The translations under genes and the position numbers were made by a program. A DNA stretch of 64,000 bases from Nakaseomyces glabratus. Taxonomy: Eukaryota > Ascomycota > Saccharomycetes > Saccharomycetales > Saccharomycetaceae. This document shows positions 1 through 64,000 of the stretch, in pieces. The DNA is taken from NCBI RefSeq assembly GCF_010111755.1, contig NC_088963.1, forward strand, positions 868,001 to 932,000, written 5' to 3'. The notes below the pieces were generated by a model, which saw nothing but the letters and a program-made list of their open reading frames with translations, was not told where the DNA came from and searched no databases. Each line of letters starts with the position of its first letter. The stretch's first letter is position 1.

Positions 1-1185
1 TTTAGCCTTGTTTTCAAGATATTTCCCGATAGAAATATATGCGACAATCATGACAGAGGTATCAAAAATAACTTTCGGAAGTTTCCCCGAGGCTGGTGGC
101 GATACTATGCATTCGGTCATAGAATATAATGAGAAAAGGTACGCACATGTAGTTGAGAAACACACCAAAGTATCCATTGTACCAGCATAATGCTTCAAGG
201 ATGCCCATGCAGATTTATAAAAAGTGGCACCAATGACAAATTGCACATAAGAGGCTAGGAAAAAGCCTATGATATCACGGTAATATAAGCCGTTCACAGC
301 GCCAACTGATGAATAAGGGAAGATTTTATCCTTCATCAGGCTTGGAAACAATGCCGGCAACCCCATGTATAATACCATGGTGACAAATGCTACTATGCAA
401 GACTTCACACAAGCTGACTTCCAGTAACGTATCTCGCTGGCCTTAGTCAACAAGTTCAACTGTGTGTGCTTATCGAAGGAGACATCTACCACGGCGTTTA
501 TCCCAAGACTCTCCAGTATGTCAATGATCTTTCGTATACCTATGATCTGGGTGTCAAAGTGTACTGACAAACAGTAATCCTCGGTATTCAAAGCCATATC
601 GAGTATACCGGCGTTATCCTGTTTGAAACCCCTTAATTTATCTGTTAGCTGATCCAGCTCATTGTCGTCCTTCGAATTGAAACCCAGTAGCCGTAGGTCA
701 ACGTATTTGGCCCTAGAGTCTGCACCACCCACAGGTTCACTGCTAGAGACAGTACCATCAAACCCGCAATCATCGATGGTCTCCTTGATATCCTCTATAG
801 CCACCAACTGCGGATCGAAAACTACCGTACACTCCTCTGTCATTAGCGAAACATCGACATCAGAAACACCTTCTATAGCTTCCAACTGCTTGGTCACCGT
901 GGCCACACACGAACTACATGTCATTCCTTTGATCCCGATAAACCCACGACATAGCGCAGGAGCCATACTCTTCTCCCTAATCAACTCACAATCAAACCCG
1001 CAGTCCTCAACAGCCTCTATAATACCATCAGTCGCTACACTATCCTCACTCACTACTTTGCACTCACTGGTGACCAACGACACATCACAACTGCTCACAC
1101 CTTCGAGCGCCTCTACTTGCCCAACCACAGCATTCACGCATGACGCACACGTCATGCCCCGCACTATCAACACTACCTCCTTCAT
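1..1185 (-). CDS. CCC2: Copper-transporting P-type ATPase Ccc2, N-terminal part (runs off the left edge)
   Basis: The minus strand is open from the ATG at 1185 to the window edge (395 codons, no stop). It is the N-terminal third of a Cu(I)-transporting P1B ATPase that loads copper into the late Golgi for cuproenzymes such as Fet3. Two heavy-metal-associated domains carry the copper-binding motifs MTCASC (residues 11-16) and MTCSSC (88-93). After a linker, hydrophobic segments begin near residue 250 (VAFVTMVLYMGLPALF) and continue to about residue 390. The phosphorylation and ATP-binding domains lie outside the window. Downstream order (MSW1, CIA1, HEL2) matches S. cerevisiae YDR270W-YDR266C. 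The 5' flank has a TATA box and an Aft1-type site, fitting iron control. The two MxCxxC motifs plus synteny make the call firm. Confidence 0.95.
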   Translation of the reverse strand, partial: MKEVVLIVRGMTCASCVNAVVGQVEALEGVSSCDVSLVTSECKVVSEDSVATDGIIEAVEDCGFDCELIREKSMAPALCRGFIGIKGMTCSSCVATVTKQLEAIEGVSDVDVSLMTEECTVVFDPQLVAIEDIKETIDDCGFDGTVSSSEPVGGADSRAKYVDLRLLGFNSKDDNELDQLTDKLRGFKQDNAGILDMALNTEDYCLSVHFDTQIIGIRKIIDILESLGINAVVDVSFDKHTQLNLLTKASEIRYWKSACVKSCIVAFVTMVLYMGLPALFPSLMKDKIFPYSSVGAVNGLYYRDIIGFFLASYVQFVIGATFYKSAWASLKHYAGTMDTLVCFSTTCAYLFSLYSMTECIVSPPASGKLPKVIFDTSVMIVAYISIGKYLENKAK

Positions 1186-1593
1186 CCGTTACCTACTTAT
1201 CTGTAGCCCTTGATCAGAAACATGACATATAGGACCTCTCTCTTCTCTCTTCTTATATACTATTTACAAGGTTTGTGGTCGCCCAATTCCCACCACATTA
1301 ACATTCATGCCTATTATTGCCCAGTTTAAGTGAGACCTTCCAACTTAGTACAGAAACACCCGTACAAGTACACAACACAACACCGCACCCGGATTTTTTT
1401 CTCAACTTTTTTCCCGTCTCTCAGGCCCCTTCTAAACTCAGTTTTGGCACTTTCTGGAAGTGACACCGATAAGGAACTGCATAAGGAACTGCTCATCGCA
1501 AAGGCATGGAAGGTGAAACTTTCGTATTATCCGTTGGCTGGGGTTGGATGCCCGCGACACACACTTGCATTGGTACTATATGAATCCCATAGT
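1186..1593. promoter_or_regulatory. CCC2 promoter and MSW1 3' flank
   Basis: No gene here. For CCC2 (minus strand) there is a TATA box, TATATAAG, at 1259-1252, about 67 bp before the ATG. On the plus strand CGCACCCG at 1384-1391 fits the Aft1 consensus YRCACCCR. CCC2 is an established Aft1 target in S. cerevisiae; that this site works here is inference. An 18-bp exact tandem duplication (1576-1611) covers the MSW1 stop codon. Confidence 0.6.
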
Positions 1594-2733
1594 CTATATG
1601 AATCCCATAGTCTGCATTGTCTCTTTCATTGTGCTGGCAGCTATCTCTGATGCCCTCTGTGTACCTTGTTGGACGGTGTCGTCGAGAAACTGTGGGTCCT
1701 CCATGTACTGGTGGAACTTCTCTCTAGGAACACGGAGTTCTTCGATGATTACTTCAGAGACGTGTGCCTTCAAGTCCCTGTAGTTATCGAATTTCTGCAA
1801 CTCTTGCTCCACGGCGTGGACGGGTTGCTTCGTAATACCGCTGACAATGTTGATAAGGTTTGAGAGGCCTGGTCTGTGCACCGGGTCGTAGTAGAACTTA
1901 TCGGTGATCGAGTCCGTGCGAGCCTTCTTGATCTTGCGAATGATGGTCTCTGGCGGGTCGTTCACGTATATGACGCCGTCCTGGTTGGGGTCGCTCTTTG
2001 ACATCTTCTTGGTGTCGTGCGTCAGAGACAGGATCTTCTTGGTGGGTGCCAGCAATGTGCGTGGCAAGGGGAACACCTGTTTCTTATATAGCTTGTTAAA
2101 GTTCTCAGCCAATGTACGCGTGAGCTCCAAGTGCTGGACCTGGTCGTCCCCGACTGGAACATGCGTGGCTTTGTAAAGCAGGATGTCCGCTGCCTGGAGC
2201 ACCGGGTACCCGAACAGGCCCAGCTTCACTTCACCGAGCTCTTTCGCTGTGGCGTCCTTGTCCTCACGCAGGTTGGACTTGGACTTCCATTGGGTCATAC
2301 GGTTCAAATAGCCCATGGGGGCCACAGTGCTCAGCAGCCAGTAAAGCTGCGAGTGTGCAGGTATCGCCGATTGGTACATAATCGACGCCCTGGCAGGATC
2401 GACACCAACTGCAAGGATACTAGCAATCGCCTCACGGCGTAACTGCTTGAATTGCGCGGCGTCCGGCTTTGGGATGGTGATCGCGTGCAGATCAGCAACG
2501 CCAAAGATCAGCCGCTGGCCCGGTTGCTTGATGTCACACAAGTCCTTCCACACCCGCGTAGCACCCAGGTAATTCCCCAGATGGAACTTGCCAGTGGGCT
2601 GAACCATGCTGAACACTACCGCATCAGAGGCTATGTCCGCTTGGCTAAGCTTGTAGTCCGTGCTTTGAACTGTGCCCTTTGCACAACGACTTGTGGTGCT
2701 GAAGAGACGTATACATTTTGAGTGCTTGATCAT
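1594..2733 (-). CDS. MSW1: Mitochondrial tryptophanyl-tRNA synthetase
   Basis: Class I aminoacyl-tRNA synthetase that charges mitochondrial tRNA-Trp. I start at the ATG at 2733, giving 379 residues, the length I recall for S. cerevisiae Msw1; the frame continues 13 codons upstream to a TTG but has no earlier ATG. The N-terminus (MIKHSKCIRLFSTTSR) is basic and hydroxylated, like a mitochondrial presequence. The HIGH-equivalent is HLGN at 51-54 and the KMSKS loop is KMSKS at 243-247. Trp-enzyme signatures GVADLHAIT and PVGDDQVQHLELTR are present. It is divergent from CIA1, as in S. cerevisiae. A run of 13 C (sense strand) lies about 42 nt before the ATG. The stop codon sits in an 18-bp tandem duplication whose second copy begins just after it. 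Confidence 0.95.
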   Translation of the reverse strand: MIKHSKCIRLFSTTSRCAKGTVQSTDYKLSQADIASDAVVFSMVQPTGKFHLGNYLGATRVWKDLCDIKQPGQRLIFGVADLHAITIPKPDAAQFKQLRREAIASILAVGVDPARASIMYQSAIPAHSQLYWLLSTVAPMGYLNRMTQWKSKSNLREDKDATAKELGEVKLGLFGYPVLQAADILLYKATHVPVGDDQVQHLELTRTLAENFNKLYKKQVFPLPRTLLAPTKKILSLTHDTKKMSKSDPNQDGVIYVNDPPETIIRKIKKARTDSITDKFYYDPVHRPGLSNLINIVSGITKQPVHAVEQELQKFDNYRDLKAHVSEVIIEELRVPREKFHQYMEDPQFLDDTVQQGTQRASEIAASTMKETMQTMGFI

Positions 2734-3285
2734 GTTGTATAGTTTTGATCGTGAAGCGTCTTGTGGTTTCAATTGGGGGGGGGGGGGAAGTTACCAGACT
2801 ATCTTTGCTTAAAGGGCTCACGCCTTTTTTTTCTATATCCTACAATTTTTGCTGATCAAAAAAGTTGAGCAATTGCGATGAGCTGTATAGAGAAGACTCA
2901 TGCAACAGTAGATAGCAGGGTGAATAAGACAATTGAGTATGCCTATGCCAATGAGCTGATCGCTACGTAACAACAATAGCTATAACGCTGTGTCTCGGTA
3001 GTAGTTTCATGACTCTTGCATAAATGTAAGTACCGAAACCCAGCATACAATTCGTAAATATTCCTGGAAGTGCTCTTGCATTTCTGCTCGTATATATGTT
3101 ATATAAAGCTTATTACCTCTATAGGCTGATACTTAATTTTTATTTGTGAGTCTGATCTGACTTGTGTTTGGGCGATGGCCATCGAGCAATTAGTAAGCGA
3201 GAATAGCCGAATATAAAAGAGCAAGTGAAATTGTGCCATTGGAGTTCTAAGTGAGATACAGTAAGCCAAAGGACCAAGAGTTAGG
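2734..3285. promoter_or_regulatory. MSW1-CIA1 divergent promoter
   Basis: A 552-bp divergent intergenic region without a gene. It holds a 13-G homopolymer at 2775-2787 and an exact PAC motif GCGATGAG at 2875-2882, a Dot6/Tod6-type site normally associated with ribosome-biogenesis promoters. I see no TATA box that I would assign with confidence. Confidence 0.5.
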
Positions 3286-4299
3286 ATGCCTTTACAATTA
3301 GCCAAATCGCTTAAGTTACACAACGACAAAGTGTGGTCCATTGATTTTGAGCCTGTAAGAGGACTCTTGGCCACTGGATCCACCGATAGAGCTATAAAAG
3401 TTTTACAATTGAAGAATGGCAAGGAGAACTTACTGGATGTGCTGGATGACACTGTTCATAAGAAAGCAGTAAGATCAGTTGCATGGCGTCCACATTCTGA
3501 TCTGTTGGCTGCTGGCTCCTTCGACTCTACTATATCTATATGGACGCAGAGTGACCTCGACCTTGAAGAGGGTGCCAAGTTAGAGATGGAGCTGTTGGCC
3601 ATCATCGAGGGCCACGAAAATGAAGTCAAGGGGATCTCTTGGTCCCAAGATGGTTGTCTGTTGGCTACATGTTCTAGAGACAAGAGTGTATGGATATGGG
3701 AGACCGATGAAGCAGGCGAGGAGTACGAATGTATCAGTGTTTTGCAAGAGCACTCTCAGGATGTTAAACACGTAGTATGGCACACAAAACATAACTTACT
3801 AGCATCTAGTTCATATGATGATACAGTGAGAATTTGGAAGGATTACGACGACGATTGGGAATGTGCAGCGGTGCTTACCGGTCATGAAGGTACTATATGG
3901 TGTTCTGACTTCTCAAAGGAGGAAGACCCCATCAGATTATGTAGTGGTAGCGACGACTCAACTGTGCGTGTATGGAAATATATTGGTGACGATGAAGATG
4001 ACCAACAGGAATGGGTTTGCGAGTCGACTTTGCCGAATGCACACAGATCACAGATATACGGTGTCGCCTGGTCACCATCCGGACGTATTGCCTCTGTTGG
4101 TGCAGATGGTGTCCTTGCCGTATACAAAGAAAAGCAGAATGACTCTGAAGTAAGCGAATGGGAAATATCTGCCACGTACAAAGCTGCACATACTGTTTAT
4201 GAGATAAATACAGTTAAATGGGTAAATATAGACGGCAAAGAAATGCTAATAACCGCAGGTGATGACGGGAGAGTGAACCTGTGGAATTACCAAGACTAA
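3286..4299 (+). CDS. CIA1: Cytosolic iron-sulfur assembly WD40 protein Cia1
   Basis: A 337-residue seven-bladed WD40 beta-propeller. In S. cerevisiae Cia1 acts with Cia2 and Mms19 as the targeting complex that inserts Fe-S clusters into cytosolic and nuclear apoproteins. The sequence is WD repeats end to end, for example VWSIDFEPVRGLLATGSTD, VRSVAWRPHSDLLAAGSFD, VKGISWSQDGCLLATCSRD, VKHVVWHTKHNLLASSSYD and IYGVAWSPSGRIASVGADG. Acidic loops between blades 4 and 5 (DDDWE, GDDEDDQQE) are typical of the fungal protein. The ATG at 3286 follows an A-rich leader. S. cerevisiae Cia1 is about 330 residues. Neighbours MSW1 and HEL2 match YDR268W and YDR266C. Length, repeat count and synteny agree. Confidence 0.96.
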   Translation: MPLQLAKSLKLHNDKVWSIDFEPVRGLLATGSTDRAIKVLQLKNGKENLLDVLDDTVHKKAVRSVAWRPHSDLLAAGSFDSTISIWTQSDLDLEEGAKLEMELLAIIEGHENEVKGISWSQDGCLLATCSRDKSVWIWETDEAGEEYECISVLQEHSQDVKHVVWHTKHNLLASSSYDDTVRIWKDYDDDWECAAVLTGHEGTIWCSDFSKEEDPIRLCSGSDDSTVRVWKYIGDDEDDQQEWVCESTLPNAHRSQIYGVAWSPSGRIASVGADGVLAVYKEKQNDSEVSEWEISATYKAAHTVYEINTVKWVNIDGKEMLITAGDDGRVNLWNYQD

Positions 4300-4778
4300 T
4301 AAGAAAGAAATAGTTGGACAAACTTTGTATAAATTATAAGATAAGAACACAAAGCTAATTAAGTATACAAGTAACTACACCTCGTAACGCTCTACACTTG
4401 GTCTATTATCGTGTTCTTCCACGAATTAGTCACAATGTGACAGACCCGTCGTGACGCACTGAAAAAATATTGGCACGCACACACCGAGTTTGACAGAATT
4501 CGATGAGAATAGACTGGCACCAAAGCGAAAGCATGTTGCATAATGGCTGGTGGAGTTTCTATAACCTTAAGTGAGTTTAGTCCGTACAGTATCTAATTTT
4601 TAGTGCGTTATTGCCTGGTGTATGCTGACGTTAGATATCGAGACGACGCTCAAATACAGCAAAAAAAAAGTTGTAAAACGTGGGAAAATAAGAGAAACAG
4701 TGAGTGGATACTAGATTAGACTATACCGCACTTCAATTTGAGCCTTAAACTAGTGGAAAAAAAAATTAGAAGAAACTT
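4300..4778. promoter_or_regulatory. CIA1-HEL2 intergenic region
   Basis: A 479-bp tandem intergenic region carrying the CIA1 3' end and the HEL2 promoter. A 17-codon ATG-to-TAA frame sits at 4543-4596 and could be an upstream ORF for HEL2 or chance. A partial PAC core CGATGAG occurs at 4501-4507. Nothing else stands out. Confidence 0.4.
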
Positions 4779-6752
4779 ATGAGTAGTGAACAGCAACAAA
4801 ACGGATCTAAGCCCAAGAATAGGAATTTCCGTAGGACTCAGACTGGTGGTAGAAGTAATGGAGAGTCTGGTAATGGTAGAAAAGCCAAGAAAATTACTGG
4901 GAATCCAGATTTTTTGCAAAAGGAGATTAAAAGTGGCAAGAAGAGCAATATAGAAAAGAAAGTGGAGGAGTTCAATGCTCGTGAGGAAGATGATGATACC
5001 GAACTTTGTATTATTTGTGCCAGAGTGTTAGTGTATGCATCATTATCTCCATGTAATCATACTACTTGCCATGTTTGTTCTTTTAGACAAAGGGCCCTAT
5101 ATGAGAAGAAGTCATGTTTGATCTGTAGAACTGAGAATGATAGATTAACCTTCACCGACAATATCGATGCACAATACTCCGAAATAACAGACTTTTCAGG
5201 AAGTGACGATAAGTTTGGTATTGATTTTACATCAGATGAAGTAAAGAATGCAACATTAGATTTGTTAAAGTATGCATGCCCACTATGCCCGGATAACGAG
5301 CAACATGTATCAACGACTTACAAAAAATATAATGAACACTTAAAATCTGCCCATAATAGAATGATTTGTTTGATCTGCGCTGGTAACAAACATTCATTTC
5401 CAAGAGAAATGAAAATTTACACAGCCAATCAATTAAAGAACCACCATTCCAGAGGTGACTCAGAAGGTTTTAAAGGTCACCCCATGTGCGCATTTTGTAC
5501 TGGTAAGAGATTCTACTCAGATGACGAGTTATATATCCACATGAGGAACGACCACGAAAAGTGTCACATTTGTGACAGAATAGACCATACTCAACCTCAG
5601 TACTTCAAGGATTACGAACAATTATTTGAGCATTTTAGAACATCTCATTATGTTTGCACCGTTCAATCCTGTCTAGACGATAAATTCGTTGTGTTCAAGG
5701 ACGATATGGAACTACAAGCACATATATTAAAAGAACACGGTGATATATTAAGAGGAAAGCCTAAATTCTTTCAATCTGAACTATCAACTTTTATCTCTGC
5801 ACCATCACAGGTTATACGGGAAAGAGACTCTTATAATTACGACATGGGCTCAGTTGGCAGTTCTAATATTGAAGAGAGTAGTAACCCTGAGGTAAATAGA
5901 TTACGAATGAATGAAAGAGCTAAGCACTACTTAAACAGCTCCTTGGAAGGTTTCCAGAAATTCGAAACTTTGAATGAAAATTATGATAGCTCTGTGCTGA
6001 CTGCTTCTCAGCTAGTACAGGAATATAAAAAGCTATTCACAGATACTCATGCAGACATATACCTGCTTGTACACAACTTATCTGCACTTTATCCAAAAAA
6101 TAGCAAAAAATTCAAGGACTTAGATGTCATTTATCAAGAGTACGAGCAAACTGAAAAGAGGAAAAACGCATTACCATCGCTTCTTGATGATCATATCCAA
6201 ACTGTGCCTGGTGGTGCTTGGGGTTCTTCCACAGGTAGATCCAAGTCTCACAGTTCTATTAAGAACCTAAACCAATTACCTTCTTTAGGAGGTGTGTCCT
6301 CATCATTTGATCCTTTCAAGAATCCTAACAAAGCACCAGTCTACAAAGGTCTAAGGCAATCCCCAAAACCAGTTGTATCAGCTACTCAAAGACAAACACC
6401 AATGAGAATTAGTGCTAGACCTACTGCATCAAACAGAGTTGAGTTTAATGGTGGAAGCACTACTAAGGCTGCTACACCTAGCTGGGGCTCACAACCTTCG
6501 AGTAATTCAAGCAGCAAGAATAAACTAGCTGATTTAAATCTACCGACTTTGCCTGCTCCTAAACCAAAGGTATACATACCACCTGTACATGAACCGGTAA
6601 TCCCTGATCCCAAGAAGTGGGGACAAAAAGGCGAGCCAGCTCCTCAGCTAACAGAAGAACAACAATTACTCGAGAGCTTGAATTTGAACGGTAATTCCAA
6701 GTCAAAGAAGAAAGGAAAGCAGAAACAATTATTATTCCACATTGGAGTGTAA
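4779..6752 (+). CDS. HEL2: RING E3 ubiquitin ligase Hel2 (collided-ribosome sensor, ZNF598 family)
   Basis: A 657-residue ligase that in S. cerevisiae recognises collided ribosomes, ubiquitylates uS10 and other small-subunit proteins, and starts ribosome quality control and no-go decay. After a basic low-complexity N-terminus there is a RING at residues 77-116 (CIIC ... CNHTTCHVC ... CLIC). A series of C2H2-like zinc fingers follows at about 167-330 (CPLCPDNEQH, CLICAGNKH, CAFCTGKRFY, CHICDR, CTVQSC). The C-terminal third is polar and Ser/Asn/Gln-rich with proline clusters and a lysine-rich tail (SKSKKKGKQKQ). The start is the first ATG, after an A-rich leader. S. cerevisiae Hel2 is 639 residues. 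It is convergent with PEX10, matching YDR266C and YDR265W. Confidence 0.95.
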   Translation: MSSEQQQNGSKPKNRNFRRTQTGGRSNGESGNGRKAKKITGNPDFLQKEIKSGKKSNIEKKVEEFNAREEDDDTELCIICARVLVYASLSPCNHTTCHVCSFRQRALYEKKSCLICRTENDRLTFTDNIDAQYSEITDFSGSDDKFGIDFTSDEVKNATLDLLKYACPLCPDNEQHVSTTYKKYNEHLKSAHNRMICLICAGNKHSFPREMKIYTANQLKNHHSRGDSEGFKGHPMCAFCTGKRFYSDDELYIHMRNDHEKCHICDRIDHTQPQYFKDYEQLFEHFRTSHYVCTVQSCLDDKFVVFKDDMELQAHILKEHGDILRGKPKFFQSELSTFISAPSQVIRERDSYNYDMGSVGSSNIEESSNPEVNRLRMNERAKHYLNSSLEGFQKFETLNENYDSSVLTASQLVQEYKKLFTDTHADIYLLVHNLSALYPKNSKKFKDLDVIYQEYEQTEKRKNALPSLLDDHIQTVPGGAWGSSTGRSKSHSSIKNLNQLPSLGGVSSSFDPFKNPNKAPVYKGLRQSPKPVVSATQRQTPMRISARPTASNRVEFNGGSTTKAATPSWGSQPSSNSSSKNKLADLNLPTLPAPKPKVYIPPVHEPVIPDPKKWGQKGEPAPQLTEEQQLLESLNLNGNSKSKKKGKQKQLLFHIGV

Positions 6753-6979
6753 TTGTAATTGTCATCATGATAAGGCCTGTGAGCTTCTTGTTTATCTGAT
6801 CATTGAACCATTCATACTTAATCGTAGATTAACTATATACCAAGATAAAGCATGATAGATAGTTATATAAAATATCCGTAACGAATTCATAACGCATTAT
6901 TACCATAAATTACATTTCTAATGAATATATTAAAATTGTTCGTAAATAGAAAGATTTTAAACACCATGTTTATATGCGC

Positions 6980-7966
6980 TCATGCTCTTAATGCCAACAC
7001 CTGTTGAGGATAGCTACGTTGCCGACATAAGGGGCATTCTGGATTTTCCTTAGTCCAGTCTGTGATACAGTCCCAACAAAATACATGCCCACAAGGTAGA
7101 CAGCTTGGATCAGTCATTTCCATCAAGCAAAGAATACAATTTCTTGATTCTGTGGGAATAAATGCCAGCTCTTTACCATTACTTAATTTGATGTGATCAA
7201 TGTTAAAATTTTCAGGTACATCTGTCAATAACCCTGGTGTTGCTGCAGGTGCAAATCCTTCTTTTAGTCCAACACCATTGGACCCAGCATTTAATGTTTC
7301 CTTTGTCTGCGGTAAGATACTCAGGACCTTGTTAATAATAGGTTTAACTTTAGAAATATGTTGTAAAAGAATAATGTAACCTAGAATCTTGTAACTCTTA
7401 CTACTCTTATCACGATAGTTTTCTTCTTCTTGTGATAAAGTATGCCCCAATGCATATCTCATACCCCAAAAACGCTTAAATACATCGTAATAAGTACCAG
7501 TTATATAGAACACCATCAAATGCAGGTCAATCATAGTACTCAAAATATCGGTGTAAGTACTCTCGTTGCCATCATCACTCTCTTCATTATTTGTACTCCT
7601 ATTATTGACCTTCTTTGAGAGCTTAGTGACCAAATAAGGAATAGAAGTATAACTAAGCACAAATAGGACCCGTTTAATTCCTCTCACCAACTGAGAACCC
7701 CGTTTATTCACATATATCAGATCGACATATTCCTCACCCAATGTTCTTCTGGATAGTGCAGTCGTCAGTCCCAAATATATCAGCTTGACAACCACTGAGA
7801 TCTCCTTCTGATAGTTATTAATGAACAACTGACCTCTTACCCCCCGTAGTAACTCGCTGACTTTTACCGATAACATTGTCTCAATCTGTTCATCCTTCTG
7901 GTGCGCCTGCACTATTGAAGGTGCACCAGCAAACGGCAACTTCCATCGTCTATCTTCTTCAACCAT
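6980..7966 (-). CDS. PEX10: Peroxisomal RING E3 ligase Pex10
   Basis: A 328-residue peroxisomal membrane protein of the Pex2-Pex10-Pex12 ubiquitin ligase complex, which ubiquitylates and recycles the import receptor Pex5. The first 250 residues hold the conserved Pex2/10/12 helical membrane domain (for example VVVKLIYLGLTTALSRRTLGEEY). The C-terminus carries a C3HC4 RING at 277-314 (CILC ... CLPCGHVFCWDC ... CPLC). S. cerevisiae Pex10 is 337 residues. The ATG at 7966 is the only plausible start. It is convergent with HEL2 (about 230 bp between stops) and divergent from AKR1, the arrangement of YDR266C-YDR264C. RING plus synteny make this secure. Confidence 0.95.
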   Translation of the reverse strand: MVEEDRRWKLPFAGAPSIVQAHQKDEQIETMLSVKVSELLRGVRGQLFINNYQKEISVVVKLIYLGLTTALSRRTLGEEYVDLIYVNKRGSQLVRGIKRVLFVLSYTSIPYLVTKLSKKVNNRSTNNEESDDGNESTYTDILSTMIDLHLMVFYITGTYYDVFKRFWGMRYALGHTLSQEEENYRDKSSKSYKILGYIILLQHISKVKPIINKVLSILPQTKETLNAGSNGVGLKEGFAPAATPGLLTDVPENFNIDHIKLSNGKELAFIPTESRNCILCLMEMTDPSCLPCGHVFCWDCITDWTKENPECPLCRQRSYPQQVLALRA

Positions 7967-8063
7967 GGCTATGACTCTTGACCACCAAAGTACCAGTTCA
8001 CTAATGTCGTTTCAGATACTTTTAGTTGCATCTATATTTGTATGTATATTGGAATCTTCCAAG

Positions 8064-8071
8064 GCGATGAG
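8064..8071 (+). promoter_or_regulatory. PAC motif in the PEX10-AKR1 divergent promoter
   Basis: GCGATGAG is an exact match to the PAC element, about 100 bp upstream of PEX10 and 180 bp upstream of AKR1. It is one of several PAC octamers in promoters of this window. Function here is inferred. Confidence 0.4.
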
Positions 8072-8251
8072 CAAGTTTCGGCCTTAAATGGCCGGGACCC
8101 GTTTTTGCCAAGAAAAAAGTGAGCAACAAGCAACAAAAAATTATAAATAGGGCCTCAAGAGTATCGACCTAGAGCTAAATAGAGTTTTCTACTTGAATTT
8201 GGTAAACCTATCCTGAACAGTGTGACTGCTGGCCAATTGAACCATACGATT

Positions 8252-10543
8252 ATGGAGGATAACAGCGAGCAAGCTAGTGTGTCGAGCCAGGCATCGATGA
8301 GGCCGTTGGTATCCGACAATGGCGACAGGGAAGCCGGTGCGGGTGTAGAAGTTAATATTGCTAATGACAATGACACCAGTGTTGGTGTAGATGGTGAGAA
8401 TGGGAATGAGGATGATGATCCTATTTTATCAAAGTATCACAATGCATGTCAGCGCGGTGATTTGGAAGTTGTGCGGGAGATGATTCATGGAGGTCAAGTC
8501 AATGTGTCATCAGATGCGGATCGTGAGGGTGTAACTGGGCTGCATTGGGCAGCTATCAATAATAGACTTAATGTTGTGGATTTTCTTGTACGTGAAGGTG
8601 CCAATGTTGAATCCAAAGCTGGCGCACTAGAGGCCACCCCGTTGCATTGGGCAGCTCGATACGGGTTTGTATATGTTGTGGACTATTTGCTACAGCATGG
8701 TGCCTCAGCCACAACCACTGACAAGCAAGGATTTAACCTACTTCATCTGTCAGTAAACAGTTCGAATATAATGCTCGTAGTCTATGTGTTATTCTTTGTT
8801 GTTAGTAAAGGGATTATCGATATAGATTACGTGGATCCAAAGGGTCGTACTGCTCTTTTGTGGGCTGCATATCAGGGTGACTCACTTACAGTAGCAGCTT
8901 TGATCAAGTTTAATGCTAGTGTTAAGATTGCTGATGAAGGTGGCTTTACACCACTACATTGGGGTACAGTGAAAGGCCAACCACATGTCTTGAAGTACTT
9001 AATTCAAGACGGTGCTGACTTTTTCCAGAAAACTAACGACAACAAGGATTGTTTTGTGATAGCAGAAGAAATGTCCAACACCCATTCATTCCAAGAAGCT
9101 TTAAGGCATAATAACTTTGACAAAAATGGTTATCCTATAAATAAGTTAGTGAAAAGAGATGATCATGCCAAGATAATTACATTTCTGATACCGTTACTAG
9201 TCTTAGGTTTTGCATTTTTTGGTTTCTCTCATTTACACATACTCTTTGCATTACCTGTAATAATTTTGTTGTTGCTTGCCTCCAACAAATTCATCAAATC
9301 ATTCCTATTACCTTCTTATGAAACGAAAGGTACTAACTCAGCATCTCTACTCAAGTCTCCATTGATAGCGGGAATATTATTTGGAAGCATTTTTTGGCTA
9401 GCATTTGTTTGGATATTAAGGATTTTACCTTACACATTTACCAAGAGACCTCTAGGAAATTTAACCTTTTGTGCCATATTGTGCTTTGTATGCTACTCCT
9501 TATTTCTGCTTGCATTTTCTGATCCTGGTCATATTGGGTCAGAGAATGATCATGAGAAAATACGTGAGACAATTTCAAATCTTCTTAAAGAAGGTAAATT
9601 TGACACAAGATCTTTCTGTTTGGAAACATGGGTGAGAAAACCATTGAGGAGCAAATACTCATATCTCAATGACGCACTTATTCTGAGATTCGACCATTAC
9701 TGTCCATGGATATATAACGATGTGGGTTTAAAGAACCATAAATTGTTCATCTTCTTCATTTTGGCACTTGAGCTGGGTATTTTTTCTTTTGTAAAAGTTT
9801 GTTTAAAGTACTTTGACGAATTAGACATGGATGGTGATTGTTTTATCCTTGGTGATGACGACCTGTGTTCTGGTTTGATTGGAGACCGCTTCACATTTTT
9901 GATTATGACATGGGCTTGCATCCAGGCTGTATGGATATTCAGTCTTGTGATTGTACAATTGTTTCAAATCACTAAAGGACTTACGAATTCTGAACTAAAT
10001 GCTTTAATTAGGGAAGGCAGAAGGGTAGATATCGATTCTCAGACACATAACGAGTTTTTTAACACTGTCCCTGAAGGTTTTATTAACAATAAAGATACCG
10101 AGGAAGAAGCTGCACCTCCAGTAAGGAACAACACGAATGAAAGAATATCAACAACCTTTTCTGGCAATTTACCCAAGCCTAGAACATGCATGGGTATGAT
10201 ATGTGCTGTAACAGGCTTGCATCAATGTGTAGCTATAATTAAAGACACTTTCGGAATAGCAAGGCATGGTAGTTCTCGGTCAACAAATACAAGGTCTTTA
10301 TTGTCATCAATATCTACTGACTATGGCTGGAGAAGAAACTGGTGTGATTTTTGGCTATTAAGTGATACTAACACACCTCTATGGAAGAGAATATTTTTTT
10401 CCCCACCATCAACCAAGGCATTACTAAACGGTAAGGAAGCCGATTATGCTACTTTATATGAAGTGCCTAATAAGAATCACGGTTCTGTGTCCCAATTACA
10501 GGAATTACAGGACCCTCTATCTGAAATAGATGATATGGTGTAG
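8252..10543 (+). CDS. AKR1: Ankyrin-repeat DHHC-type palmitoyltransferase Akr1
   Basis: S-acyltransferase of the Golgi membrane; S. cerevisiae Akr1 palmitoylates Yck1/Yck2 and others and dampens pheromone signalling. The first ATG is at 8252, giving 763 residues (S. cerevisiae 764); the frame runs 10 codons further up only through a GTG. Residues 60-257 are six ankyrin repeats (TGLHWAAINNRLNVVDFLV, TPLHWAARYGFVYVVDYLL and others). Hydrophobic segments lie near 309-345, 372-395, 404-430, 498-520 and 547-570. The catalytic motif is DHYC at 481-484, the Tyr variant that also occurs in S. cerevisiae Akr1, within FDHYCPWIYNDVGLKNHK. S. cerevisiae has DIN7 next to AKR1 (YDR263C); it is missing here. 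Confidence 0.96.
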   Translation: MEDNSEQASVSSQASMRPLVSDNGDREAGAGVEVNIANDNDTSVGVDGENGNEDDDPILSKYHNACQRGDLEVVREMIHGGQVNVSSDADREGVTGLHWAAINNRLNVVDFLVREGANVESKAGALEATPLHWAARYGFVYVVDYLLQHGASATTTDKQGFNLLHLSVNSSNIMLVVYVLFFVVSKGIIDIDYVDPKGRTALLWAAYQGDSLTVAALIKFNASVKIADEGGFTPLHWGTVKGQPHVLKYLIQDGADFFQKTNDNKDCFVIAEEMSNTHSFQEALRHNNFDKNGYPINKLVKRDDHAKIITFLIPLLVLGFAFFGFSHLHILFALPVIILLLLASNKFIKSFLLPSYETKGTNSASLLKSPLIAGILFGSIFWLAFVWILRILPYTFTKRPLGNLTFCAILCFVCYSLFLLAFSDPGHIGSENDHEKIRETISNLLKEGKFDTRSFCLETWVRKPLRSKYSYLNDALILRFDHYCPWIYNDVGLKNHKLFIFFILALELGIFSFVKVCLKYFDELDMDGDCFILGDDDLCSGLIGDRFTFLIMTWACIQAVWIFSLVIVQLFQITKGLTNSELNALIREGRRVDIDSQTHNEFFNTVPEGFINNKDTEEEAAPPVRNNTNERISTTFSGNLPKPRTCMGMICAVTGLHQCVAIIKDTFGIARHGSSRSTNTRSLLSSISTDYGWRRNWCDFWLLSDTNTPLWKRIFFSPPSTKALLNGKEADYATLYEVPNKNHGSVSQLQELQDPLSEIDDMV

Positions 10544-10804
10544 TTTAGTTTCTAAATTTAATAATTCCTAAATTTACTCTCAACTAGATCATATTTTTAT
10601 AGAATCTAACTCTGATTTTGATATTTTCAAAGCTTTTGAAACAAATACAAAAACATACAAACCACTACATACACGTACTGATACTGCTTGAACGAATATT
10701 TTATTATTGGATTTGTAGTCATTTCTAGCCATACACAAAAAAAAGAAACAATAAAAAGGAATATGAAACTCATAAAATAAAAAAGTTTGAAATAGAAAGA
10801 GAGA

Positions 10805-11566
10805 TCAAGCACCAGGCCTGGACAACGTGGCATCAATCACCAGGATGACACCATTTTTGGTGGAATAAATGTTCTGAACATCGTGAAATACTTCGTCAAC
10901 AACTGACGCAACACAGTATTTCTCCCCCTCTCTCTTTAGCAAGACGTCACCGCCTTTACCATTTGAATGTTGCATGCTGTACTGTTTACTCTGTAAGAGA
11001 ACAGTGCCATCTTTCGAAGTCTTGGTATCTTTCTGATATGCCACGACATGGGATCTCACAAAGTTTACGATATTGTTGTGAATGGCATTATCGATATCCC
11101 TCTCAGAAGAGCCAGCTTGCTCCATGGTATCTATGTCCATGGGGAACTGCCATGGTTTCTTAGCCAGAGCAGTGATAGCAGCATTGGTAGGTGCTATCAC
11201 TATCAGATCACTCTCGGGATCTCTGAACATGTCGTAACTTTTCTCATCGTTACGAGAATACGAAGCAAAAATATCTAGCTCCGTCAGCACTGATATCTGA
11301 GAGTCCAAATATATGTCCGGCACATCGATGGTGCGGTGAATCGGCCTATTACTGAAATATACCCCCAGGTCAACTGGAGGATGCATCTCTAAATCACGTT
11401 TCTGCAACAATCGACTCTCCTCACCGTCTAACACACCGCCACGATACTCCTCTGGAGCCAACCTCCTATGCAACTTACCGTTCTCATCCCGAAACGTAAT
11501 CATCTCAACAATATTCTTCGCAGCCACCAGTGCTACGGGCACTAAAACGTACTTGAGCGCAACCAT
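10805..11566 (-). CDS. Vacuolar fasciclin (FAS1)-domain protein, YDR262W-like
   Basis: A 253-residue protein syntenic with S. cerevisiae YDR262W (about 272 residues), a vacuole-localised protein of unknown function. The N-terminus (MVALKYVLVPVALVAAKNIV) is hydrophobic and could be a signal peptide or anchor. The rest reads as one fasciclin-like domain: LTELDIFASYSRNDEKSYDMF, then DLIVIAPTNAAITALAKKPW, which resembles the FAS1 H1 box, and a terminal segment GVILVIDATLSRP resembling the H2 box. Fasciclin domains usually mediate adhesion or protein contacts; no enzymatic role is suggested. It is divergent from EXG2 across about 1 kb. The family call rests on the boxes and on position. Confidence 0.8.
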   Translation of the reverse strand: MVALKYVLVPVALVAAKNIVEMITFRDENGKLHRRLAPEEYRGGVLDGEESRLLQKRDLEMHPPVDLGVYFSNRPIHRTIDVPDIYLDSQISVLTELDIFASYSRNDEKSYDMFRDPESDLIVIAPTNAAITALAKKPWQFPMDIDTMEQAGSSERDIDNAIHNNIVNFVRSHVVAYQKDTKTSKDGTVLLQSKQYSMQHSNGKGGDVLLKREGEKYCVASVVDEVFHDVQNIYSTKNGVILVIDATLSRPGA

Positions 11567-12621
11567 TTTGTTTCTGCTTAGGCAAAAGAAGAAGATTTTA
11601 TAAAACTTTAAACAACAAACCTTCGCAGCGACTATATATATATTATACTACCTGCTAAAGGGCCAATGAACTGTTCTAAGTTTACATCTTGAAGAAACAC
11701 ACTAAGTTAAGAACAAGCCCTTTCCTTATACATGAGGGTTACAGCTTTTCTTGCGAACCACTTTAGTAACATTAAAAACGACTAACACATGTCGTCGTAG
11801 ACACGTATATAGACACGTATAATGTTATATAATCATATGACTTGGATGTATAGAACGATAAAGTATTTGCCGTTACTTTAGCGGTAACTCTGGATTCTCC
11901 ATTTTACAAAACTAATGGGTGTGGGCGTCTAAACAGTTTGAGTAGTACTATGACTGATGGATATCTAGTTATATGTATGAAAACCTAGCTCTACAAATAA
12001 CTGAGTATTTATTGTTTGATGGGATCAACTATCTAAAAGAAGTAGCCACTGCTGCGAAGCATGTGCAATATCTGGATACGGAATGAGCCTGGGATTTCCC
12101 GCACCAGAGATCTACGTGGTTTAATTAGTAAGTTTTGTTAACATTTCTATTTCAAATCTCTACTTATTTTGCTACTCTCCTCCAGTTTTCAGGAAATGTG
12201 TATCTTTGGTTACTTTTGTGCTGTGAGTTGCCAACTTCTATGCCGAAGAATGTGATTTGCATGGAACACGAAATTTCGCGTTCCATGCCTCTGGCTAAAC
12301 GATTTACCTTACTGGTAAACAAAGGTTCCTTTTCAATAAAGTGACAAATTCAAGACAAAAAAAACAAAAAATCAAAATTGAAGGCCACTACGTGATCTGT
12401 TGCCAAGGCCTATTTTTATGCTAAATTGAGAACTAGAAATAAAAACGTCACTTTCTTAATGAGTTGGAAAAAAAATTGAACTAGTATCATTTTAAAATAC
12501 TTTTAAATCCTGAATGCAAACTTGCATTATATTTTGTTATAACAAAGAAAGAGTAGTTATATTTTCTCGCTAATTACTCAATTACCACACTAACAACATC
12601 AACATCTAAACTGACTAAAAA
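11567..12621. promoter_or_regulatory. YDR262W-like / EXG2 divergent intergenic region
   Basis: A 1,055-bp divergent region without a convincing gene. A 12-bp exact tandem repeat (TAGACACGTATA twice) lies at 11798-11821 and a TA-rich stretch near 11631-11650 could serve as TATA for the minus-strand gene. Open frames here are short and have no recognisable protein features. Confidence 0.5.
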
Positions 12622-14331
12622 ATGCTGCATTTATTTGTGGTAATATTCTTAGCACTCGGCGTGTTGGGATATGATAACTCAGGTTTGACAACAGATGAAT
12701 TGCAAAGTCTGCAGAAGAGATTCCAGGATTATTACAACGATGGCGAAGTGCAAGTGAAAGGTATCACGATCGGAGGCTGGCTGGTTACTGAGCCTTACAT
12801 TACACCTTCATTATATGAAACAGCATTTACCCATGTGAATAAAACTCTAAATGGTACCAACAGCACCACTTTTCAAAATAGCACGTTTGGTAATTACTCA
12901 ATTGTCGATGAATATACGCTGTGTAAGGAGTTGGGCTATCAGAATGCACTTACATTGCTGAAAGATCACTACGAGACTTTTATCACAGAGGATGATTTTG
13001 CACAGATTAAGGAAAATGGTTTCAACCTCGTGCGGTTACCTATAGGTTATTGGGCTTGGAAGAAAAACTCCAACGATACAAGCAGGTACAATTATGTTGG
13101 TAACATTAGCTATGATGATCCATACGTAAGCGAAGGATTACAACTGCAATACCTACTGAAAGCGATTGATTGGGCCAGCAAATACGAGTTAAATGTTTGG
13201 ATTGACCTTCATGGTGCTCCTGGTTCACAAAATGGTTTTGATAACTCAGGACAGAGAATATTGTATGACGACCTGGGATGGCTGCACGCAGACAAGACGA
13301 AACCATTAACCCTTGCAATCTGGAAAGACATGTTTGAGAAATTTGTAAGGACAAATAATTACAATGGATATAATACTTCCTCTGTGGTTGGTCTAGAAAT
13401 AATGAACGAGCCCCTGGGCCCAAAGATCGGTATGCGTAACATTGCCCAATCTTACTATGAGGCCTTTGACATGTTCAAGACGGCAGAAGCTGAGAATAAT
13501 AATCCACAAAATGACAATTTGACATTTGTAATCCATGACGCTTTCCAATCTATTGGTTACTGGAACTTACACTTGAATCCAGATTATAGAAATGTCTCAA
13601 ATCAATACTACAATTTGACTAATGTTACATATAATTCACAGTCGGTGTTGGTCGACCACCATCATTATGAAGTTTTTACTGACTTCCAATTAAAAAACAA
13701 TCAATATAATAGAATAATGGATATCATCAACTATGGTGACTCTATTTCCAAAGAACTAGACTTCCATCCGGCTGTAGTTGGCGAATGGTCTGGTGCTATC
13801 ACCGATTGTGCAAGATGGGTCAATGGTATTGGTATTGGGGCAAGATACGATGGCTCCTACTACAAGACTACTGCTTTTCAATCCGATAGTCCACCAAACG
13901 GTACATGTATATCGCAAAATGATATCAGCACCTGGTCCGAAAGCTACAAGACTCGAGTCAGACAATTTATCGAGGCTCAATTGGCGACATACTCCGCAAA
14001 AACCACAGGTTGGATATTTTGGAATTGGAAAACAGAGAATGCCGCTGAGTGGGATTATCTAAAATTGAAGGAAAATAACCTATTTCCTCAGCCATTCGAT
14101 AACTTTACATACTTCAATAAGGATGGCCAAATCAATAGCTCATTCTCTACCTCGTTGTCAATAGAAGCCTTTGGAAGCCCTACAAGCTCTAGAGTGTCTT
14201 CAACAAAACACAAAAACTTTGCCATCTCTACCAAGATGAGAACTTCAATAACTGGATCATCCAACAACAACACATGGATGTACTTCCTTAGTGCTGCCCT
14301 AGGTATGCTCGCTGTTTGCTGTGTGATGTAG
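12622..14331 (+). CDS. EXG2: GPI-anchored exo-1,3-beta-glucanase Exg2 (GH5)
   Basis: A 569-residue cell-wall glycoside hydrolase family 5 enzyme acting on beta-1,3-glucan (S. cerevisiae Exg2 is 562). The N-terminal hydrophobic stretch MLHLFVVIFLALGVLG is a signal peptide. The catalytic pair is visible: acid/base E263 in IMNEP and nucleophile E388 in VGEWSGA. WIDLHGAPGSQNG and GWIFWNWKTE are conserved GH5 elements. Many N-x-S/T sequons fit a secreted glycoprotein. The C-terminus ends in a Ser/Asn-rich region and the hydrophobic tail NTWMYFLSAALGMLAVCCVM, a GPI-attachment signal. The neighbours YDR262W-like and SWM1 match chromosome IV order in S. cerevisiae. The family and the GPI form are both clear. 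Confidence 0.96.
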   Translation: MLHLFVVIFLALGVLGYDNSGLTTDELQSLQKRFQDYYNDGEVQVKGITIGGWLVTEPYITPSLYETAFTHVNKTLNGTNSTTFQNSTFGNYSIVDEYTLCKELGYQNALTLLKDHYETFITEDDFAQIKENGFNLVRLPIGYWAWKKNSNDTSRYNYVGNISYDDPYVSEGLQLQYLLKAIDWASKYELNVWIDLHGAPGSQNGFDNSGQRILYDDLGWLHADKTKPLTLAIWKDMFEKFVRTNNYNGYNTSSVVGLEIMNEPLGPKIGMRNIAQSYYEAFDMFKTAEAENNNPQNDNLTFVIHDAFQSIGYWNLHLNPDYRNVSNQYYNLTNVTYNSQSVLVDHHHYEVFTDFQLKNNQYNRIMDIINYGDSISKELDFHPAVVGEWSGAITDCARWVNGIGIGARYDGSYYKTTAFQSDSPPNGTCISQNDISTWSESYKTRVRQFIEAQLATYSAKTTGWIFWNWKTENAAEWDYLKLKENNLFPQPFDNFTYFNKDGQINSSFSTSLSIEAFGSPTSSRVSSTKHKNFAISTKMRTSITGSSNNNTWMYFLSAALGMLAVCCVM

Positions 14332-15029
14332 GTCATAAATCTTCTAGCATACAGAGATAATACTGATCCCTGGCAGCATACCTAACACTTACAAGTAGGA
14401 TAATTACTAAATACTCGTTTCAGTTTTTTTTGGTTTACTCAAAACACCCCAAAACAACATTTGTAAAAGCTGAACCTATGTATGAAAACATTTATAGACT
14501 ACAAATCCTTCAGTTAGTAATTAACACTAAAACTCTAATCCAGAAATATAATTAGCTATGAAGCCAAAACGGATGACAACATATCTACTAGTGTGCCAAG
14601 TTTACAATAGCTCGTAGTCTATACTACTTCACAAAAATGTACGTGATACACGACACAAAGTAGTAGACTGCGAGTTTCTCTGACGGGCGATCAGAGAGAT
14701 AGTGAATGTTCTTGGAACTGACAGTGCGCTGCTAACAAGTTCTTGTTTGAATCTTAGACCTCATCGATTCCAGCGGGTCGTTACACTCACATTCGGAGGT
14801 CAATTGCATGTGATATATCTGCGTCCATAGCGGTTGCTAGATTAACCTTGTTTTTATCTGCATTTTGAACATCTTTTTAGCCAGGTACATATCAAAAAGT
14901 TATAAATTCATATAATTACTATCAAATTATCTGCCTGCCAGCTGGGAACTATCATCTTCACCACTTTTTTTTTATTGAAATTACCTTAACAGAGAACTTC
15001 AAGCATTGAGTTTATCTAATTTACTGACA
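14332..15029. other. EXG2-SWM1 intergenic region with inverted repeats
   Basis: A 698-bp tandem intergenic region. It holds an imperfect inverted repeat, arms 14611-14629 and 14658-14674 (one mismatch and a 2-nt bulge), followed immediately by a second small perfect hairpin, arms 14677-14683 and 14691-14697 with a 7-nt loop. In S. cerevisiae this interval contains Ty elements and tRNAs; none is visible here. Confidence 0.5.
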
Positions 15030-15440
15030 ATGACGTACAATAACTCACACTTCAACTACCACCATCTAAACAGATCACACTATGTACTCTATTCAGAGTG
15101 GAACAAGGATGAATTTCCAAATCCGACTCGAACCGCCCTGGGATCTAGACTCGAGGGCCCAAGCAAAGATTCTGCTAATCCCAATGACTTGAAGATAGAC
15201 GACGAATACTGGGATAATTATTTGGAAGAGGAGGATTATCAGCTGTTCAAGAATGCGAAATTGGAGAGTAACGGCGTAGTGACATTTACAATTGCAAACC
15301 TCTCACTACCATTACCATCACAGAACACTGCATTGGAGGTGCATAATGAGGAGAGCTCTACGTTAACGGGGTCGATATTTGTTAGAGATGGCAGAGTAAT
15401 TGCGAAAGCTAAGCATAGGCAACTGACGGGCGGGCTCTAA
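15030..15440 (+). CDS. SWM1: Anaphase-promoting complex subunit Swm1/Apc13
   Basis: A 136-residue protein syntenic with S. cerevisiae SWM1 (YDR260C, 170 residues), a small subunit that stabilises the anaphase-promoting complex and is needed for spore-wall maturation. I take the first ATG (15030); the frame extends 8 codons upstream from a TTG. The N-terminal part (YVLYSEWNKDEFPNPTRTALGSR) and the acidic-aromatic element WDNYLEEEDYQLF fit the Apc13 pattern in which a short acidic aromatic segment follows a disordered N-terminus. The C-terminus is polar and ends in a basic stretch (AKAKHRQL). Identity rests on position and weak similarity, so somewhat less certain than its neighbours. Confidence 0.8.
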   Translation: MTYNNSHFNYHHLNRSHYVLYSEWNKDEFPNPTRTALGSRLEGPSKDSANPNDLKIDDEYWDNYLEEEDYQLFKNAKLESNGVVTFTIANLSLPLPSQNTALEVHNEESSTLTGSIFVRDGRVIAKAKHRQLTGGL

Positions 15441-18400
15441 GATCATTGCATTCAATTTGTTGCTTTGACAATATGATTGACCGTGATCTTGGAAGTACTC
15501 AATGATGATGTCATCACTTTATAGTTCTGGAACACATACTCTGATATTCCCAGCCCATGATATAGCTGACATTCTAAGACTAAGATATGTAGAGAACTTT
15601 GTGAATTTAAGAGAAAGGGATTTACAAGGACGTTTGCATCTCAAAATTCCGATGAACTAGTTCCTGATATTGATCTTAGCTGGCCTATCGGTATTATACT
15701 ATCACGGTGCTAAAATTAACATTGTAGATCGATTAAGCTGGAACCAATTATGTATGCCTTACGCAAGCATTAGGGGAAAACAACTAATGAAGCCTACACT
15801 GGAGTTAATGACTTGTAAATCCCATCAACTCTTTATGCCATATGCCTTCATAGTGCAACACGTTTTTTTTCTGTGAACATCTTGCCATGACAGGGCGTGA
15901 CCTCAGAAAAAACTAACGCATTAGAAGGACAAATGATTTCTATATGAGGACATGGTGCTAGTTCTGGACTACCACGATTGGTCTAAGCTAACGGAAACAA
16001 TATACATTAGTAAAACGATTATTTTCTCACACCTCTTAATGAGGCTCAAATGTATGGACTTGTTAGTAATCAAGAAATCAAAATACTATCAACCATTGGA
16101 GCGCCGTATTTCAACATGAGCTTCAGCCCGCCGCATTAAAGTGCGAAAATCATCACATGAAAAATGCCGTCGATGAAGGTTGCTCGTACTAGCCGAGACG
16201 CATATTAAAAGAAAAAGAGCATTCTATCCAAAACACTTGCCTACCTGGTAATTGGTGTGTAAACGGTAAATCACCACTTGTTATATCATAAGGATGTCAT
16301 TATCGAGTTTTGCCTCTTAGAGAAACAACGGTCGCTTATTTCAGACTTTCTCACAGGCTTGAAAAACTGAGATACTATTGATTCTATTGGTTCCCTTTTC
16401 GCCGTGCATTTCAAGAGGAGGTCTATAAGGAATTCTTTGTTCGGAAAAACCAATGCCTTAATAACATCATAGGCAACCACTCTAACACAGCAAGCATCGA
16501 CTCTAACCAAAGGACCCTACCCAGTCCACATATCTTTTCTTTTTCAATAAATTTTTTTGTTGATTTCTAATACAATGTTAATATTATCACTTAATTATAC
16601 AATCACTTTTCTTTTCAGCTGGGCATGTGAGGAAGCAGGTAGGACGTTTTCCCTTGGCTCGCTCTTGACAAGCTACAACAAAGCACTATAGCATTTGTAA
16701 TCACAGATCCGCGAGGCTTATACCGACACGCTCCTAACAACCGCTAGTGCTGCCCCACATAGTACTACGAAAGCGATGTCTGATCCTTTTATTCGGTGCT
16801 ATTTTAGCTATAGTGTATGGTAATAAATAAAACCATTTCTCCTCTCTTCGTCAACTACTCGTTTGCATCTGGAAACACTTTCTCAGCAGCTGCCTATCTT
16901 TTCAAGAAATGAATGGTCAAGATGATTACGTCAAGTAGACGTCTGACAAAAGAAAAGGTAGTGGATAGGGTTATCCTCTTGCGAATGCTCCCTCCCTTGT
17001 CCCCCCCATTCAGCGAGTTGTTTCATTGAAGCATTTTCACACTGTTACTACTGTTGTTCTCAAAGTTCACACGTTACCACCTCGTAATTGTGCAAATATA
17101 TCTGGGGTGAGCAAAGGGAGGGGTTATCAATTCAAAAAAGAAATGTTGCTACAACATGCCACGAGAAAATAAATAGTTAGTTTTTGTAGCTAATTGGTTA
17201 TTCAAGGGTTGTTCAGTATATGAGGTATGAGGTATTATTACAGCAAAAACTACAATACCAGTTGTTTGTTGAGTGCTCTTAGACGTTTCCTGTTGAAACA
17301 TGCCCTCCACCATCTACTTCAATAAAATAGCGAAAATCGCATTTTCTATTGAAATGGAAAAATTTTTTTTTTTTACTCAATTTAATAGCAAAGGAAGAAC
17401 ACTCTTGTCAAGCTCACACGGAAAAGGAAAAAAAGCATGTATGAAGTTTTTCCTAATTAGTGCAAAAGCCCTCAGTCAATTACATTTCCCCCTTCATTCT
17501 CCTCTACAAGGTTGAAGTAACTTAACTCTCATCCGAGGAGAGACTTTTACTAAGAAGAAAATTAGTTTAGATTGGGTCAACCGTGAATATTCCGTTATAA
17601 AAAAGATTATGGATGATGAAATTTCTTTTTAATTTTCTGATGCTTAGAAATTTGAGCAAGATCAAATTTGCCACTAGAACTGGAAGTAAAACCCAATGGT
17701 CTTGTTTGCTTGTTTCGTTTGTTTTTTTTTAGAGAAAGGTCTCAATTGTATGATATTTTCTTTGTTTTGGCATCTTGCACTTGTGGCAGGCCCAAGATAA
17801 AAAAAAGCGACCCACAGACAATTCGCACAGCAAGAAAAGAAAAGAATTGCCACTATGGGAGGATCAGCTTTGCTGTACAGGATGGTAGGCTCGTCCCAAA
17901 CTTTTCACAAGCAAAAGAAAAATGTCCTGGCAGTGAAAGATAACAATACGAGATGAGTGGACCAAACCTATACTGTCTTGTCTTAACTGAAATTTTGAAG
18001 CTTCAGCTAACAAAATAAATTGTGCTCTTGGTATTTTACTGAATATGAACAGCTTTGGGACAGGAAAGGAAAAAAAAGAAATTAACTTTTAAACTTAATT
18101 TTTAAGTTCCGAAGTGAATTAAGAGCAAGAAGGCTATTAGCTAATTATATCTAGAGGGCGAAGGGGGGGGGAGGTGAACAAAACAAAAACTATCTACGAC
18201 CTGAACAAGAACAAAGAAGAATAGCGGAACTGTCTGACCACATTTTCCCAATTGATCCAACAATTAAAGGGAATGAGACTAGTGAAAAGAGACAAAGACC
18301 ACACCTTAGAGAAGTTGAAATTAGGCATGCACTACATATAGTGCGTTTTAGATATTTTCCGCTAATGTGGGAGTACATTTTGGAGGAAGGAAAGACTTGT

Positions 18401-20017
18401 AGAAGAGAATTCTGCGGAAAAAAAGGACCTCTCTCATCTTTTTTTCTTTTTCACTTCTCGATCGTTCCTCTTTCCTCTAATTTGTTTACATACTTATCAA
18501 GTTCTCTAATAAACAAAAGAAAAAAAAAATGTGACCTTTTTCTTATTGTTTATGTTGTGTTATTTTTAAATATTCAAGAAATGTAAATGGGCGATTTTTG
18601 ATTCAGTTGAATATGGTATTCTGGGTAGGATTATCAACGTAATGTCGCCTTTTTTTTTGTGCTTTTTTTTTCATATTTCGCATAGAAACCACTTGATATT
18701 TAAACTTTAAAGTTAATCTCAAATCTCTCATATTTGTGACCTATTAATTCTATCAATATCTTGGTGTGGTTGAGGTTATAGAAAAAAAAAATTCTTTCTT
18801 TCTCTCTTGCGCTCTGCTCTGATTAGTGTCAGCTATATTTACAATTAATTCTCTTCTGCCTTCGTATTACAGCCACCTTTGGCACTTTTAATTTCTATTC
18901 TCCTAAAACACCATTTTGAGGATTTTGAGTGGTTTTTTGTTGTGCTTTTTAATTTTCTTTTTCTGATAGAGTACTGTTCTGTTTTTCTCTGCACTGCCAC
19001 CGAATTTTTGCTTATATTCATTTTTTTTCTAGAAACTAGAGCCTTTTGGCCTATGAATTGAATATTTGCCTGAATTTATAAACAACATTCATTTGAAACT
19101 TGAATTCATTGGCAACTTCCCAAATTAGCAGTTATAAAGTTACTAAGATCGGCCACAGGGAATTGGTTGATAGAGCAAAGGTAAGTGGTTAGATTGCAAA
19201 GTTAACATACCCAATTTCATATCTGTGACACCTATAAGACTGTATTGAAAAAAAAAAGTTATTTCTTTTATCAATTGTTAATTCCTACCTTCAAAAAGTT
19301 TCATTTCGGCCACTGCATAGTGCATGTTATTGTGTGGGCTTCAAAAAATATCGAAACAAAGGATTAACATTGCCATTGCATTATTGGACATCTCGGAATT
19401 GTGATCCACAATAACACGCCTTTAGCCTCAAAACAAAAAGGGATCATACACCAACGTTTACAATATAGGAGAAGTTACGTGGTAGACATAGATTAAAGCA
19501 GGAACTTCCAAGATCTTATACATCGGATACATTTTTTTAATACTCTCGGATTGCATTTCTGTGTTAACCTGTTGATCATAACAAGTGAAACAAAAAAATA
19601 GAGTAGTTCAAGATCATCAGTCAAATTTATCAGGAACAAGCTGTTACTCCCAGCCTATCATAGCTGTTGAAATCAAGAACTTAAATAAGTACCAAGTTAA
19701 ACCTTTCACCAAATTCCAAGCATTTGCTTATTTATTGTTCTCTGACTTCACCGCGTTTCAAAAAAAAAAATTCTTGTAACATTAGTTGAATACATTGAAA
19801 CAACTCTGGTTCATTTTTTATATTTTTATTTCATCTTCGGTATTTCGGATTTGGACTTGTATCATTACAACAACTTTCAGTCAGCCTGTCAAACAATAGT
19901 GAAATTGACTAAAACTTATTGCTGAAAGACAAAACACTACCAAAACTATATTAACGATTAAACTTTAAAGACACCATTCTAAAGCAATACTAATAAAATA
20001 TAAAACTACACATTTAG
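15441..20017. promoter_or_regulatory. Large gene-poor region in front of YAP6
   Basis: 4,577 bp without a recognisable long gene. The open frames are short, AT-rich and lack protein-like composition, except perhaps 15502-15660. Homopolymer A/T tracts are frequent and there is a 9-G run at 18163-18171. Yap-type sites TTAGTAA/TTACTAA occur at 16007-16013, 16063-16069, 17547-17553 and 19140-19146. A TATA-like TATAAAAA is at 17596-17603. From 18645 to the YAP6 start the sense strand has only two ATGs (19053, followed after one codon by a stop, and 19324, a 26-codon frame), so much of this stretch may be transcribed as a long YAP6 leader. Confidence 0.5.
15502..15660 (+). CDS. Candidate small ORF, 52 codons, unknown
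   Basis: An ATG-to-TAG frame of 52 codons that begins 61 bp after the SWM1 stop, with three consecutive ATGs at its start. The predicted peptide has an amphipathic, charged composition (for example HDIADILRLRYVENFVNLRE) more protein-like than other frames in the region. I do not recognise it. It is in a different frame from SWM1 with an in-frame stop upstream, so it is not an extension of SWM1. It may be a small gene, a degenerate remnant or chance. Confidence 0.25.
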   Translation: MMMSSLYSSGTHTLIFPAHDIADILRLRYVENFVNLRERDLQGRLHLKIPMN

Positions 20018-20917
20018 ATGTCACATGAGTCGAGAAGTGAGGAAGTAAGAGATAATGAAACTTCATCAAGTAACAACAGTTCAAATAGTGCGAGTAACGT
20101 GATTCACTATATTTCCGGAGATATAATGGGACAAGTTAACATGCGACCGTCTCTGGCTTCACAACCTGCACACTATCAATTACCAAGCATAGCACCAAAT
20201 ATACACCCGCATCAGTACACCACTAGTCAACCACCACATCAGCAACATTACCATGTTGTGCACACCCCAATCTCTCGGATCTCTTCGGAAAATGGTCAAC
20301 AGCAGCACATGATGCCTCCATCGATGAACCCCACAGCATACCAAGGTCCCGAACAGGTTATCATCGACCATGGCATACCCACTTTCCAATATGCGCACCA
20401 GCCACAACATGTACTACGCAGTAGTATAATGACGGGAGCCAATATGAGTCCCGGGCAACCCCAGCCTCAAACGATTGTGATGGGCCCTCAGCCTATCCAG
20501 CATGCAATTGACGGACATTTAGCAAGCCAAACAATCGCGACGCCTATGGGAACTACACTTCTGACGTCGTCGGCCCAATTACAAGGCCAGAAAACCAAGA
20601 AGAACACGAAGAGGGCAATGCAAAATAGGAAAGCGCAAAAGGCATTTCGACAGCGGAAAGAGCAATATATCAAGCTACTAGAGAATGAAGCAAAACTTAT
20701 AGATGATGTTATGAAGAAGAACCAGGACCTCACTTCCGAAAACGAGCAACTGAGAGACTGCCTGAATCGCTTGATAGAAAAACTGAAGGACAACGGCATC
20801 GAAGTCGACATCCCCTCCGATTTCCTAGATAAGATTAACGCTTCAATCAGTGCCAGCAGGCGATTACAAGAGCAACACGAAGAGATTTCAAAATCAATTG
20901 CTGGCGAGAAGTCCTAG
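20018..20917 (+). CDS. YAP6: bZIP transcription factor of the Yap4/Yap6 type
   Basis: A 299-residue fungal AP-1-like activator. The basic region reads KRAMQNRKAQKAFRQRKEQY (about residues 202-221); the AQKAFRQRKE core is the Yap-family DNA-contact signature. A leucine zipper follows to about 255 (LLENEAKL, NEQLRDCLNRLIEKL). The N-terminal 200 residues are rich in Gln, His and Pro, typical of activation regions. No cysteine-rich domain of the Yap1 type is visible, which fits Yap4/Yap6. S. cerevisiae Yap6 is 383 residues, so this one is shorter. Position between SWM1 and HSP78 matches YDR259C. It has an exceptionally long, ATG-poor upstream region. Which of the Yap4/Yap6 ohnologues it functionally replaces is unclear. 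Confidence 0.9.
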   Translation: MSHESRSEEVRDNETSSSNNSSNSASNVIHYISGDIMGQVNMRPSLASQPAHYQLPSIAPNIHPHQYTTSQPPHQQHYHVVHTPISRISSENGQQQHMMPPSMNPTAYQGPEQVIIDHGIPTFQYAHQPQHVLRSSIMTGANMSPGQPQPQTIVMGPQPIQHAIDGHLASQTIATPMGTTLLTSSAQLQGQKTKKNTKRAMQNRKAQKAFRQRKEQYIKLLENEAKLIDDVMKKNQDLTSENEQLRDCLNRLIEKLKDNGIEVDIPSDFLDKINASISASRRLQEQHEEISKSIAGEKS

Positions 20918-21942
20918 CTCTGAACTCCGAATGCACTAAAAAGACAAATCGAGGTACAATTTATTGTAGGTTTTTTTTTATTTTTTTTTTTTACTTTTAT
21001 TTTTTTATATTTTCTGGTTATCTCATTTCTTATTTCCTTCTTCTTCATTGCATGCTATTACGTTACCGGAAAATAAAAGCTCTTTCCCACCACGACTAGT
21101 CTTTATTTTTACTAGCCACATACCTGGAAAGAAATAAAAGAGAGTAGGAAATACATAAAAAAAAAACTACATAGAAATTGTTGTAAAATATATAAATGAC
21201 TTTTGATGACTATTATAATTCTCTCCATAACATTAATTTGTACACATGTAGCCATTCGAATTCACCAACATACAGAACAGTTATATACATGATTCTGCAC
21301 TACACTAAACGAGATCATAATATACGACTATATTACCCGCACATCGGACCAGCCCAATGCCGGGAGGAACTCCGCGAACCGCGTTTGGCCACGAGCTTTT
21401 CTGTGACAGATGCTTTTCTACCTCCGACTGCGACCCTGCACTGCGACCCTACACTGCCTCTGCGATTGAGTCTTTAATCAAGTCTACGAGTTAGTCTAGG
21501 GCTGTGTCAGTTTGTCGACTGTAACGATCTTGGTTTGCCAGCATTCATCAAGTACAACGCAACTGGCCCATGTTCAGTCCTATCGCTCGCCGGGGCGAAG
21601 AAGGGGGGGGGGGAAGGGGAGGGGAGTAGCAGGTTCCAGAACTTTCCACGCAGCGCGGGATTTTTCTCCCCTGTGAAGGTGGTGAAGGGAATTAAAAAGG
21701 GTAATCTATGTGATGTGTGGGTGTTGTGCCTGGATTGGAAGGGGCGGGTGCTTGCGTCTTGGGTCCTGGGCGGCAATCTTAGAAAAGTATAAATAGGGAA
21801 GGCATCTTTGGCTTTCTTTCTCCTTAATCTTCCTTCCGAACCGCTCAGCGGCTAAGCGGCTAATTGATTATTGTTAATAGTGAAACGAAAGGCGTTACTT
21901 TCTTTATTCTCTATTTTTGTCTACGCATAAGATATTAGTGCA
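20918..21942. promoter_or_regulatory. YAP6-HSP78 intergenic region
   Basis: 1,025 bp between tandem genes. The first part (to about 21,200) is T-rich YAP6 3' flank. A Reb1 site TTACCCG lies at 21333-21339. A 13-bp near-exact tandem repeat is at 21427-21452. The HSP78 promoter proper follows: an 11-G run (21603-21613), stress elements, heat-shock element, TATA box and a tandem octamer GCGGCTAA twice at 21848-21863. Confidence 0.6.
21615..21795 (+). promoter_or_regulatory. HSP78 stress promoter: STREs, heat-shock element, TATA box
   Basis: A perfect three-unit heat-shock element (TTC-nn-GAA-nn-TTC) lies at 21634-21646. Stress-response elements (AGGGG or CCCCT) are at 21615-21619, 21620-21624, 21668-21672 and 21740-21744. 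A TATA box TATAAATA is at 21788-21795, about 150 bp before the ATG. Hsf1 plus Msn2/4 control is the established logic for HSP78; occupancy here is inferred. Confidence 0.85.
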
Positions 21943-24306
21943 ATGTTAAGCAGGGTATGTAGGTCGTCGTTGAGGAACAGTGTAGCTAGGGTCTCGCGGT
22001 ACGCTGGTCCGAGGGCTCTGGCTCTGTCCATGGTTGTAAGCGGGAGGCAGGTTAGTGGTAGTTGGCAAACGTGTGCTTATGGTGTGCGGTACATACATAG
22101 TTCGAGGCCTCGGTATGTGCAGATGCGTATGAATCCCAATCAAGGAGAGCCTGAGAAGCCGCCTTTGGAGCAGTTTGGTACTAATCTGACGAAGTTGGCT
22201 AGGGATGGTAAGCTGGATCCCGTGATAGGTCGTGACGAGGAGATCTCGAGGGCTATCCAGATCTTATCGAGAAGGACCAAGAACAACCCGGTTCTGATCG
22301 GGAGAGCTGGTGTCGGTAAGACTGCACTTATCGATGGCTTGGCGCAACGGATTGTCGCTGGTGAAGTACCGGAGTCGTTGAAGGATAAAGAACTAGTGGC
22401 CTTAGATCTGGGTGCTCTGATCGCTGGTGCGAAGTACAGAGGTGAATTCGAAGAAAGGCTGAAGAAAGTCCTGGAGGACATAGACAAAGCAGACGGGAAA
22501 GTGATAGTGTTTATTGATGAGGTCCACATGCTGCTTGGCCTCGGGAAAACTGACGGTAGCATGGATGCTTCCAATATATTGAAGCCAAAGTTGGCAAGAG
22601 GACTAAGGTGCATATCTGCCACTACAATCGATGAGTTCAAGATAATCGAGAAGGATCCTGCTCTGACTAGGAGATTCCAACCTATCTTGCTAAATGAACC
22701 TTCTGTGCAAGATACAATCTCTATCTTAAGAGGTCTAAAGGAAAGATACGAAGTTCACCACGGTGTCAGGATCACGGATACTGCTCTGGTGTCCGCTGCT
22801 GTACTATCAAACAGGTACATCAACGATAGATTCTTACCAGATAAGGCTATCGACCTGGTGGATGAGGCATGTGCTGTGTTGAGGTTACAACATGAGTCAA
22901 AGCCCGATGAGATTCAAAGATTGGATAGGGCCATTATGAAAATTCAAATTGAACTAGAATCATTAAAGAAAGAAACTGACCCAGTGTCTATTGAAAGGAA
23001 AGAAGATCTAGAAAAAGAGCTAGAAAGGAAAAATGAGGAACTTCAACGACTAACTAAGATCTGGGAGGAAGAAAAAGCTGAAATAGAGTCTATTAAGAAC
23101 TCCAAAGCCGACTTGGAGAAAGCTAGAATCGAATTGGATAGATGCCAAAGAGAAGGTGACTATGCAAAGGCGTCCGAGCTTAGATATGCCAAGATCCCAG
23201 CTTTAGAAGAGAAAGTGAAACTCAGCGAAACTAAGGACTCAAATAAGGAAAACTTACTGCATGATGCTGTCACTTCAGATGATATTTCAAAAGTCATTGC
23301 CAAGATGACAGGTATTCCAATGGAAACAGTATTAAAAGGAGACAAAGATAGACTTTTATATATGGAAAACTCCTTGAGAGAAAGAGTTGTAGGTCAAGAC
23401 GAAGCTATCGAAGCTGTTTCAGATGCAGTGAGACTACAAAGAGCTGGCCTAACGAGTGAAAAGAGACCAATTGCCAGTTTCATGTTTCTGGGCCCAACTG
23501 GTACAGGTAAGACCGAACTAACCAAGGCGCTTGCTGAGTTCCTGTTCGATGACGAGTCTAATGTAATTAGATTTGATATGTCCGAGTTTCAGGAAAAACA
23601 CACTGTTTCAAAGTTAATAGGTGCCCCTCCAGGATATGTATTAAGTGAATCAGGTGGTCAATTAACGGAGGCTGTTAGGCGGAAACCTTATGCTGTCGTT
23701 TTGTTCGATGAATTTGAAAAGGCTCATCCAGATGTTTGTAAGATTTTGTTGCAAGTCCTTGACGAGGGTAAGTTGACAGATTCATTGGGACACCACGTCG
23801 ATTTCCGTAATACCATAATTGTCATGACTTCTAATATTGGTCAAGATATTTTACTATCAGACACGAAATTAGATGACGAAGGGAAGATCGATCCATCTAC
23901 AAGAAACGAAGTTATCGAAGCGATGAAAAGATCTTATCCTCCAGAGTTCATTAATCGTATTGATGACATCCTAGTGTTCAATAGATTATCCAAGAAGGTC
24001 CTAAGATCGATTGTCGACATCAGAGCCAAAGAAATTCAAGAAAGATTGAACGATAAGCGTATGACGATTGAAATATCGGATACTGCTAAAGAATGGCTGA
24101 CAGAACACGGTTATGACCAACTATATGGCGCTAGACCTTTGAATAGATTAATTCATAGAAGAATATTGAATCCTATGGCAACTTATCTATTAAAGGGCCA
24201 AATCAGGAATGGTGAAACCGTCCAAGTAGATGTTGAAAATAAGGAACTTGTTGTTAAAAGTAATCACGCCGAAGGAGAAATCGTGGATGAAGAACCTGAG
24301 AAATAA
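21943..24306 (+). CDS. HSP78: Mitochondrial Hsp78 disaggregase (ClpB family)
   Basis: A 787-residue AAA+ chaperone of the mitochondrial matrix that resolubilises aggregated proteins with mtHsp70 (S. cerevisiae 811). The basic N-terminus ([19 protein letters not shown]) is a mitochondrial presequence. NBD1 has Walker A GRAGVGKT (Lys126) and Walker [11 protein letters not shown] coiled-coil middle domain runs from about residue 325 to 450 ([20 protein letters not shown]). NBD2 has Walker A GPTGTGKT (Lys523) and Walker [13 protein letters not shown]. As in Hsp78 generally, the ClpB N-domain is absent, so the protein goes straight from presequence to NBD1. The stress promoter in front supports the identification. 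Order YAP6-HSP78-RKM4 matches YDR259C-YDR257C. Confidence 0.97.
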
Positions 24307-24737
24307 ACGTAATGATGCTTCTTTATCTTAATTGTTGATCGTTATCATTTTATTCATGTTATCATTATTTTATTTATGTTATCGTTCTAGTCATTGTGGA
24401 AAACGAATAAATGAAGACTGAAGTAATAGGTCTGCTATGCGTACAAACTATGAAGACTCTATTTCTCGCACGTTTATTATTTTATGGTCTGTAAATACAC
24501 TTATTATATGACAAATAAATATACCCATTAAACTATGATATTCTTATTACTCTCCGTATGTACCATGTAGTTGTAATGCCTAACATCACCGTTCTTTGTG
24601 AAAAAAAAAATCGATGGGGAGCGATGACCTGTGCCTTATTAAATAGACTTCATATGATAGTCAAAAACCGAAACATACAAAAATAATAACATTTTACAAA
24701 CAAACCATATTAAGTAGGAGCATACCAATAGCCAAAA
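24307..24737. promoter_or_regulatory. HSP78-RKM4 intergenic region
   Basis: 431 bp, AT-rich, with imperfect repeats of a GTTATCAT/TTATTTATG type near 24343-24385 in the HSP78 3' flank. No TATA or known operator that I would name. Confidence 0.4.
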
Positions 24738-26270
24738 ATGGCAGATAATTACACAGAAACGACTACTGAATACGTTTCCTGGCTGACTAATAATGGTGTA
24801 AAGATCTCCCCTAAGCTTAAAGTTGAGGACAATAGGTACAAAGATGAAGGGAGATGTGTAGTAACGACCACTGATATCCAAAAAGATGAGTTGCTGTTTG
24901 AGATCCCAAGAAATGTGCTGTTAAACTGCGAGACTTCACAGCTTGTCAAAGATATCCCTGCCGTATTAACTGAACTGGAAACTTTTAGTGGTAGCGAACC
25001 ACTATCATGGGAACCTTTGATCCTCTGTCTATTTTATGAAATGTATATTCTGAAAGATAAAAGCAGATGGTGGCCATATTTTGAGGTTTTACCTACATTA
25101 GAGGATATGAATGTACTTGTGCTATGGTCCGATGAAGATTTGGCTGCCTTAGAACCCTCATATGTTTTATCATGTATAGGGAAGGAGCAAGTGGAAAACA
25201 TGTACCAACTATTGAAGCGCTTTATAGAAGCATCTGATCACGAACAACTTAAGTCAAACTTAAATAAGTTCAGTTGGGATTCTTTTATAAGAATAGGGAG
25301 CTTGATTATGTCTTATTCGTTTGATGTGGGTAAGGAGATACATAATGAAGGAAAAGAGGGCGAGTCTATGAATGAAAATGATAATATGACAAATGGAGAT
25401 GAAGATGAAGACGAAGATGAAGAGGATCTAGAAGTTGAAATGATCAAATCTATGGTTCCATTGGCTGATACCTTAAATGCAGATACAAAAAAATGCAATG
25501 CAAACCTACTACACTCAAAACAAACATTGAGGATGATTGCAATCAGGGATATACCATCTGGAGAGCAAGTATATAATACCTATGGTGAATTATCAAACTC
25601 TGAACTACTTAGAAGATACGGTTATGTTGAATGGGACGGCTCCTACTATGACTGTGGTGAGATCTCGAAGAGTGCAATTCACAAATCTTTACTACAACTA
25701 TTCCCAACGTCTACTGAAACTTTAGAAAGACTGGATGCTGTCATAGATGAGAATGAGAAAGTACTAGATCTGTTTGACGATGACACAATAGTGGAAGATA
25801 CATATATTTTCGAATCAGATGGGGAGATTCCCTTTAAATTCTTATTTTATATCCAACTTATGGCACTACTTCTACAGAACTCAAGAATTGAAAAAATGGG
25901 TCCAATTGCACTAAATAAGTGCATGGCTCCTACCATTGATAAAACAAGTAAGATACTCCAGGAACAGAAAGTCACTAGAAAGGCTCTGGATGTATTAAAC
26001 GATTCTCTAGATACCAGGATGAAGCAATACGAACAGAAAATAACTGACTCTGGAGAGGATTCTTTAGAACCACCATCACATGAGGCAAGTACAAAAGAAA
26101 AAAGGATGAGAATGGTAAAGATGATACTGCTAAGTGAATACAAGTCCTTGAGAAAATGTAGTGAAGTAATTAGAGAAGAATTTGGCCCACTGAGTGATTC
26201 GGACGTATTATCCGAAATAAAGCAATCAAAGGAGGAAAAAAGGCCAAAGAAAAGAGCTAAGACGCGCTAA
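24738..26270 (+). CDS. RKM4: Ribosomal lysine methyltransferase Rkm4 (SET domain)
   Basis: A 510-residue SET-domain enzyme. S. cerevisiae Rkm4 (YDR257C, 494 residues) monomethylates a lysine of ribosomal protein Rpl42 (eL42). The N-terminal SET part is visible around residues 10-70 (SWLTNNGVKISPKLKVED, ELLFEIPRNVLL). The SET core with the S-adenosylmethionine and tyrosine motifs is at about 255-298 (NANLLHSKQ, QVYNTYGELSNSELLRRYGY). A strongly acidic insert (EDEDEDEEDLEVE, about 221-233) splits the domain, as an i-SET insert. The C-terminal half is the helical Rubisco LSMT substrate-binding type, ending in a basic tail (KEEKRPKKRAKTR), possibly a nuclear signal. Start is the first ATG. Confidence 0.92.
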   Translation: MADNYTETTTEYVSWLTNNGVKISPKLKVEDNRYKDEGRCVVTTTDIQKDELLFEIPRNVLLNCETSQLVKDIPAVLTELETFSGSEPLSWEPLILCLFYEMYILKDKSRWWPYFEVLPTLEDMNVLVLWSDEDLAALEPSYVLSCIGKEQVENMYQLLKRFIEASDHEQLKSNLNKFSWDSFIRIGSLIMSYSFDVGKEIHNEGKEGESMNENDNMTNGDEDEDEDEEDLEVEMIKSMVPLADTLNADTKKCNANLLHSKQTLRMIAIRDIPSGEQVYNTYGELSNSELLRRYGYVEWDGSYYDCGEISKSAIHKSLLQLFPTSTETLERLDAVIDENEKVLDLFDDDTIVEDTYIFESDGEIPFKFLFYIQLMALLLQNSRIEKMGPIALNKCMAPTIDKTSKILQEQKVTRKALDVLNDSLDTRMKQYEQKITDSGEDSLEPPSHEASTKEKRMRMVKMILLSEYKSLRKCSEVIREEFGPLSDSDVLSEIKQSKEEKRPKKRAKTR

Positions 26271-26639
26271 TTACTATACAAACTAATCAGAGTATCTATA
26301 ATTAATGCAAATAACATGTTATTTCTTGAGCTGTTTTCTGTAATATTCATCCAGCTATAATTAAACTATGTCTATACTAATACCTACACACGAAGAATTT
26401 CTTGCCTTAAAATGTGTAGCTCATCTGATCATAGTTACTAACTAGTATATATTCTGATTCTATACTGTAAGCAATAACTAAAATTAAGACACGAATATCA
26501 ACTTTAGCAGCCATTTGGCTTTACCTTGCAAAATAACTTGTGCTAATATATCTACAATCGAGAATTTTTACAGCTAAATCAGCCAGGAACATTAGAAAAG
26601 GGATCAAACAAATCAAACATATTATTGCTTCAAGGGAAT
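26271..26639. promoter_or_regulatory. RKM4-PEX29 intergenic region, synteny junction
   Basis: 369 bp between tandem genes that in S. cerevisiae are over 200 genes apart on chromosome IV (YDR257C and YDR479C). No repeat, tRNA or LTR sequence is visible at the junction. Confidence 0.5.
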
Positions 26640-28289
26640 ATGGATTCGGTTACCAATTTCTTCTGGAATGATACTTATGGGAGAGGAAGTGCTAGTACAA
26701 TTGATACGGTTGGAAGTGACTCAAATGATAAAGATAAAAACACAAATGGGACACCCACCACTAATAGGCACAATAGAAGGTTTAGCAATAGCCTTGAGAA
26801 GATGAACTCAAGGGATTCGGGCTCTAATGTACAGGGTAGTTTTGCCAACACTGCATTTTCCACAAGCGGAGGTCTACAGAAAGCTATGACAGATACCCTT
26901 GTTGAGAAAATCATCAAGATGGCAATACCGGCTTCATCAGAATTAGCTGCAAATACAATTAAGAACAGAATGGCAGCTGGTAAGGAAAGACCAAGTTTAT
27001 CTGTACCTATAACCAGCAGAAACTTCATATTAATGAACTCAAGGTTAAGTGTACCTTTTCTGGTAATTGATGAGATCATAAAGATTCTAAATTGGGTCGA
27101 CCCGGCATACACACTTTCAATGGCCTTAATCTACACCCTTATAGTACTGAGACCGCTTCAAGTTTTGAGCTCACTACCAATACTTTACCTACTATTTGGT
27201 ATTATGGTACCAGAATATTTACACATCCATGAACCTAGCGAAAACGTTTACTTGGATACAAACCGAGTCCCAGCTCAAGGTCCACCATTGAGGAAAGCTG
27301 AGGTTCCCAAGCCGGTCCCTGAATTTAGCCAGGAGTTTGTTTTAAACTTGACTGATTTACAAAATCATATGCTTCTTTATGTTCAACTCTATGATTCAAT
27401 AATATATGTTTTGCAGAAATTTGCATTTTTTGTCAACGAACAAATTTCAGCTGTTGCATTTGTTCTATTAATGATATTAGCTGTTACTAACATTATATTT
27501 ATTGACGTGTTGGTACGAATAATACCTATAAAATTGATACTAGTAGCAACTGGGTGGGCATTCATCATAATATGCCATCCAAAGTACAGGGATAATTTCT
27601 TTAACAAAGTTAACTCCGAGGAAACTAGATTAAGATTACTAAAACTCACATCAAGCTATGATGATTGGGTTAACGATAACTTGGGATACGTTGAGGCTAG
27701 GGAAACAAAGGTCGTGATTATATATGAAATGCAAAAATACAAAGACAAACATAAAGAATGGCACCCAGTCGGCTATGCAAATGATGATTTCACATTATTT
27801 TCGCAGTTTAGAATCAACGAGAATGCCATAGAATCCGTTGCTGTCCCATCATTAGATAGCATCAGTCCACCAACAGGATGGGAATGGGCGGAAAATTCTA
27901 GCTGGGTACTAGATTTGGACCCAACAGGATGGGTAGAAGAAGGGTTCATACAATTTGTACAGATAGATCCGGAGACAAAATGGGTGTACGACATAAACCT
28001 AGATGGAAAACGGGGAAAATATAGGAGAAGGCTATGGACCAACACCTGTGTCAGACAAATTCACGCTGGTGTTGATGAAAGGAATGCTTCCGACAAATTG
28101 CGAGAAGTATCGAACCCTTTACGCTCCGATGAGACACATTCAAGGTCAATACACGGTGTATCTAAAGGTTCCATGTCTGGCAATGTTAAAACTGAAGCAG
28201 ATATAGAAGAAAATGCGTTTACCGATGAGGACGATTCGCATATAACTGACGATAGTATAGCCAGCAACATCTTGAATACTACCATATAA
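26640..28289 (+). CDS. PEX29: Peroxisomal/ER membrane protein Pex29 (Pex24 family, dysferlin domain)
   Basis: A 549-residue integral membrane protein (S. cerevisiae Pex29 is 554) that controls peroxisome size and number and sits with Pex30 at ER-peroxisome contact sites. The first ATG is at 26640; the frame reaches five codons higher only via TTG. After a polar Ser/Asn-rich N-terminus there are hydrophobic segments at about 161-190 (MALIYTLIVLRPLQVLSSLP) and 268-317 (a long bipartite hairpin). The C-terminal half has the split dysferlin domain, DysFN at about 358-391 (VIIYEMQKYKDKHKEW) and DysFC at about 410-474 (PPTGWEWAENSSWVLDLD, then DPETKWVYDINLDGK). Convergent with SNM1, as YDR479C with YDR478W. 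Confidence 0.95.
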   Translation: MDSVTNFFWNDTYGRGSASTIDTVGSDSNDKDKNTNGTPTTNRHNRRFSNSLEKMNSRDSGSNVQGSFANTAFSTSGGLQKAMTDTLVEKIIKMAIPASSELAANTIKNRMAAGKERPSLSVPITSRNFILMNSRLSVPFLVIDEIIKILNWVDPAYTLSMALIYTLIVLRPLQVLSSLPILYLLFGIMVPEYLHIHEPSENVYLDTNRVPAQGPPLRKAEVPKPVPEFSQEFVLNLTDLQNHMLLYVQLYDSIIYVLQKFAFFVNEQISAVAFVLLMILAVTNIIFIDVLVRIIPIKLILVATGWAFIIICHPKYRDNFFNKVNSEETRLRLLKLTSSYDDWVNDNLGYVEARETKVVIIYEMQKYKDKHKEWHPVGYANDDFTLFSQFRINENAIESVAVPSLDSISPPTGWEWAENSSWVLDLDPTGWVEEGFIQFVQIDPETKWVYDINLDGKRGKYRRRLWTNTCVRQIHAGVDERNASDKLREVSNPLRSDETHSRSIHGVSKGSMSGNVKTEADIEENAFTDEDDSHITDDSIASNILNTTI

Positions 28290-28333
28290 CCATATTATAT
28301 GTAATTATCTATCCGAGTAATAATATTCACTGA

Positions 28334-28861
28334 TTAACGTTTCATGAAGGAGTCTAGCGATAACATCGATGCGGATTTGGTTACATCTTTTTTTTCCTTA
28401 TCCTTTTTGCTCAATAGTGAGGTAAGTGAATTCTGTTTTCTCATTTTAGCACGCATCTTGGCATTATTAGTTTTTTTTTTCACTTGTCCAATATCTTTCG
28501 ATATATTAGCACTATCTGCAACTTTTTGTTTTCTACAAAGTACCGTTTCATCATAATGATGTCCACATTTCTTACATTTGAATTTTGCTATGCTTGAAAT
28601 CTCAGGACGCTCACCACTTATAATGTTAATATCGACACTATGATCTGGAATTTGTATATACCCACATTCACCGCAGAACTTCTTATCAGGTTGTACTATA
28701 TGGTCCGGAAGATTGAGTTGGTACCTTTTTACTGAATTATAGAAATTCTTCAAATACATTCCTGAAAGCTCTGGCACATCTATAGTAGGCATAGCGTGTA
28801 ATAGTGCATATTTATGCCGTATTTGCTTGTCTCTGAATTGTATCTTCTGGTCTCGGTTCAT
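28334..28861 (-). CDS. SNM1: RNase MRP subunit Snm1
   Basis: A 175-residue protein matching S. cerevisiae SNM1 (YDR478W, 198 residues), the subunit specific to RNase MRP, which cuts pre-rRNA and some mRNAs. It belongs to the Rpr2/Snm1 zinc family: a four-cysteine site with C63 and C66 (FCGECGYI) and C96 and C99 (FKCKKCGHHY). The N-terminus (RDKQIRHKYALLHAMP) is a helical basic segment as in the archaeal Rpp21 fold. The C-terminus is strongly basic and serine-rich. It lies between PEX29 and SNF1 exactly as in S. cerevisiae. A PAC core and a partial RRPE upstream fit a ribosome-biogenesis gene. Confidence 0.92.
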   Translation of the reverse strand: MNRDQKIQFRDKQIRHKYALLHAMPTIDVPELSGMYLKNFYNSVKRYQLNLPDHIVQPDKKFCGECGYIQIPDHSVDINIISGERPEISSIAKFKCKKCGHHYDETVLCRKQKVADSANISKDIGQVKKKTNNAKMRAKMRKQNSLTSLLSKKDKEKKDVTKSASMLSLDSFMKR

Positions 28862-29500
28862 TACAGCGCAATTCTTTGTCTAAGTAATCTTAAATGCCGA
28901 GTCTGCCTTTGTAATGCTGTAGTTCTTGAACTAAATACTGCCAAAAGATCAGTTTGACACTATTCTCGATGTAGCTCATCGATTATTGTTAAACTTTTCA
29001 ATCGTTTTCATACCAGAAAATTTGAGACAGAGAAAATGCCGAACAAAATACAAAGTGAGCTAAAGTATACAGTTAATGGACTGGCTTAAGGAGAATAGTG
29101 GGAGTATGATCACAAATTAACATTAAGGCTTAATACTATAATTGGTTAGAATTTGTAACTCTCAACTGGTAAATAATGAAGGAATGGACAAATTATAAAT
29201 TGGTATATATAAAAATGAATAAAATTATAATTTAATGATGATTGAAAAAAAAAGACTTGCAAAAAGCATTGACACCATAGATTGTCGAAGCTTTCAGTGA
29301 AATGAAATCATAACAGTTCTTGTAACAAGAACAACTATAGCTTAGGGTAATGAGAAAACGCTCCAACACTATAACAGAGACTGTTCGTTCTTGGCCAAGA
29401 TTTTGATCGTTTTGATTTTTATTGTAACATTCAATAGAGGAGCTGGAAAAAACAAATAGAATGATTAAATATCATGAGGTTGGAAGCTTAATGCACAGCA
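28862..29500. promoter_or_regulatory. SNM1 promoter and SNF1 3' flank
   Basis: 639 bp. For SNM1 (minus strand) a PAC core CGATGAG reads on the minus strand at 28981-28975 (about 115 bp before the ATG), and GAAAATTT at 29016-29023 resembles the RRPE that often accompanies PAC. The rest is AT-rich SNF1 3' flank with nothing I can name. Confidence 0.5.
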
Positions 29501-31339
29501 CTAGTTTCCTTGACTGTTTACAGCCAATTCCATGATAAGTTTAGTTGTCAAATGCAAGAATGGGTATGCCGAAAAGGTACTCATCTCATCCTCAGACATA
29601 TTGGTTGAAATAGTTGAGTCACCGTAAGTACTCTCCCAACCGTCAAACTTGAAGTCAACTAAGTAGTTATTAGTTTCTATTTGAAACAATTGAATTACAA
29701 TTTTCATTAGGTTTGGAATTTTCTTAACACCATCTTCGATAAGTCTGGATTCATCTGAATCATACTTCCATCTCACCCTGATAGTCCATAGGTCTTCTTC
29801 AGAAGGCTTTGCCCACTCTGCACCAAGGTTCTTTAATGCAATATAAATCTCACCCATCACATCTAATGGGTAGGAACGGGATCGTATACCAAAATGCCAT
29901 CTTGTCTTTGATTTTTTGGTTACCAAAGGTGATATCTTGGAAGCAGCCGGCAAGCCTTGTGCCAGCATATTTGCACGGTGGATTTGTGGTAAAGAGGTTG
30001 GAAGAATAGAGATTGTGGAGTCCTCTTCCTTTGATTGGTCCATAAACGGAGGTTGGTGGAACGTCCTTTGCTGAGTTACCGAAGAAGCAAGTCTTCTCCC
30101 ACTGTGTTTTTTCTTTTGATCTTCCGATGCCTTCATACCATCACCATTCTGCTGGAATGTTGGAGGAGATTGCGAAAGGAACGTATCCAGTTCTTGTGTT
30201 ACATTATTATCTTGCTTCATGTCCTTGATCAAAGACTTGTTGTCCTTAATCAGAATGTATGCATTTCTTATCTCGTTATAAGCTGGTGTATCTTCAGAGG
30301 ATTCCAAGGCTTCGTAAATTTCATCCTTATCATATCCCATGGTCTTCGATAGAGTAACAACCATTTCGTCGTCAATCTCTTCCACATTTTCTTCATTTCC
30401 TGACTTTTTGTTGAACTGTTCTTGCTGTTTCAAATCCTGTGGGACTAAATACTCTGCCAGATCAACTTTGAACCATTCATCCTGCATTATTTCATGGATA
30501 CTTATTCTGTTCAATGGGTTAACAATAAGCATTCTCTTAATAAGATCAGAAGCTCCAGGTGACAAAAACTTTGGCAAAGTGTAGACACCGTTGCTAATGT
30601 TCTTGAACAACACTGGAATGCTTTCATCATCGAAGGGCAAACGACGACAAAGCATGACATATAAAATGACACCGCAGGACCACACATCGACTTCAGGACC
30701 TGCATACAGTTTCCCACTAATAACCTCTGGTGCCGCGTAATTTGGTGAACCACAAGAAGTCTTCAAGAAGTTACCATCTGTCATGATATTAGACAAACCG
30801 AAATCGGCAATCTTGACATTCAAGTGTTCGTCCAACAACAAGTTCTCCGGCTTCAAGTCTCTATGTACAATCTTATGTCTGTGGCAGTACTCTACTGCAC
30901 TGATAATCTGCTGGAAGAACCTCCTGGCCTCCTGCTCACTCATCTTATTCCTCTGCACAATGTAATCGAACAACTCATTGCCTGCATACTCGATAACCAT
31001 GATAATTTCGTCCTTAGACTTGATGACATCATACAGTTTGATGATATGTGGGTGTCTCAGCAACCTCAGGTACGATATCTCACGCTCAATACGGCCTTGC
31101 ATATCAGACTTGGCCAACACTTTCTTGTTAATGATCTTCAATGCCACTTTCTGCCCAGTGGTTACATGGTATGCCAGCTTCACTTTACCAAAGGAACCTT
31201 CTCCAAGCGTCTTCACAATTTGGTAATTACCAACACGAGAACCATCAGCCAGCGAGGACACCTTGTTGCTCACATAGGACCCATTAGAATGGTGGTGATG
31301 GTGGTGATGGTGGTGGTGATGATGCTCCTTGTTCTCCAT
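29501..31339 (-). CDS. SNF1: AMP-activated protein kinase catalytic subunit Snf1
   Basis: The glucose-derepression kinase. I start at the ATG at 31339 (612 residues); the frame extends 11 codons upstream only from a TTG, and 612 is the length I recall for C. glabrata Snf1. Residues 6-17 are a run of 12 histidines. The kinase domain starts near residue 38 with GEGSFGKV; the catalytic lysine is K68, HRDLKPEN has D161, the DFG motif follows, and the activation-loop threonine is T194 in LKTSCGSPN, each 16 positions lower than in S. cerevisiae. A UBA-like autoinhibitory segment and the C-terminal alpha-subunit domain (TRWHFGIRSRSYPLDVMGEI, ending in TKLIMELAVNSQ) follow. Kinase regulation by Reg1-Glc7 dephosphorylation is known for the family. 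Confidence 0.98.
   Translation of the reverse strand: MENKEHHHHHHHHHHHHSNGSYVSNKVSSLADGSRVGNYQIVKTLGEGSFGKVKLAYHVTTGQKVALKIINKKVLAKSDMQGRIEREISYLRLLRHPHIIKLYDVIKSKDEIIMVIEYAGNELFDYIVQRNKMSEQEARRFFQQIISAVEYCHRHKIVHRDLKPENLLLDEHLNVKIADFGLSNIMTDGNFLKTSCGSPNYAAPEVISGKLYAGPEVDVWSCGVILYVMLCRRLPFDDESIPVLFKNISNGVYTLPKFLSPGASDLIKRMLIVNPLNRISIHEIMQDEWFKVDLAEYLVPQDLKQQEQFNKKSGNEENVEEIDDEMVVTLSKTMGYDKDEIYEALESSEDTPAYNEIRNAYILIKDNKSLIKDMKQDNNVTQELDTFLSQSPPTFQQNGDGMKASEDQKKKHSGRRLASSVTQQRTFHQPPFMDQSKEEDSTISILPTSLPQIHRANMLAQGLPAASKISPLVTKKSKTRWHFGIRSRSYPLDVMGEIYIALKNLGAEWAKPSEEDLWTIRVRWKYDSDESRLIEDGVKKIPNLMKIVIQLFQIETNNYLVDFKFDGWESTYGDSTISTNMSEDEMSTFSAYPFLHLTTKLIMELAVNSQGN
31302..31328 (-). repeat. Poly-histidine tract at the Snf1 N-terminus
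   Basis: Twelve histidine codons in a row, alternating between CAT and CAC in an irregular order, so the DNA is not a pure trinucleotide repeat. S. cerevisiae Snf1 has 13 histidines at the same place, where a role in pH sensing has been proposed. Confidence 0.85.
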
Positions 31340-31713
31340 TTTCCCCGTCACAGTCGCAAACTTATAACTCAACAGAAAGAACTTCTAGTAATATACACTA
31401 AGTTGAAAACTTACTCTTCTTCAATAGTTGTGCAAATCACAGAGAGGACAAAGGCCATTCCCCCCTCTCCATCCCAAGCTTTTTAGCTTCGTTGCGAGTC
31501 CATTCGAGCCCAACTTGTCATGGAACTAATGAGGGAAAACGTGATAGGAGCAACAGCACCTGGACCCTTGCCACAATGATATCGTAATCGTATAATGGCC
31601 CAATTGTGCCTATATATATGACTATTTAGATTGCTACCTTGCCAGCGAGCCTAGTGTTGTTTTGGTCTATATAGGCCCTTTCCAAGCGATAACCTCCAGA
31701 AGAGAGAAAAGAC
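31340..31713. promoter_or_regulatory. SNF1 / YDR476C-like divergent promoter
   Basis: 374 bp between divergent genes. TATA-like TATATATATG near 31611-31620 and CTATATAGG near 31668 lie upstream of the plus-strand gene. No operator that I can name. Confidence 0.4.
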
Positions 31714-32346
31714 ATGGACGCAGCGGATATTGCCAAGTGGAACACTGAGCGTGCACACAACTTGAAGGATATACTGTGCGTATATGGGAAAGTGAAGCAG
31801 AGGCCCTATGCCGTGAAGCTACAAGGTGTAGACGCGCAGGCGATGGAGCTGAACTTCAAGAACCACGAGTCTGACACGCAGATGACGAAGTTCGTCGACA
31901 TCAGGGACCAATTGGAAGGGGTGTCCCCTGACTACAACGAAGTGGTCATGTCCCTGGCACGCCAGAGCGCCCGCAAGCTGAACAAGAGCTTCAACAAGCT
32001 GGACAAAGTGCTGTACCCGTGTGGGGTCGCCGACTTGCTAGTGATCCTCGCCGTGTTGCTGCCTCCACTGTGCTACTTGTACAGGCCCTTGCTGCACTGG
32101 CTGTTCCCACCGCAGGTGCCAGTGCTGGGCCAGCTGGGCCAGCTAGTAGACTCAGACTACCGCTTGCTCGCAGTCATCGTGCTCGAGTTCGCCATCCACG
32201 CAGGTGAAGTGTACCTCGGCCTGTGGCCCTTGCTCCACTACTACAGAATCACCGAGTCGCCGGACCTGCTTATAGAATACACACTGTTCGGCTTGCTCGA
32301 GGGCTACGGACCCATCCGTAGACTGAAATCCCTCCAGTGGGACTAA
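31714..32346 (+). CDS. ER-type membrane protein of unknown function, YDR476C-like
   Basis: A 210-residue protein at the position of S. cerevisiae YDR476C (224 residues), reported at the ER with unknown function. Residues 1-85 (AHNLKDILCVYGKVKQRPYA, then MTKFVDIRDQLEGVSPDYNEVV) look like the DUF2470 fold known from haem-binding and pyridoxamine-oxidase-like proteins; this is from recollection. Two hydrophobic regions, about 100-133 (GVADLLVILAVLLPPLCYLY) and 151-179 (LLAVIVLEFAIHAGEVYLGL), suggest two membrane hairpins or spans. Codons are unusually GC-rich compared with SNF1 and PRP3. The gene is divergent from SNF1 and 215 bp upstream of JIP4. Synteny is the main argument. Confidence 0.8.
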   Translation: MDAADIAKWNTERAHNLKDILCVYGKVKQRPYAVKLQGVDAQAMELNFKNHESDTQMTKFVDIRDQLEGVSPDYNEVVMSLARQSARKLNKSFNKLDKVLYPCGVADLLVILAVLLPPLCYLYRPLLHWLFPPQVPVLGQLGQLVDSDYRLLAVIVLEFAIHAGEVYLGLWPLLHYYRITESPDLLIEYTLFGLLEGYGPIRRLKSLQWD

Positions 32347-32392
32347 TACTATGTACATATATATGCTATGTTAATGCTTATTGCCTGGCAAC

Positions 32393-32421
32393 TGAAAAAT
32401 TGTGAAATTTTAGCTCATCGC
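32393..32421. promoter_or_regulatory. RRPE-like and PAC elements upstream of JIP4
   Basis: TGAAAAATT at 32393-32401 resembles RRPE, and CTCATCGC at 32414-32421 is an exact PAC octamer on the minus strand, about 140 bp upstream of the JIP4 ATG. The pair is the usual signature of growth-regulated ribosome-biogenesis promoters; its use by JIP4 is inferred. Confidence 0.5.
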
Positions 32422-32561
32422 ATTTTCTCGGCGAAAGGGATTCGCCAACGTGAAAATCCTTCTGACTTATAGAAGGAGACATACGGATCACATATATTGC
32501 CAGTTGATCTGTTCTCCTTGCTGGTCCTACATCAGCGTCGAGCACGTATACTAAAAATAAA

Positions 32562-35114
32562 ATGGAGCAGGACGAGAGCTTGAGGAGTTTCTACCGGCGG
32601 GTCAAAGTGTACAGGCGGAGCGTGGGTGACGGGGAGCCTGGCCTCGGTGGTGATATTGGGAACTTGGACTCGCGGTTGTGCGAGTCTGAGTCTGCGCTTT
32701 CAGGCAACGACAGTCTGGAGCCTGGCACACCTGTTCTGGATGCAGTGGACGGGCGCAAGAAGCAGCGGAGCGTCAGCGTGCGGGCCAATGCGAAGGTGAG
32801 ACCGTGTGTGTCGTTCAACACAGTACCGCTACCCAGCAAGCATACGCTGCTGGACGAGTACGAACAGGACTTCCCCGGTGTCCAGCTGTTTCCGCAGGAG
32901 TATACCATGGAGGAATACTACGACGACGAGAGTGGGTATGTCTCCGAGGATAATCAAAACTATATGCTGCACAACAGCTACATAACACCGGAGATAGTTG
33001 AAAGACTGAACAAGAATGCCACCACGAGGAGCTCATCTCCACCTCCTCTGGACAGGGAATATCCATCAGCCGGAAAACAAAAGAAAATGTCCTCGAAGCA
33101 GCAGGCAAACATCACCAAGATGTTCAAGATCGCCAAGAATGGTAGGATTGTGAGGGAGGATTATCCCAGCAGACCTACTTTGGTCAACGATGCCTTTATC
33201 TTGAACAGGGATCTTAACGATTGGCACAATACTTGGAGAAGCAGACGGCACACCATCGAGCAGAGGAAAGAGGACCTGTCTGAGACCTTCGAGTACCCAC
33301 AGTTGTTGTTCCCACAACAGACAAAGCCCTCTGAACCCGTGATTATGATGGGTGAGGATTACAAGCCACTGACCAAAGAACAAAGAAAGAAAGAGAAGAT
33401 CATCCACAAGAAAATCGAGTCGACTAGTGGCCCTCGTGTGGTCTTGTGCCACATAAGTGGCAAGCGCCATACATGGGTCGGCCTGGATTGGACCATAAAG
33501 AGGCTGAGTAATGATGGTGACCATATCGTTGTGCTTGCACACATTCCAAGGATGATATCAAGTAGACGTTTAATCACCAGTGCTTCTGCTTCTAGATCAA
33601 GATCCAGGACAAGGTCAAGAAGTCGGGACGTAAATAGGAAGGCGTATAACAAAGGTGACTATGAAGCTAGTGCATTTTCATTGGGGCAAGATAACAACGA
33701 AAATTTGAACAAGCATGAAGACTTTGTAGAATGGGCATCCGGCTACAGTCAAGAAGATGTAGAGACGACAATGGAGAATATATTCGATTATATTGCCAAC
33801 ATTTTACCCGAGGAGAGATCGGTTAAGATTACTGTTGAAGTGGTGGTAGGTGCTGCATTACATACTATTATTGATGCTACCAATGCTTATCAACCGGACT
33901 TAATGGTTGCTAGCACCCTTAGATGGGAGAGAACAGACAATTTGGTTTTATGGAAGTCAAATTTACTGATTGATAAGCTAGCTACTGTATTCCCCTTACC
34001 ATTGTTTGTCGTTCCAGCAAGACGTATGTTCCTGTTCGAGCATGGACTTGAAGAAGAATCAAAACAGATTGAAATATCGCTAGAAAAGGAAAACATAGAA
34101 ATGGAGAAAGAAAATAATGTCACTGGCGATATTGTTGAGTCTGAGGCTGATAAAAAAATTGTACCACCGAAAAGGATAGGAACTATAGGTCCACCTGAGA
34201 GAAGACTAGTTGGTGCTGATTCATTCACTGCTGGTTTCAATATGAAGCGTCCATCTTTGGGTACTTCTGTAAGTGCACCAATTGCTGAAAACGTATTTGA
34301 AGAAGAATCAGGGTCCGAAACTGGATCTGATGTAGATAGTGAATTATCTGATTTATCTTCGGATGAAGGAAACGACAAATTAACGGTCAGAGAGAAACTT
34401 CACTTGAAAGCAAGATCCTATCGTTTACAAACTGCCCAATATTTGAAAGATCTTGATAACAACAAAAGTATATCACACGAGGAGATTCAAATTAAAAAGG
34501 TGGAAACGATCATAAATCAAACTATCAAATTCTCTTTGGCCATAGAAGATCTTGGCAGTGAGAGTGATGATGATGATGATGTCGGTTTGACTAAATTGAA
34601 GCGGGTTATAACTGGTGGTGCTGTACTTAATCCACAGAGTGGATCGAAAAAATCCATGCTAAGTGTACTTGATAACCCTAAAACTACAAGGAAAAAGAAG
34701 TCTTTGAGTGCAACAACCAGCGGTGTGTCAGGAAATAGGGTTCCTAGATCTTCTCAAATTAAGTTTGCGTCATCGGTTAAACACAAAGATGGCAATAATG
34801 CCCTGGGGAATTCAGTCGTCCATACGAAGCCGCAAATTCAAGTGCATGCCGCTTCTGAAGATTCTTCACCAAAATTGACTCCTATTAGATCTTATAACAC
34901 AGGATCATCAAATCAAGCTGGATTAAAGACTATGAAGAGTAATAATTCTCTAAGGAGAGTAAAATCCAATGATTCTTCTAGAATATCACAATCATCCAAA
35001 AAATCGAGTAGCAGCACCTCCAGTGGAGGCTTTATGTCTCTGTTCAAGGGTAAATCAAAGGAACGCTCTGAATCGCCCTCATCTAAACGTAAATCCGGAT
35101 TGAAGTTCTGGTGA
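32562..35114 (+). CDS. JIP4: Jip4-like phosphoprotein with a universal-stress-protein-like domain
   Basis: An 850-residue protein matching S. cerevisiae JIP4 (YDR475C, 876 residues), whose function is poorly known. A USP-like alpha/beta domain is split in two: about 292-330 (RVVLCHISGKRHTWVGLDW, then DHIVVLAHIPR) and about 395-485 (ITVEVVVGAALHTIIDATNA, PDLMVASTLRW, FPLPLFVVPARRMF). An Arg/Ser-rich insert (SRSRSRTRSRSRD) lies between. The N- and C-terminal thirds are acidic, Ser-rich and disordered, with a basic end (KERSESPSSKRKSGLKFW). The first 150 codons are much more GC-rich than the rest. Upstream are an RRPE-like and a PAC element (32393-32421). No catalytic residue is evident. Confidence 0.85.
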   Translation: MEQDESLRSFYRRVKVYRRSVGDGEPGLGGDIGNLDSRLCESESALSGNDSLEPGTPVLDAVDGRKKQRSVSVRANAKVRPCVSFNTVPLPSKHTLLDEYEQDFPGVQLFPQEYTMEEYYDDESGYVSEDNQNYMLHNSYITPEIVERLNKNATTRSSSPPPLDREYPSAGKQKKMSSKQQANITKMFKIAKNGRIVREDYPSRPTLVNDAFILNRDLNDWHNTWRSRRHTIEQRKEDLSETFEYPQLLFPQQTKPSEPVIMMGEDYKPLTKEQRKKEKIIHKKIESTSGPRVVLCHISGKRHTWVGLDWTIKRLSNDGDHIVVLAHIPRMISSRRLITSASASRSRSRTRSRSRDVNRKAYNKGDYEASAFSLGQDNNENLNKHEDFVEWASGYSQEDVETTMENIFDYIANILPEERSVKITVEVVVGAALHTIIDATNAYQPDLMVASTLRWERTDNLVLWKSNLLIDKLATVFPLPLFVVPARRMFLFEHGLEEESKQIEISLEKENIEMEKENNVTGDIVESEADKKIVPPKRIGTIGPPERRLVGADSFTAGFNMKRPSLGTSVSAPIAENVFEEESGSETGSDVDSELSDLSSDEGNDKLTVREKLHLKARSYRLQTAQYLKDLDNNKSISHEEIQIKKVETIINQTIKFSLAIEDLGSESDDDDDVGLTKLKRVITGGAVLNPQSGSKKSMLSVLDNPKTTRKKKSLSATTSGVSGNRVPRSSQIKFASSVKHKDGNNALGNSVVHTKPQIQVHAASEDSSPKLTPIRSYNTGSSNQAGLKTMKSNNSLRRVKSNDSSRISQSSKKSSSSTSSGGFMSLFKGKSKERSESPSSKRKSGLKFW

Positions 35115-35663
35115 ATGGTTTTTAATAGCAGGCTCTTTAATTTCTCGTTTTAACGCAAGTTCATGACCGTATTGTTTTCTATTCATGATAATCTTTATGT
35201 TTTTCTTATTCATCGAACATCTCAAATGATTTTGGCCGTAAAAGTACATACTGTCATCTATTGGCCACAGACAACCAATATGTATTTAGTTTTATTTATT
35301 TTCTTGTTATTTATTTTTTGTTTTCCTCTGACTAATTATTTTAAATGAACTTTAAATTTGAATCTTTCAAAATAAGTGAACCATAACTTTATATATTTAT
35401 AATAAATACGATTATTATTTTACAATAATCACCAGAAATATATAGCATTCAAGAATCGGTCATCACTATAACTAATCATTTCTAGAAGACTTTTAAGATA
35501 TTGAATCACTTGCCGAATCCCGAGCTCATCGCAAAAATTATGATTAAAAAATATCGAATAACATCTAACATCATAGGTACTTCAATATAACAAACAGGTT
35601 CATCAAAAAGTAAAGATAGAAAAAAAGGAGCTACCAGTAGGTCTGGTGTTTATCTAATTATCA
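35115..35663. promoter_or_regulatory. JIP4-PRP3 intergenic region
   Basis: 549 bp, T-rich JIP4 3' flank then the PRP3 promoter. An exact PAC octamer reads on the minus strand at 35532-35525, about 130 bp before the PRP3 ATG. Nothing else recognised. Confidence 0.45.
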
Positions 35664-37034
35664 ATGCCTCCCAAGAACACAACCAGCAGGAAGCCTCGGT
35701 CCGGAAGAGGGTTAGATGTTGAGTTACACCCAGCTTTGGCATCTAGTAATGCTAATATCATCAAAGCACAACAGAAGCAAGTGAATCCCTACTTGTCAGA
35801 TATTGGACAACAGAATGGTAAAGTGTTTAAGAAATACAAGGATGGTCTCCGATTTTATAAGAAAGGTGAGATTAGTGCCCAATTACATAAGGAAAGAGAG
35901 GAATTGGCAAGGAGATTGAAGGAAGAAGAACTAAGAGCTGCAGCAGAGAAGGCTCATCGTGTATCCTTGGCAGAGCAAAAACGGGAAAGAATTGCTAATG
36001 CTGAGATTCCTGATGATAGCATTGGCGAGGAGTTATATATGCAAAGGTTCAAAGATATCCCAAACTATGAATGGTGGGATGAGAGCTACTTGGATAAGTC
36101 TGGCAACATTCTTCCTAAATACACTACTGAATACCCAGAAGATATGGACTCAGATTACGACTCTGATGATATGAATTCTGGCGTAGAATGTATGAAGTCT
36201 CAGACGGAAGAAACGGGCCCACCTTCAATAAGATATGTGCAACACCCAGTCCCAATAAAAATACCGGAAGAAATAACTGCTCCCAAGATGTACCTAACAA
36301 AACTAGAACACAAAAAAGCTAGAAGAAGGAATCGGAAGCTTCAAAGAGAGGAGAAAATGGCTAAGGTCCAATTGGGTCTTGAACCTAAGCCAGAAACCAA
36401 AGTCAAATTGAGTAATATGATGAATGTACTTGATAATAACAAAAATATAAGTGATCCAACTGCGTGGGAAAATATGGTAAAAGATCAAATCGAAGAGAGA
36501 AGACAACGACATATACAAGAGAATGAAAAACGACACGAAGAAGCAGTTCTGCGGAAGAAATCAAAGGTTAGCGACCAAATCGAAGGTTCAGAAGATCTTT
36601 TTTGTAAGGCCTTCTATTTCCAAAGCTTACAAAATCCAAAAATAAGATACAAACTGAAAATGAATAGTCAGCAGTTGAATTTAAAGGGATTCTGTTTAAG
36701 GGTAGGTGAAGGTGGCCCTGGAATTATTGTTGTGATTGGTAAGGAAAAATCATGTAACTTTTATAAGAAGCTTGTATGCACAAGAATAAAATGGAATGAA
36801 AATTTTAAGATAAAGGATGCCACTAACAATGGAGAATTAATAGATATGACCGGAAATTATGCTGTTGAAATATGGGATGGTTTGCTAAAAGAAACGAAAC
36901 TTCGCAATTGGTTTATGAAAATATGCCAAACTGAAGATGAGATGAAGAATATTCTTCAGCAGAATGATGCATTAAGTTTTTTCAACCTATTTATAGAAAA
37001 CAAAGCAGAAAACACAAATTTATCACAGCAGTAG
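35664..37034 (+). CDS. PRP3: U4/U6 snRNP splicing factor Prp3
   Basis: A 456-residue spliceosome protein (S. cerevisiae 469) that binds the U4/U6 duplex and its 3' overhang in the tri-snRNP and leaves during activation. The N-terminus is basic (NTTSRKPRSGRG). The conserved PRP3 core reads NPYLSDIGQQNGKVFKKYKDGLRFYKKGE early and PNYEWWDESYL near residue 135. Helical, lysine-rich segments (LEHKKARRRNRKLQREEK) mark the U4/U6-binding region. The C-terminal ferredoxin-like DUF1115 domain starts near 315 (CKAFYFQSLQNPKIRYKLKM, then FYKKLVCTRIKWNENFKI). Position after JIP4 matches YDR473C. The first ATG follows an A-rich leader. Confidence 0.94.
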   Translation: MPPKNTTSRKPRSGRGLDVELHPALASSNANIIKAQQKQVNPYLSDIGQQNGKVFKKYKDGLRFYKKGEISAQLHKEREELARRLKEEELRAAAEKAHRVSLAEQKRERIANAEIPDDSIGEELYMQRFKDIPNYEWWDESYLDKSGNILPKYTTEYPEDMDSDYDSDDMNSGVECMKSQTEETGPPSIRYVQHPVPIKIPEEITAPKMYLTKLEHKKARRRNRKLQREEKMAKVQLGLEPKPETKVKLSNMMNVLDNNKNISDPTAWENMVKDQIEERRQRHIQENEKRHEEAVLRKKSKVSDQIEGSEDLFCKAFYFQSLQNPKIRYKLKMNSQQLNLKGFCLRVGEGGPGIIVVIGKEKSCNFYKKLVCTRIKWNENFKIKDATNNGELIDMTGNYAVEIWDGLLKETKLRNWFMKICQTEDEMKNILQQNDALSFFNLFIENKAENTNLSQQ

Positions 37035-37289
37035 AGAACCTCAAGCTGTTAACTTTTTTTTAGTCACTAGACTTCATATTTATAAACTTCCTTAGCATGC
37101 TATGTGCAGTTAAACATGTTTAGACAAAGGCACTGGATTAGATGTACAATTTTTTATAATGAATAATGATTATACAGTCTACATTTCGACCTAACCTAAA
37201 GAGAAATGGCGGCTAATGAAAGTAAAAGAGGTTTTGGGTTCAAAACATATAGCGTTCTAATTTATTTGTCTTAAAATATAAGGTAATAC
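37035..37289. other. PRP3 3' flank
   Basis: 255 bp of AT-rich DNA containing one GCGGCTAA octamer at 37209-37216. In S. cerevisiae the snoRNA gene SNR13 lies next to PRP3; I see no convincing C/D-box pair here. Confidence 0.4.
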
Positions 37290-37371
37290 GGCAACTTGGC
37301 CGAGTGGTTAAGGCGAAAGATTAGAAATCTTTTGGGCTCTGCCCGCGCAGGTTCGAATCCTGCAGTTGTCG
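37290..37371 (+). tRNA. tRNA-Ser(AGA)
   Basis: An 82-nt class II tRNA without intron. The acceptor stem pairs GGCAACT with AGTTGTC, followed by discriminator G. The A box TGGCCGAGTGG and the B box GGTTCGAATCC are intact, a long variable arm (TTGGGCTCTGCCCGC) is present, and the anticodon loop TTAGAAA gives anticodon AGA at 37323-37325, reading UCU and, as inosine, UCC/UCA. A T-rich terminator follows within 10 nt. It is nearly identical to S. cerevisiae tRNA-Ser(AGA). It lies at the junction between the chromosome IV-like and chromosome X-like blocks. Confidence 0.98.
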
Positions 37372-38109
37372 TTACTTTTTTCCTACAATTAACAAACGTT
37401 TTTTTTATGGGTATGGTCTACTGTATTAATATCTAATAGGCTATCTAATACTAAGACTAGTTCGTTGTTGTAACAAAAATACTATTCTGTTATTTTCTTA
37501 TGACCTCAATTGAGACTATTTTAAAATTTAGTTTAGTTTGAATTATTTGAAAGTACACAATTATTTAGACTAAAACATTAAATGTTAAAAGAACTGGATA
37601 AGAGAAAAAGGAAGAAATGTCCGCAATAATGCCGCCTATTTAGTCAAGGTCTTTATTGTTCAGTAATATATATATTTTACTAATGGTGAGCTGTAATGTT
37701 AGTTTGTATGAACATATTTTAGCAACTGGATGAGGGCTTAGACTATAGTCTAAATGAATATATTAATATCTAATAGGAATATGAAAACATGTTAAATACG
37801 GCAGTTAGTCAATTGTTCTCATCGCGATGCGAAGGGTTAATATTCTCAATATTTTATCCAAGGGAACAATTTACCAAACAGGATTCAAATGAATGCTCAT
37901 AATAATTACAAATGTGCAAAAGTTGAGTGTGTAAATAAAGATTAAATGACAATGAGTGTGTGAGCCAAAATGACAAAAGAGATAGAATCACTTCTTAATG
38001 GACTATGGTTGATGTCCCTTCTTTATTTGGAAGCAGTACTAACTTCCTGTCATTTTTTTATATTTTTTTTTCTAATTTTTTATCAAGTACTATGCAATGC
38101 CAGTCAGAT
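37372..38109. other. Intergenic region between the tRNA and SFC1
   Basis: 738 bp without a gene. The Pol III terminator T-run is just after the tRNA. A 17-bp exact direct repeat (TATTAATATCTAATAGG) occurs at 37424-37440 and 37761-37777. An exact PAC octamer on the minus strand is at 37825-37818 with no gene that would obviously use it. Confidence 0.5.
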
Positions 38110-39156
38110 TCAGTTCAACTTCTTTGGTTTTGGTGTAGGTTTACTGAAGACGCCCAGGTTCTCCAGGTGTCTTCTGACAAACTCGTATACTGTGAATGTA
38201 ACGGCTTGACCTGGAGCAACTCTCATCACTCTTGGGGTAATACCTTTGTAAAGAGCTCTGAAACCTTCTTCCTTTAACAATTGAGTACCAATGTGAGCAA
38301 TTCTCTTCCATCCAGATTCACCTTTGAAGCTAGTAGACTTATCCTTTTGTAGTCTAGTCTTGATAGTGTCCAGTGGAGCATTTGAAAATGGACCAATAGC
38401 ACCAGAGATCAAACCGATACAGGATGTTTCCCAAGATGGTAATGTTTCGGTACCGTGGTATTCCTGTAGGAACTCTCTCAACTTTGAGTAAACAGTAAAG
38501 TTAGCACCTTGGTTTGTGGCTTGTCTGGCAGCAGTTAAAGAAACACCTCTGTATAGAGCAGAGATACCTTCCTCCTTAATGATAGTGTAACCTGCTTGAA
38601 CGGCATTTGTATATTTTGGTTTGGCCAAGTCATGGTTAGGGTTTAAGTGCTGAGCCTGCAGTCTAATCTTAACAACTTCCATAGGGTTAACAACCAAGAC
38701 AGCTTCAGTGACACCAGCACCTACACCTGCGATGAAAGTGTTACTTGTGGAAACAACACCTGTTTGTTTGTCAGCCAGCAGAGTTCTGTAAAACTCATAG
38801 GAAGAAAATCTGATGGCCATCTTTGGGATAATACCGATGACAACGGCCCCTAGACCTTTATATAGGGCCAAAAACCCTTCTTGCGCATATATGTTTCTAC
38901 CGGTTCTAATGAATCCAGGTGGCTTAATAGCGGCAGTGGCATCACCACCACCGACAGTAGCAGTTGCAGCACCTCCAGCACCGCCAGCCATGCTTGCAAC
39001 TGCAGCAGCAGCGGGTGCCGCCTGTCTCTTGTAAATTTGCATCCGCACCTTTATAGTATCTAGTGGATGACAACACAGAGCTTCAAACAGACCGGCAGTA
39101 CCACCAGCCACCAGGTTCACAACTGGGTTAGAAGATTTCTTTTTAGAAGAGGACAT
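38110..39156 (-). CDS. SFC1: Mitochondrial succinate-fumarate carrier Sfc1
   Basis: A 348-residue inner-membrane carrier exchanging cytosolic succinate for matrix fumarate, needed to link the glyoxylate cycle to gluconeogenesis on ethanol or acetate. Three solute-carrier repeats are visible with signatures PLDTIKVRMQ (31-40), PMEVVKIRLQ and PLDTIKTRLQ. Compared with my recollection of S. cerevisiae Sfc1 (322 residues) the match is very close throughout, except for an Ala/Gly-rich insert at about 46-77 (APAAAAVASMAGGAGGAATA) between repeat helix 1 and KPPGFIRTGR. It is divergent from IME1 across 4.1 kb; S. cerevisiae has SFC1 (YJR095W) and IME1 (YJR094C) divergent with RPL43B between. Confidence 0.96.
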   Translation of the reverse strand: MSSSKKKSSNPVVNLVAGGTAGLFEALCCHPLDTIKVRMQIYKRQAAPAAAAVASMAGGAGGAATATVGGGDATAAIKPPGFIRTGRNIYAQEGFLALYKGLGAVVIGIIPKMAIRFSSYEFYRTLLADKQTGVVSTSNTFIAGVGAGVTEAVLVVNPMEVVKIRLQAQHLNPNHDLAKPKYTNAVQAGYTIIKEEGISALYRGVSLTAARQATNQGANFTVYSKLREFLQEYHGTETLPSWETSCIGLISGAIGPFSNAPLDTIKTRLQKDKSTSFKGESGWKRIAHIGTQLLKEEGFRALYKGITPRVMRVAPGQAVTFTVYEFVRRHLENLGVFSKPTPKPKKLN

Positions 39157-39665
39157 TTTATATTAGAATATTTCTTTGATTTTTTGTTTTGGGAATATAA
39201 GTAGTGTTATTCCTATTTTTTTTATTTATTGCTTAGTTGAGCTGTTCCAAAATTGATATTCTATACCGATTAATGTAAATCTTATACTTTGGATTTAGAC
39301 GTTATTTCAGGCACAGAGCAAGTCAGAATATTAAACTGTGTATTGGGTTCAGGGGCTAGAAAAGTATCTAAGCAATCGCACAAATAGGTTAATGGTTTTT
39401 TTTATCCCAGGTCATAAGGAGGGAAATCCAAGAAAGCAAATCATGTCCCTGGTATTTATACTTCAATGTTTGTCCACCTGTCTTCTTTCCACTTGCGCCT
39501 AAAGTTCCGACAGTAACCCATGAACAATCAATGTTACTGACTCGAGAGAGTGTTTTGCGTTAACATTCCAGGTCTTAGCATTGCTCAGTCCGAGTTTTCG
39601 ATTTGATCGATCACAATAGGGAAAAGGCTTGTTTTGGCCCGGCGGCCCTGGTAATTGCAAGGGAA

Positions 39666-40349
39666 AACCCTAAAAGCGTACCAGCATTTAGGGACCAATA
39701 GTATAGAGAAGTCTTAATGTGATTCTCACCCACAGAATAGGCCTGAAGACAAATCCACAAATCGCAATAGGCCTTTAAAAGGCCACAAACCCATCTCAAA
39801 CCCTATCCCAGTTATCTCATCCCAGTCCTGGAGACAAACCCTAACTACAAATGCATTTATCCAGCGACTTTGGCAAAAGCAAAAAAGCCCTAATTTCGTT
39901 CTCCAGTCATCCGTTCTCTAACTGAACGCCCCCCCCCCTCCCCCCACACAAAAGACCTAAATCCGATCAGATCTTTTTATCAGCTTAAGCGTACTTTTCT
40001 CAGCGGCTGTGGGAAAAGGGTAGGAAAGCCCTACGCTGTTACCCTACAAGCAGTCCCCATTAGACCGAGGTACTTATCAAAAAACCTATTGGTCCGATAA
40101 CTTCTCACTAGGATCCCCTTTTTTTATCTTTCTCCAGGTGATTTGTGTAGCGGTTTCTCACAAAGTGTGTAGAGAGCATCGCATTTGAAAATTAGGGTTT
40201 TAGGGAAGGGATGACTAAAAAACAAAATTGAAACCCTAAATGACCGGAGGAATGGAAACTTTCAAAAGCACTTTGAAGCTTAGAGTTTTGCGTACGCGCA
40301 TGAAAAGGAGTCTGTCAGAATTTAGTCATCCCACATCCCACAAACCCTA
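39666..40349. promoter_or_regulatory. Cluster of Tbf1-type motifs (ARCCCTA)
   Basis: Eight matches within 684 bp: 39666-39673, 39837-39844, 39886-39893, 40232-40239 and, on the minus strand, 40199-40192 are full ARCCCTAA; 39799-39805, 40027-40033 and 40343-40349 lack the last A. ARCCCTAA is the Tbf1 consensus found at snoRNA promoters in S. cerevisiae and at ribosomal-protein promoters in other yeasts. I roughly expect well under one ARCCCTA in this length. Confidence 0.6.
40056..40067 (+). promoter_or_regulatory. CSRE-like element between SFC1 and IME1
   Basis: CCCATTAGACCG fits the loose carbon-source-responsive element YCCRTTNRNCCG bound by Cat8/Sip4. A second near match lies on the minus strand at 40256-40244 (TCCATTCCTCCGG, one mismatch to the Sip4 site as I remember it). 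SFC1 is a known Cat8-dependent gene in S. cerevisiae. The sites are about 0.9-1.1 kb from SFC1, farther than usual. Confidence 0.4.
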
Positions 40350-41326
40350 GTCTACCGGGAGGGATTCAGAATAAGGGGCCATCGGGTCTTCGGAGTTTAT
40401 TTGAACAATCCCACCTATAGCTTCTTTCTCTACGTTTCCTTACTCGCACTGTCGCAATGTCGCACTGCACAAATTGTCTCTCCCCCCACACTCAATTTCT
40501 CTTCTCTTGCTCGAGCCTCAGGTCGGTGTCATAATGTTCTTCTAATATCCCTCTCTGACTATTGTGATCTATAATCTCAACGCTCAATGAAGCGGACGTG
40601 GGGTGGAGAGGAAAAGACAACACACGTCCGAGGATCCGGACGTTCATCTTGCTGTGTTGCTCAGTTTGAAACGTATCACCCTGATCCCAAATAAACAAAA
40701 ATTCACGAAAGTAATCCACCAATACGTATTTAACCTCGGATGAATGGATGACGGGATTCATTCCAAAGGCTGGTAAATCTTCTCCTGTGGGGGGGGGGGG
40801 AGGTATATGATTATACGGATAAATATTTCATGTGCACAACTTATGATTTGTCGTTAGTAGGTATTGTGTTAGCCGCGTATCACTTGACGTTTCATAAAAT
40901 ACAAAACGACCCAAATAATTATTTCGGGTACCGGATTCAGCCCCGTGTAAAGTACTTCTAGCAACACCCTACTTATATTAGTATCAGTAATTCAAAAGTA
41001 TAAGAAAGAGGCTGCACGCATGTTTCTAAGTTGTCTAGCCAACCAAACTTTAATGCGTACATTGCTTTCTTAGCACTACAATATAAGCTAGAGATTTATC
41101 AATACACGATTGCTGTACAATATTTTCTCAGTACAATATGTTTTTTTAATCTACTGCAATTTCAGAGCGTTATATTAATCTTGTGTCTTGTGCGGTATCT
41201 TGTCAGCATGTGCTCATGCTTACTAACAAATAATACATCTCGTATTAGATAGACAGAAAACACTACTATTATTAGTATGATCATTTCCCAATGCCGAATA
41301 AAATAAAGGAAAAGCAAATAAAAAAG

Positions 41327-41410
41327 ATGTCAACTGAGAAATTGGCGTACACATTACCCCCCTACCCAGACGCCACTGGGTTCCCCTACTACTATGCGTT
41401 TCAAACATAG
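41327..41410 (+). CDS. Candidate small ORF, 27 (or 39) codons, unknown
   Basis: An ATG-to-TAG frame of 27 codons in the SFC1-IME1 gap, preceded by an A-rich leader; an in-frame ATG at 41291 would extend it by 12 lysine-rich codons to 39. The peptide is aromatic and proline-rich (TLPPYPDATGFPYYYAFQT at its end) and its codons are GC-richer than the flanks. I do not recognise a family. It is too short for usual gene callers and could be a true microprotein, an element of a regulatory transcript or chance. Confidence 0.35.
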   Translation: MSTEKLAYTLPPYPDATGFPYYYAFQT

Positions 41411-42237
41411 CGCAAGTAGCGTCACAATGTGGTTACATCCTTTTATTTTTTCCTTGTTAGAACACTGCGCACAAATAGAACATCAATACAATTTCAAACT
41501 CTGAATTCTTGTTACACCTCTTACAGATCTTGCAGAATTACGTGTTTTGTACGCAAATCTCTTACGACCAGGCGCTGTATATAAACAAACATTAGCCGCC
41601 AACACCAGGCCATAAACCAAAAACAGCTCTATTTCCGAAAATTTTGTGTTTAGAATCTCACGCAGGAGATGTCGTTATGAAAAGGGACTTCTTTAACAAA
41701 TAGTTCTTGTATTTCTACTGCCGCTCTTCACAACAAAAGATTAATGGGTAACTGGTACGTGCTGTTCTAACAATTAATAAGAAAGACCAAAATACCTAAA
41801 AAAGGCTGCTCTATCTAATAATAGTTTAATTTCGGGTAGAACTCCTGCACGCATATTTTTTACTGCTAGAAGAATAGCCGCTCAGCCCCACAAACACCTC
41901 TGAAACAGATGTAAACTGGAGCACAGAAACACACGGAAAGCCTCGCCGCCGAAGAGATAAGTGTTTAAAAACTACTCTAAAAAATAACCGCACAAAACCT
42001 AATTATTTGTTAATTTGTTTTTGTTGAGTGGAGATAAGGACCCTTATTGTGGGCACGCCTCTCCACCTTTTCAAAGGCGGCTTTCTGTGCAATTAACCCT
42101 TTATCTTAAAAAAAAAAAGCATTAGCCGCTGCAGAGGTTTCTAACAATATACTTCCTTACCTTTCAATTGCTAAGTTGCATGCTGAGACATCTTTCACCG
42201 AATATTACCAATCTGGGCTTTGCCCTTTTCCTGATTG

Positions 42238-42245
42238 TATATAAA
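42238..42245 (+). promoter_or_regulatory. TATA box of IME1
   Basis: TATATAAA is a full TATA consensus, followed by a GGGGGG run. It is about 1.0 kb before the IME1 ATG. The 816 nt directly in front of the ATG contain no ATG at all, so transcription starting just below this box would give a leader of roughly 0.9 kb. Confidence 0.55.
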
Positions 42246-43256
42246 GGGGGGAGCATAAACTCTTCTTGGAATATATTTTTATTTTTTTCTCTATCTTCAA
42301 TACTAAAAAAGGTTTTTAACCATATCATTTTTGCTAAACTACTAATATATTATTTAAGAAAAAAAAGAGAGAGATTATAGCTTTTCTAACAATTATTTTT
42401 CTTCTCATATACCTGTTTTATTTTTTTTTTTGTTTATATGCCTACTCAATAAGTCGCCAATTCAATTTATTTTTTCTTTGCACACTATCCTGTTTCAGAA
42501 AAGCTGTCAAACCCAAGACAAAACAGGGACATAGCACACACGAACATCAAACAGTACACATTATATTTAATTCCTATACCCTAAGAAAAGGAATTCCGCT
42601 ATACTTTTTTCAAAAAAATATTTACAATACAAGCAAATTTTTTTCCAACATTGAAACTAATATTACCGCTTTATCCAACCCCTAGATAGTTACTTTTACC
42701 GTTGATTTCTTCTTTTATCATACATTCTCGCCTTCACTTTTGCTTTGTCTAATAGATAGAAATTGAAGCCCCATTACTGAATTTTTCTCAATACAAGGAT
42801 TTGATCTAGCCAAACACTGGTACTAAAATTCCTCGGTTTATACACTTAATAACAACACCAATTATCTAACGTCTTTTGCTGAAAGAAAAAAAAAACAAAA
42901 AGGAAATATTCAATACAACACTTACCAATAATCATTGTTCAATTCAATAGAAAATCTATATCAAAGATTTCCCAACGTAATTATTCAATTATTACATTGA
43001 AGAAAAATAACAACTGATAGTAATTGGCTTTTGTTAACATTACATCAAAAAAATATAAAAAATAATTATAAACCATCTTTTGAACTTTACAAATAAAACT
43101 GTCAATTTGATAATTTGGGTATACTTTTGGCGGCAAACGTAATTACAATCGAGCAAGTCTCAAAGATTTCCTTGAATATTATTCTGAAGTGAACTTAAAG
43201 GATTGATAAAACAGTAATAGATCAAGGAGTGTCTGAACATATCCGCTTTCTTAATT

Positions 43257-44615
43257 ATGAATAATAGTTGTCCAGGTGTCACGGAAAAGGACAAGTTTAT
43301 TATTAGGAGGAATCTGATATTATTTGATGAGGACGAAGAATTTAAAAGATTAACAGATATTCGCAGCTCATACATTCCACTTTCAAGGGCTATGCATAGT
43401 AGTAGCCCAAATTTTAAAGAGGCTAAGGTAGCTTCACGGGGTTGCAAAACTTATAGACAGTCTGAAGACATTAATGGAGATAACTCACACGAAATTAGTA
43501 CACTCAACAATTACTTTTTTGATGGCGGCAACCCTCATCCGACAACTAACAACACCATAAAACTAGCTACAAATTGGGATGACACGGACAAATATATTAA
43601 TTTTAGTGTTTGTGAGGAATTAACTCCCGTTACGGATTACAAAAATTGTATCATAGATCAGGACCCTTTATTATTGGCAGATTCGCCTCTAAATATGTCA
43701 GTTTCAACAGATATGATTGACAACGACCTAGGAAGCGCTTATTCAGAGCTTGACTTCCACAGTAACTATGATTTTGAAGACTACAGCATTTCCTATGATA
43801 ATAACTACAGAGGTGACTACTTCAACGACTCCACTGAAGATGTTTCTCCAAATTTCTCAAAATCTACAAATTATACTTCTAAACTTCCAATTGAAATCAT
43901 TCATACCCAGCCACATAAATTGATAAATCCAAAGATTTTATCAACTACTTTTGATATAGAGTTGTCATCCTTCATAAATGAAGAAACCTACCTTCTATCA
44001 TCAAAATATTCAGAAGCCTCTTCTTTCTCCTCAATCTTTTCATATGATATAGACAACATCCAAAATATTGCTTCCATAACAAACTCATCTGGTGAACTAA
44101 TGAAAGAAGCAAATTTTTGCAATGAACAAAATGAAAGAGACTCTGTTGTTACAATAAAATTGGAAACCAAGAACAATAAGAAAACCACCAAATATTCAAT
44201 AAAGAAAGAAACCCACTTTCCTATTCCCGATCAACATAAATTTAATGATAACATAGAGTATTACTATTATTTTGATCCTGATGAAGGAAACCCAATAATT
44301 CTACCTGAGTATCCCCCATTAAGAACCTATGAAGTATCAACAGGGTTCAAAAAGAAAAAACGAATAAATAAGGAACCCAAACCAGTGATAAAAACAAAAA
44401 AATCACAAGCAAATTCTTATGTCCACCGTACATCTAAGAATAGAATACGTAAGTCTAAGGATTCGAAGAGTAATAAGGAATTTTTTACTTCATTACTCTC
44501 AAAATTAGATAGATATTGCGTTAATGCCTACGGTAGACGCTCAAGAAACCAAGAATATTATGATAAAGTTAGGTTCCAGGAAATTTTGTATAAGTTCAGC
44601 AAGACCTATTTTTAA
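43257..44615 (+). CDS. IME1: Meiotic master regulator Ime1 (diverged orthologue)
   Basis: A 452-residue protein with no motif I can recognise alone; the call comes from position. In S. cerevisiae IME1 (YJR094C, 360 residues) lies between SFC1 and FIP1, as here, with the same strands and a very large promoter. Ime1 is an activator recruited by Ume6 to early meiotic genes after Rim11 phosphorylation. The sequence is Ser/Asn/Asp/Tyr-rich, with a Tyr-rich acidic central part (SNYDFEDYSISYDNNYRGDY) that could activate, a basic region at about 361-410 (KKKKRINKEPKPVIKTKK) and a compact basic-aromatic C-terminus (LLSKLDRYCVNAYGRRSRNQ) where the S. cerevisiae protein binds Rim11 and Ume6. Fast divergence is known for Ime1. 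Confidence 0.8.
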   Translation: MNNSCPGVTEKDKFIIRRNLILFDEDEEFKRLTDIRSSYIPLSRAMHSSSPNFKEAKVASRGCKTYRQSEDINGDNSHEISTLNNYFFDGGNPHPTTNNTIKLATNWDDTDKYINFSVCEELTPVTDYKNCIIDQDPLLLADSPLNMSVSTDMIDNDLGSAYSELDFHSNYDFEDYSISYDNNYRGDYFNDSTEDVSPNFSKSTNYTSKLPIEIIHTQPHKLINPKILSTTFDIELSSFINEETYLLSSKYSEASSFSSIFSYDIDNIQNIASITNSSGELMKEANFCNEQNERDSVVTIKLETKNNKKTTKYSIKKETHFPIPDQHKFNDNIEYYYYFDPDEGNPIILPEYPPLRTYEVSTGFKKKKRINKEPKPVIKTKKSQANSYVHRTSKNRIRKSKDSKSNKEFFTSLLSKLDRYCVNAYGRRSRNQEYYDKVRFQEILYKFSKTYF

Positions 44616-45357
44616 TTTTAAAGGCGCTGGTAAACTATAAAAAAACTCATCAATAGATAATAATTTTTAAACTGCCCTTTGTCTACTCTCAATTATACAG
44701 TTTTCTTCCCAATACCATTATGTGACTACAATTCCTAGAAATTTGTTGATTTTGAGATAATCGCATAAATCAAATATCAGAGTATAGGATGTTTGTGAAT
44801 ACAAGAATCTGATCATTTTATTTCATTTTTTTTTATATTTAGTCTTGCAGCATACTATGGGATAACCTGGGAAATTTTAAATTGGGTAAATCAGAATTAA
44901 AATTTTAATATCAAAATATTTGGACTTATAGTTTCGGTTCATTTCACGTTCTATTGTGCTGAAGTTAATTTGAACTTAGTTTAACTGATATTAATAGGCT
45001 ATATGTGGGTAATTTCTCTGTAGCAGCACTTCTAGAAATAGTGAGATGTATCTTGCCATTTTTCACTACAGCATCACTTTTCGCTTTTCGAACTGCAATT
45101 TTTATTTTATTCCAGTTTTTTTTTTTCCCTTTCGCTTTTGAAACAAAGGATCAGAAAGGTCAATTGCTAAAAACGATATCACAAATAATGAAGTGAATCA
45201 TACTGCAGGTAGTCAAGTACAATTCCTAGAGGTTTTCCCAGTCCATCAATTAATTATCCGAACTTTTAATTCTCAACCGTTATAGTATAGTAGTGGCGGT
45301 TTTTATAGAACTGAATCTCCATTTAACTTTCAATTGAAAAGAAACGACAACAACAAT
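44616..45357. promoter_or_regulatory. IME1-FIP1 intergenic region
   Basis: 742 bp of AT-rich DNA between tandem genes. A short hydrophobic frame at about 45005-45196 starts from a non-ATG codon and shows no family features. No named element recognised. Confidence 0.4.
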
Positions 45358-46341
45358 ATGAGCTCGAGTGAAGATGAGGATGACAAATTCCTATATGGTT
45401 CAGATAATGAAGAACCAAAAAATGAAAAGAAAAGACCAAGAGAAGCCGCTGAAGATGACAATGAAGGTCCTACAAGTGATAAGGTAGTAAGCCAACATAA
45501 TAATGATTTGAAAAGACCAAAGCTAGCGAAAGACTCTCTGGCAAATGCCAGCTCTGATGAAGAAGAAAGTGGCTCCGAAAGCGATTCAGACATCGAGTTC
45601 ATTATTAGTACAGGCCCTGATCCACATCGACTGGATTCTTCAACAGTACCAGGTAGTAATAATGCTATTGTGACGGTTTCTGAAGGTGCAAATGTAGGAG
45701 GAGAAACAATGTCAAAGAGCACAGCTACAGCCACGACGGCCGAGATATCCACATTAAATGCATTAGGTGACACTGAGGTTGCTGGAACTTCTGAGTTAGA
45801 TAACGAAACACTAGGTCCTGAAACAACAACTAAGAGCGGAACCTCTGCTGAGGGTATTGATTTAGATAAGGAAGGTTTGTATAATGACGAACCAGTGTCA
45901 ACCATTGATCCAGAAGTACTAAAAGAGAAACCATGGAGACAGCCCGGTGCGAACATATCCGATTATTTTAACTATGGATTTAATGAATATACATGGATGG
46001 AATACCTTCATAGACAGGAAAAACTAAGGCAAGAATACAACCCAAGAAGAATACTTATGGGTCTCATGACATTACAGCAACAGGGCAGGCTCGATCAGCC
46101 TCAAGGAGGACACCAGAGTATGCCTGATAATATGGCCATAAATAACCCACAACCTACTAATAACGATAACATGATGCATAAACCAACTCCACCGCTACCG
46201 AATTTCCCAATGCCTCCTATGTTTGGTGGATTCTCTCCTTTTATGCCACCTGGAATGATGGCACCTATGAACCGAATGCCGAATCAAAATCAAAACCAAG
46301 GCCAAAACCAGAACCAAAACCAAAACCAGCTAAGTAAGTGA
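45358..46341 (+). CDS. FIP1: Polyadenylation factor Fip1
   Basis: A 327-residue subunit of cleavage and polyadenylation factor, the same length as S. cerevisiae Fip1. It is a mostly disordered tether that binds poly(A) polymerase Pap1 and Yth1. The ATG at 45358 opens a strongly acidic N-terminus (SSSEDEDDKFLYGSDNEE); the frame reaches 8 codons higher only from TTG. The conserved Fip1 motif is at about 191-231 (KPWRQPGANISDYFNYGFNE, then TWMEYLHRQEKLRQEYNPRR). The C-terminus is Pro/Met-rich and ends in an Asn-Gln dipeptide repeat (46282-46329). Position matches YJR093C. Confidence 0.95.
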   Translation: MSSSEDEDDKFLYGSDNEEPKNEKKRPREAAEDDNEGPTSDKVVSQHNNDLKRPKLAKDSLANASSDEEESGSESDSDIEFIISTGPDPHRLDSSTVPGSNNAIVTVSEGANVGGETMSKSTATATTAEISTLNALGDTEVAGTSELDNETLGPETTTKSGTSAEGIDLDKEGLYNDEPVSTIDPEVLKEKPWRQPGANISDYFNYGFNEYTWMEYLHRQEKLRQEYNPRRILMGLMTLQQQGRLDQPQGGHQSMPDNMAINNPQPTNNDNMMHKPTPPLPNFPMPPMFGGFSPFMPPGMMAPMNRMPNQNQNQGQNQNQNQNQLSK

Positions 46342-46676
46342 ACATAACCCAATACTCCACATAATACATATCTGCTTGGGTAAATTAATAGCTGACCAAC
46401 TTTTGACATGTCAACTGGTAGGGAAATTTCTTTTCTTGTTAACAGAAATATATAATTTGCATAGAATCATTCATATCATCTGTTTACTATTTTTACGATA
46501 AATAATAAGGTCCAAATTTCAATTTTTCATATTAATATGTTGTATACAGTTAATCACATCGCCTGTTTATTAGCACACTATATTACCGAAATTATACAAT
46601 TATTAAAATATTAGTTATTGAGTTTATTAAGATATTTATTGTGATACTATGGTTTGATTAACACTCACGAAAGAAA
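46342..46676. terminator. FIP1-BUD4 convergent 3' region
   Basis: 335 bp between convergent stop codons, very AT-rich with TATATA and TTTATTA stretches suitable for 3'-end formation of both transcripts. No gene seen. Confidence 0.4.
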
Positions 46677-49600
46677 TCAAATATCATTAATTATCATGTT
46701 CTCTGAAAATCTTTTGACCCAAGGTTGATGGAAAGCATTCAATTCAACAACCTCTTTCAGTTTCATATACCAGCTTTGTTCATCTGCTAGAGAAGACTCA
46801 TCACTAAATGTGATTACCTCACCATCATCAAATACCAGTTGAAAACAATCATTCATCAGAACCCATGTGGTAAAGTTTCTTACGTTGTCCTTACCAGTCA
46901 CAACATCATCCTTCCCTATGACCTTCACTACTTTAAGCATGTTAATTCTTATCTTTGGTTTCATGCTGACTTCATGATAACCAACCAACTCTACACCATT
47001 TAATTTGAAAAATCTATTTTTCATTTGCGAGCTCAAATCTCCTCCTTCTTGCAACAGATATCCTTCCTTGGTTATGTCCTGTTGAGATCTATATTTTTCA
47101 ACAATGCTTTTTGCTTTCTTCAATGACACTGGAAACTTTTCATCATTTGAAACTCTCTCAAGGAAACATCCCTTTACTTTCAAGGATCCAACTTTGTATG
47201 CAGGTCTACGTGGTAGATCATACAATGCTTCTTGAGTAACTTTACTTGAACTGTTGTTCTGTAAACGGGACCATTTGTTCAATAGATCAAACGATAAGTC
47301 TTGCTCTTTGAATCTAATCTTTTCAAAGAGTGACTCATCCAACAGAATTTCACATCTACCAAATGAACCATCACGAGCAAATAGATAATCCCATTCATCC
47401 TTGACAGTACTTCTCTCAACAAATTGGGTTTCTGTCCTGTATTTCATTTTACCAAATGGAAATTTTTTACCGATTGGTATTCTCTTGGTCACTTCAACAA
47501 GTTCATTGGTTAATCTAGTATACTTGATCATCAATGTAATTATCAGCTTATTAATAGATTGATCGATTGGTATTTCAAATTCTTTATTCAAACTAATGGT
47601 ACCTCTGCTATCTAGTTCAGTCCAATCTGTTCTCACTACATTTTTACCGTTATCAAATTCAATAGAATATTTTGGATGGTGAGCATTAATACCAGCCAAT
47701 GAAAGCTTGGTAGTACCTTGCAAGTGCAAATACAAAAGACCTTTGTCAACAATAGGTTCACCTTCATTTCCAACTTGACCAGCATCAATATTGTCTTTAT
47801 TACTAGCATCATCTACTACTGCAGTGTCTTTATTTGTAATTTCTCCTACGGCAGACATGATCGAAATCTGGGCAGCTTCAGATTCAGAAGAGACTCGCTT
47901 TTCAGCAGTCGTACCATCCTTCAAATCTTTTTGAGTATTCTTTTTGGGACTTATAACCTTAAAAGGACTACCAACATGTGTGCTTTTAACAGGTGATAAT
48001 TCTGGAGTATGTACCAAGCTTTTCTTATCAGAGAAGATACCCATATCGATATCATTAGTCATTTCGCTTTTACTGATACTTATATCTCTTCCATTTAAAG
48101 CAAACATGTCGACATTACCAGTTGCAATATCATTTGCAGTTGATCTCCAGATACCCAAACCTGCATTATCTATGATATGGTGCTCTTGATCGGAGCGACA
48201 TTCATTTAATTCAGAGTTCTCGGTATTTAGGAGTTTCTTCATTATATTGTGATCAACATTAGGCTCTTCACCAGTTGGAAGTGAATAATCCACACTTTCA
48301 CTCCATACTTTTGAAGTTGGAAGTGCTTGATTCTTTGTTGTTGTCTCTTCAATTAAATCTGAGGAAGTATTGGTATTTATATCTTTGTCAAAATAATTTA
48401 GAACATTTTCCAAGTCATTTTCAAAAGATGTTCCCAGTTCATTGAATTGTGAATCAAAATTATCCATAGTAGCGCTAGGTGTAACAAAGGCCTGACTACC
48501 TGATGAACAAGATTCATTATCATCTTGATTATTAGCTTTTAAAGAGGAGCTATCATTTTCTATACTGATAGGCTGTACTTTAACCTCGGGCTCAATATTA
48601 ACTTCTGTTATGGTGTTTCCTTCGTCAACAGAAAAGGATGGATGACTCTTTCTTTTATCAATCACTGTTTGCCTAATCTTCTTAGAATTAATGGTATTTC
48701 TCCTCATTGGATCCAAAATACTAGGTAGCTTAGTGTATATGAAATCCATGCTTTGTTCCTGTTGAATATTATTATCAGGGTAGTAATACTTACTACGACT
48801 GACAATTTTTGGCTTGAATTTGAAAGCTGTAGCAGGTACTGGTGATGCTACACTGGACTTAGTAGAGTTGGAATTATAAGAGAATTGAGAATTCGAGCTT
48901 AGCGCTGGAGAAACAGCCTTGGTTGTCTGTTCTTGTAAATGCCAAATCGATAAATAATCTGTAGGCTTGACACTATTTTTCATTTGCATCGATTCATTAG
49001 AAGTTTCAAACTCATCATCAAAGGGATCATCAATCGAAAGCTTTTCCAATTTGGGGAGAGGTGGTAGTACTGGAGTGAAATTTGAAGCACTACTACTAAT
49101 CCTGGAGTTAACAGCAGAATTATCAGTGGCTTCAGAGATATCTTTCTGCGAATTTAAGACTTCAATCTCTCTATCAGTATATTGATTCTTTTTTGCTGGC
49201 TTTGGCTCGAAGGTTTCCTGTGTGTTCATTACAGTTTCAGTTGAACGAATATTCTCTTCCAATTGAGGGTCACTGCTTACTTTATCTTCGTTATCTCTGT
49301 TTTGCAGAAATTGAACTGAAATCTCTGACTCGCTAGTATTTTCAAGCATATTTTCTGAAGCAGGCAAAATATTAACTTCTGGCAACGTAGTAGTAACCTC
49401 CTCCGGTACAACCATTTCTGGCTGTATTCCGGTATGGTTATCTTCCAGATTCTGTTGAATTCCATTGTCATTCTTTGTTAAGTTATTTAGGCTTGAATTT
49501 TGATCATGAGATCCGTTAAAACTATCTTCACTAGCAGTTATATCTGATTCTGTAACATTTACTCTGGTATTTGATTCTTCAATTAAATCATTATGCATAC

Positions 49601-51017
49601 TTTGGTCAAAATTATTTCCAGATGTTAGATTTATTAGGCTATTATGCGATTCTTCAATATTCCTGGCTATGTCTGAAGTTTCTTTACCGGAATCTGCTAC
49701 GTCCTCAACTGAGCCGTCATTTGCAGACTTTGATATGTTATTGTCAGAGACGGTTTTTACTGAGTCAATGGATTTATTGCTTGACAGTTGGTGATCAATC
49801 ATATTTAATGTCTCATCTAGTTTATTTTCCTGCCTTATTTCTAGCATATCTGATATTGAATTTGAGGATGGGTTACTTTTCACCGCTGGTAAATTTTCAT
49901 TCTCAGGTACTGAGCTTATAACGCCTTTGCTTTCTTCCTCGGATACAAGCCTATTCTCATGTTCACAATTATTATCAATGTCAATTGGTTTAATAGAGGG
50001 GGTGACATTGATATCAGGCAACTCAGTTGCAAAAACTTCAAATTCGTGGGCATGAAAGTCTGTTGGGGTATGATGCAAAACAGAAGTTTCTTGTTCCGAT
50101 TGTGAATCTTCTTCATAATCTGGGAAACCTAGATTTTCCACTGATTGAGAGGCTTCTTTTAAATTGGAAATTACAAAAGATGGACGTTCCAATGTTGGTG
50201 GTAGGAGTGTTTCTACATTTGACAGAATATCATTGCTAACTGTAGTTTGTTTTGTCTCTAGAGGAATATCATCGGGTACTGTCTGTAATTTCGCATCCTC
50301 TACCGGAGCGTCCTTGAAATAATTTATAGTCTGTGCATTGGTAATTGGTATCTTGGATGGTGAGACTGGCTTTTTGGCTTTTGATAGTAGATCTATATCT
50401 TCTGTATCAGAATCATCGGCCATGCTAATCATATCAGGGCCATCGTAGATTGTACTGACTTCTATCATATCTGGTTCCTTGTCCTGCAATTCGTCGGCCA
50501 ATAGCGGTTCAGTGCCCTTAACTGAGAAGTTCAATGTTCTTGTATCATCCATATCGTTTGACAATTGAGAATCAGATACTTCGTCCTCCACCACTTGCTT
50601 CAAGTTGTTGATTAAGTTGGACTTGCTGGAGCTAGGCGGTAGAACCAAGTTTTTGCTATCTACGAGAACCTGCTCGGATTCTTCTTCAGTCAAATGTTTG
50701 TTACCAGACAACAAGTTTGTTGTGTCGCTCTCATCTCCTTGTTCCTCGTCATCGTCGTAGTTGTTCTCCATGGGGAGTAGATCCTGGGGATCGTCGACTT
50801 TATTCCACTGATTAGCGTTAGCATTGGCATTGGCATTGACATTGCTGTTGGCGTTATTCTCAGTGTTGTACTGTACAAGCATGTCCATGGTCTCGTCGCC
50901 TATCTCTTGCAATGGCAGCAAGTACCCGTTACTCTGTGCGACATCGTTGCCTGACTGCATCTCCATCTCCATATCGATCTCCTTCAACAGCGAGTCGACT
51001 GTGGTTTCCGCTTCCAT
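46677..51017 (-). CDS. BUD4: Bud-site selection protein Bud4 (anillin-like, PH domain)
   Basis: A 1,446-residue protein (S. cerevisiae 1,447) that marks axial bud sites and stabilises septin rings at the bud neck. The first 1,000 residues are acidic and Ser/Asn-rich with short linear motifs (for example SPLKSP-type sites around SPVKSTHVGSPFKVISPKK), compatible with Cdk control. The C-terminal third holds an anillin-like C2 module (LYLHLQGTTKLSLAGINAHH) and a PH domain at about 1315-1427 (ITKEGYLLQEGGDLSSQMKN, then RFFKLNGVELVGYHEV and SWYMKLKEVV). Near residue 60 there is an Asn-Ala dipeptide repeat (NVNANANANAN). Convergent with FIP1 and divergent from JSN1, as YJR092W. Confidence 0.95.
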   Translation of the reverse strand: MEAETTVDSLLKEIDMEMEMQSGNDVAQSNGYLLPLQEIGDETMDMLVQYNTENNANSNVNANANANANQWNKVDDPQDLLPMENNYDDDEEQGDESDTTNLLSGNKHLTEEESEQVLVDSKNLVLPPSSSKSNLINNLKQVVEDEVSDSQLSNDMDDTRTLNFSVKGTEPLLADELQDKEPDMIEVSTIYDGPDMISMADDSDTEDIDLLSKAKKPVSPSKIPITNAQTINYFKDAPVEDAKLQTVPDDIPLETKQTTVSNDILSNVETLLPPTLERPSFVISNLKEASQSVENLGFPDYEEDSQSEQETSVLHHTPTDFHAHEFEVFATELPDINVTPSIKPIDIDNNCEHENRLVSEEESKGVISSVPENENLPAVKSNPSSNSISDMLEIRQENKLDETLNMIDHQLSSNKSIDSVKTVSDNNISKSANDGSVEDVADSGKETSDIARNIEESHNSLINLTSGNNFDQSMHNDLIEESNTRVNVTESDITASEDSFNGSHDQNSSLNNLTKNDNGIQQNLEDNHTGIQPEMVVPEEVTTTLPEVNILPASENMLENTSESEISVQFLQNRDNEDKVSSDPQLEENIRSTETVMNTQETFEPKPAKKNQYTDREIEVLNSQKDISEATDNSAVNSRISSSASNFTPVLPPLPKLEKLSIDDPFDDEFETSNESMQMKNSVKPTDYLSIWHLQEQTTKAVSPALSSNSQFSYNSNSTKSSVASPVPATAFKFKPKIVSRSKYYYPDNNIQQEQSMDFIYTKLPSILDPMRRNTINSKKIRQTVIDKRKSHPSFSVDEGNTITEVNIEPEVKVQPISIENDSSSLKANNQDDNESCSSGSQAFVTPSATMDNFDSQFNELGTSFENDLENVLNYFDKDINTNTSSDLIEETTTKNQALPTSKVWSESVDYSLPTGEEPNVDHNIMKKLLNTENSELNECRSDQEHHIIDNAGLGIWRSTANDIATGNVDMFALNGRDISISKSEMTNDIDMGIFSDKKSLVHTPELSPVKSTHVGSPFKVISPKKNTQKDLKDGTTAEKRVSSESEAAQISIMSAVGEITNKDTAVVDDASNKDNIDAGQVGNEGEPIVDKGLLYLHLQGTTKLSLAGINAHHPKYSIEFDNGKNVVRTDWTELDSRGTISLNKEFEIPIDQSINKLIITLMIKYTRLTNELVEVTKRIPIGKKFPFGKMKYRTETQFVERSTVKDEWDYLFARDGSFGRCEILLDESLFEKIRFKEQDLSFDLLNKWSRLQNNSSSKVTQEALYDLPRRPAYKVGSLKVKGCFLERVSNDEKFPVSLKKAKSIVEKYRSQQDITKEGYLLQEGGDLSSQMKNRFFKLNGVELVGYHEVSMKPKIRINMLKVVKVIGKDDVVTGKDNVRNFTTWVLMNDCFQLVFDDGEVITFSDESSLADEQSWYMKLKEVVELNAFHQPWVKRFSENMIINDI

Positions 51018-51592
51018 TGTGTGTTTCTTGTATTGGCTTTAGTTTTAGTGTGTTTGTTCTAGGTGAATGTGCTATTTTAATAAAGGTTCAGTGATTTACA
51101 AGCTGTATATATAAGTTGAGTTACTGTTTTGCGTCTGCCAAAACACACAAGCAATGGTTAAAAACTTCCAGTTGGTGTCTCTCAGCAATAGCAATTTGTG
51201 ATAGCTACTGCACACGCACACAATAGCCCATGGGAGGGGAGCAAAGACGGGATAGTATGTGTATGAGCGTTGATAGACCACTTGTTTATGTTTGCGATCG
51301 ATATGTTTACAAAATGGCCCAATTAGGAAAAATCTCAAAAAAGAACCAAAAGAATTGTTCAAGGTGAGTCCTAATATCATACAAAACGGATACCATATGA
51401 CATGTACGTATAATATAACAAACTCGCGAAAATCGACCCAGATCACAGAATACGGAACTTACCCGGTCTCTTCCTTTCTAGCTCCAGTCTCTGGCTTCCT
51501 GCTCCACGGGATGCCTGTATTATGTGTATGTGCCGACGACCCGCCACCCGGCTGTTATCCCGCCAGACACGGGCCAAATATACCAGAATACA

Positions 51593-51618
51593 AGACCCAG
51601 GCTCGCGAGCCTGGGTCT
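51593..51618. repeat. 26-bp perfect palindrome
   Basis: AGACCCAGGCTCG followed directly by its reverse complement, centred on TCGCGA with no spacer. The flanks nearly extend it (CA on one side, CTTG after a CT insertion on the other). It lies between the two Reb1 sites. Confidence 0.85.
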
Positions 51619-51660
51619 CTTGAAAACTCATAGAACAAGCGCTATACAAACGAATCGCTG

Positions 51661-51692
51661 TGTATGTGTGTATGTGTGTATGTGTGTGTAGT
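51661..51692. repeat. TG-rich microsatellite
   Basis: Alternating TGTATG and TGTG units upstream of JSN1, a simple tandem repeat likely to vary between strains. Confidence 0.7.
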
Positions 51693-52270
51693 GTGTCTTA
51701 CGCGCCTCGAACACCAGTGTGGGCACCATGCGGCTTGCCCTTTTGAGGGAGGCAGCCGGGTAACTGTTTCATCCGCATTTCCCTTCTTGGGTCTCAATCG
51801 CTGCTGTGTAACTCTGCTGCACAGCCTTCTAGGCATTTTGCAAGTTGAAATTCTCTCGCCTGCATTTCTCTATCGCCCACAGAAAATCCCGCATAAAAGG
51901 CGAAGTTTTCCGCCTCTTTCTCTCTGGTTTCTTTGGGCTTAACTCGCTTAGTTTGTACGTACGTTTCTGAGACTTTAGGGCGTCGCTTGCAGTACGACAC
52001 CAGATCCAGTCCCCTTTCTCTTCGCTGCGACACGCTGAACGCTGAACGCTGAACCCGCTACTATATAAACTCGGGATTGGGGCGCGGGAAGGGGGAATTT
52101 CACGGTTCGTTCTTCTAGCCGCCCAGATATTCATAATACCAGACTTTGCGACAGCCTTACTTCTACTTGAGGGAAAACTCGGTGAAAAAGGAATCTCTGA
52201 AACGTTTATTTTTTGATCTTTAGCTTGAGTTTGACATTGACTTTGGGAACAGTTTGAGCTTTTGTACCGA

Positions 52271-55200
52271 ATGGAGAAGAAGTTTACTAATATACCGGAA
52301 GTGATTGATCCCGGGATCACAATCCCGATTTTTGAAGAGGATGTGGATGCGATGTCGCTGGAGCAGCCGCAGAAACTGGGGTCGTATAGGGCGCGTGCTG
52401 GTAAGTTCAGCAACACGCTGAGTAACCTGTTGCCGTCTATATCTGCGAAGCTGCACCACTCGAAGAAGCAAGGGAAAGGTGCTGGTGCGGACCCGAACGC
52501 GTCCACTCCGGACAGCTCTGAGTCCGCGATCGGGAACTTGTCTGCGAAGTCCTCGCAGATGTTCATGATGAATACAGACCAGGGTATGCCCTCCATGACC
52601 GCGGCGGTGGCAGCAGATATGGGCCCTCCCAGACCAGCACACGTGGAGGGATTCTCCGCCAGAGGCGCCGCACAGGACAACACTACTCCGCCTAGAGACG
52701 CCGACAAACTCGTCCACTTCCCGGAGTCCACGGAGTACTTGATCTCCAGACCCCGGACGTCAAACGACTCCTTCGGCAATAACTTGCCACGCCAAATTTC
52801 GCGCACGAGAAACAATACTATGTCCTCACAGATTACATCAATCTCATCCATAGTCCCTAAACCTCTGCCAAACACAGTCTGGAACAACAACGATACAGTA
52901 AACCAGCAGTACCAACAACAACAGCAGCAGCAGCAGCAGCAGCAACAGCAAATGGTCCCACAGATAAACACTTATAATGCTATGGATATGGGCCAGCAAC
53001 CTAACTACGGCGATACCATGAACCAACAGATGGGTGGCAACAACTTAACTGTGAACAACGCCTGGAACTCAAATAGACCAAGATCACACTCAAACGCATC
53101 GAGCATATACACAGACGCACCACAGTACGACACAGTCGGCAGGTCTAGAGCCGCATCGAGCTACGCCCACGGCAACTCAAACATTCCATTAGTAGCAGAC
53201 GAAGTCGACCCAAGGTCTCTGAACTGGGTCACCACTGACTTGCTAGTACCACCCATCAACCAAATCTCTAACTTGCTACCAACAAACACCATCTCGATAT
53301 CGAACGTGTTTCCATTACAACAACAGCAACCCCATTTGAACAACGCCATCAACCTGACCAGTGCATCATTGGCCACTCTGTGCTCTAAATACGGTGAGGT
53401 CATCTCAGCAAGAACTCTAAGAGGCATCAATATGGCTTTGGTTGAATTCGACAGCGTCGACAGTGCTATTCGCGCACTAGATGCATTACAAGGAAAAGAA
53501 GTCTCCATGATCGGCGCTCCTAGTAAAGTTTCCTTTGCGAAGATCTTGCCAATGCACTACCAGCAGTCTAATCATACACAACAGCAAAACGCTCAAACAA
53601 CTCAGGCAGAGTCAGTGTCCCAGCCTTTACTGCAAGAACAACTCAACAATGGCGCTGTCACTTTCCACCAACAAGGTAATATATCCATCCCAGTGTTCAA
53701 CCAAAATCAGTACAGTAATGGGCAAAATACAAACAACAATGCCTCCTCTCACCCAGGAACCTCATCGTCCTCTGACAAGGAGCAATGCCCATTTCCTTTG
53801 CCTCCTCCTCCTTTGTCAGGAAAGAAATCTGAGTTGGAACAAGTGGTTTTGCAATTTAATTCAGATCACGATGAAAGCCAAGTAGCCTCGTTAATAAACA
53901 ATAGCTTGAAGACAAAACCTACATCAGATGTCAACAATTTCGGACCGTTGCCTGGATCAGTCTCAAACAAACAGTTTGATGCACCAAAATTAAGGGAACT
54001 TAGAAAGGCAATTGATTCGAATAGTTTGTCAGATATTGAGATTGAGCAATTAGCAATTGCAATGCTGGATGAATTACCAGAACTAAGTTCAGATTATTTA
54101 GGTAACACAATTGTCCAAAAGCTGTTTGAACACTCTAGTGATATCATTAAGGACATAATGCTAAGGAAAACTGGTAAGTATTTAGCTTCAATGGGTGTCC
54201 ACAAAAACGGTACTTGGGCTTGCCAAAAGATCATAACGAAGGCTACCACACCAAGGCAAATCAAATTGGTAACTGATGGTATCAAGGATTACTGTACAGC
54301 TCTTTTCAACGACCAGTTCGGTAACTATGTTATTCAATGTGTGCTGAAATTCGGCTACCCTTGGAACTCATTCATCTTTGAAAGTATACTTTCAAATTTC
54401 TGGACTATCGTGCAAAACAGATACGGTGCTCGTGCAGTTAGAGCATGTCTGGAAGCTCATGATATCGTCACCATGGAACAAACTTTGGTGTTGAGTGCTA
54501 TGATCGTCATATATGCAGAATATTTAACTACCAATAGCAATGGAACATTGCTAGTTACATGGTTCCTAGACACATGCGTTTTATCAAATAGACATTCCAT
54601 TTTAGCTCCAAGGTTAGTTAACCATATCGTTGATCTCTGCCGTCATAGACTAGCTTCCCTAACTATCCTCAAAATTTTGAACTACAGAGGTGATGACGCT
54701 GCTAGAAAGACAATCTTGAATACTGTTTTTGGTAATTGCGAAACAGATGAACCCCAACAAATTCTTTACCAAATTTTATGCGACGTTAATTACGGCCCAA
54801 CATTTGTCTACAAAGTACTATCCATGCCTTTATTGGAGGATGATATAAGAATACACATAATAGCGCAAGTTAGAAAGATTCTTATGGAGTCTAATACGGC
54901 GCAGCATCACCGTCGTTTGATGGAAGAGGTTGGTTTGATGACCACCGGTAATAATAATAACCAGACCAGCAACAATAAGCACAGGAAGAACTCTTCTCAT
55001 ACATATGTTCAAGATAATAATGGACATATGAGAGGTGTCTCGGTTTCTAGTGTACGCAGTGGAGGATCTAGACAAACAGGTTTAACTCCAAATATACCAC
55101 AAACGTTCCAAATGCCAAGCTTGCCAAATACTTCTATGAGCACCGTTGTGTCTGGAAATATGTCTCTAAATCAACTACCAACGCAAATGCAGCAACAACA

Positions 55201-55600
55201 GCAATCTGGTGTACTACCTCAAACCGTTCAACAGCAGCAGCAGCAACCTATGGTGGGCTCCAACCAAAACAATGCTATGAGTTACATGAATTACCCTGGA
55301 GTCTTCCCTATGGGCTATCCGAATAACAATAGCAGCTATGGAATAAACGATGATCTTGTGTCAAAACTAGATATGCTTACTTTGGGAAATGGTACTCACT
55401 TATCATTGCCTCAATTGAGTGTCACAAACCATGAAAATAACACTAACTACAGTAACAATAACAATAACAATAACAATAACAATAACAATAACAATAATAG
55501 TAATGGTAATAATAATACCAATGGCGGTAATCCCATGAACTTGATGAATTCTTCCTTGAATAACACCCAAGAATTCGGTGGATCATCTCTATGGAATTAA
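52271..55600 (+). CDS. JSN1: Pumilio-family RNA-binding protein Jsn1/Puf1
   Basis: A 1,109-residue protein (S. cerevisiae Jsn1 1,091) of the Puf1/Puf2 type, binding mRNAs for membrane and mitochondrial proteins. The first ATG is at 52271; only a TTG precedes it in frame. An RRM spans about 340-425 (TSASLATLCSKYGEVISART, then NMALVEFDSVDSAIRALDAL). The Puf repeats run from about 581 to 875 (LGNTIVQKLFEHSSDIIKDI, GTWACQKIITKAT, FGNYVIQCVLKFG, YGARAVRACLEAH). Low-complexity tracts include poly-Gln near 212-228 and poly-Asn near 1057-1077, encoded by CAG/CAA and AAC/AAT repeats. Synteny with BUD4 and GRR1 matches YJR091C. Confidence 0.95.
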   Translation: MEKKFTNIPEVIDPGITIPIFEEDVDAMSLEQPQKLGSYRARAGKFSNTLSNLLPSISAKLHHSKKQGKGAGADPNASTPDSSESAIGNLSAKSSQMFMMNTDQGMPSMTAAVAADMGPPRPAHVEGFSARGAAQDNTTPPRDADKLVHFPESTEYLISRPRTSNDSFGNNLPRQISRTRNNTMSSQITSISSIVPKPLPNTVWNNNDTVNQQYQQQQQQQQQQQQQMVPQINTYNAMDMGQQPNYGDTMNQQMGGNNLTVNNAWNSNRPRSHSNASSIYTDAPQYDTVGRSRAASSYAHGNSNIPLVADEVDPRSLNWVTTDLLVPPINQISNLLPTNTISISNVFPLQQQQPHLNNAINLTSASLATLCSKYGEVISARTLRGINMALVEFDSVDSAIRALDALQGKEVSMIGAPSKVSFAKILPMHYQQSNHTQQQNAQTTQAESVSQPLLQEQLNNGAVTFHQQGNISIPVFNQNQYSNGQNTNNNASSHPGTSSSSDKEQCPFPLPPPPLSGKKSELEQVVLQFNSDHDESQVASLINNSLKTKPTSDVNNFGPLPGSVSNKQFDAPKLRELRKAIDSNSLSDIEIEQLAIAMLDELPELSSDYLGNTIVQKLFEHSSDIIKDIMLRKTGKYLASMGVHKNGTWACQKIITKATTPRQIKLVTDGIKDYCTALFNDQFGNYVIQCVLKFGYPWNSFIFESILSNFWTIVQNRYGARAVRACLEAHDIVTMEQTLVLSAMIVIYAEYLTTNSNGTLLVTWFLDTCVLSNRHSILAPRLVNHIVDLCRHRLASLTILKILNYRGDDAARKTILNTVFGNCETDEPQQILYQILCDVNYGPTFVYKVLSMPLLEDDIRIHIIAQVRKILMESNTAQHHRRLMEEVGLMTTGNNNNQTSNNKHRKNSSHTYVQDNNGHMRGVSVSSVRSGGSRQTGLTPNIPQTFQMPSLPNTSMSTVVSGNMSLNQLPTQMQQQQQSGVLPQTVQQQQQQPMVGSNQNNAMSYMNYPGVFPMGYPNNNSSYGINDDLVSKLDMLTLGNGTHLSLPQLSVTNHENNTNYSNNNNNNNNNNNNNNNSNGNNNTNGGNPMNLMNSSLNNTQEFGGSSLWN
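52909..52950 (+). repeat. CAG/CAA repeat coding poly-Gln in JSN1
   Basis: About a dozen consecutive glutamine codons with a pure CAG core of about eight, a slippage-prone trinucleotide tract. Confidence 0.75.
55451..55500 (+). repeat. AAC/AAT repeat coding poly-Asn in JSN1
   Basis: A run of alternating AAC and AAT codons (AACAAT hexamers) near the JSN1 C-terminus, encoding more than 14 asparagines. Confidence 0.75.
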
Positions 55601-56518
55601 TATCTCTAGCAACTTTGGCAAATTTCATGATGACGGTAATTACCAATGACCTCTTTTATGTTTCATTTTCATTTTTCCTTTTTTTTTTTTTTCATTTCTT
55701 AATGACTTATTGCATATTTTTCCCCTAACATGTTTCAATTTTGTTTATCTTTGTTGTCTTCTCTTTTTAATTCATTTATGTTTTGCTTTCCACACCAGTA
55801 TTGGTGGCATTCCACATCTTTCTATTTCTTATTTGGTTAATGCAAAGCCTTTCTTTTATCAAGTATTGCACCATATCCAGCCTACATAATAGATCTATAG
55901 AAACTAATATTTTGTCACTCAGAAAGAGCAGTGTACAGCTCTAAATATATTTATAGATAATAGATTCCAACTCTGCTATACAAACTGAACAATGTCCCAT
56001 GTTTATATCATCGACTTAATGAAAATAAAATATAAAAGCACAACTCATCACTAAGAAGCCATTATAAGTCTTTAAATAGCATATCATCATTAACGTTAGA
56101 GTATTGTGGAAGGGGAAATCATTTTTTGTGGGATGAGTCGAAGGCAAACCGGGAACTGAAATAGGATACTTTGTGATGATAATAAGTGGCCATCTAACGA
56201 TTCAACTGTTGGGCTTTCGCATAACAGGTTCTCGAGAATAGCGCAATTTGCAAGTGAATTCAATTGCTTAGACTAGTTTCTTTGTAAGCTGGCCATTAAG
56301 TTTACTATTAGTAGGGGTTTTGTATCTGAACTTTTTTCTGTTCCGGATAATTGACAATTTGACAGTGATTCATAATCTGATAAGACCGAAAATAATAGTG
56401 CATAGCGGTTGATAGATAGTACGGGGGATACACTGGTCTTTATTAATTTTTACAATTTTGGCATTGCAAATAATTTTTTTTGTTCTTCTGCAATACAGAA
56501 TATAATTCAATTTTCGGG
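55601..56518. promoter_or_regulatory. JSN1-GRR1 intergenic region
   Basis: 918 bp. The first 250 bp are T-rich JSN1 3' flank. ATTTATGTTTT at 55774-55784 matches the 11-bp S. cerevisiae ARS consensus by sequence, which alone is weak evidence. No TATA box clearly assignable to GRR1. Confidence 0.4.
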
Positions 56519-59500
56519 ATGGATGGTGCTAATGATGAATCCGGGGCACAAAATAACAATAGTGGAAGAGGATTATGGATGGATTATAGAGGGGATATAG
56601 CACGAGATATGGATATAACTAACCAGAACCACAGTATAGATACACCAATGCCTGATACGAGGCCAGATATTGAGTTTGGATTTGGTTATAATGCTGGAAC
56701 CACTCGTGGCGGGCCATCCTTGGCTTCCATGCAGATACAACAAGGTACCAACACACACCATCAGATAAATAATGATATATCCTTCAATATTGGGAATAAT
56801 GACACTAACAGTAATGACACTAATGAAAACATTCACGTTGATAGCTTAAGAAATAATGGTAATATTCAAAGATTTACAGCAGGGGATAGACTGCCGAACA
56901 CTATTGGTAATCAGAGTGTCGCGATGGCTCGAAGCATTCCAGGAAGCATCGAGAGTCGCAATGGCTTTCCACAAGATGGCGAAGCTCTCATGGATATGAG
57001 TAACGTGGAAAGCATAGACTATAACGCGCCAGCAAAGATATTTGCAGATATGGATATTAATAGATTATTCTACGATCCAAATTTGTCGAGCTTACAGGCA
57101 GAAGATATCATAAAGCTCCATAATTTCAAGGAGGTTGTTCATCGCAAAATTGAAAACTTTATCGAAGTGATACAGAAACGGAGAGAGAGAATATTAAAAG
57201 AGATAGAATTAGGAAACCAAAGATTGGAGGGAGTTGATCTTGAGACTTCTGTTAGTGCTATGACATATCTAAATAAGCTTCAGAGAATAAGGATAAGCGC
57301 GCTAAAATCTGAAACTATGGAGCTCCAAAACTTAAGAATCCAAATTGTAAGTATCGTCGACGAATATAAGAAAGCAATGGCAGAGTATAGTAAACTGAAT
57401 CAAGAGGGTAGAAATGCCGTGAACCCTACTCCATATTTCCAAAGATGGATAAAATCATTAAACCCAGAAGATATATCAGGTCTTAACAAAGAATTGATTG
57501 AATTACAGATGTACTCCAAACAACTGTCAGATATACCAGAGCTGGCTTCAATAGAGTATCAGGTTAGTACTCCACAAACCTCACAATTTCCTCTCCGTTC
57601 TTTACCATCTGAGATACTGCATCTTGTACTTGATAAAATAACACAGAAAGCTGATATTGTGAATTTGTTAAGAGTCTGTAAGCTATGGGCTCTTATCATA
57701 GTGAAAATATTGTACTACCGCCCACATATTAACAGAAAGCACCAGTTAGATTTATTTATGCGAACAATGAAGTTAACTAAGGATGAGACAGTGTTTGATT
57801 ACCGATCAATGATTAAAAGACTGAATTTTTCCTTTGTTGGAGATCATCTGCATGATGAAGAACTTTACAACTTCGTTGGTTGTCGAAATTTGGAACGATT
57901 GACATTAGTATTTTGTAAGCATATTACAAGTGACCCGGTGGCAGCGGTTTTAAAGGGATGCAAATACCTACAGAGTGTTGATATTACTGGTATCAAAGAA
58001 ATTTATGATAATGTGTTTGATACATTGGCTGAGAGTTGCAAAAGGGTACAGGGATTTTATGTACCCCAGGCTAAGCTTGTATCATATAATGCATTAACAA
58101 ATTTTGTTTCCAATGCACCAATGTTAAAAAGAATCAAAGTTACTGCCAATGCTAACGTGAATGACGAATTTTTAGATCTTCTGGCTGAAAAATGTCCACT
58201 TTTGGTTGAAGTGGATATAACACTCAGTGCAAATGTGCATGATAGTAGTTTGACAAAGCTATTTATGAAGTTGACGCAGCTTCGTGAATTTAGAATTACT
58301 CATAATGCAAATGTGACTGACAAATTCTTTCTAGATCTTTCAAAGAATGTTAACCAACTTCCATCATTAAGGTTACTCGATTTATCTGGTTGTGAAAATA
58401 TCACGGATAAGACTATTGATAGGGTAGTTCAATTATCTCCAAAATTAAGAAACATATTCTTAGGAAAATGTAGTAGAATCACAGATTTATCCTTATTTCA
58501 TTTATCTACGCTTGGAAAGAATCTACAAACTGTGCATTTTGGGCACTGCTTCAATATAACTGATCGGGGTGTTAGGGCTCTAATAAAATCATGTCCACGT
58601 ATTCAGTATGTTGATTTTGCCTGTTGTACTAATCTGACAAATCATACATTATATGAGCTATCTTATCTAAGCAGACTCAAAAGAATTGGCCTAGTAAAAT
58701 GTTCACAGATGACAGATGACGGTCTTTTAAATATGATTGCCTTAAGAGGAAGGAATGATAGTTTGGAAAGGGTACATTTTTCATATTGTTCAAACTTAAC
58801 AATATACCCCATTTATGAGCTTCTAATGGCCTGTCCAAGGTTATCACATTTATCATTGACTGCTGTACCTTCATTTCTTCGTCCAGATATAACAGCTTTT
58901 TGTAGGCCAGCCCCATCTGACTTCAGTGATAACCAGAGACAAATCTTCTGTGTGTTTTCAGGGAAAGGTGTTCATAAACTCCGTCATTACTTAATGAGCC
59001 TGACAACACCAACAGATGGCCCTCAAATTGATGTTGGTGATACATTGGAGCAATATGTTATTTCAAAGCATTTGCTCCGTCCTGGTGAGTATTTAAACGA
59101 TGGTATAAGAAGGATTACCAGCGAGCTAAATCAGGATTCCGCTGCGATTTTGGCAGCAACTGGGTTAAATCAGATGAATGGTATGAATAGTGACTTTCCC
59201 TTTCAGAATATTGACTTTGAAAGACTGGATGAGGTGTTTAACTGGATTAATATGTCAATGGATGGTCATTCACTAAACTCTGATGAACTAAATGACTTGA
59301 TATCTGAAGTTGATAGAGATTTTTGCGATGATCCCTTTGATGAAGACTACAATAGCAGGGATTCTATTGTGGCACCTGGGGCAAATACAGGCTTGAATAG
59401 CGAACTTTGTCATATTGTTAAAAAGTTTCACAGGTTAGATGATCAAATTTGTGACTTCGAGGTTAACGTATCAAGTCTGGCTAGGGTACAGTTTCAATTC

Positions 59501-59986
59501 ACAGGATTTCTACTACATGAAATGGCACAAGCGTATATGAATATGGTTGAAATAAACAGACAGATTTGGCACATCCAGAAGACTACATTGGAAGCTGGTG
59601 TTGAAAGTGATATTAAGGCTTTATTGGTATGGAGGATATTGTTTATAGATAAGTTCACAGCTTTGCTTCACAAATACCAGATATCGACGGTGGTGTTAAG
59701 ACTCTATTTGAAAGACAGTATAACCTTATTGACTAGACAAAGGGAGTTATTTTTAGCTCATCAAAGGACACCTTGGAATCCTACAATTGTTGAAGAAGCA
59801 CCTGATTCAAACTATTGGCAATTAGTTGGAGACCGCATACAACTTCTTCCTGAGCAAATGAGGGTCATGCCCTTCGGTTTGAGAAATCCAGCCATTGCAA
59901 ACAATGCACAGCAGAACGCAGCTGAAGCCCAAAATGATGACCGCTCGGAGACACCTGAAGATGATGTAGCAATAGAAGACTTTTAA
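56519..59986 (+). CDS. GRR1: F-box and leucine-rich-repeat protein Grr1 (SCF substrate receptor)
   Basis: A 1,155-residue SCF ubiquitin-ligase receptor (S. cerevisiae 1,151) that targets G1 cyclins, Mth1 and other regulators and is needed for glucose-induced transporter expression. The ATG at 56519 is the first; the open frame continues 13 codons higher only from TTG. The N-terminal 350 residues are Asn-rich with a coiled coil (MTYLNKLQRIRISALKSETM). The F-box is at about 357-405 (PLRSLPSEILHLVLDKITQK, then VNLLRVCKLWA). A dozen cysteine-containing leucine-rich repeats run from about 458 to 794 (LRLLDLSGCENITDKTIDRV, LQTVHFGHCFNITDRGVRAL). A helical C-terminal region follows. Position matches YJR090C. 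Confidence 0.97.
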   Translation: MDGANDESGAQNNNSGRGLWMDYRGDIARDMDITNQNHSIDTPMPDTRPDIEFGFGYNAGTTRGGPSLASMQIQQGTNTHHQINNDISFNIGNNDTNSNDTNENIHVDSLRNNGNIQRFTAGDRLPNTIGNQSVAMARSIPGSIESRNGFPQDGEALMDMSNVESIDYNAPAKIFADMDINRLFYDPNLSSLQAEDIIKLHNFKEVVHRKIENFIEVIQKRRERILKEIELGNQRLEGVDLETSVSAMTYLNKLQRIRISALKSETMELQNLRIQIVSIVDEYKKAMAEYSKLNQEGRNAVNPTPYFQRWIKSLNPEDISGLNKELIELQMYSKQLSDIPELASIEYQVSTPQTSQFPLRSLPSEILHLVLDKITQKADIVNLLRVCKLWALIIVKILYYRPHINRKHQLDLFMRTMKLTKDETVFDYRSMIKRLNFSFVGDHLHDEELYNFVGCRNLERLTLVFCKHITSDPVAAVLKGCKYLQSVDITGIKEIYDNVFDTLAESCKRVQGFYVPQAKLVSYNALTNFVSNAPMLKRIKVTANANVNDEFLDLLAEKCPLLVEVDITLSANVHDSSLTKLFMKLTQLREFRITHNANVTDKFFLDLSKNVNQLPSLRLLDLSGCENITDKTIDRVVQLSPKLRNIFLGKCSRITDLSLFHLSTLGKNLQTVHFGHCFNITDRGVRALIKSCPRIQYVDFACCTNLTNHTLYELSYLSRLKRIGLVKCSQMTDDGLLNMIALRGRNDSLERVHFSYCSNLTIYPIYELLMACPRLSHLSLTAVPSFLRPDITAFCRPAPSDFSDNQRQIFCVFSGKGVHKLRHYLMSLTTPTDGPQIDVGDTLEQYVISKHLLRPGEYLNDGIRRITSELNQDSAAILAATGLNQMNGMNSDFPFQNIDFERLDEVFNWINMSMDGHSLNSDELNDLISEVDRDFCDDPFDEDYNSRDSIVAPGANTGLNSELCHIVKKFHRLDDQICDFEVNVSSLARVQFQFTGFLLHEMAQAYMNMVEINRQIWHIQKTTLEAGVESDIKALLVWRILFIDKFTALLHKYQISTVVLRLYLKDSITLLTRQRELFLAHQRTPWNPTIVEEAPDSNYWQLVGDRIQLLPEQMRVMPFGLRNPAIANNAQQNAAEAQNDDRSETPEDDVAIEDF

Positions 59987-60120
59987 ATAGTTAAAAATAC
60001 AAGGCTATCTTTTATTTTAATTATATTAACCGAAGAATATTGAAACAGGTCAACTGTTTCAATTAATATTACATATTTTGATTATTTATCAAGTTAGTTA
60101 CACCATTTATTAACATTCAA

Positions 60121-62596
60121 TTAAATTTCATAACACCCCAGGCGTTTTGCAATGGTAACTAGTTCGTCATCATTGGTGGAGTTGTTGATTAAGGACTGCT
60201 TTGCTAGTATGGACTTCTTTAATATCAGCAATTTTTTATTTAATGCAGATTTGAATTCTTGTTTAACACCTTCAACTTTCTCGATAATCCAAGATTCAAA
60301 TTTCATGTCCAGTTCTCTATTCGGGATATGCTTCACAAAGTTCTCAATTTCACCATCAACATCTGTATTAAGTGTTAAGTCATTTTTGTTCATATAAACC
60401 AGCAAGTCATGAAAAAACTGTTTTACGGTTTTGGTGTCTTCATCCAATTCATTTATTTGAATTTTAAATTCCACTGCATTATTATCTTTTGGCGTTGATT
60501 TCATTTCATTCGATCTATCACTTTTTAAGTGATCTGAATGACTCGATTCAGAATTCGACTGGAATTTATGGTTATCAATGGCGGGTAGAACAAGTGGATC
60601 ATCCCCAAGTCCAATTTCTTCACTTTGTTTGGATGCTTTCGAAATGTCAATAGTAGTAGGTGTTCTTCTATTTGGAGAAAAAGGTAAATTTTTAATGGGC
60701 TTCAGTGGTGTACCCATCTCAATTTTTGAAGAGTTTATATCTGAGATGCTCTCAATCGAATTTTCCGAAGGAAAGTTATGGGGAGCAATATGGTTACTAA
60801 TAGAGATGCCTAAGCTTATTATATTTCAGCTTAACTGGTGTTTGAGCCAGTTTTGAAGTAAGAAAACCTAAGGTTTCTTTTGTAGGTGATGCATTGCCTT
60901 CTTTTGAAGCGATCGGAGATGGACTCTTTATCGGAGATGGGATTACACTGGATTGCGGTGAATCTAATTCAGATGATTCGTCCCCCGAATATTGTACGTT
61001 CTCCTCGCATTCTGCAGTATCCTTATTAATATTTTCAGTTACGTTATGAATTTCCGATTTGTTATCATTTTTAGATGAGGAAGTTGGAACTCTGGGTGTC
61101 TGAATCTCTTCTTGTAGTTTTTTTGTGTTATTGTTATTGTATTTATTATGAAATTCGGCGCTACTTGTCCCATTGTCATTGTTGTCTTTTGAGGGACTAC
61201 TTGAAATCGAGATGTCGTTTGAACGATCACTTTTATTTTGAACTCTCTTAGGTGACTGTAATTCAGCAGGAATTGACGGTTCTGGGATATGGAAAGCATT
61301 ATCACCGTATTTACTAAAGCCAAAGTCATCAATGCTGTCATCGAGCAGTTGGTTCTTTCTGGACTTTCCTTTCTTTCGGTGATAATGATTCTCGAAATTA
61401 ATAACTGGCTCTTTATCTTCAGAACTATCAGAATGATTATTTGTATCATCGCCTGAAAAGTTATTCGACAATGATAAACGTACTGGAGAGATTCTTTTTA
61501 ATCTTCTTCTCTTAGTTGGTGGACTTACTGATAGTTTATTAGCTGATTGGTCTTGATCTGCTTTCATAATATCTAATCTTTTCGGACTTTCATCTGCAAC
61601 AATTTCAGCTTCATCAGATAAGCTTCTTTTCCTATCTTTTGAGTTATTTTCATCAGAGTTTTCCTTCTCGTTAACATGTGGGTCTTGTTCTTTCTCATCT
61701 TCACTATTCATCGCTAGATCTTCATCTGGGTTATAGTTTAGATCATCTATATCAATAGATGATCTTGTTGAATTGGCATTATCACTGTTGTAGCTTTCTT
61801 CGTGTCCTTCATCAGAAGTGGGCAAAGTCAATACATCGTTATCGTTTGAATCAGCATTGTCATTGTGCTCTGAGTTCATCTTACCATCCAGTAGTTTCAA
61901 TGACTCTAATTCATCTCCATGGTTGCTGGCGTACTTCTCAAGGAAATAGCACTGATTGTTTGCACATGTCGCGTAATGACTCTGTATTGGTGTCAGTTCC
62001 CTTTGTAAAATCACAATAGATTGAGAATACGGGCAAAAGCAAGCAGACCGTTCTTGATCCTTCGCCATATCTTGGAAATTTGTCAATGATATATCATAGT
62101 TAATTAAGCCTGCTTGTACACAGCCGTTTACTGTAGCATGGTGCTTATCATTGTGGTCGAACTTGGACGGTACCGACTGGAAGGTCATTGTTGCATACTT
62201 AGCGAACTCCGCTGCAAATGGGTCGCTGAAACCGGGCACCTGGGTCCATTCTATAACTTTCTTTTGCGTATACCGCCATATCAGATCAGCATTCACACAG
62301 CTGTGCTCCTCGTAGTGGGCCTTCAGCACATTGTAAATGGTTTCGAGCTTCCTCTTGCGCTTTGATCTGTAGCTCTGTAGATCACCAGTGGACCCGCCAC
62401 AGTAAATACAGCATACTTGGTTGTCAGCAGCACCATCCGTAACAACGGGGGCGTAGTACATCCCGAGGTGCGCCAGCAGATCACCAGGTATCGCAGTGTA
62501 CCTCCACTTCATTCGCTTGCCAGAAACCTCAAACTGCTCCTGGAAGGTCTGTAACCGCGCACTCAACAACCGCATACGCGTATCCATAGTGGTCAT
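60121..62596 (-). CDS. BIR1: Survivin-like Bir1, encoded in two frames joined by a probable +1 ribosomal frameshift
   Basis: Chromosomal passenger complex subunit (with Ipl1 and Sli15) at the position of S. cerevisiae BIR1 (YJR089W, 954 residues). The first frame, 62596-60797, codes 599 residues: two BIR domains, the first with CCIYCGG and HYEEHSC zinc ligands near 80-125, the second with ACFCPYS and HYATCANNQC near 190-225, then a long acidic Ser/Asn-rich region. The second frame, ending at 60121, codes a helical tail (TVKQFFHDLLVYMNKNDLTL, then FESWIIEKVEGVKQEFKSAL), the kind of segment that binds INCENP in survivins. A +1 slip at CTT-AGG-C (60814-60808) reads straight through and yields about 824 residues. 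Without it the protein ends four codons later. Confidence 0.9.
60808..60814 (-). other. Ty1-type +1 frameshift heptamer CTT-AGG-C in BIR1
   Basis: On the minus strand the zero-frame codons are AAG CTT AGG CAT CTC TAT TAG. Skipping the A at 60811 gives CTT GGC ATC TCT and leads into the downstream frame, which is open to 60121. The +1 frame has a TGA at 60828-60826, so the frame change must occur in the roughly 29 nt between that TGA and the TAG at 60799-60797. The heptamer sits inside this interval and in the right phase. CUU-AGG-C alone is sufficient for Ty1 frameshifting in S. cerevisiae. Confidence 0.85.
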
Positions 62597-62827
62597 CTCT
62601 ACAAGTGCTCTGCTCCTGGTCCAATTGGGCTCGTCTTAGCTCATCTCATAGCTGTTTCGATAGGCCTGTGTTCATTGTTCTTGAAATAATTGAAATTTTC
62701 CAGCGATGAGGGAAAAAGCTTGAGAGTTTTGGCAAAAGATAGTCAAAAGGGCTTTAAGAAGGACTGATAGCTGAATTGGGAGGTGAAACAGGCTAATTGG
62801 GCTAGGAGAACAGTGCAGGTAAGGACA
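62597..62827. promoter_or_regulatory. BIR1-EMC2 divergent promoter with PAC motif
   Basis: 231 bp with an exact PAC octamer GCGATGAG at 62703-62710, placed about equally from both start codons. No TATA box recognised. Confidence 0.45.
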
Positions 62828-63709
62828 ATGAGGGACTTGAGACGTGAGAAACTGCTTACCGTGATGACCACGCGGGCTTACACGCGGTTTGAGCCGCAGG
62901 AGCTGGTGCAATTGTACAACGAGCTGCTGATGAGGATGGGGAAGCTTGAGCGGTCGAGCGAACCCAATGATGTCTCGCTGCTGGAGATGTACTTTTATGT
63001 GTGCTGCTACCTTGGCAAGGACCAGGAGATGTCGCTTGTGTTTCAGCGTTTGAGGGACAGATTTGGCGAGAGTTCCCCTAGAGTTGCTGTGATGAAGGCT
63101 ACTATGATGGAAGTTGAGGGCAACGACAGTAGTGCTGCTAAGCAGTACCTAGAAGGTCGTTTGAAGGAGCTGGAGTACGATGCCGATAGTGTGAGCTACG
63201 TGATGCTGTCTAAGAAGTTACTCGCTCTAAAGATGAGGGACTTGAAGAAGAACCCACAACAGCAGCTCAAAGAGACATTGGCGTTAATAGAGAAGTTTCC
63301 GCTGGACCCGGAGTTGCAGTGGGTGTGCTCTGAGCTGTACTACTCGCTGAAAGACCTAGACAAGGCGATATACTGCATCGAAGAAGTTCTGGTGGCGATG
63401 CCATTCAACTATGTAGCGTTCGCTAGGCTCTCCGAGCTGCTGTATTACAAGTATGTGCGTGAGTTCCAGGATAAGCCTGCGAAGAGGAGAGACACTGCAG
63501 CCTTGCAGCAAGCGCTGGACAACGCCCTTCGTAGTGTCGAGCTGAGCGAGCTGTTCTTGAAAGGATGGTCCCTGGTGGCTACCATCAGTAAGGAGCTGGA
63601 TAAACCACAACTGCTACAGTTGTCGAAGAAGAAGCTGCAAGAGATCAGTGAAGTGTCAAACAGCAACGACGCCCGTATAGCCAAGAAGTTCCTACAGAAG
63701 ATGGCATAA
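62828..63709 (+). CDS. EMC2: ER membrane protein complex subunit Emc2
   Basis: A 293-residue TPR protein (S. cerevisiae Emc2 292), the cytosolic scaffold subunit of the ER membrane protein complex, which inserts moderately hydrophobic transmembrane segments. I use the ATG at 62828; the frame runs 15 codons higher only from a GTG. Helical TPR-like repeats fill the sequence (EMYFYVCCYLGKDQEMSLVF, LQWVCSELYYSLKDLDKAIY, FNYVAFARLSELLYYKYVRE). There is no signal or membrane segment, as expected for this peripheral subunit. Codons are GC-rich. Divergent from BIR1 and convergent with STE18, as YJR088C. Confidence 0.93.
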   Translation: MRDLRREKLLTVMTTRAYTRFEPQELVQLYNELLMRMGKLERSSEPNDVSLLEMYFYVCCYLGKDQEMSLVFQRLRDRFGESSPRVAVMKATMMEVEGNDSSAAKQYLEGRLKELEYDADSVSYVMLSKKLLALKMRDLKKNPQQQLKETLALIEKFPLDPELQWVCSELYYSLKDLDKAIYCIEEVLVAMPFNYVAFARLSELLYYKYVREFQDKPAKRRDTAALQQALDNALRSVELSELFLKGWSLVATISKELDKPQLLQLSKKKLQEISEVSNSNDARIAKKFLQKMA

Positions 63710-63839
63710 TTATGCATTTAGCTGTTTCCCCATATATAAAGCGAAGAATATTGATTATTGAGTATTAATAGTAATTGCTAAAAGTTCTAATCTAGGTAAA
63801 GAGCAAAATATTGTATATAATTTTTATAAGACACGCATA

Positions 63840-64000
63840 TTACATGATGGTACAACACGTAGCATCGTCTGCATGCTGCGTTTGGAAGTCCCTGAAGTGG
63901 TTAGTATCGGCAGGTGGATAGCCCCATAGTGTGGGCAAGGCGTAGTCCCTAGTGGAAGTGGTGTAAGCAATCAATTGCAAGCAAGCATTGGATGCCGTGA
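63840..64000 (-). CDS. STE18: G-protein gamma subunit Ste18, C-terminal 52 codons (runs off the right edge)
   Basis: The minus strand is open from the right edge to the TAA at 63842-63840. The peptide TASNACLQLIAYTTSTRDYA, then LPTLWGYPPADTNHF, closely matches what I recall of the C-terminal half of S. cerevisiae Ste18, the gamma subunit of the pheromone-response G protein. It ends in CCTIM: a CaaX box (CTIM) for farnesylation with a preceding cysteine for palmitoylation, as in Ste18. The position, convergent with EMC2 with 130 bp between stops, matches YJR086W. The N-terminus lies outside the window. Confidence 0.93.
   Translation of the reverse strand, partial: TASNACLQLIAYTTSTRDYALPTLWGYPPADTNHFRDFQTQHADDATCCTIM

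Follow-up and report, generated by a model that had tools for sequence, protein, structure and literature searches.

The DNA analyzed here is a 64-kb window (64,000 nt) of the Nakaseomyces glabratus genome, in which BIR1 lies on the minus strand, divided between two overlapping reading frames. The zero-frame open reading frame (ORF) of 599 codons runs from ATG 62596 to TAG 60799-60797, and the +1 frame is closed at TGA 60828-60826 and open thereafter until TAA 60123-60121. The only stretch open in both frames measures 26 nt (60825-60800), and it holds the single CTTAGGC of the zero-frame ORF. This heptamer stands in zero-frame phase, with CTT at 60814-60812, the base that would be skipped at A 60811, and GGC at 60810-60808. 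Translation through the shift predicts a product of 824 amino acids with the junction Leu595-Gly596-Ile597. An initial annotation of this DNA had described a split BIR1 with CTT-AGG-C in phase, and the recomputed ORFs and stops confirmed the split, its coordinates, and the phase. Its product sizes of 599 and about 824 residues, joined at Leu595-Gly-Ile, were likewise reproduced. The overlap exists where it had been placed, but the length of about 29 nt given for it had to be corrected to 26 nt. Across the 64-kb window, the BIR1 pair was the only one found in a scan for split ORF pairs with 150 or more codons on either side.

The features of the locus are collected in Table 1. The neighboring ORF at 56519..59986 is presumably GRR1, which adjoins BIR1 in Saccharomyces cerevisiae. 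The 293-aa ORF on the other side had no Pfam match at E 0.01, and its presumed name, EMC2, comes only from the order GRR1-BIR1-EMC2 of S. cerevisiae. Within BIR1, the match to PF00653 is weak, with E values of 0.0006 for the 599-aa ORF and 0.0014 for the 824-aa product, both under the Pfam cut-off; an NCBIfam search and a search of solved-structure sequences gave no useful match.

Table 1. Coordinates of features at the BIR1 locus (positions within the window)
Feature	Position	Strand	Basis or remark
F-box/LRR protein, GRR1-like (neighbor)	56519..59986	+	Pfam F-box-like and LRR_4 above cut-off
+1-frame ORF, GGC to TAA, predicted Bir1 C-terminal part	60121..60810	-	229 codons; codon usage
Best-conserved section of +1 tail (LDEDTKTVKQFFHDLL...DVDGEIENFV...)	60121..60447	-	Alignment with relatives
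First post-shift +1-frame ATG (possible internal start, rival reading)	60715..60717	-	Opens 198-aa ORF
BIR1 zero-frame ORF	60797..62596	-	599 aa; N-terminus BIR-like; C-terminal end ...NKLRHLY-stop
TAG, zero-frame stop	60797..60799	-	8 nt downstream of heptamer
Heptamer CTT-A-GGC (candidate frameshift site)	60808..60814	-	Base to be skipped, A 60811
TGA, last +1-frame stop upstream of heptamer	60826..60828	-	ORF reading
BIR-like region, residues 14-72	62381..62557	-	PF00653, 19.6 and 20.7 bits, under cut-off 22.9
293-aa ORF, presumably EMC2-like (neighbor)	62828..63709	+	ORF list

Coding signal and chance occurrence of the heptamer

Both the zero-frame part and the +1 tail are coding. Codon usage was scored as log-odds in bits per codon, trained on 25 further ORFs in the window, each of 200 aa or more; these are ORFs rather than annotated genes and include three pairs overlapping by more than 150 nt, so that a few may be spurious. 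Over the 60 codons upstream of the heptamer, the zero frame scored highest (0.23 vs -0.15 and 0.00). From ATG 60717 to the end, the +1 frame was on top (0.24 vs 0.03 and 0.06), and in 150-nt windows with stops penalized, the frame changed between 60946 and 60646, with no preferred frame in the window spanning the site. These codon-usage differences between frames are modest. Over the stretch from the TAG to the close of the +1 frame, stops number 36 (including the TAG) and 16 in the two remaining frames, while the +1 frame has none over its 229 codons.

A layout of this kind could also serve two proteins: the 599-aa fragment, plus a C-terminal one translated from ATG 60717 after internal initiation or reinitiation. 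The +1 frame does hold the 198-aa ORF that such a start would open. Translation in the +1 frame nevertheless seems to begin earlier. The 31 codons from GGC to ATG 60717, short as that stretch is, contain no stop and have their best codon usage in the +1 frame (0.16 vs -0.17 and -0.15). The 198-aa ORF matches P0004 (99% over 64%) and a relative, P0005 (51% identity over 52% of the query), and P0005 also has in common the short stretch SDIN-SKIE, which lies upstream of the first +1-frame ATG and whose score was equalled in 6 of 5000 shuffles. Conservation of this stretch as +1-frame protein argues against an independent internal start. On the conserved sequence and the codon usage upstream of it, the start at ATG 60717 was rejected, and we regard a pair of separate proteins as highly improbable.

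Genome-wide, CTTAGGC occurs in 389 copies on both strands of 12,726,212 bases, or 1.5e-5 per position and strand. At this density, the chance of an in-phase copy within the overlap is about 1.5e-4 for 10 slots (1.4e-4 for 9). If about half a dozen known yeast +1 sites are admitted, the chance becomes, as a rough estimate, about 1e-3. No in-frame CTT-AGG-C start was present among the 13,444 codons of the 25 comparison ORFs, and one in-frame CTT-AGT-T start was counted among them.

Two further observations concern such words elsewhere. At window position 7657 (minus strand), CTT-AGT-T stands in frame within a long ORF, with 225 codons remaining in the zero frame and 37 in +1, and a leaky shift at that place would shorten the encoded protein. 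The 389 genomic copies of CTTAGGC compare with 678 for the same letters reversed; perhaps a shift-prone word is avoided, though this comparison takes no account of composition.

Homologues, tRNA genes, and other +1 genes

Searching protein sequences with the 824-residue product gave two matches, P0002 and P0003, both of them N-terminal parts. P0002 is 596 aa long, belongs to a cluster with 57 members, shows 3 differences from the window over 596 residues, and ends in KLRHLY. P0003, from Nakaseomyces bracarensis, has 587 aa and 41% identity and ends in HKLRLRQL. The protein thus ends shortly past K-L-R in both N-terminal homologues, of which one (P0002) is near-identical and only P0003 is clearly from another species. 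K-L-R followed by His or Leu would allow CTT-AGG-C at this place, and for N. bracarensis we infer a putative heptamer from the protein end. When more distant Bir1 proteins were sought with a profile, the same two came back and nothing further. The P0002 record begins at the second Met (residue 4; window 62596-62587, minus strand). BIR1 is single-copy, as both matches in the genome search fall within the window gene and no second copy was found. Gale et al. (PMC7534453) describe the BIR1 features as kept in the Nakaseomyces clade, naming five species in their Results and six in their Discussion.

Any split ORF may be the product of a sequencing or assembly error. P0002, with its three residue differences, ends at the identical KLRHLY, the N. 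bracarensis protein ends alike, and an in-frame stop is also reported in the Candida glabrata reference (PMC7534453). The initial annotation had held an error to be unlikely, and with these matching ends it is barely credible.

An intron could in principle take out the stop and restore the frame. Of seven donor-like words, four are indeed present: GTAAGT, GTACGT, and GTAAGA each appear a single time and GTATGC three times, and all of these lie well upstream in the gene, at positions of at least 61483. The main donor GTATGT is absent from the gene, however, as are all eight branch-point words searched (including TACTAAC), and the intron was rejected on both counts. One mRNA spans the gene according to Gale et al. 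(PMC7534453). We consider splicing an extremely improbable explanation.

The gene has also been filed as a pseudogene, which would mean inactivation by a frameshift mutation and a merely coincidental heptamer. BIR1 carries that label in the C. glabrata reference annotation (per PMC7534453), and Lafontaine and Dujon (2010) list CAGL0Mp1 and ZYRO0Gp11 as BIR1 pseudogenes (PMC2876123). Their list exempted EST3, OAZ1, and ABP140 because the shift in these genes was already known (PMC2876123). Against inactivation, both parts of BIR1 retain coding character and conservation of the tail extends to a relative; both N-terminal homologues end just past K-L-R, with no second BIR1 copy present; and the heptamer in phase is exactly of the Ty1 type. 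We therefore think it very unlikely that BIR1 is a pseudogene.

The tRNA genes that would act at the site were located with anticodon patterns, since just 63 of the 810 candidates in the Rfam tRNA search received a score. For tRNA-Arg(CCU), pattern search combined with ARAGORN left one real tRNA from six pattern matches. For tRNA-Arg(UCU), there were 18 pattern matches; 10 were scanned, and nine of these are tRNAs, with the tenth locus lacking an Arg tRNA. With one gene against nine for Arg(UCU), tRNA-Arg(CCU) appears scarce, with gene number taken as a proxy for tRNA amount and with patterns that can miss genes. Five pattern matches for tRNA-Leu(UAG) gave four tRNAs, and a second pattern gave the same four; ARAGORN recognized none of these four loci without introns and all four once a 27-nt intron was permitted. 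Two pattern searches, which may miss genes, found no Leu(GAG) or Leu(AAG) tRNA genes.

The genome also holds other genes with +1 sites. On contig 10 lies a locus that we take to be ABP140, identified through its N-terminus MGVADLIKKFE. Near position 1058 of this locus (reverse strand), it reads CTT-AGG-CCT-TGA, with the heptamer directly before the stop. It has 336 codons open in +1, and this open frame, which measures 484 codons in all, carries the Methyltransf_12 match. ABP140 is a natural internal control for BIR1 in the same genome. EST3 contains CTT-AGT-T within its two-frame overlap, and OAZ1 retains GCG-TGA-C, so that both genes cited by the initial annotation as the other classic yeast cases have their classic sites here.

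A candidate frameshift at CUU-AGG-C and its likely strength

Much the best explanation of this locus is that BIR1 is expressed through a programmed +1 frameshift at CUU-AGG-C, and we consider this very probable as a reading of the sequence. It was the core proposal of the initial annotation, and position, phase, codon usage, conservation, tRNA genes, and the ABP140 site all support it. A ribosome with peptidyl-tRNA-Leu(UAG) on CUU would pause at the next codon, AGG, because only one tRNA-Arg(CCU) gene appears to supply the tRNA that decodes it. The tRNA-Leu(UAG) could then re-pair one base downstream, on UUA, after which GGC would be decoded as Gly and translation in the +1 frame would continue to the 824-residue Bir1. 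This product would include the C-terminal part, whose presumed counterpart in S. cerevisiae binds Sli15 and Nbl1. Without a shift, a ribosome would meet a stop 8 nt later and would release a fragment of 599 residues that contains the BIR-like region.

The steps proposed for BIR1 resemble those described for Ty1, where tRNA-Leu(UAG), a poor reader of CUU, slips onto UUA if decoding of AGG is slow, with the site alone giving about 40% shifting (PMC5009743). In S. cerevisiae, the heptamer is reported at about 40% and ABP140, with an upstream stem-loop, at 60% (PMC12661321); BIR1 is absent from the main text of that paper. Rare tRNA-Arg(CCU) is also cited for Ty1, and the nearby stop is reported to make the Ty1 shift dependent on eIF5A (PMC10855120).

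RNA folding around the BIR1 site gave no significant upstream element. A stem-loop in the 60 nt upstream of the heptamer was not significant (z -0.90, with 32 of 200 shuffles folding as well), nor was the fold of the upstream 90 nt (z -0.63, 50 of 200 as good), and the downstream 60 nt were not clearly structured (z -1.66, 11 of 200). A 6-bp hairpin, AACTGG/CCAGTT, occupies 60852-60833 (minus strand) and ends 18 nt ahead of the heptamer. An ABP140-type upstream stimulator was rejected for BIR1, given the non-significant fold and a hairpin that stands 18 nt away rather than 6 nt. As no significant upstream stem-loop is present, the shift rate at BIR1 would be expected to equal that of the bare heptamer, by extrapolation from S. 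cerevisiae.

A variant of the frameshift explanation, compatible with it, is that the shift is real but merely tolerated, the bare site yielding enough Bir1 with no regulation of dose. The lack of a significant RNA stimulator at BIR1 fits this variant, as does the reported efficiency of the bare heptamer without any added element (PMC12661321, PMC5009743). Conservation as reported for Nakaseomyces, together with a +1 site in Zygosaccharomyces BIR1, suggests instead that the shift brings some benefit, although the loss of a working shift may be rare. We give toleration an even chance.

Several reports bear on what the tail would do. In S. cerevisiae, the essential function of Bir1 can be supplied by its C-terminal 297 residues, and the C-terminal 228 bind Nbl1 and Sli15, with a triple helix proposed at 889-941 (PMC5592945). 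Bir1, Nbl1, and Sli15 form a helix bundle, and Bir1 recruits the complex (PMC6546395). By size, the 229 post-shift codons would correspond to this Sli15/Nbl1-binding region.

For mRNA on which ribosomes do not shift, the roughly 680 nt after the zero-frame TAG (60121-60799, minus strand) would amount to a long 3′ UTR, and sensitivity to nonsense-mediated decay is conceivable. Loss of nonsense-mediated decay suppresses bir1-17 in S. cerevisiae (PMC5592945).

Prior reports and comparison with known systems

The idea of a +1 shift in BIR1 is already known and has been proposed in print. The statement of the initial annotation that no report existed for BIR1 is refuted by Gale et al. 2020 (PMC7534453) and Ortiz-Merino et al. 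2017 (PMC5433688). Gale et al. argue that the pseudogene annotation of C. glabrata BIR1 is probably wrong, on the grounds of a conserved +1 tail, a single mRNA, a 7-base +1 site just before the stop, and the retention of these features across the clade. Regulated Bir1 and chromosome instability are also taken up in that paper, where the idea of the initial annotation that the shift rate could set the amount of functional chromosomal passenger complex is raised in similar form. Weak Bir1 is offered there as a possible reason for the finding that several kinetochore genes not essential in S. cerevisiae are essential in C. glabrata (PMC7534453). In Zygosaccharomyces parabailii, both BIR1 homeologs are described as requiring a +1 shift at CTT-A-GTT (Ortiz-Merino et al. 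2017, PMC5433688). Among the matches listed in the open-access literature, outside which most subscription journals lie, we recognized no further report or direct test of the BIR1 shift or of dose control.

A broader history can be sketched, which taken as a whole we consider rather unlikely. The BIR1 shift would be ancient in Saccharomycetaceae, predating the split between Zygosaccharomyces and the WGD yeasts, with the heptamer swapped between CTT-A-GTT and CTT-A-GGC, the shift lost in S. cerevisiae, where BIR1 is single-frame, and the gene catalogued on two occasions as a pseudogene. Set by the supply of tRNA-Arg(CCU) and by termination factors, the shift rate would tune full-length Bir1 against the BIR-region fragment and hence the fidelity of segregation. 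As the heptamers of Nakaseomyces and Zygosaccharomyces are unlike, an ancient shift and two origins are both possible.

If BIR1 is indeed expressed by a +1 shift, a yeast that infects humans would depend on non-standard reading for a mitotic regulator essential in S. cerevisiae. BIR1 would then not be the pseudogene of the catalogues and would join the short list of cellular +1-frameshift genes, with a possible link between tRNA supply and chromosome segregation.

The closest comparison is C. glabrata BIR1, CAGL0M09152g (PMC7534453), which is very probably the same gene and site, with an in-frame stop, a 7-base site, and a +1 tail. Its stop is given at position 588 and that of the window lies at codon 600, and the two sites are likened by description rather than by the letters of the heptamer. 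Z. parabailii BIR1 is the same gene with a +1 shift, but its site is of the EST3 type, CTT-A-GTT, as opposed to CTT-A-GGC here (PMC5433688). ABP140/TRM140 has the identical CTT-AGG-C with a stop soon after, as in BIR1; in S. cerevisiae, a stem-loop 6 nt upstream lifts ABP140 shifting from 40% to 60% (PMC12661321), whereas BIR1 has no comparable structure. Ty1 gag-pol, a retrotransposon gene, uses the identical heptamer, with slippage of P-site tRNA-Leu(UAG) at a slow AGG (PMC5009743), and its zero-frame stop lies 18 nt from the slippery sequence (PMC10855120) compared with 8 nt in BIR1. EST3 and OAZ1 are likewise cellular genes that need a +1 shift, though their heptamers differ (CTT-AGT-T and GCG-TGA-C), and OAZ1 responds to polyamines.
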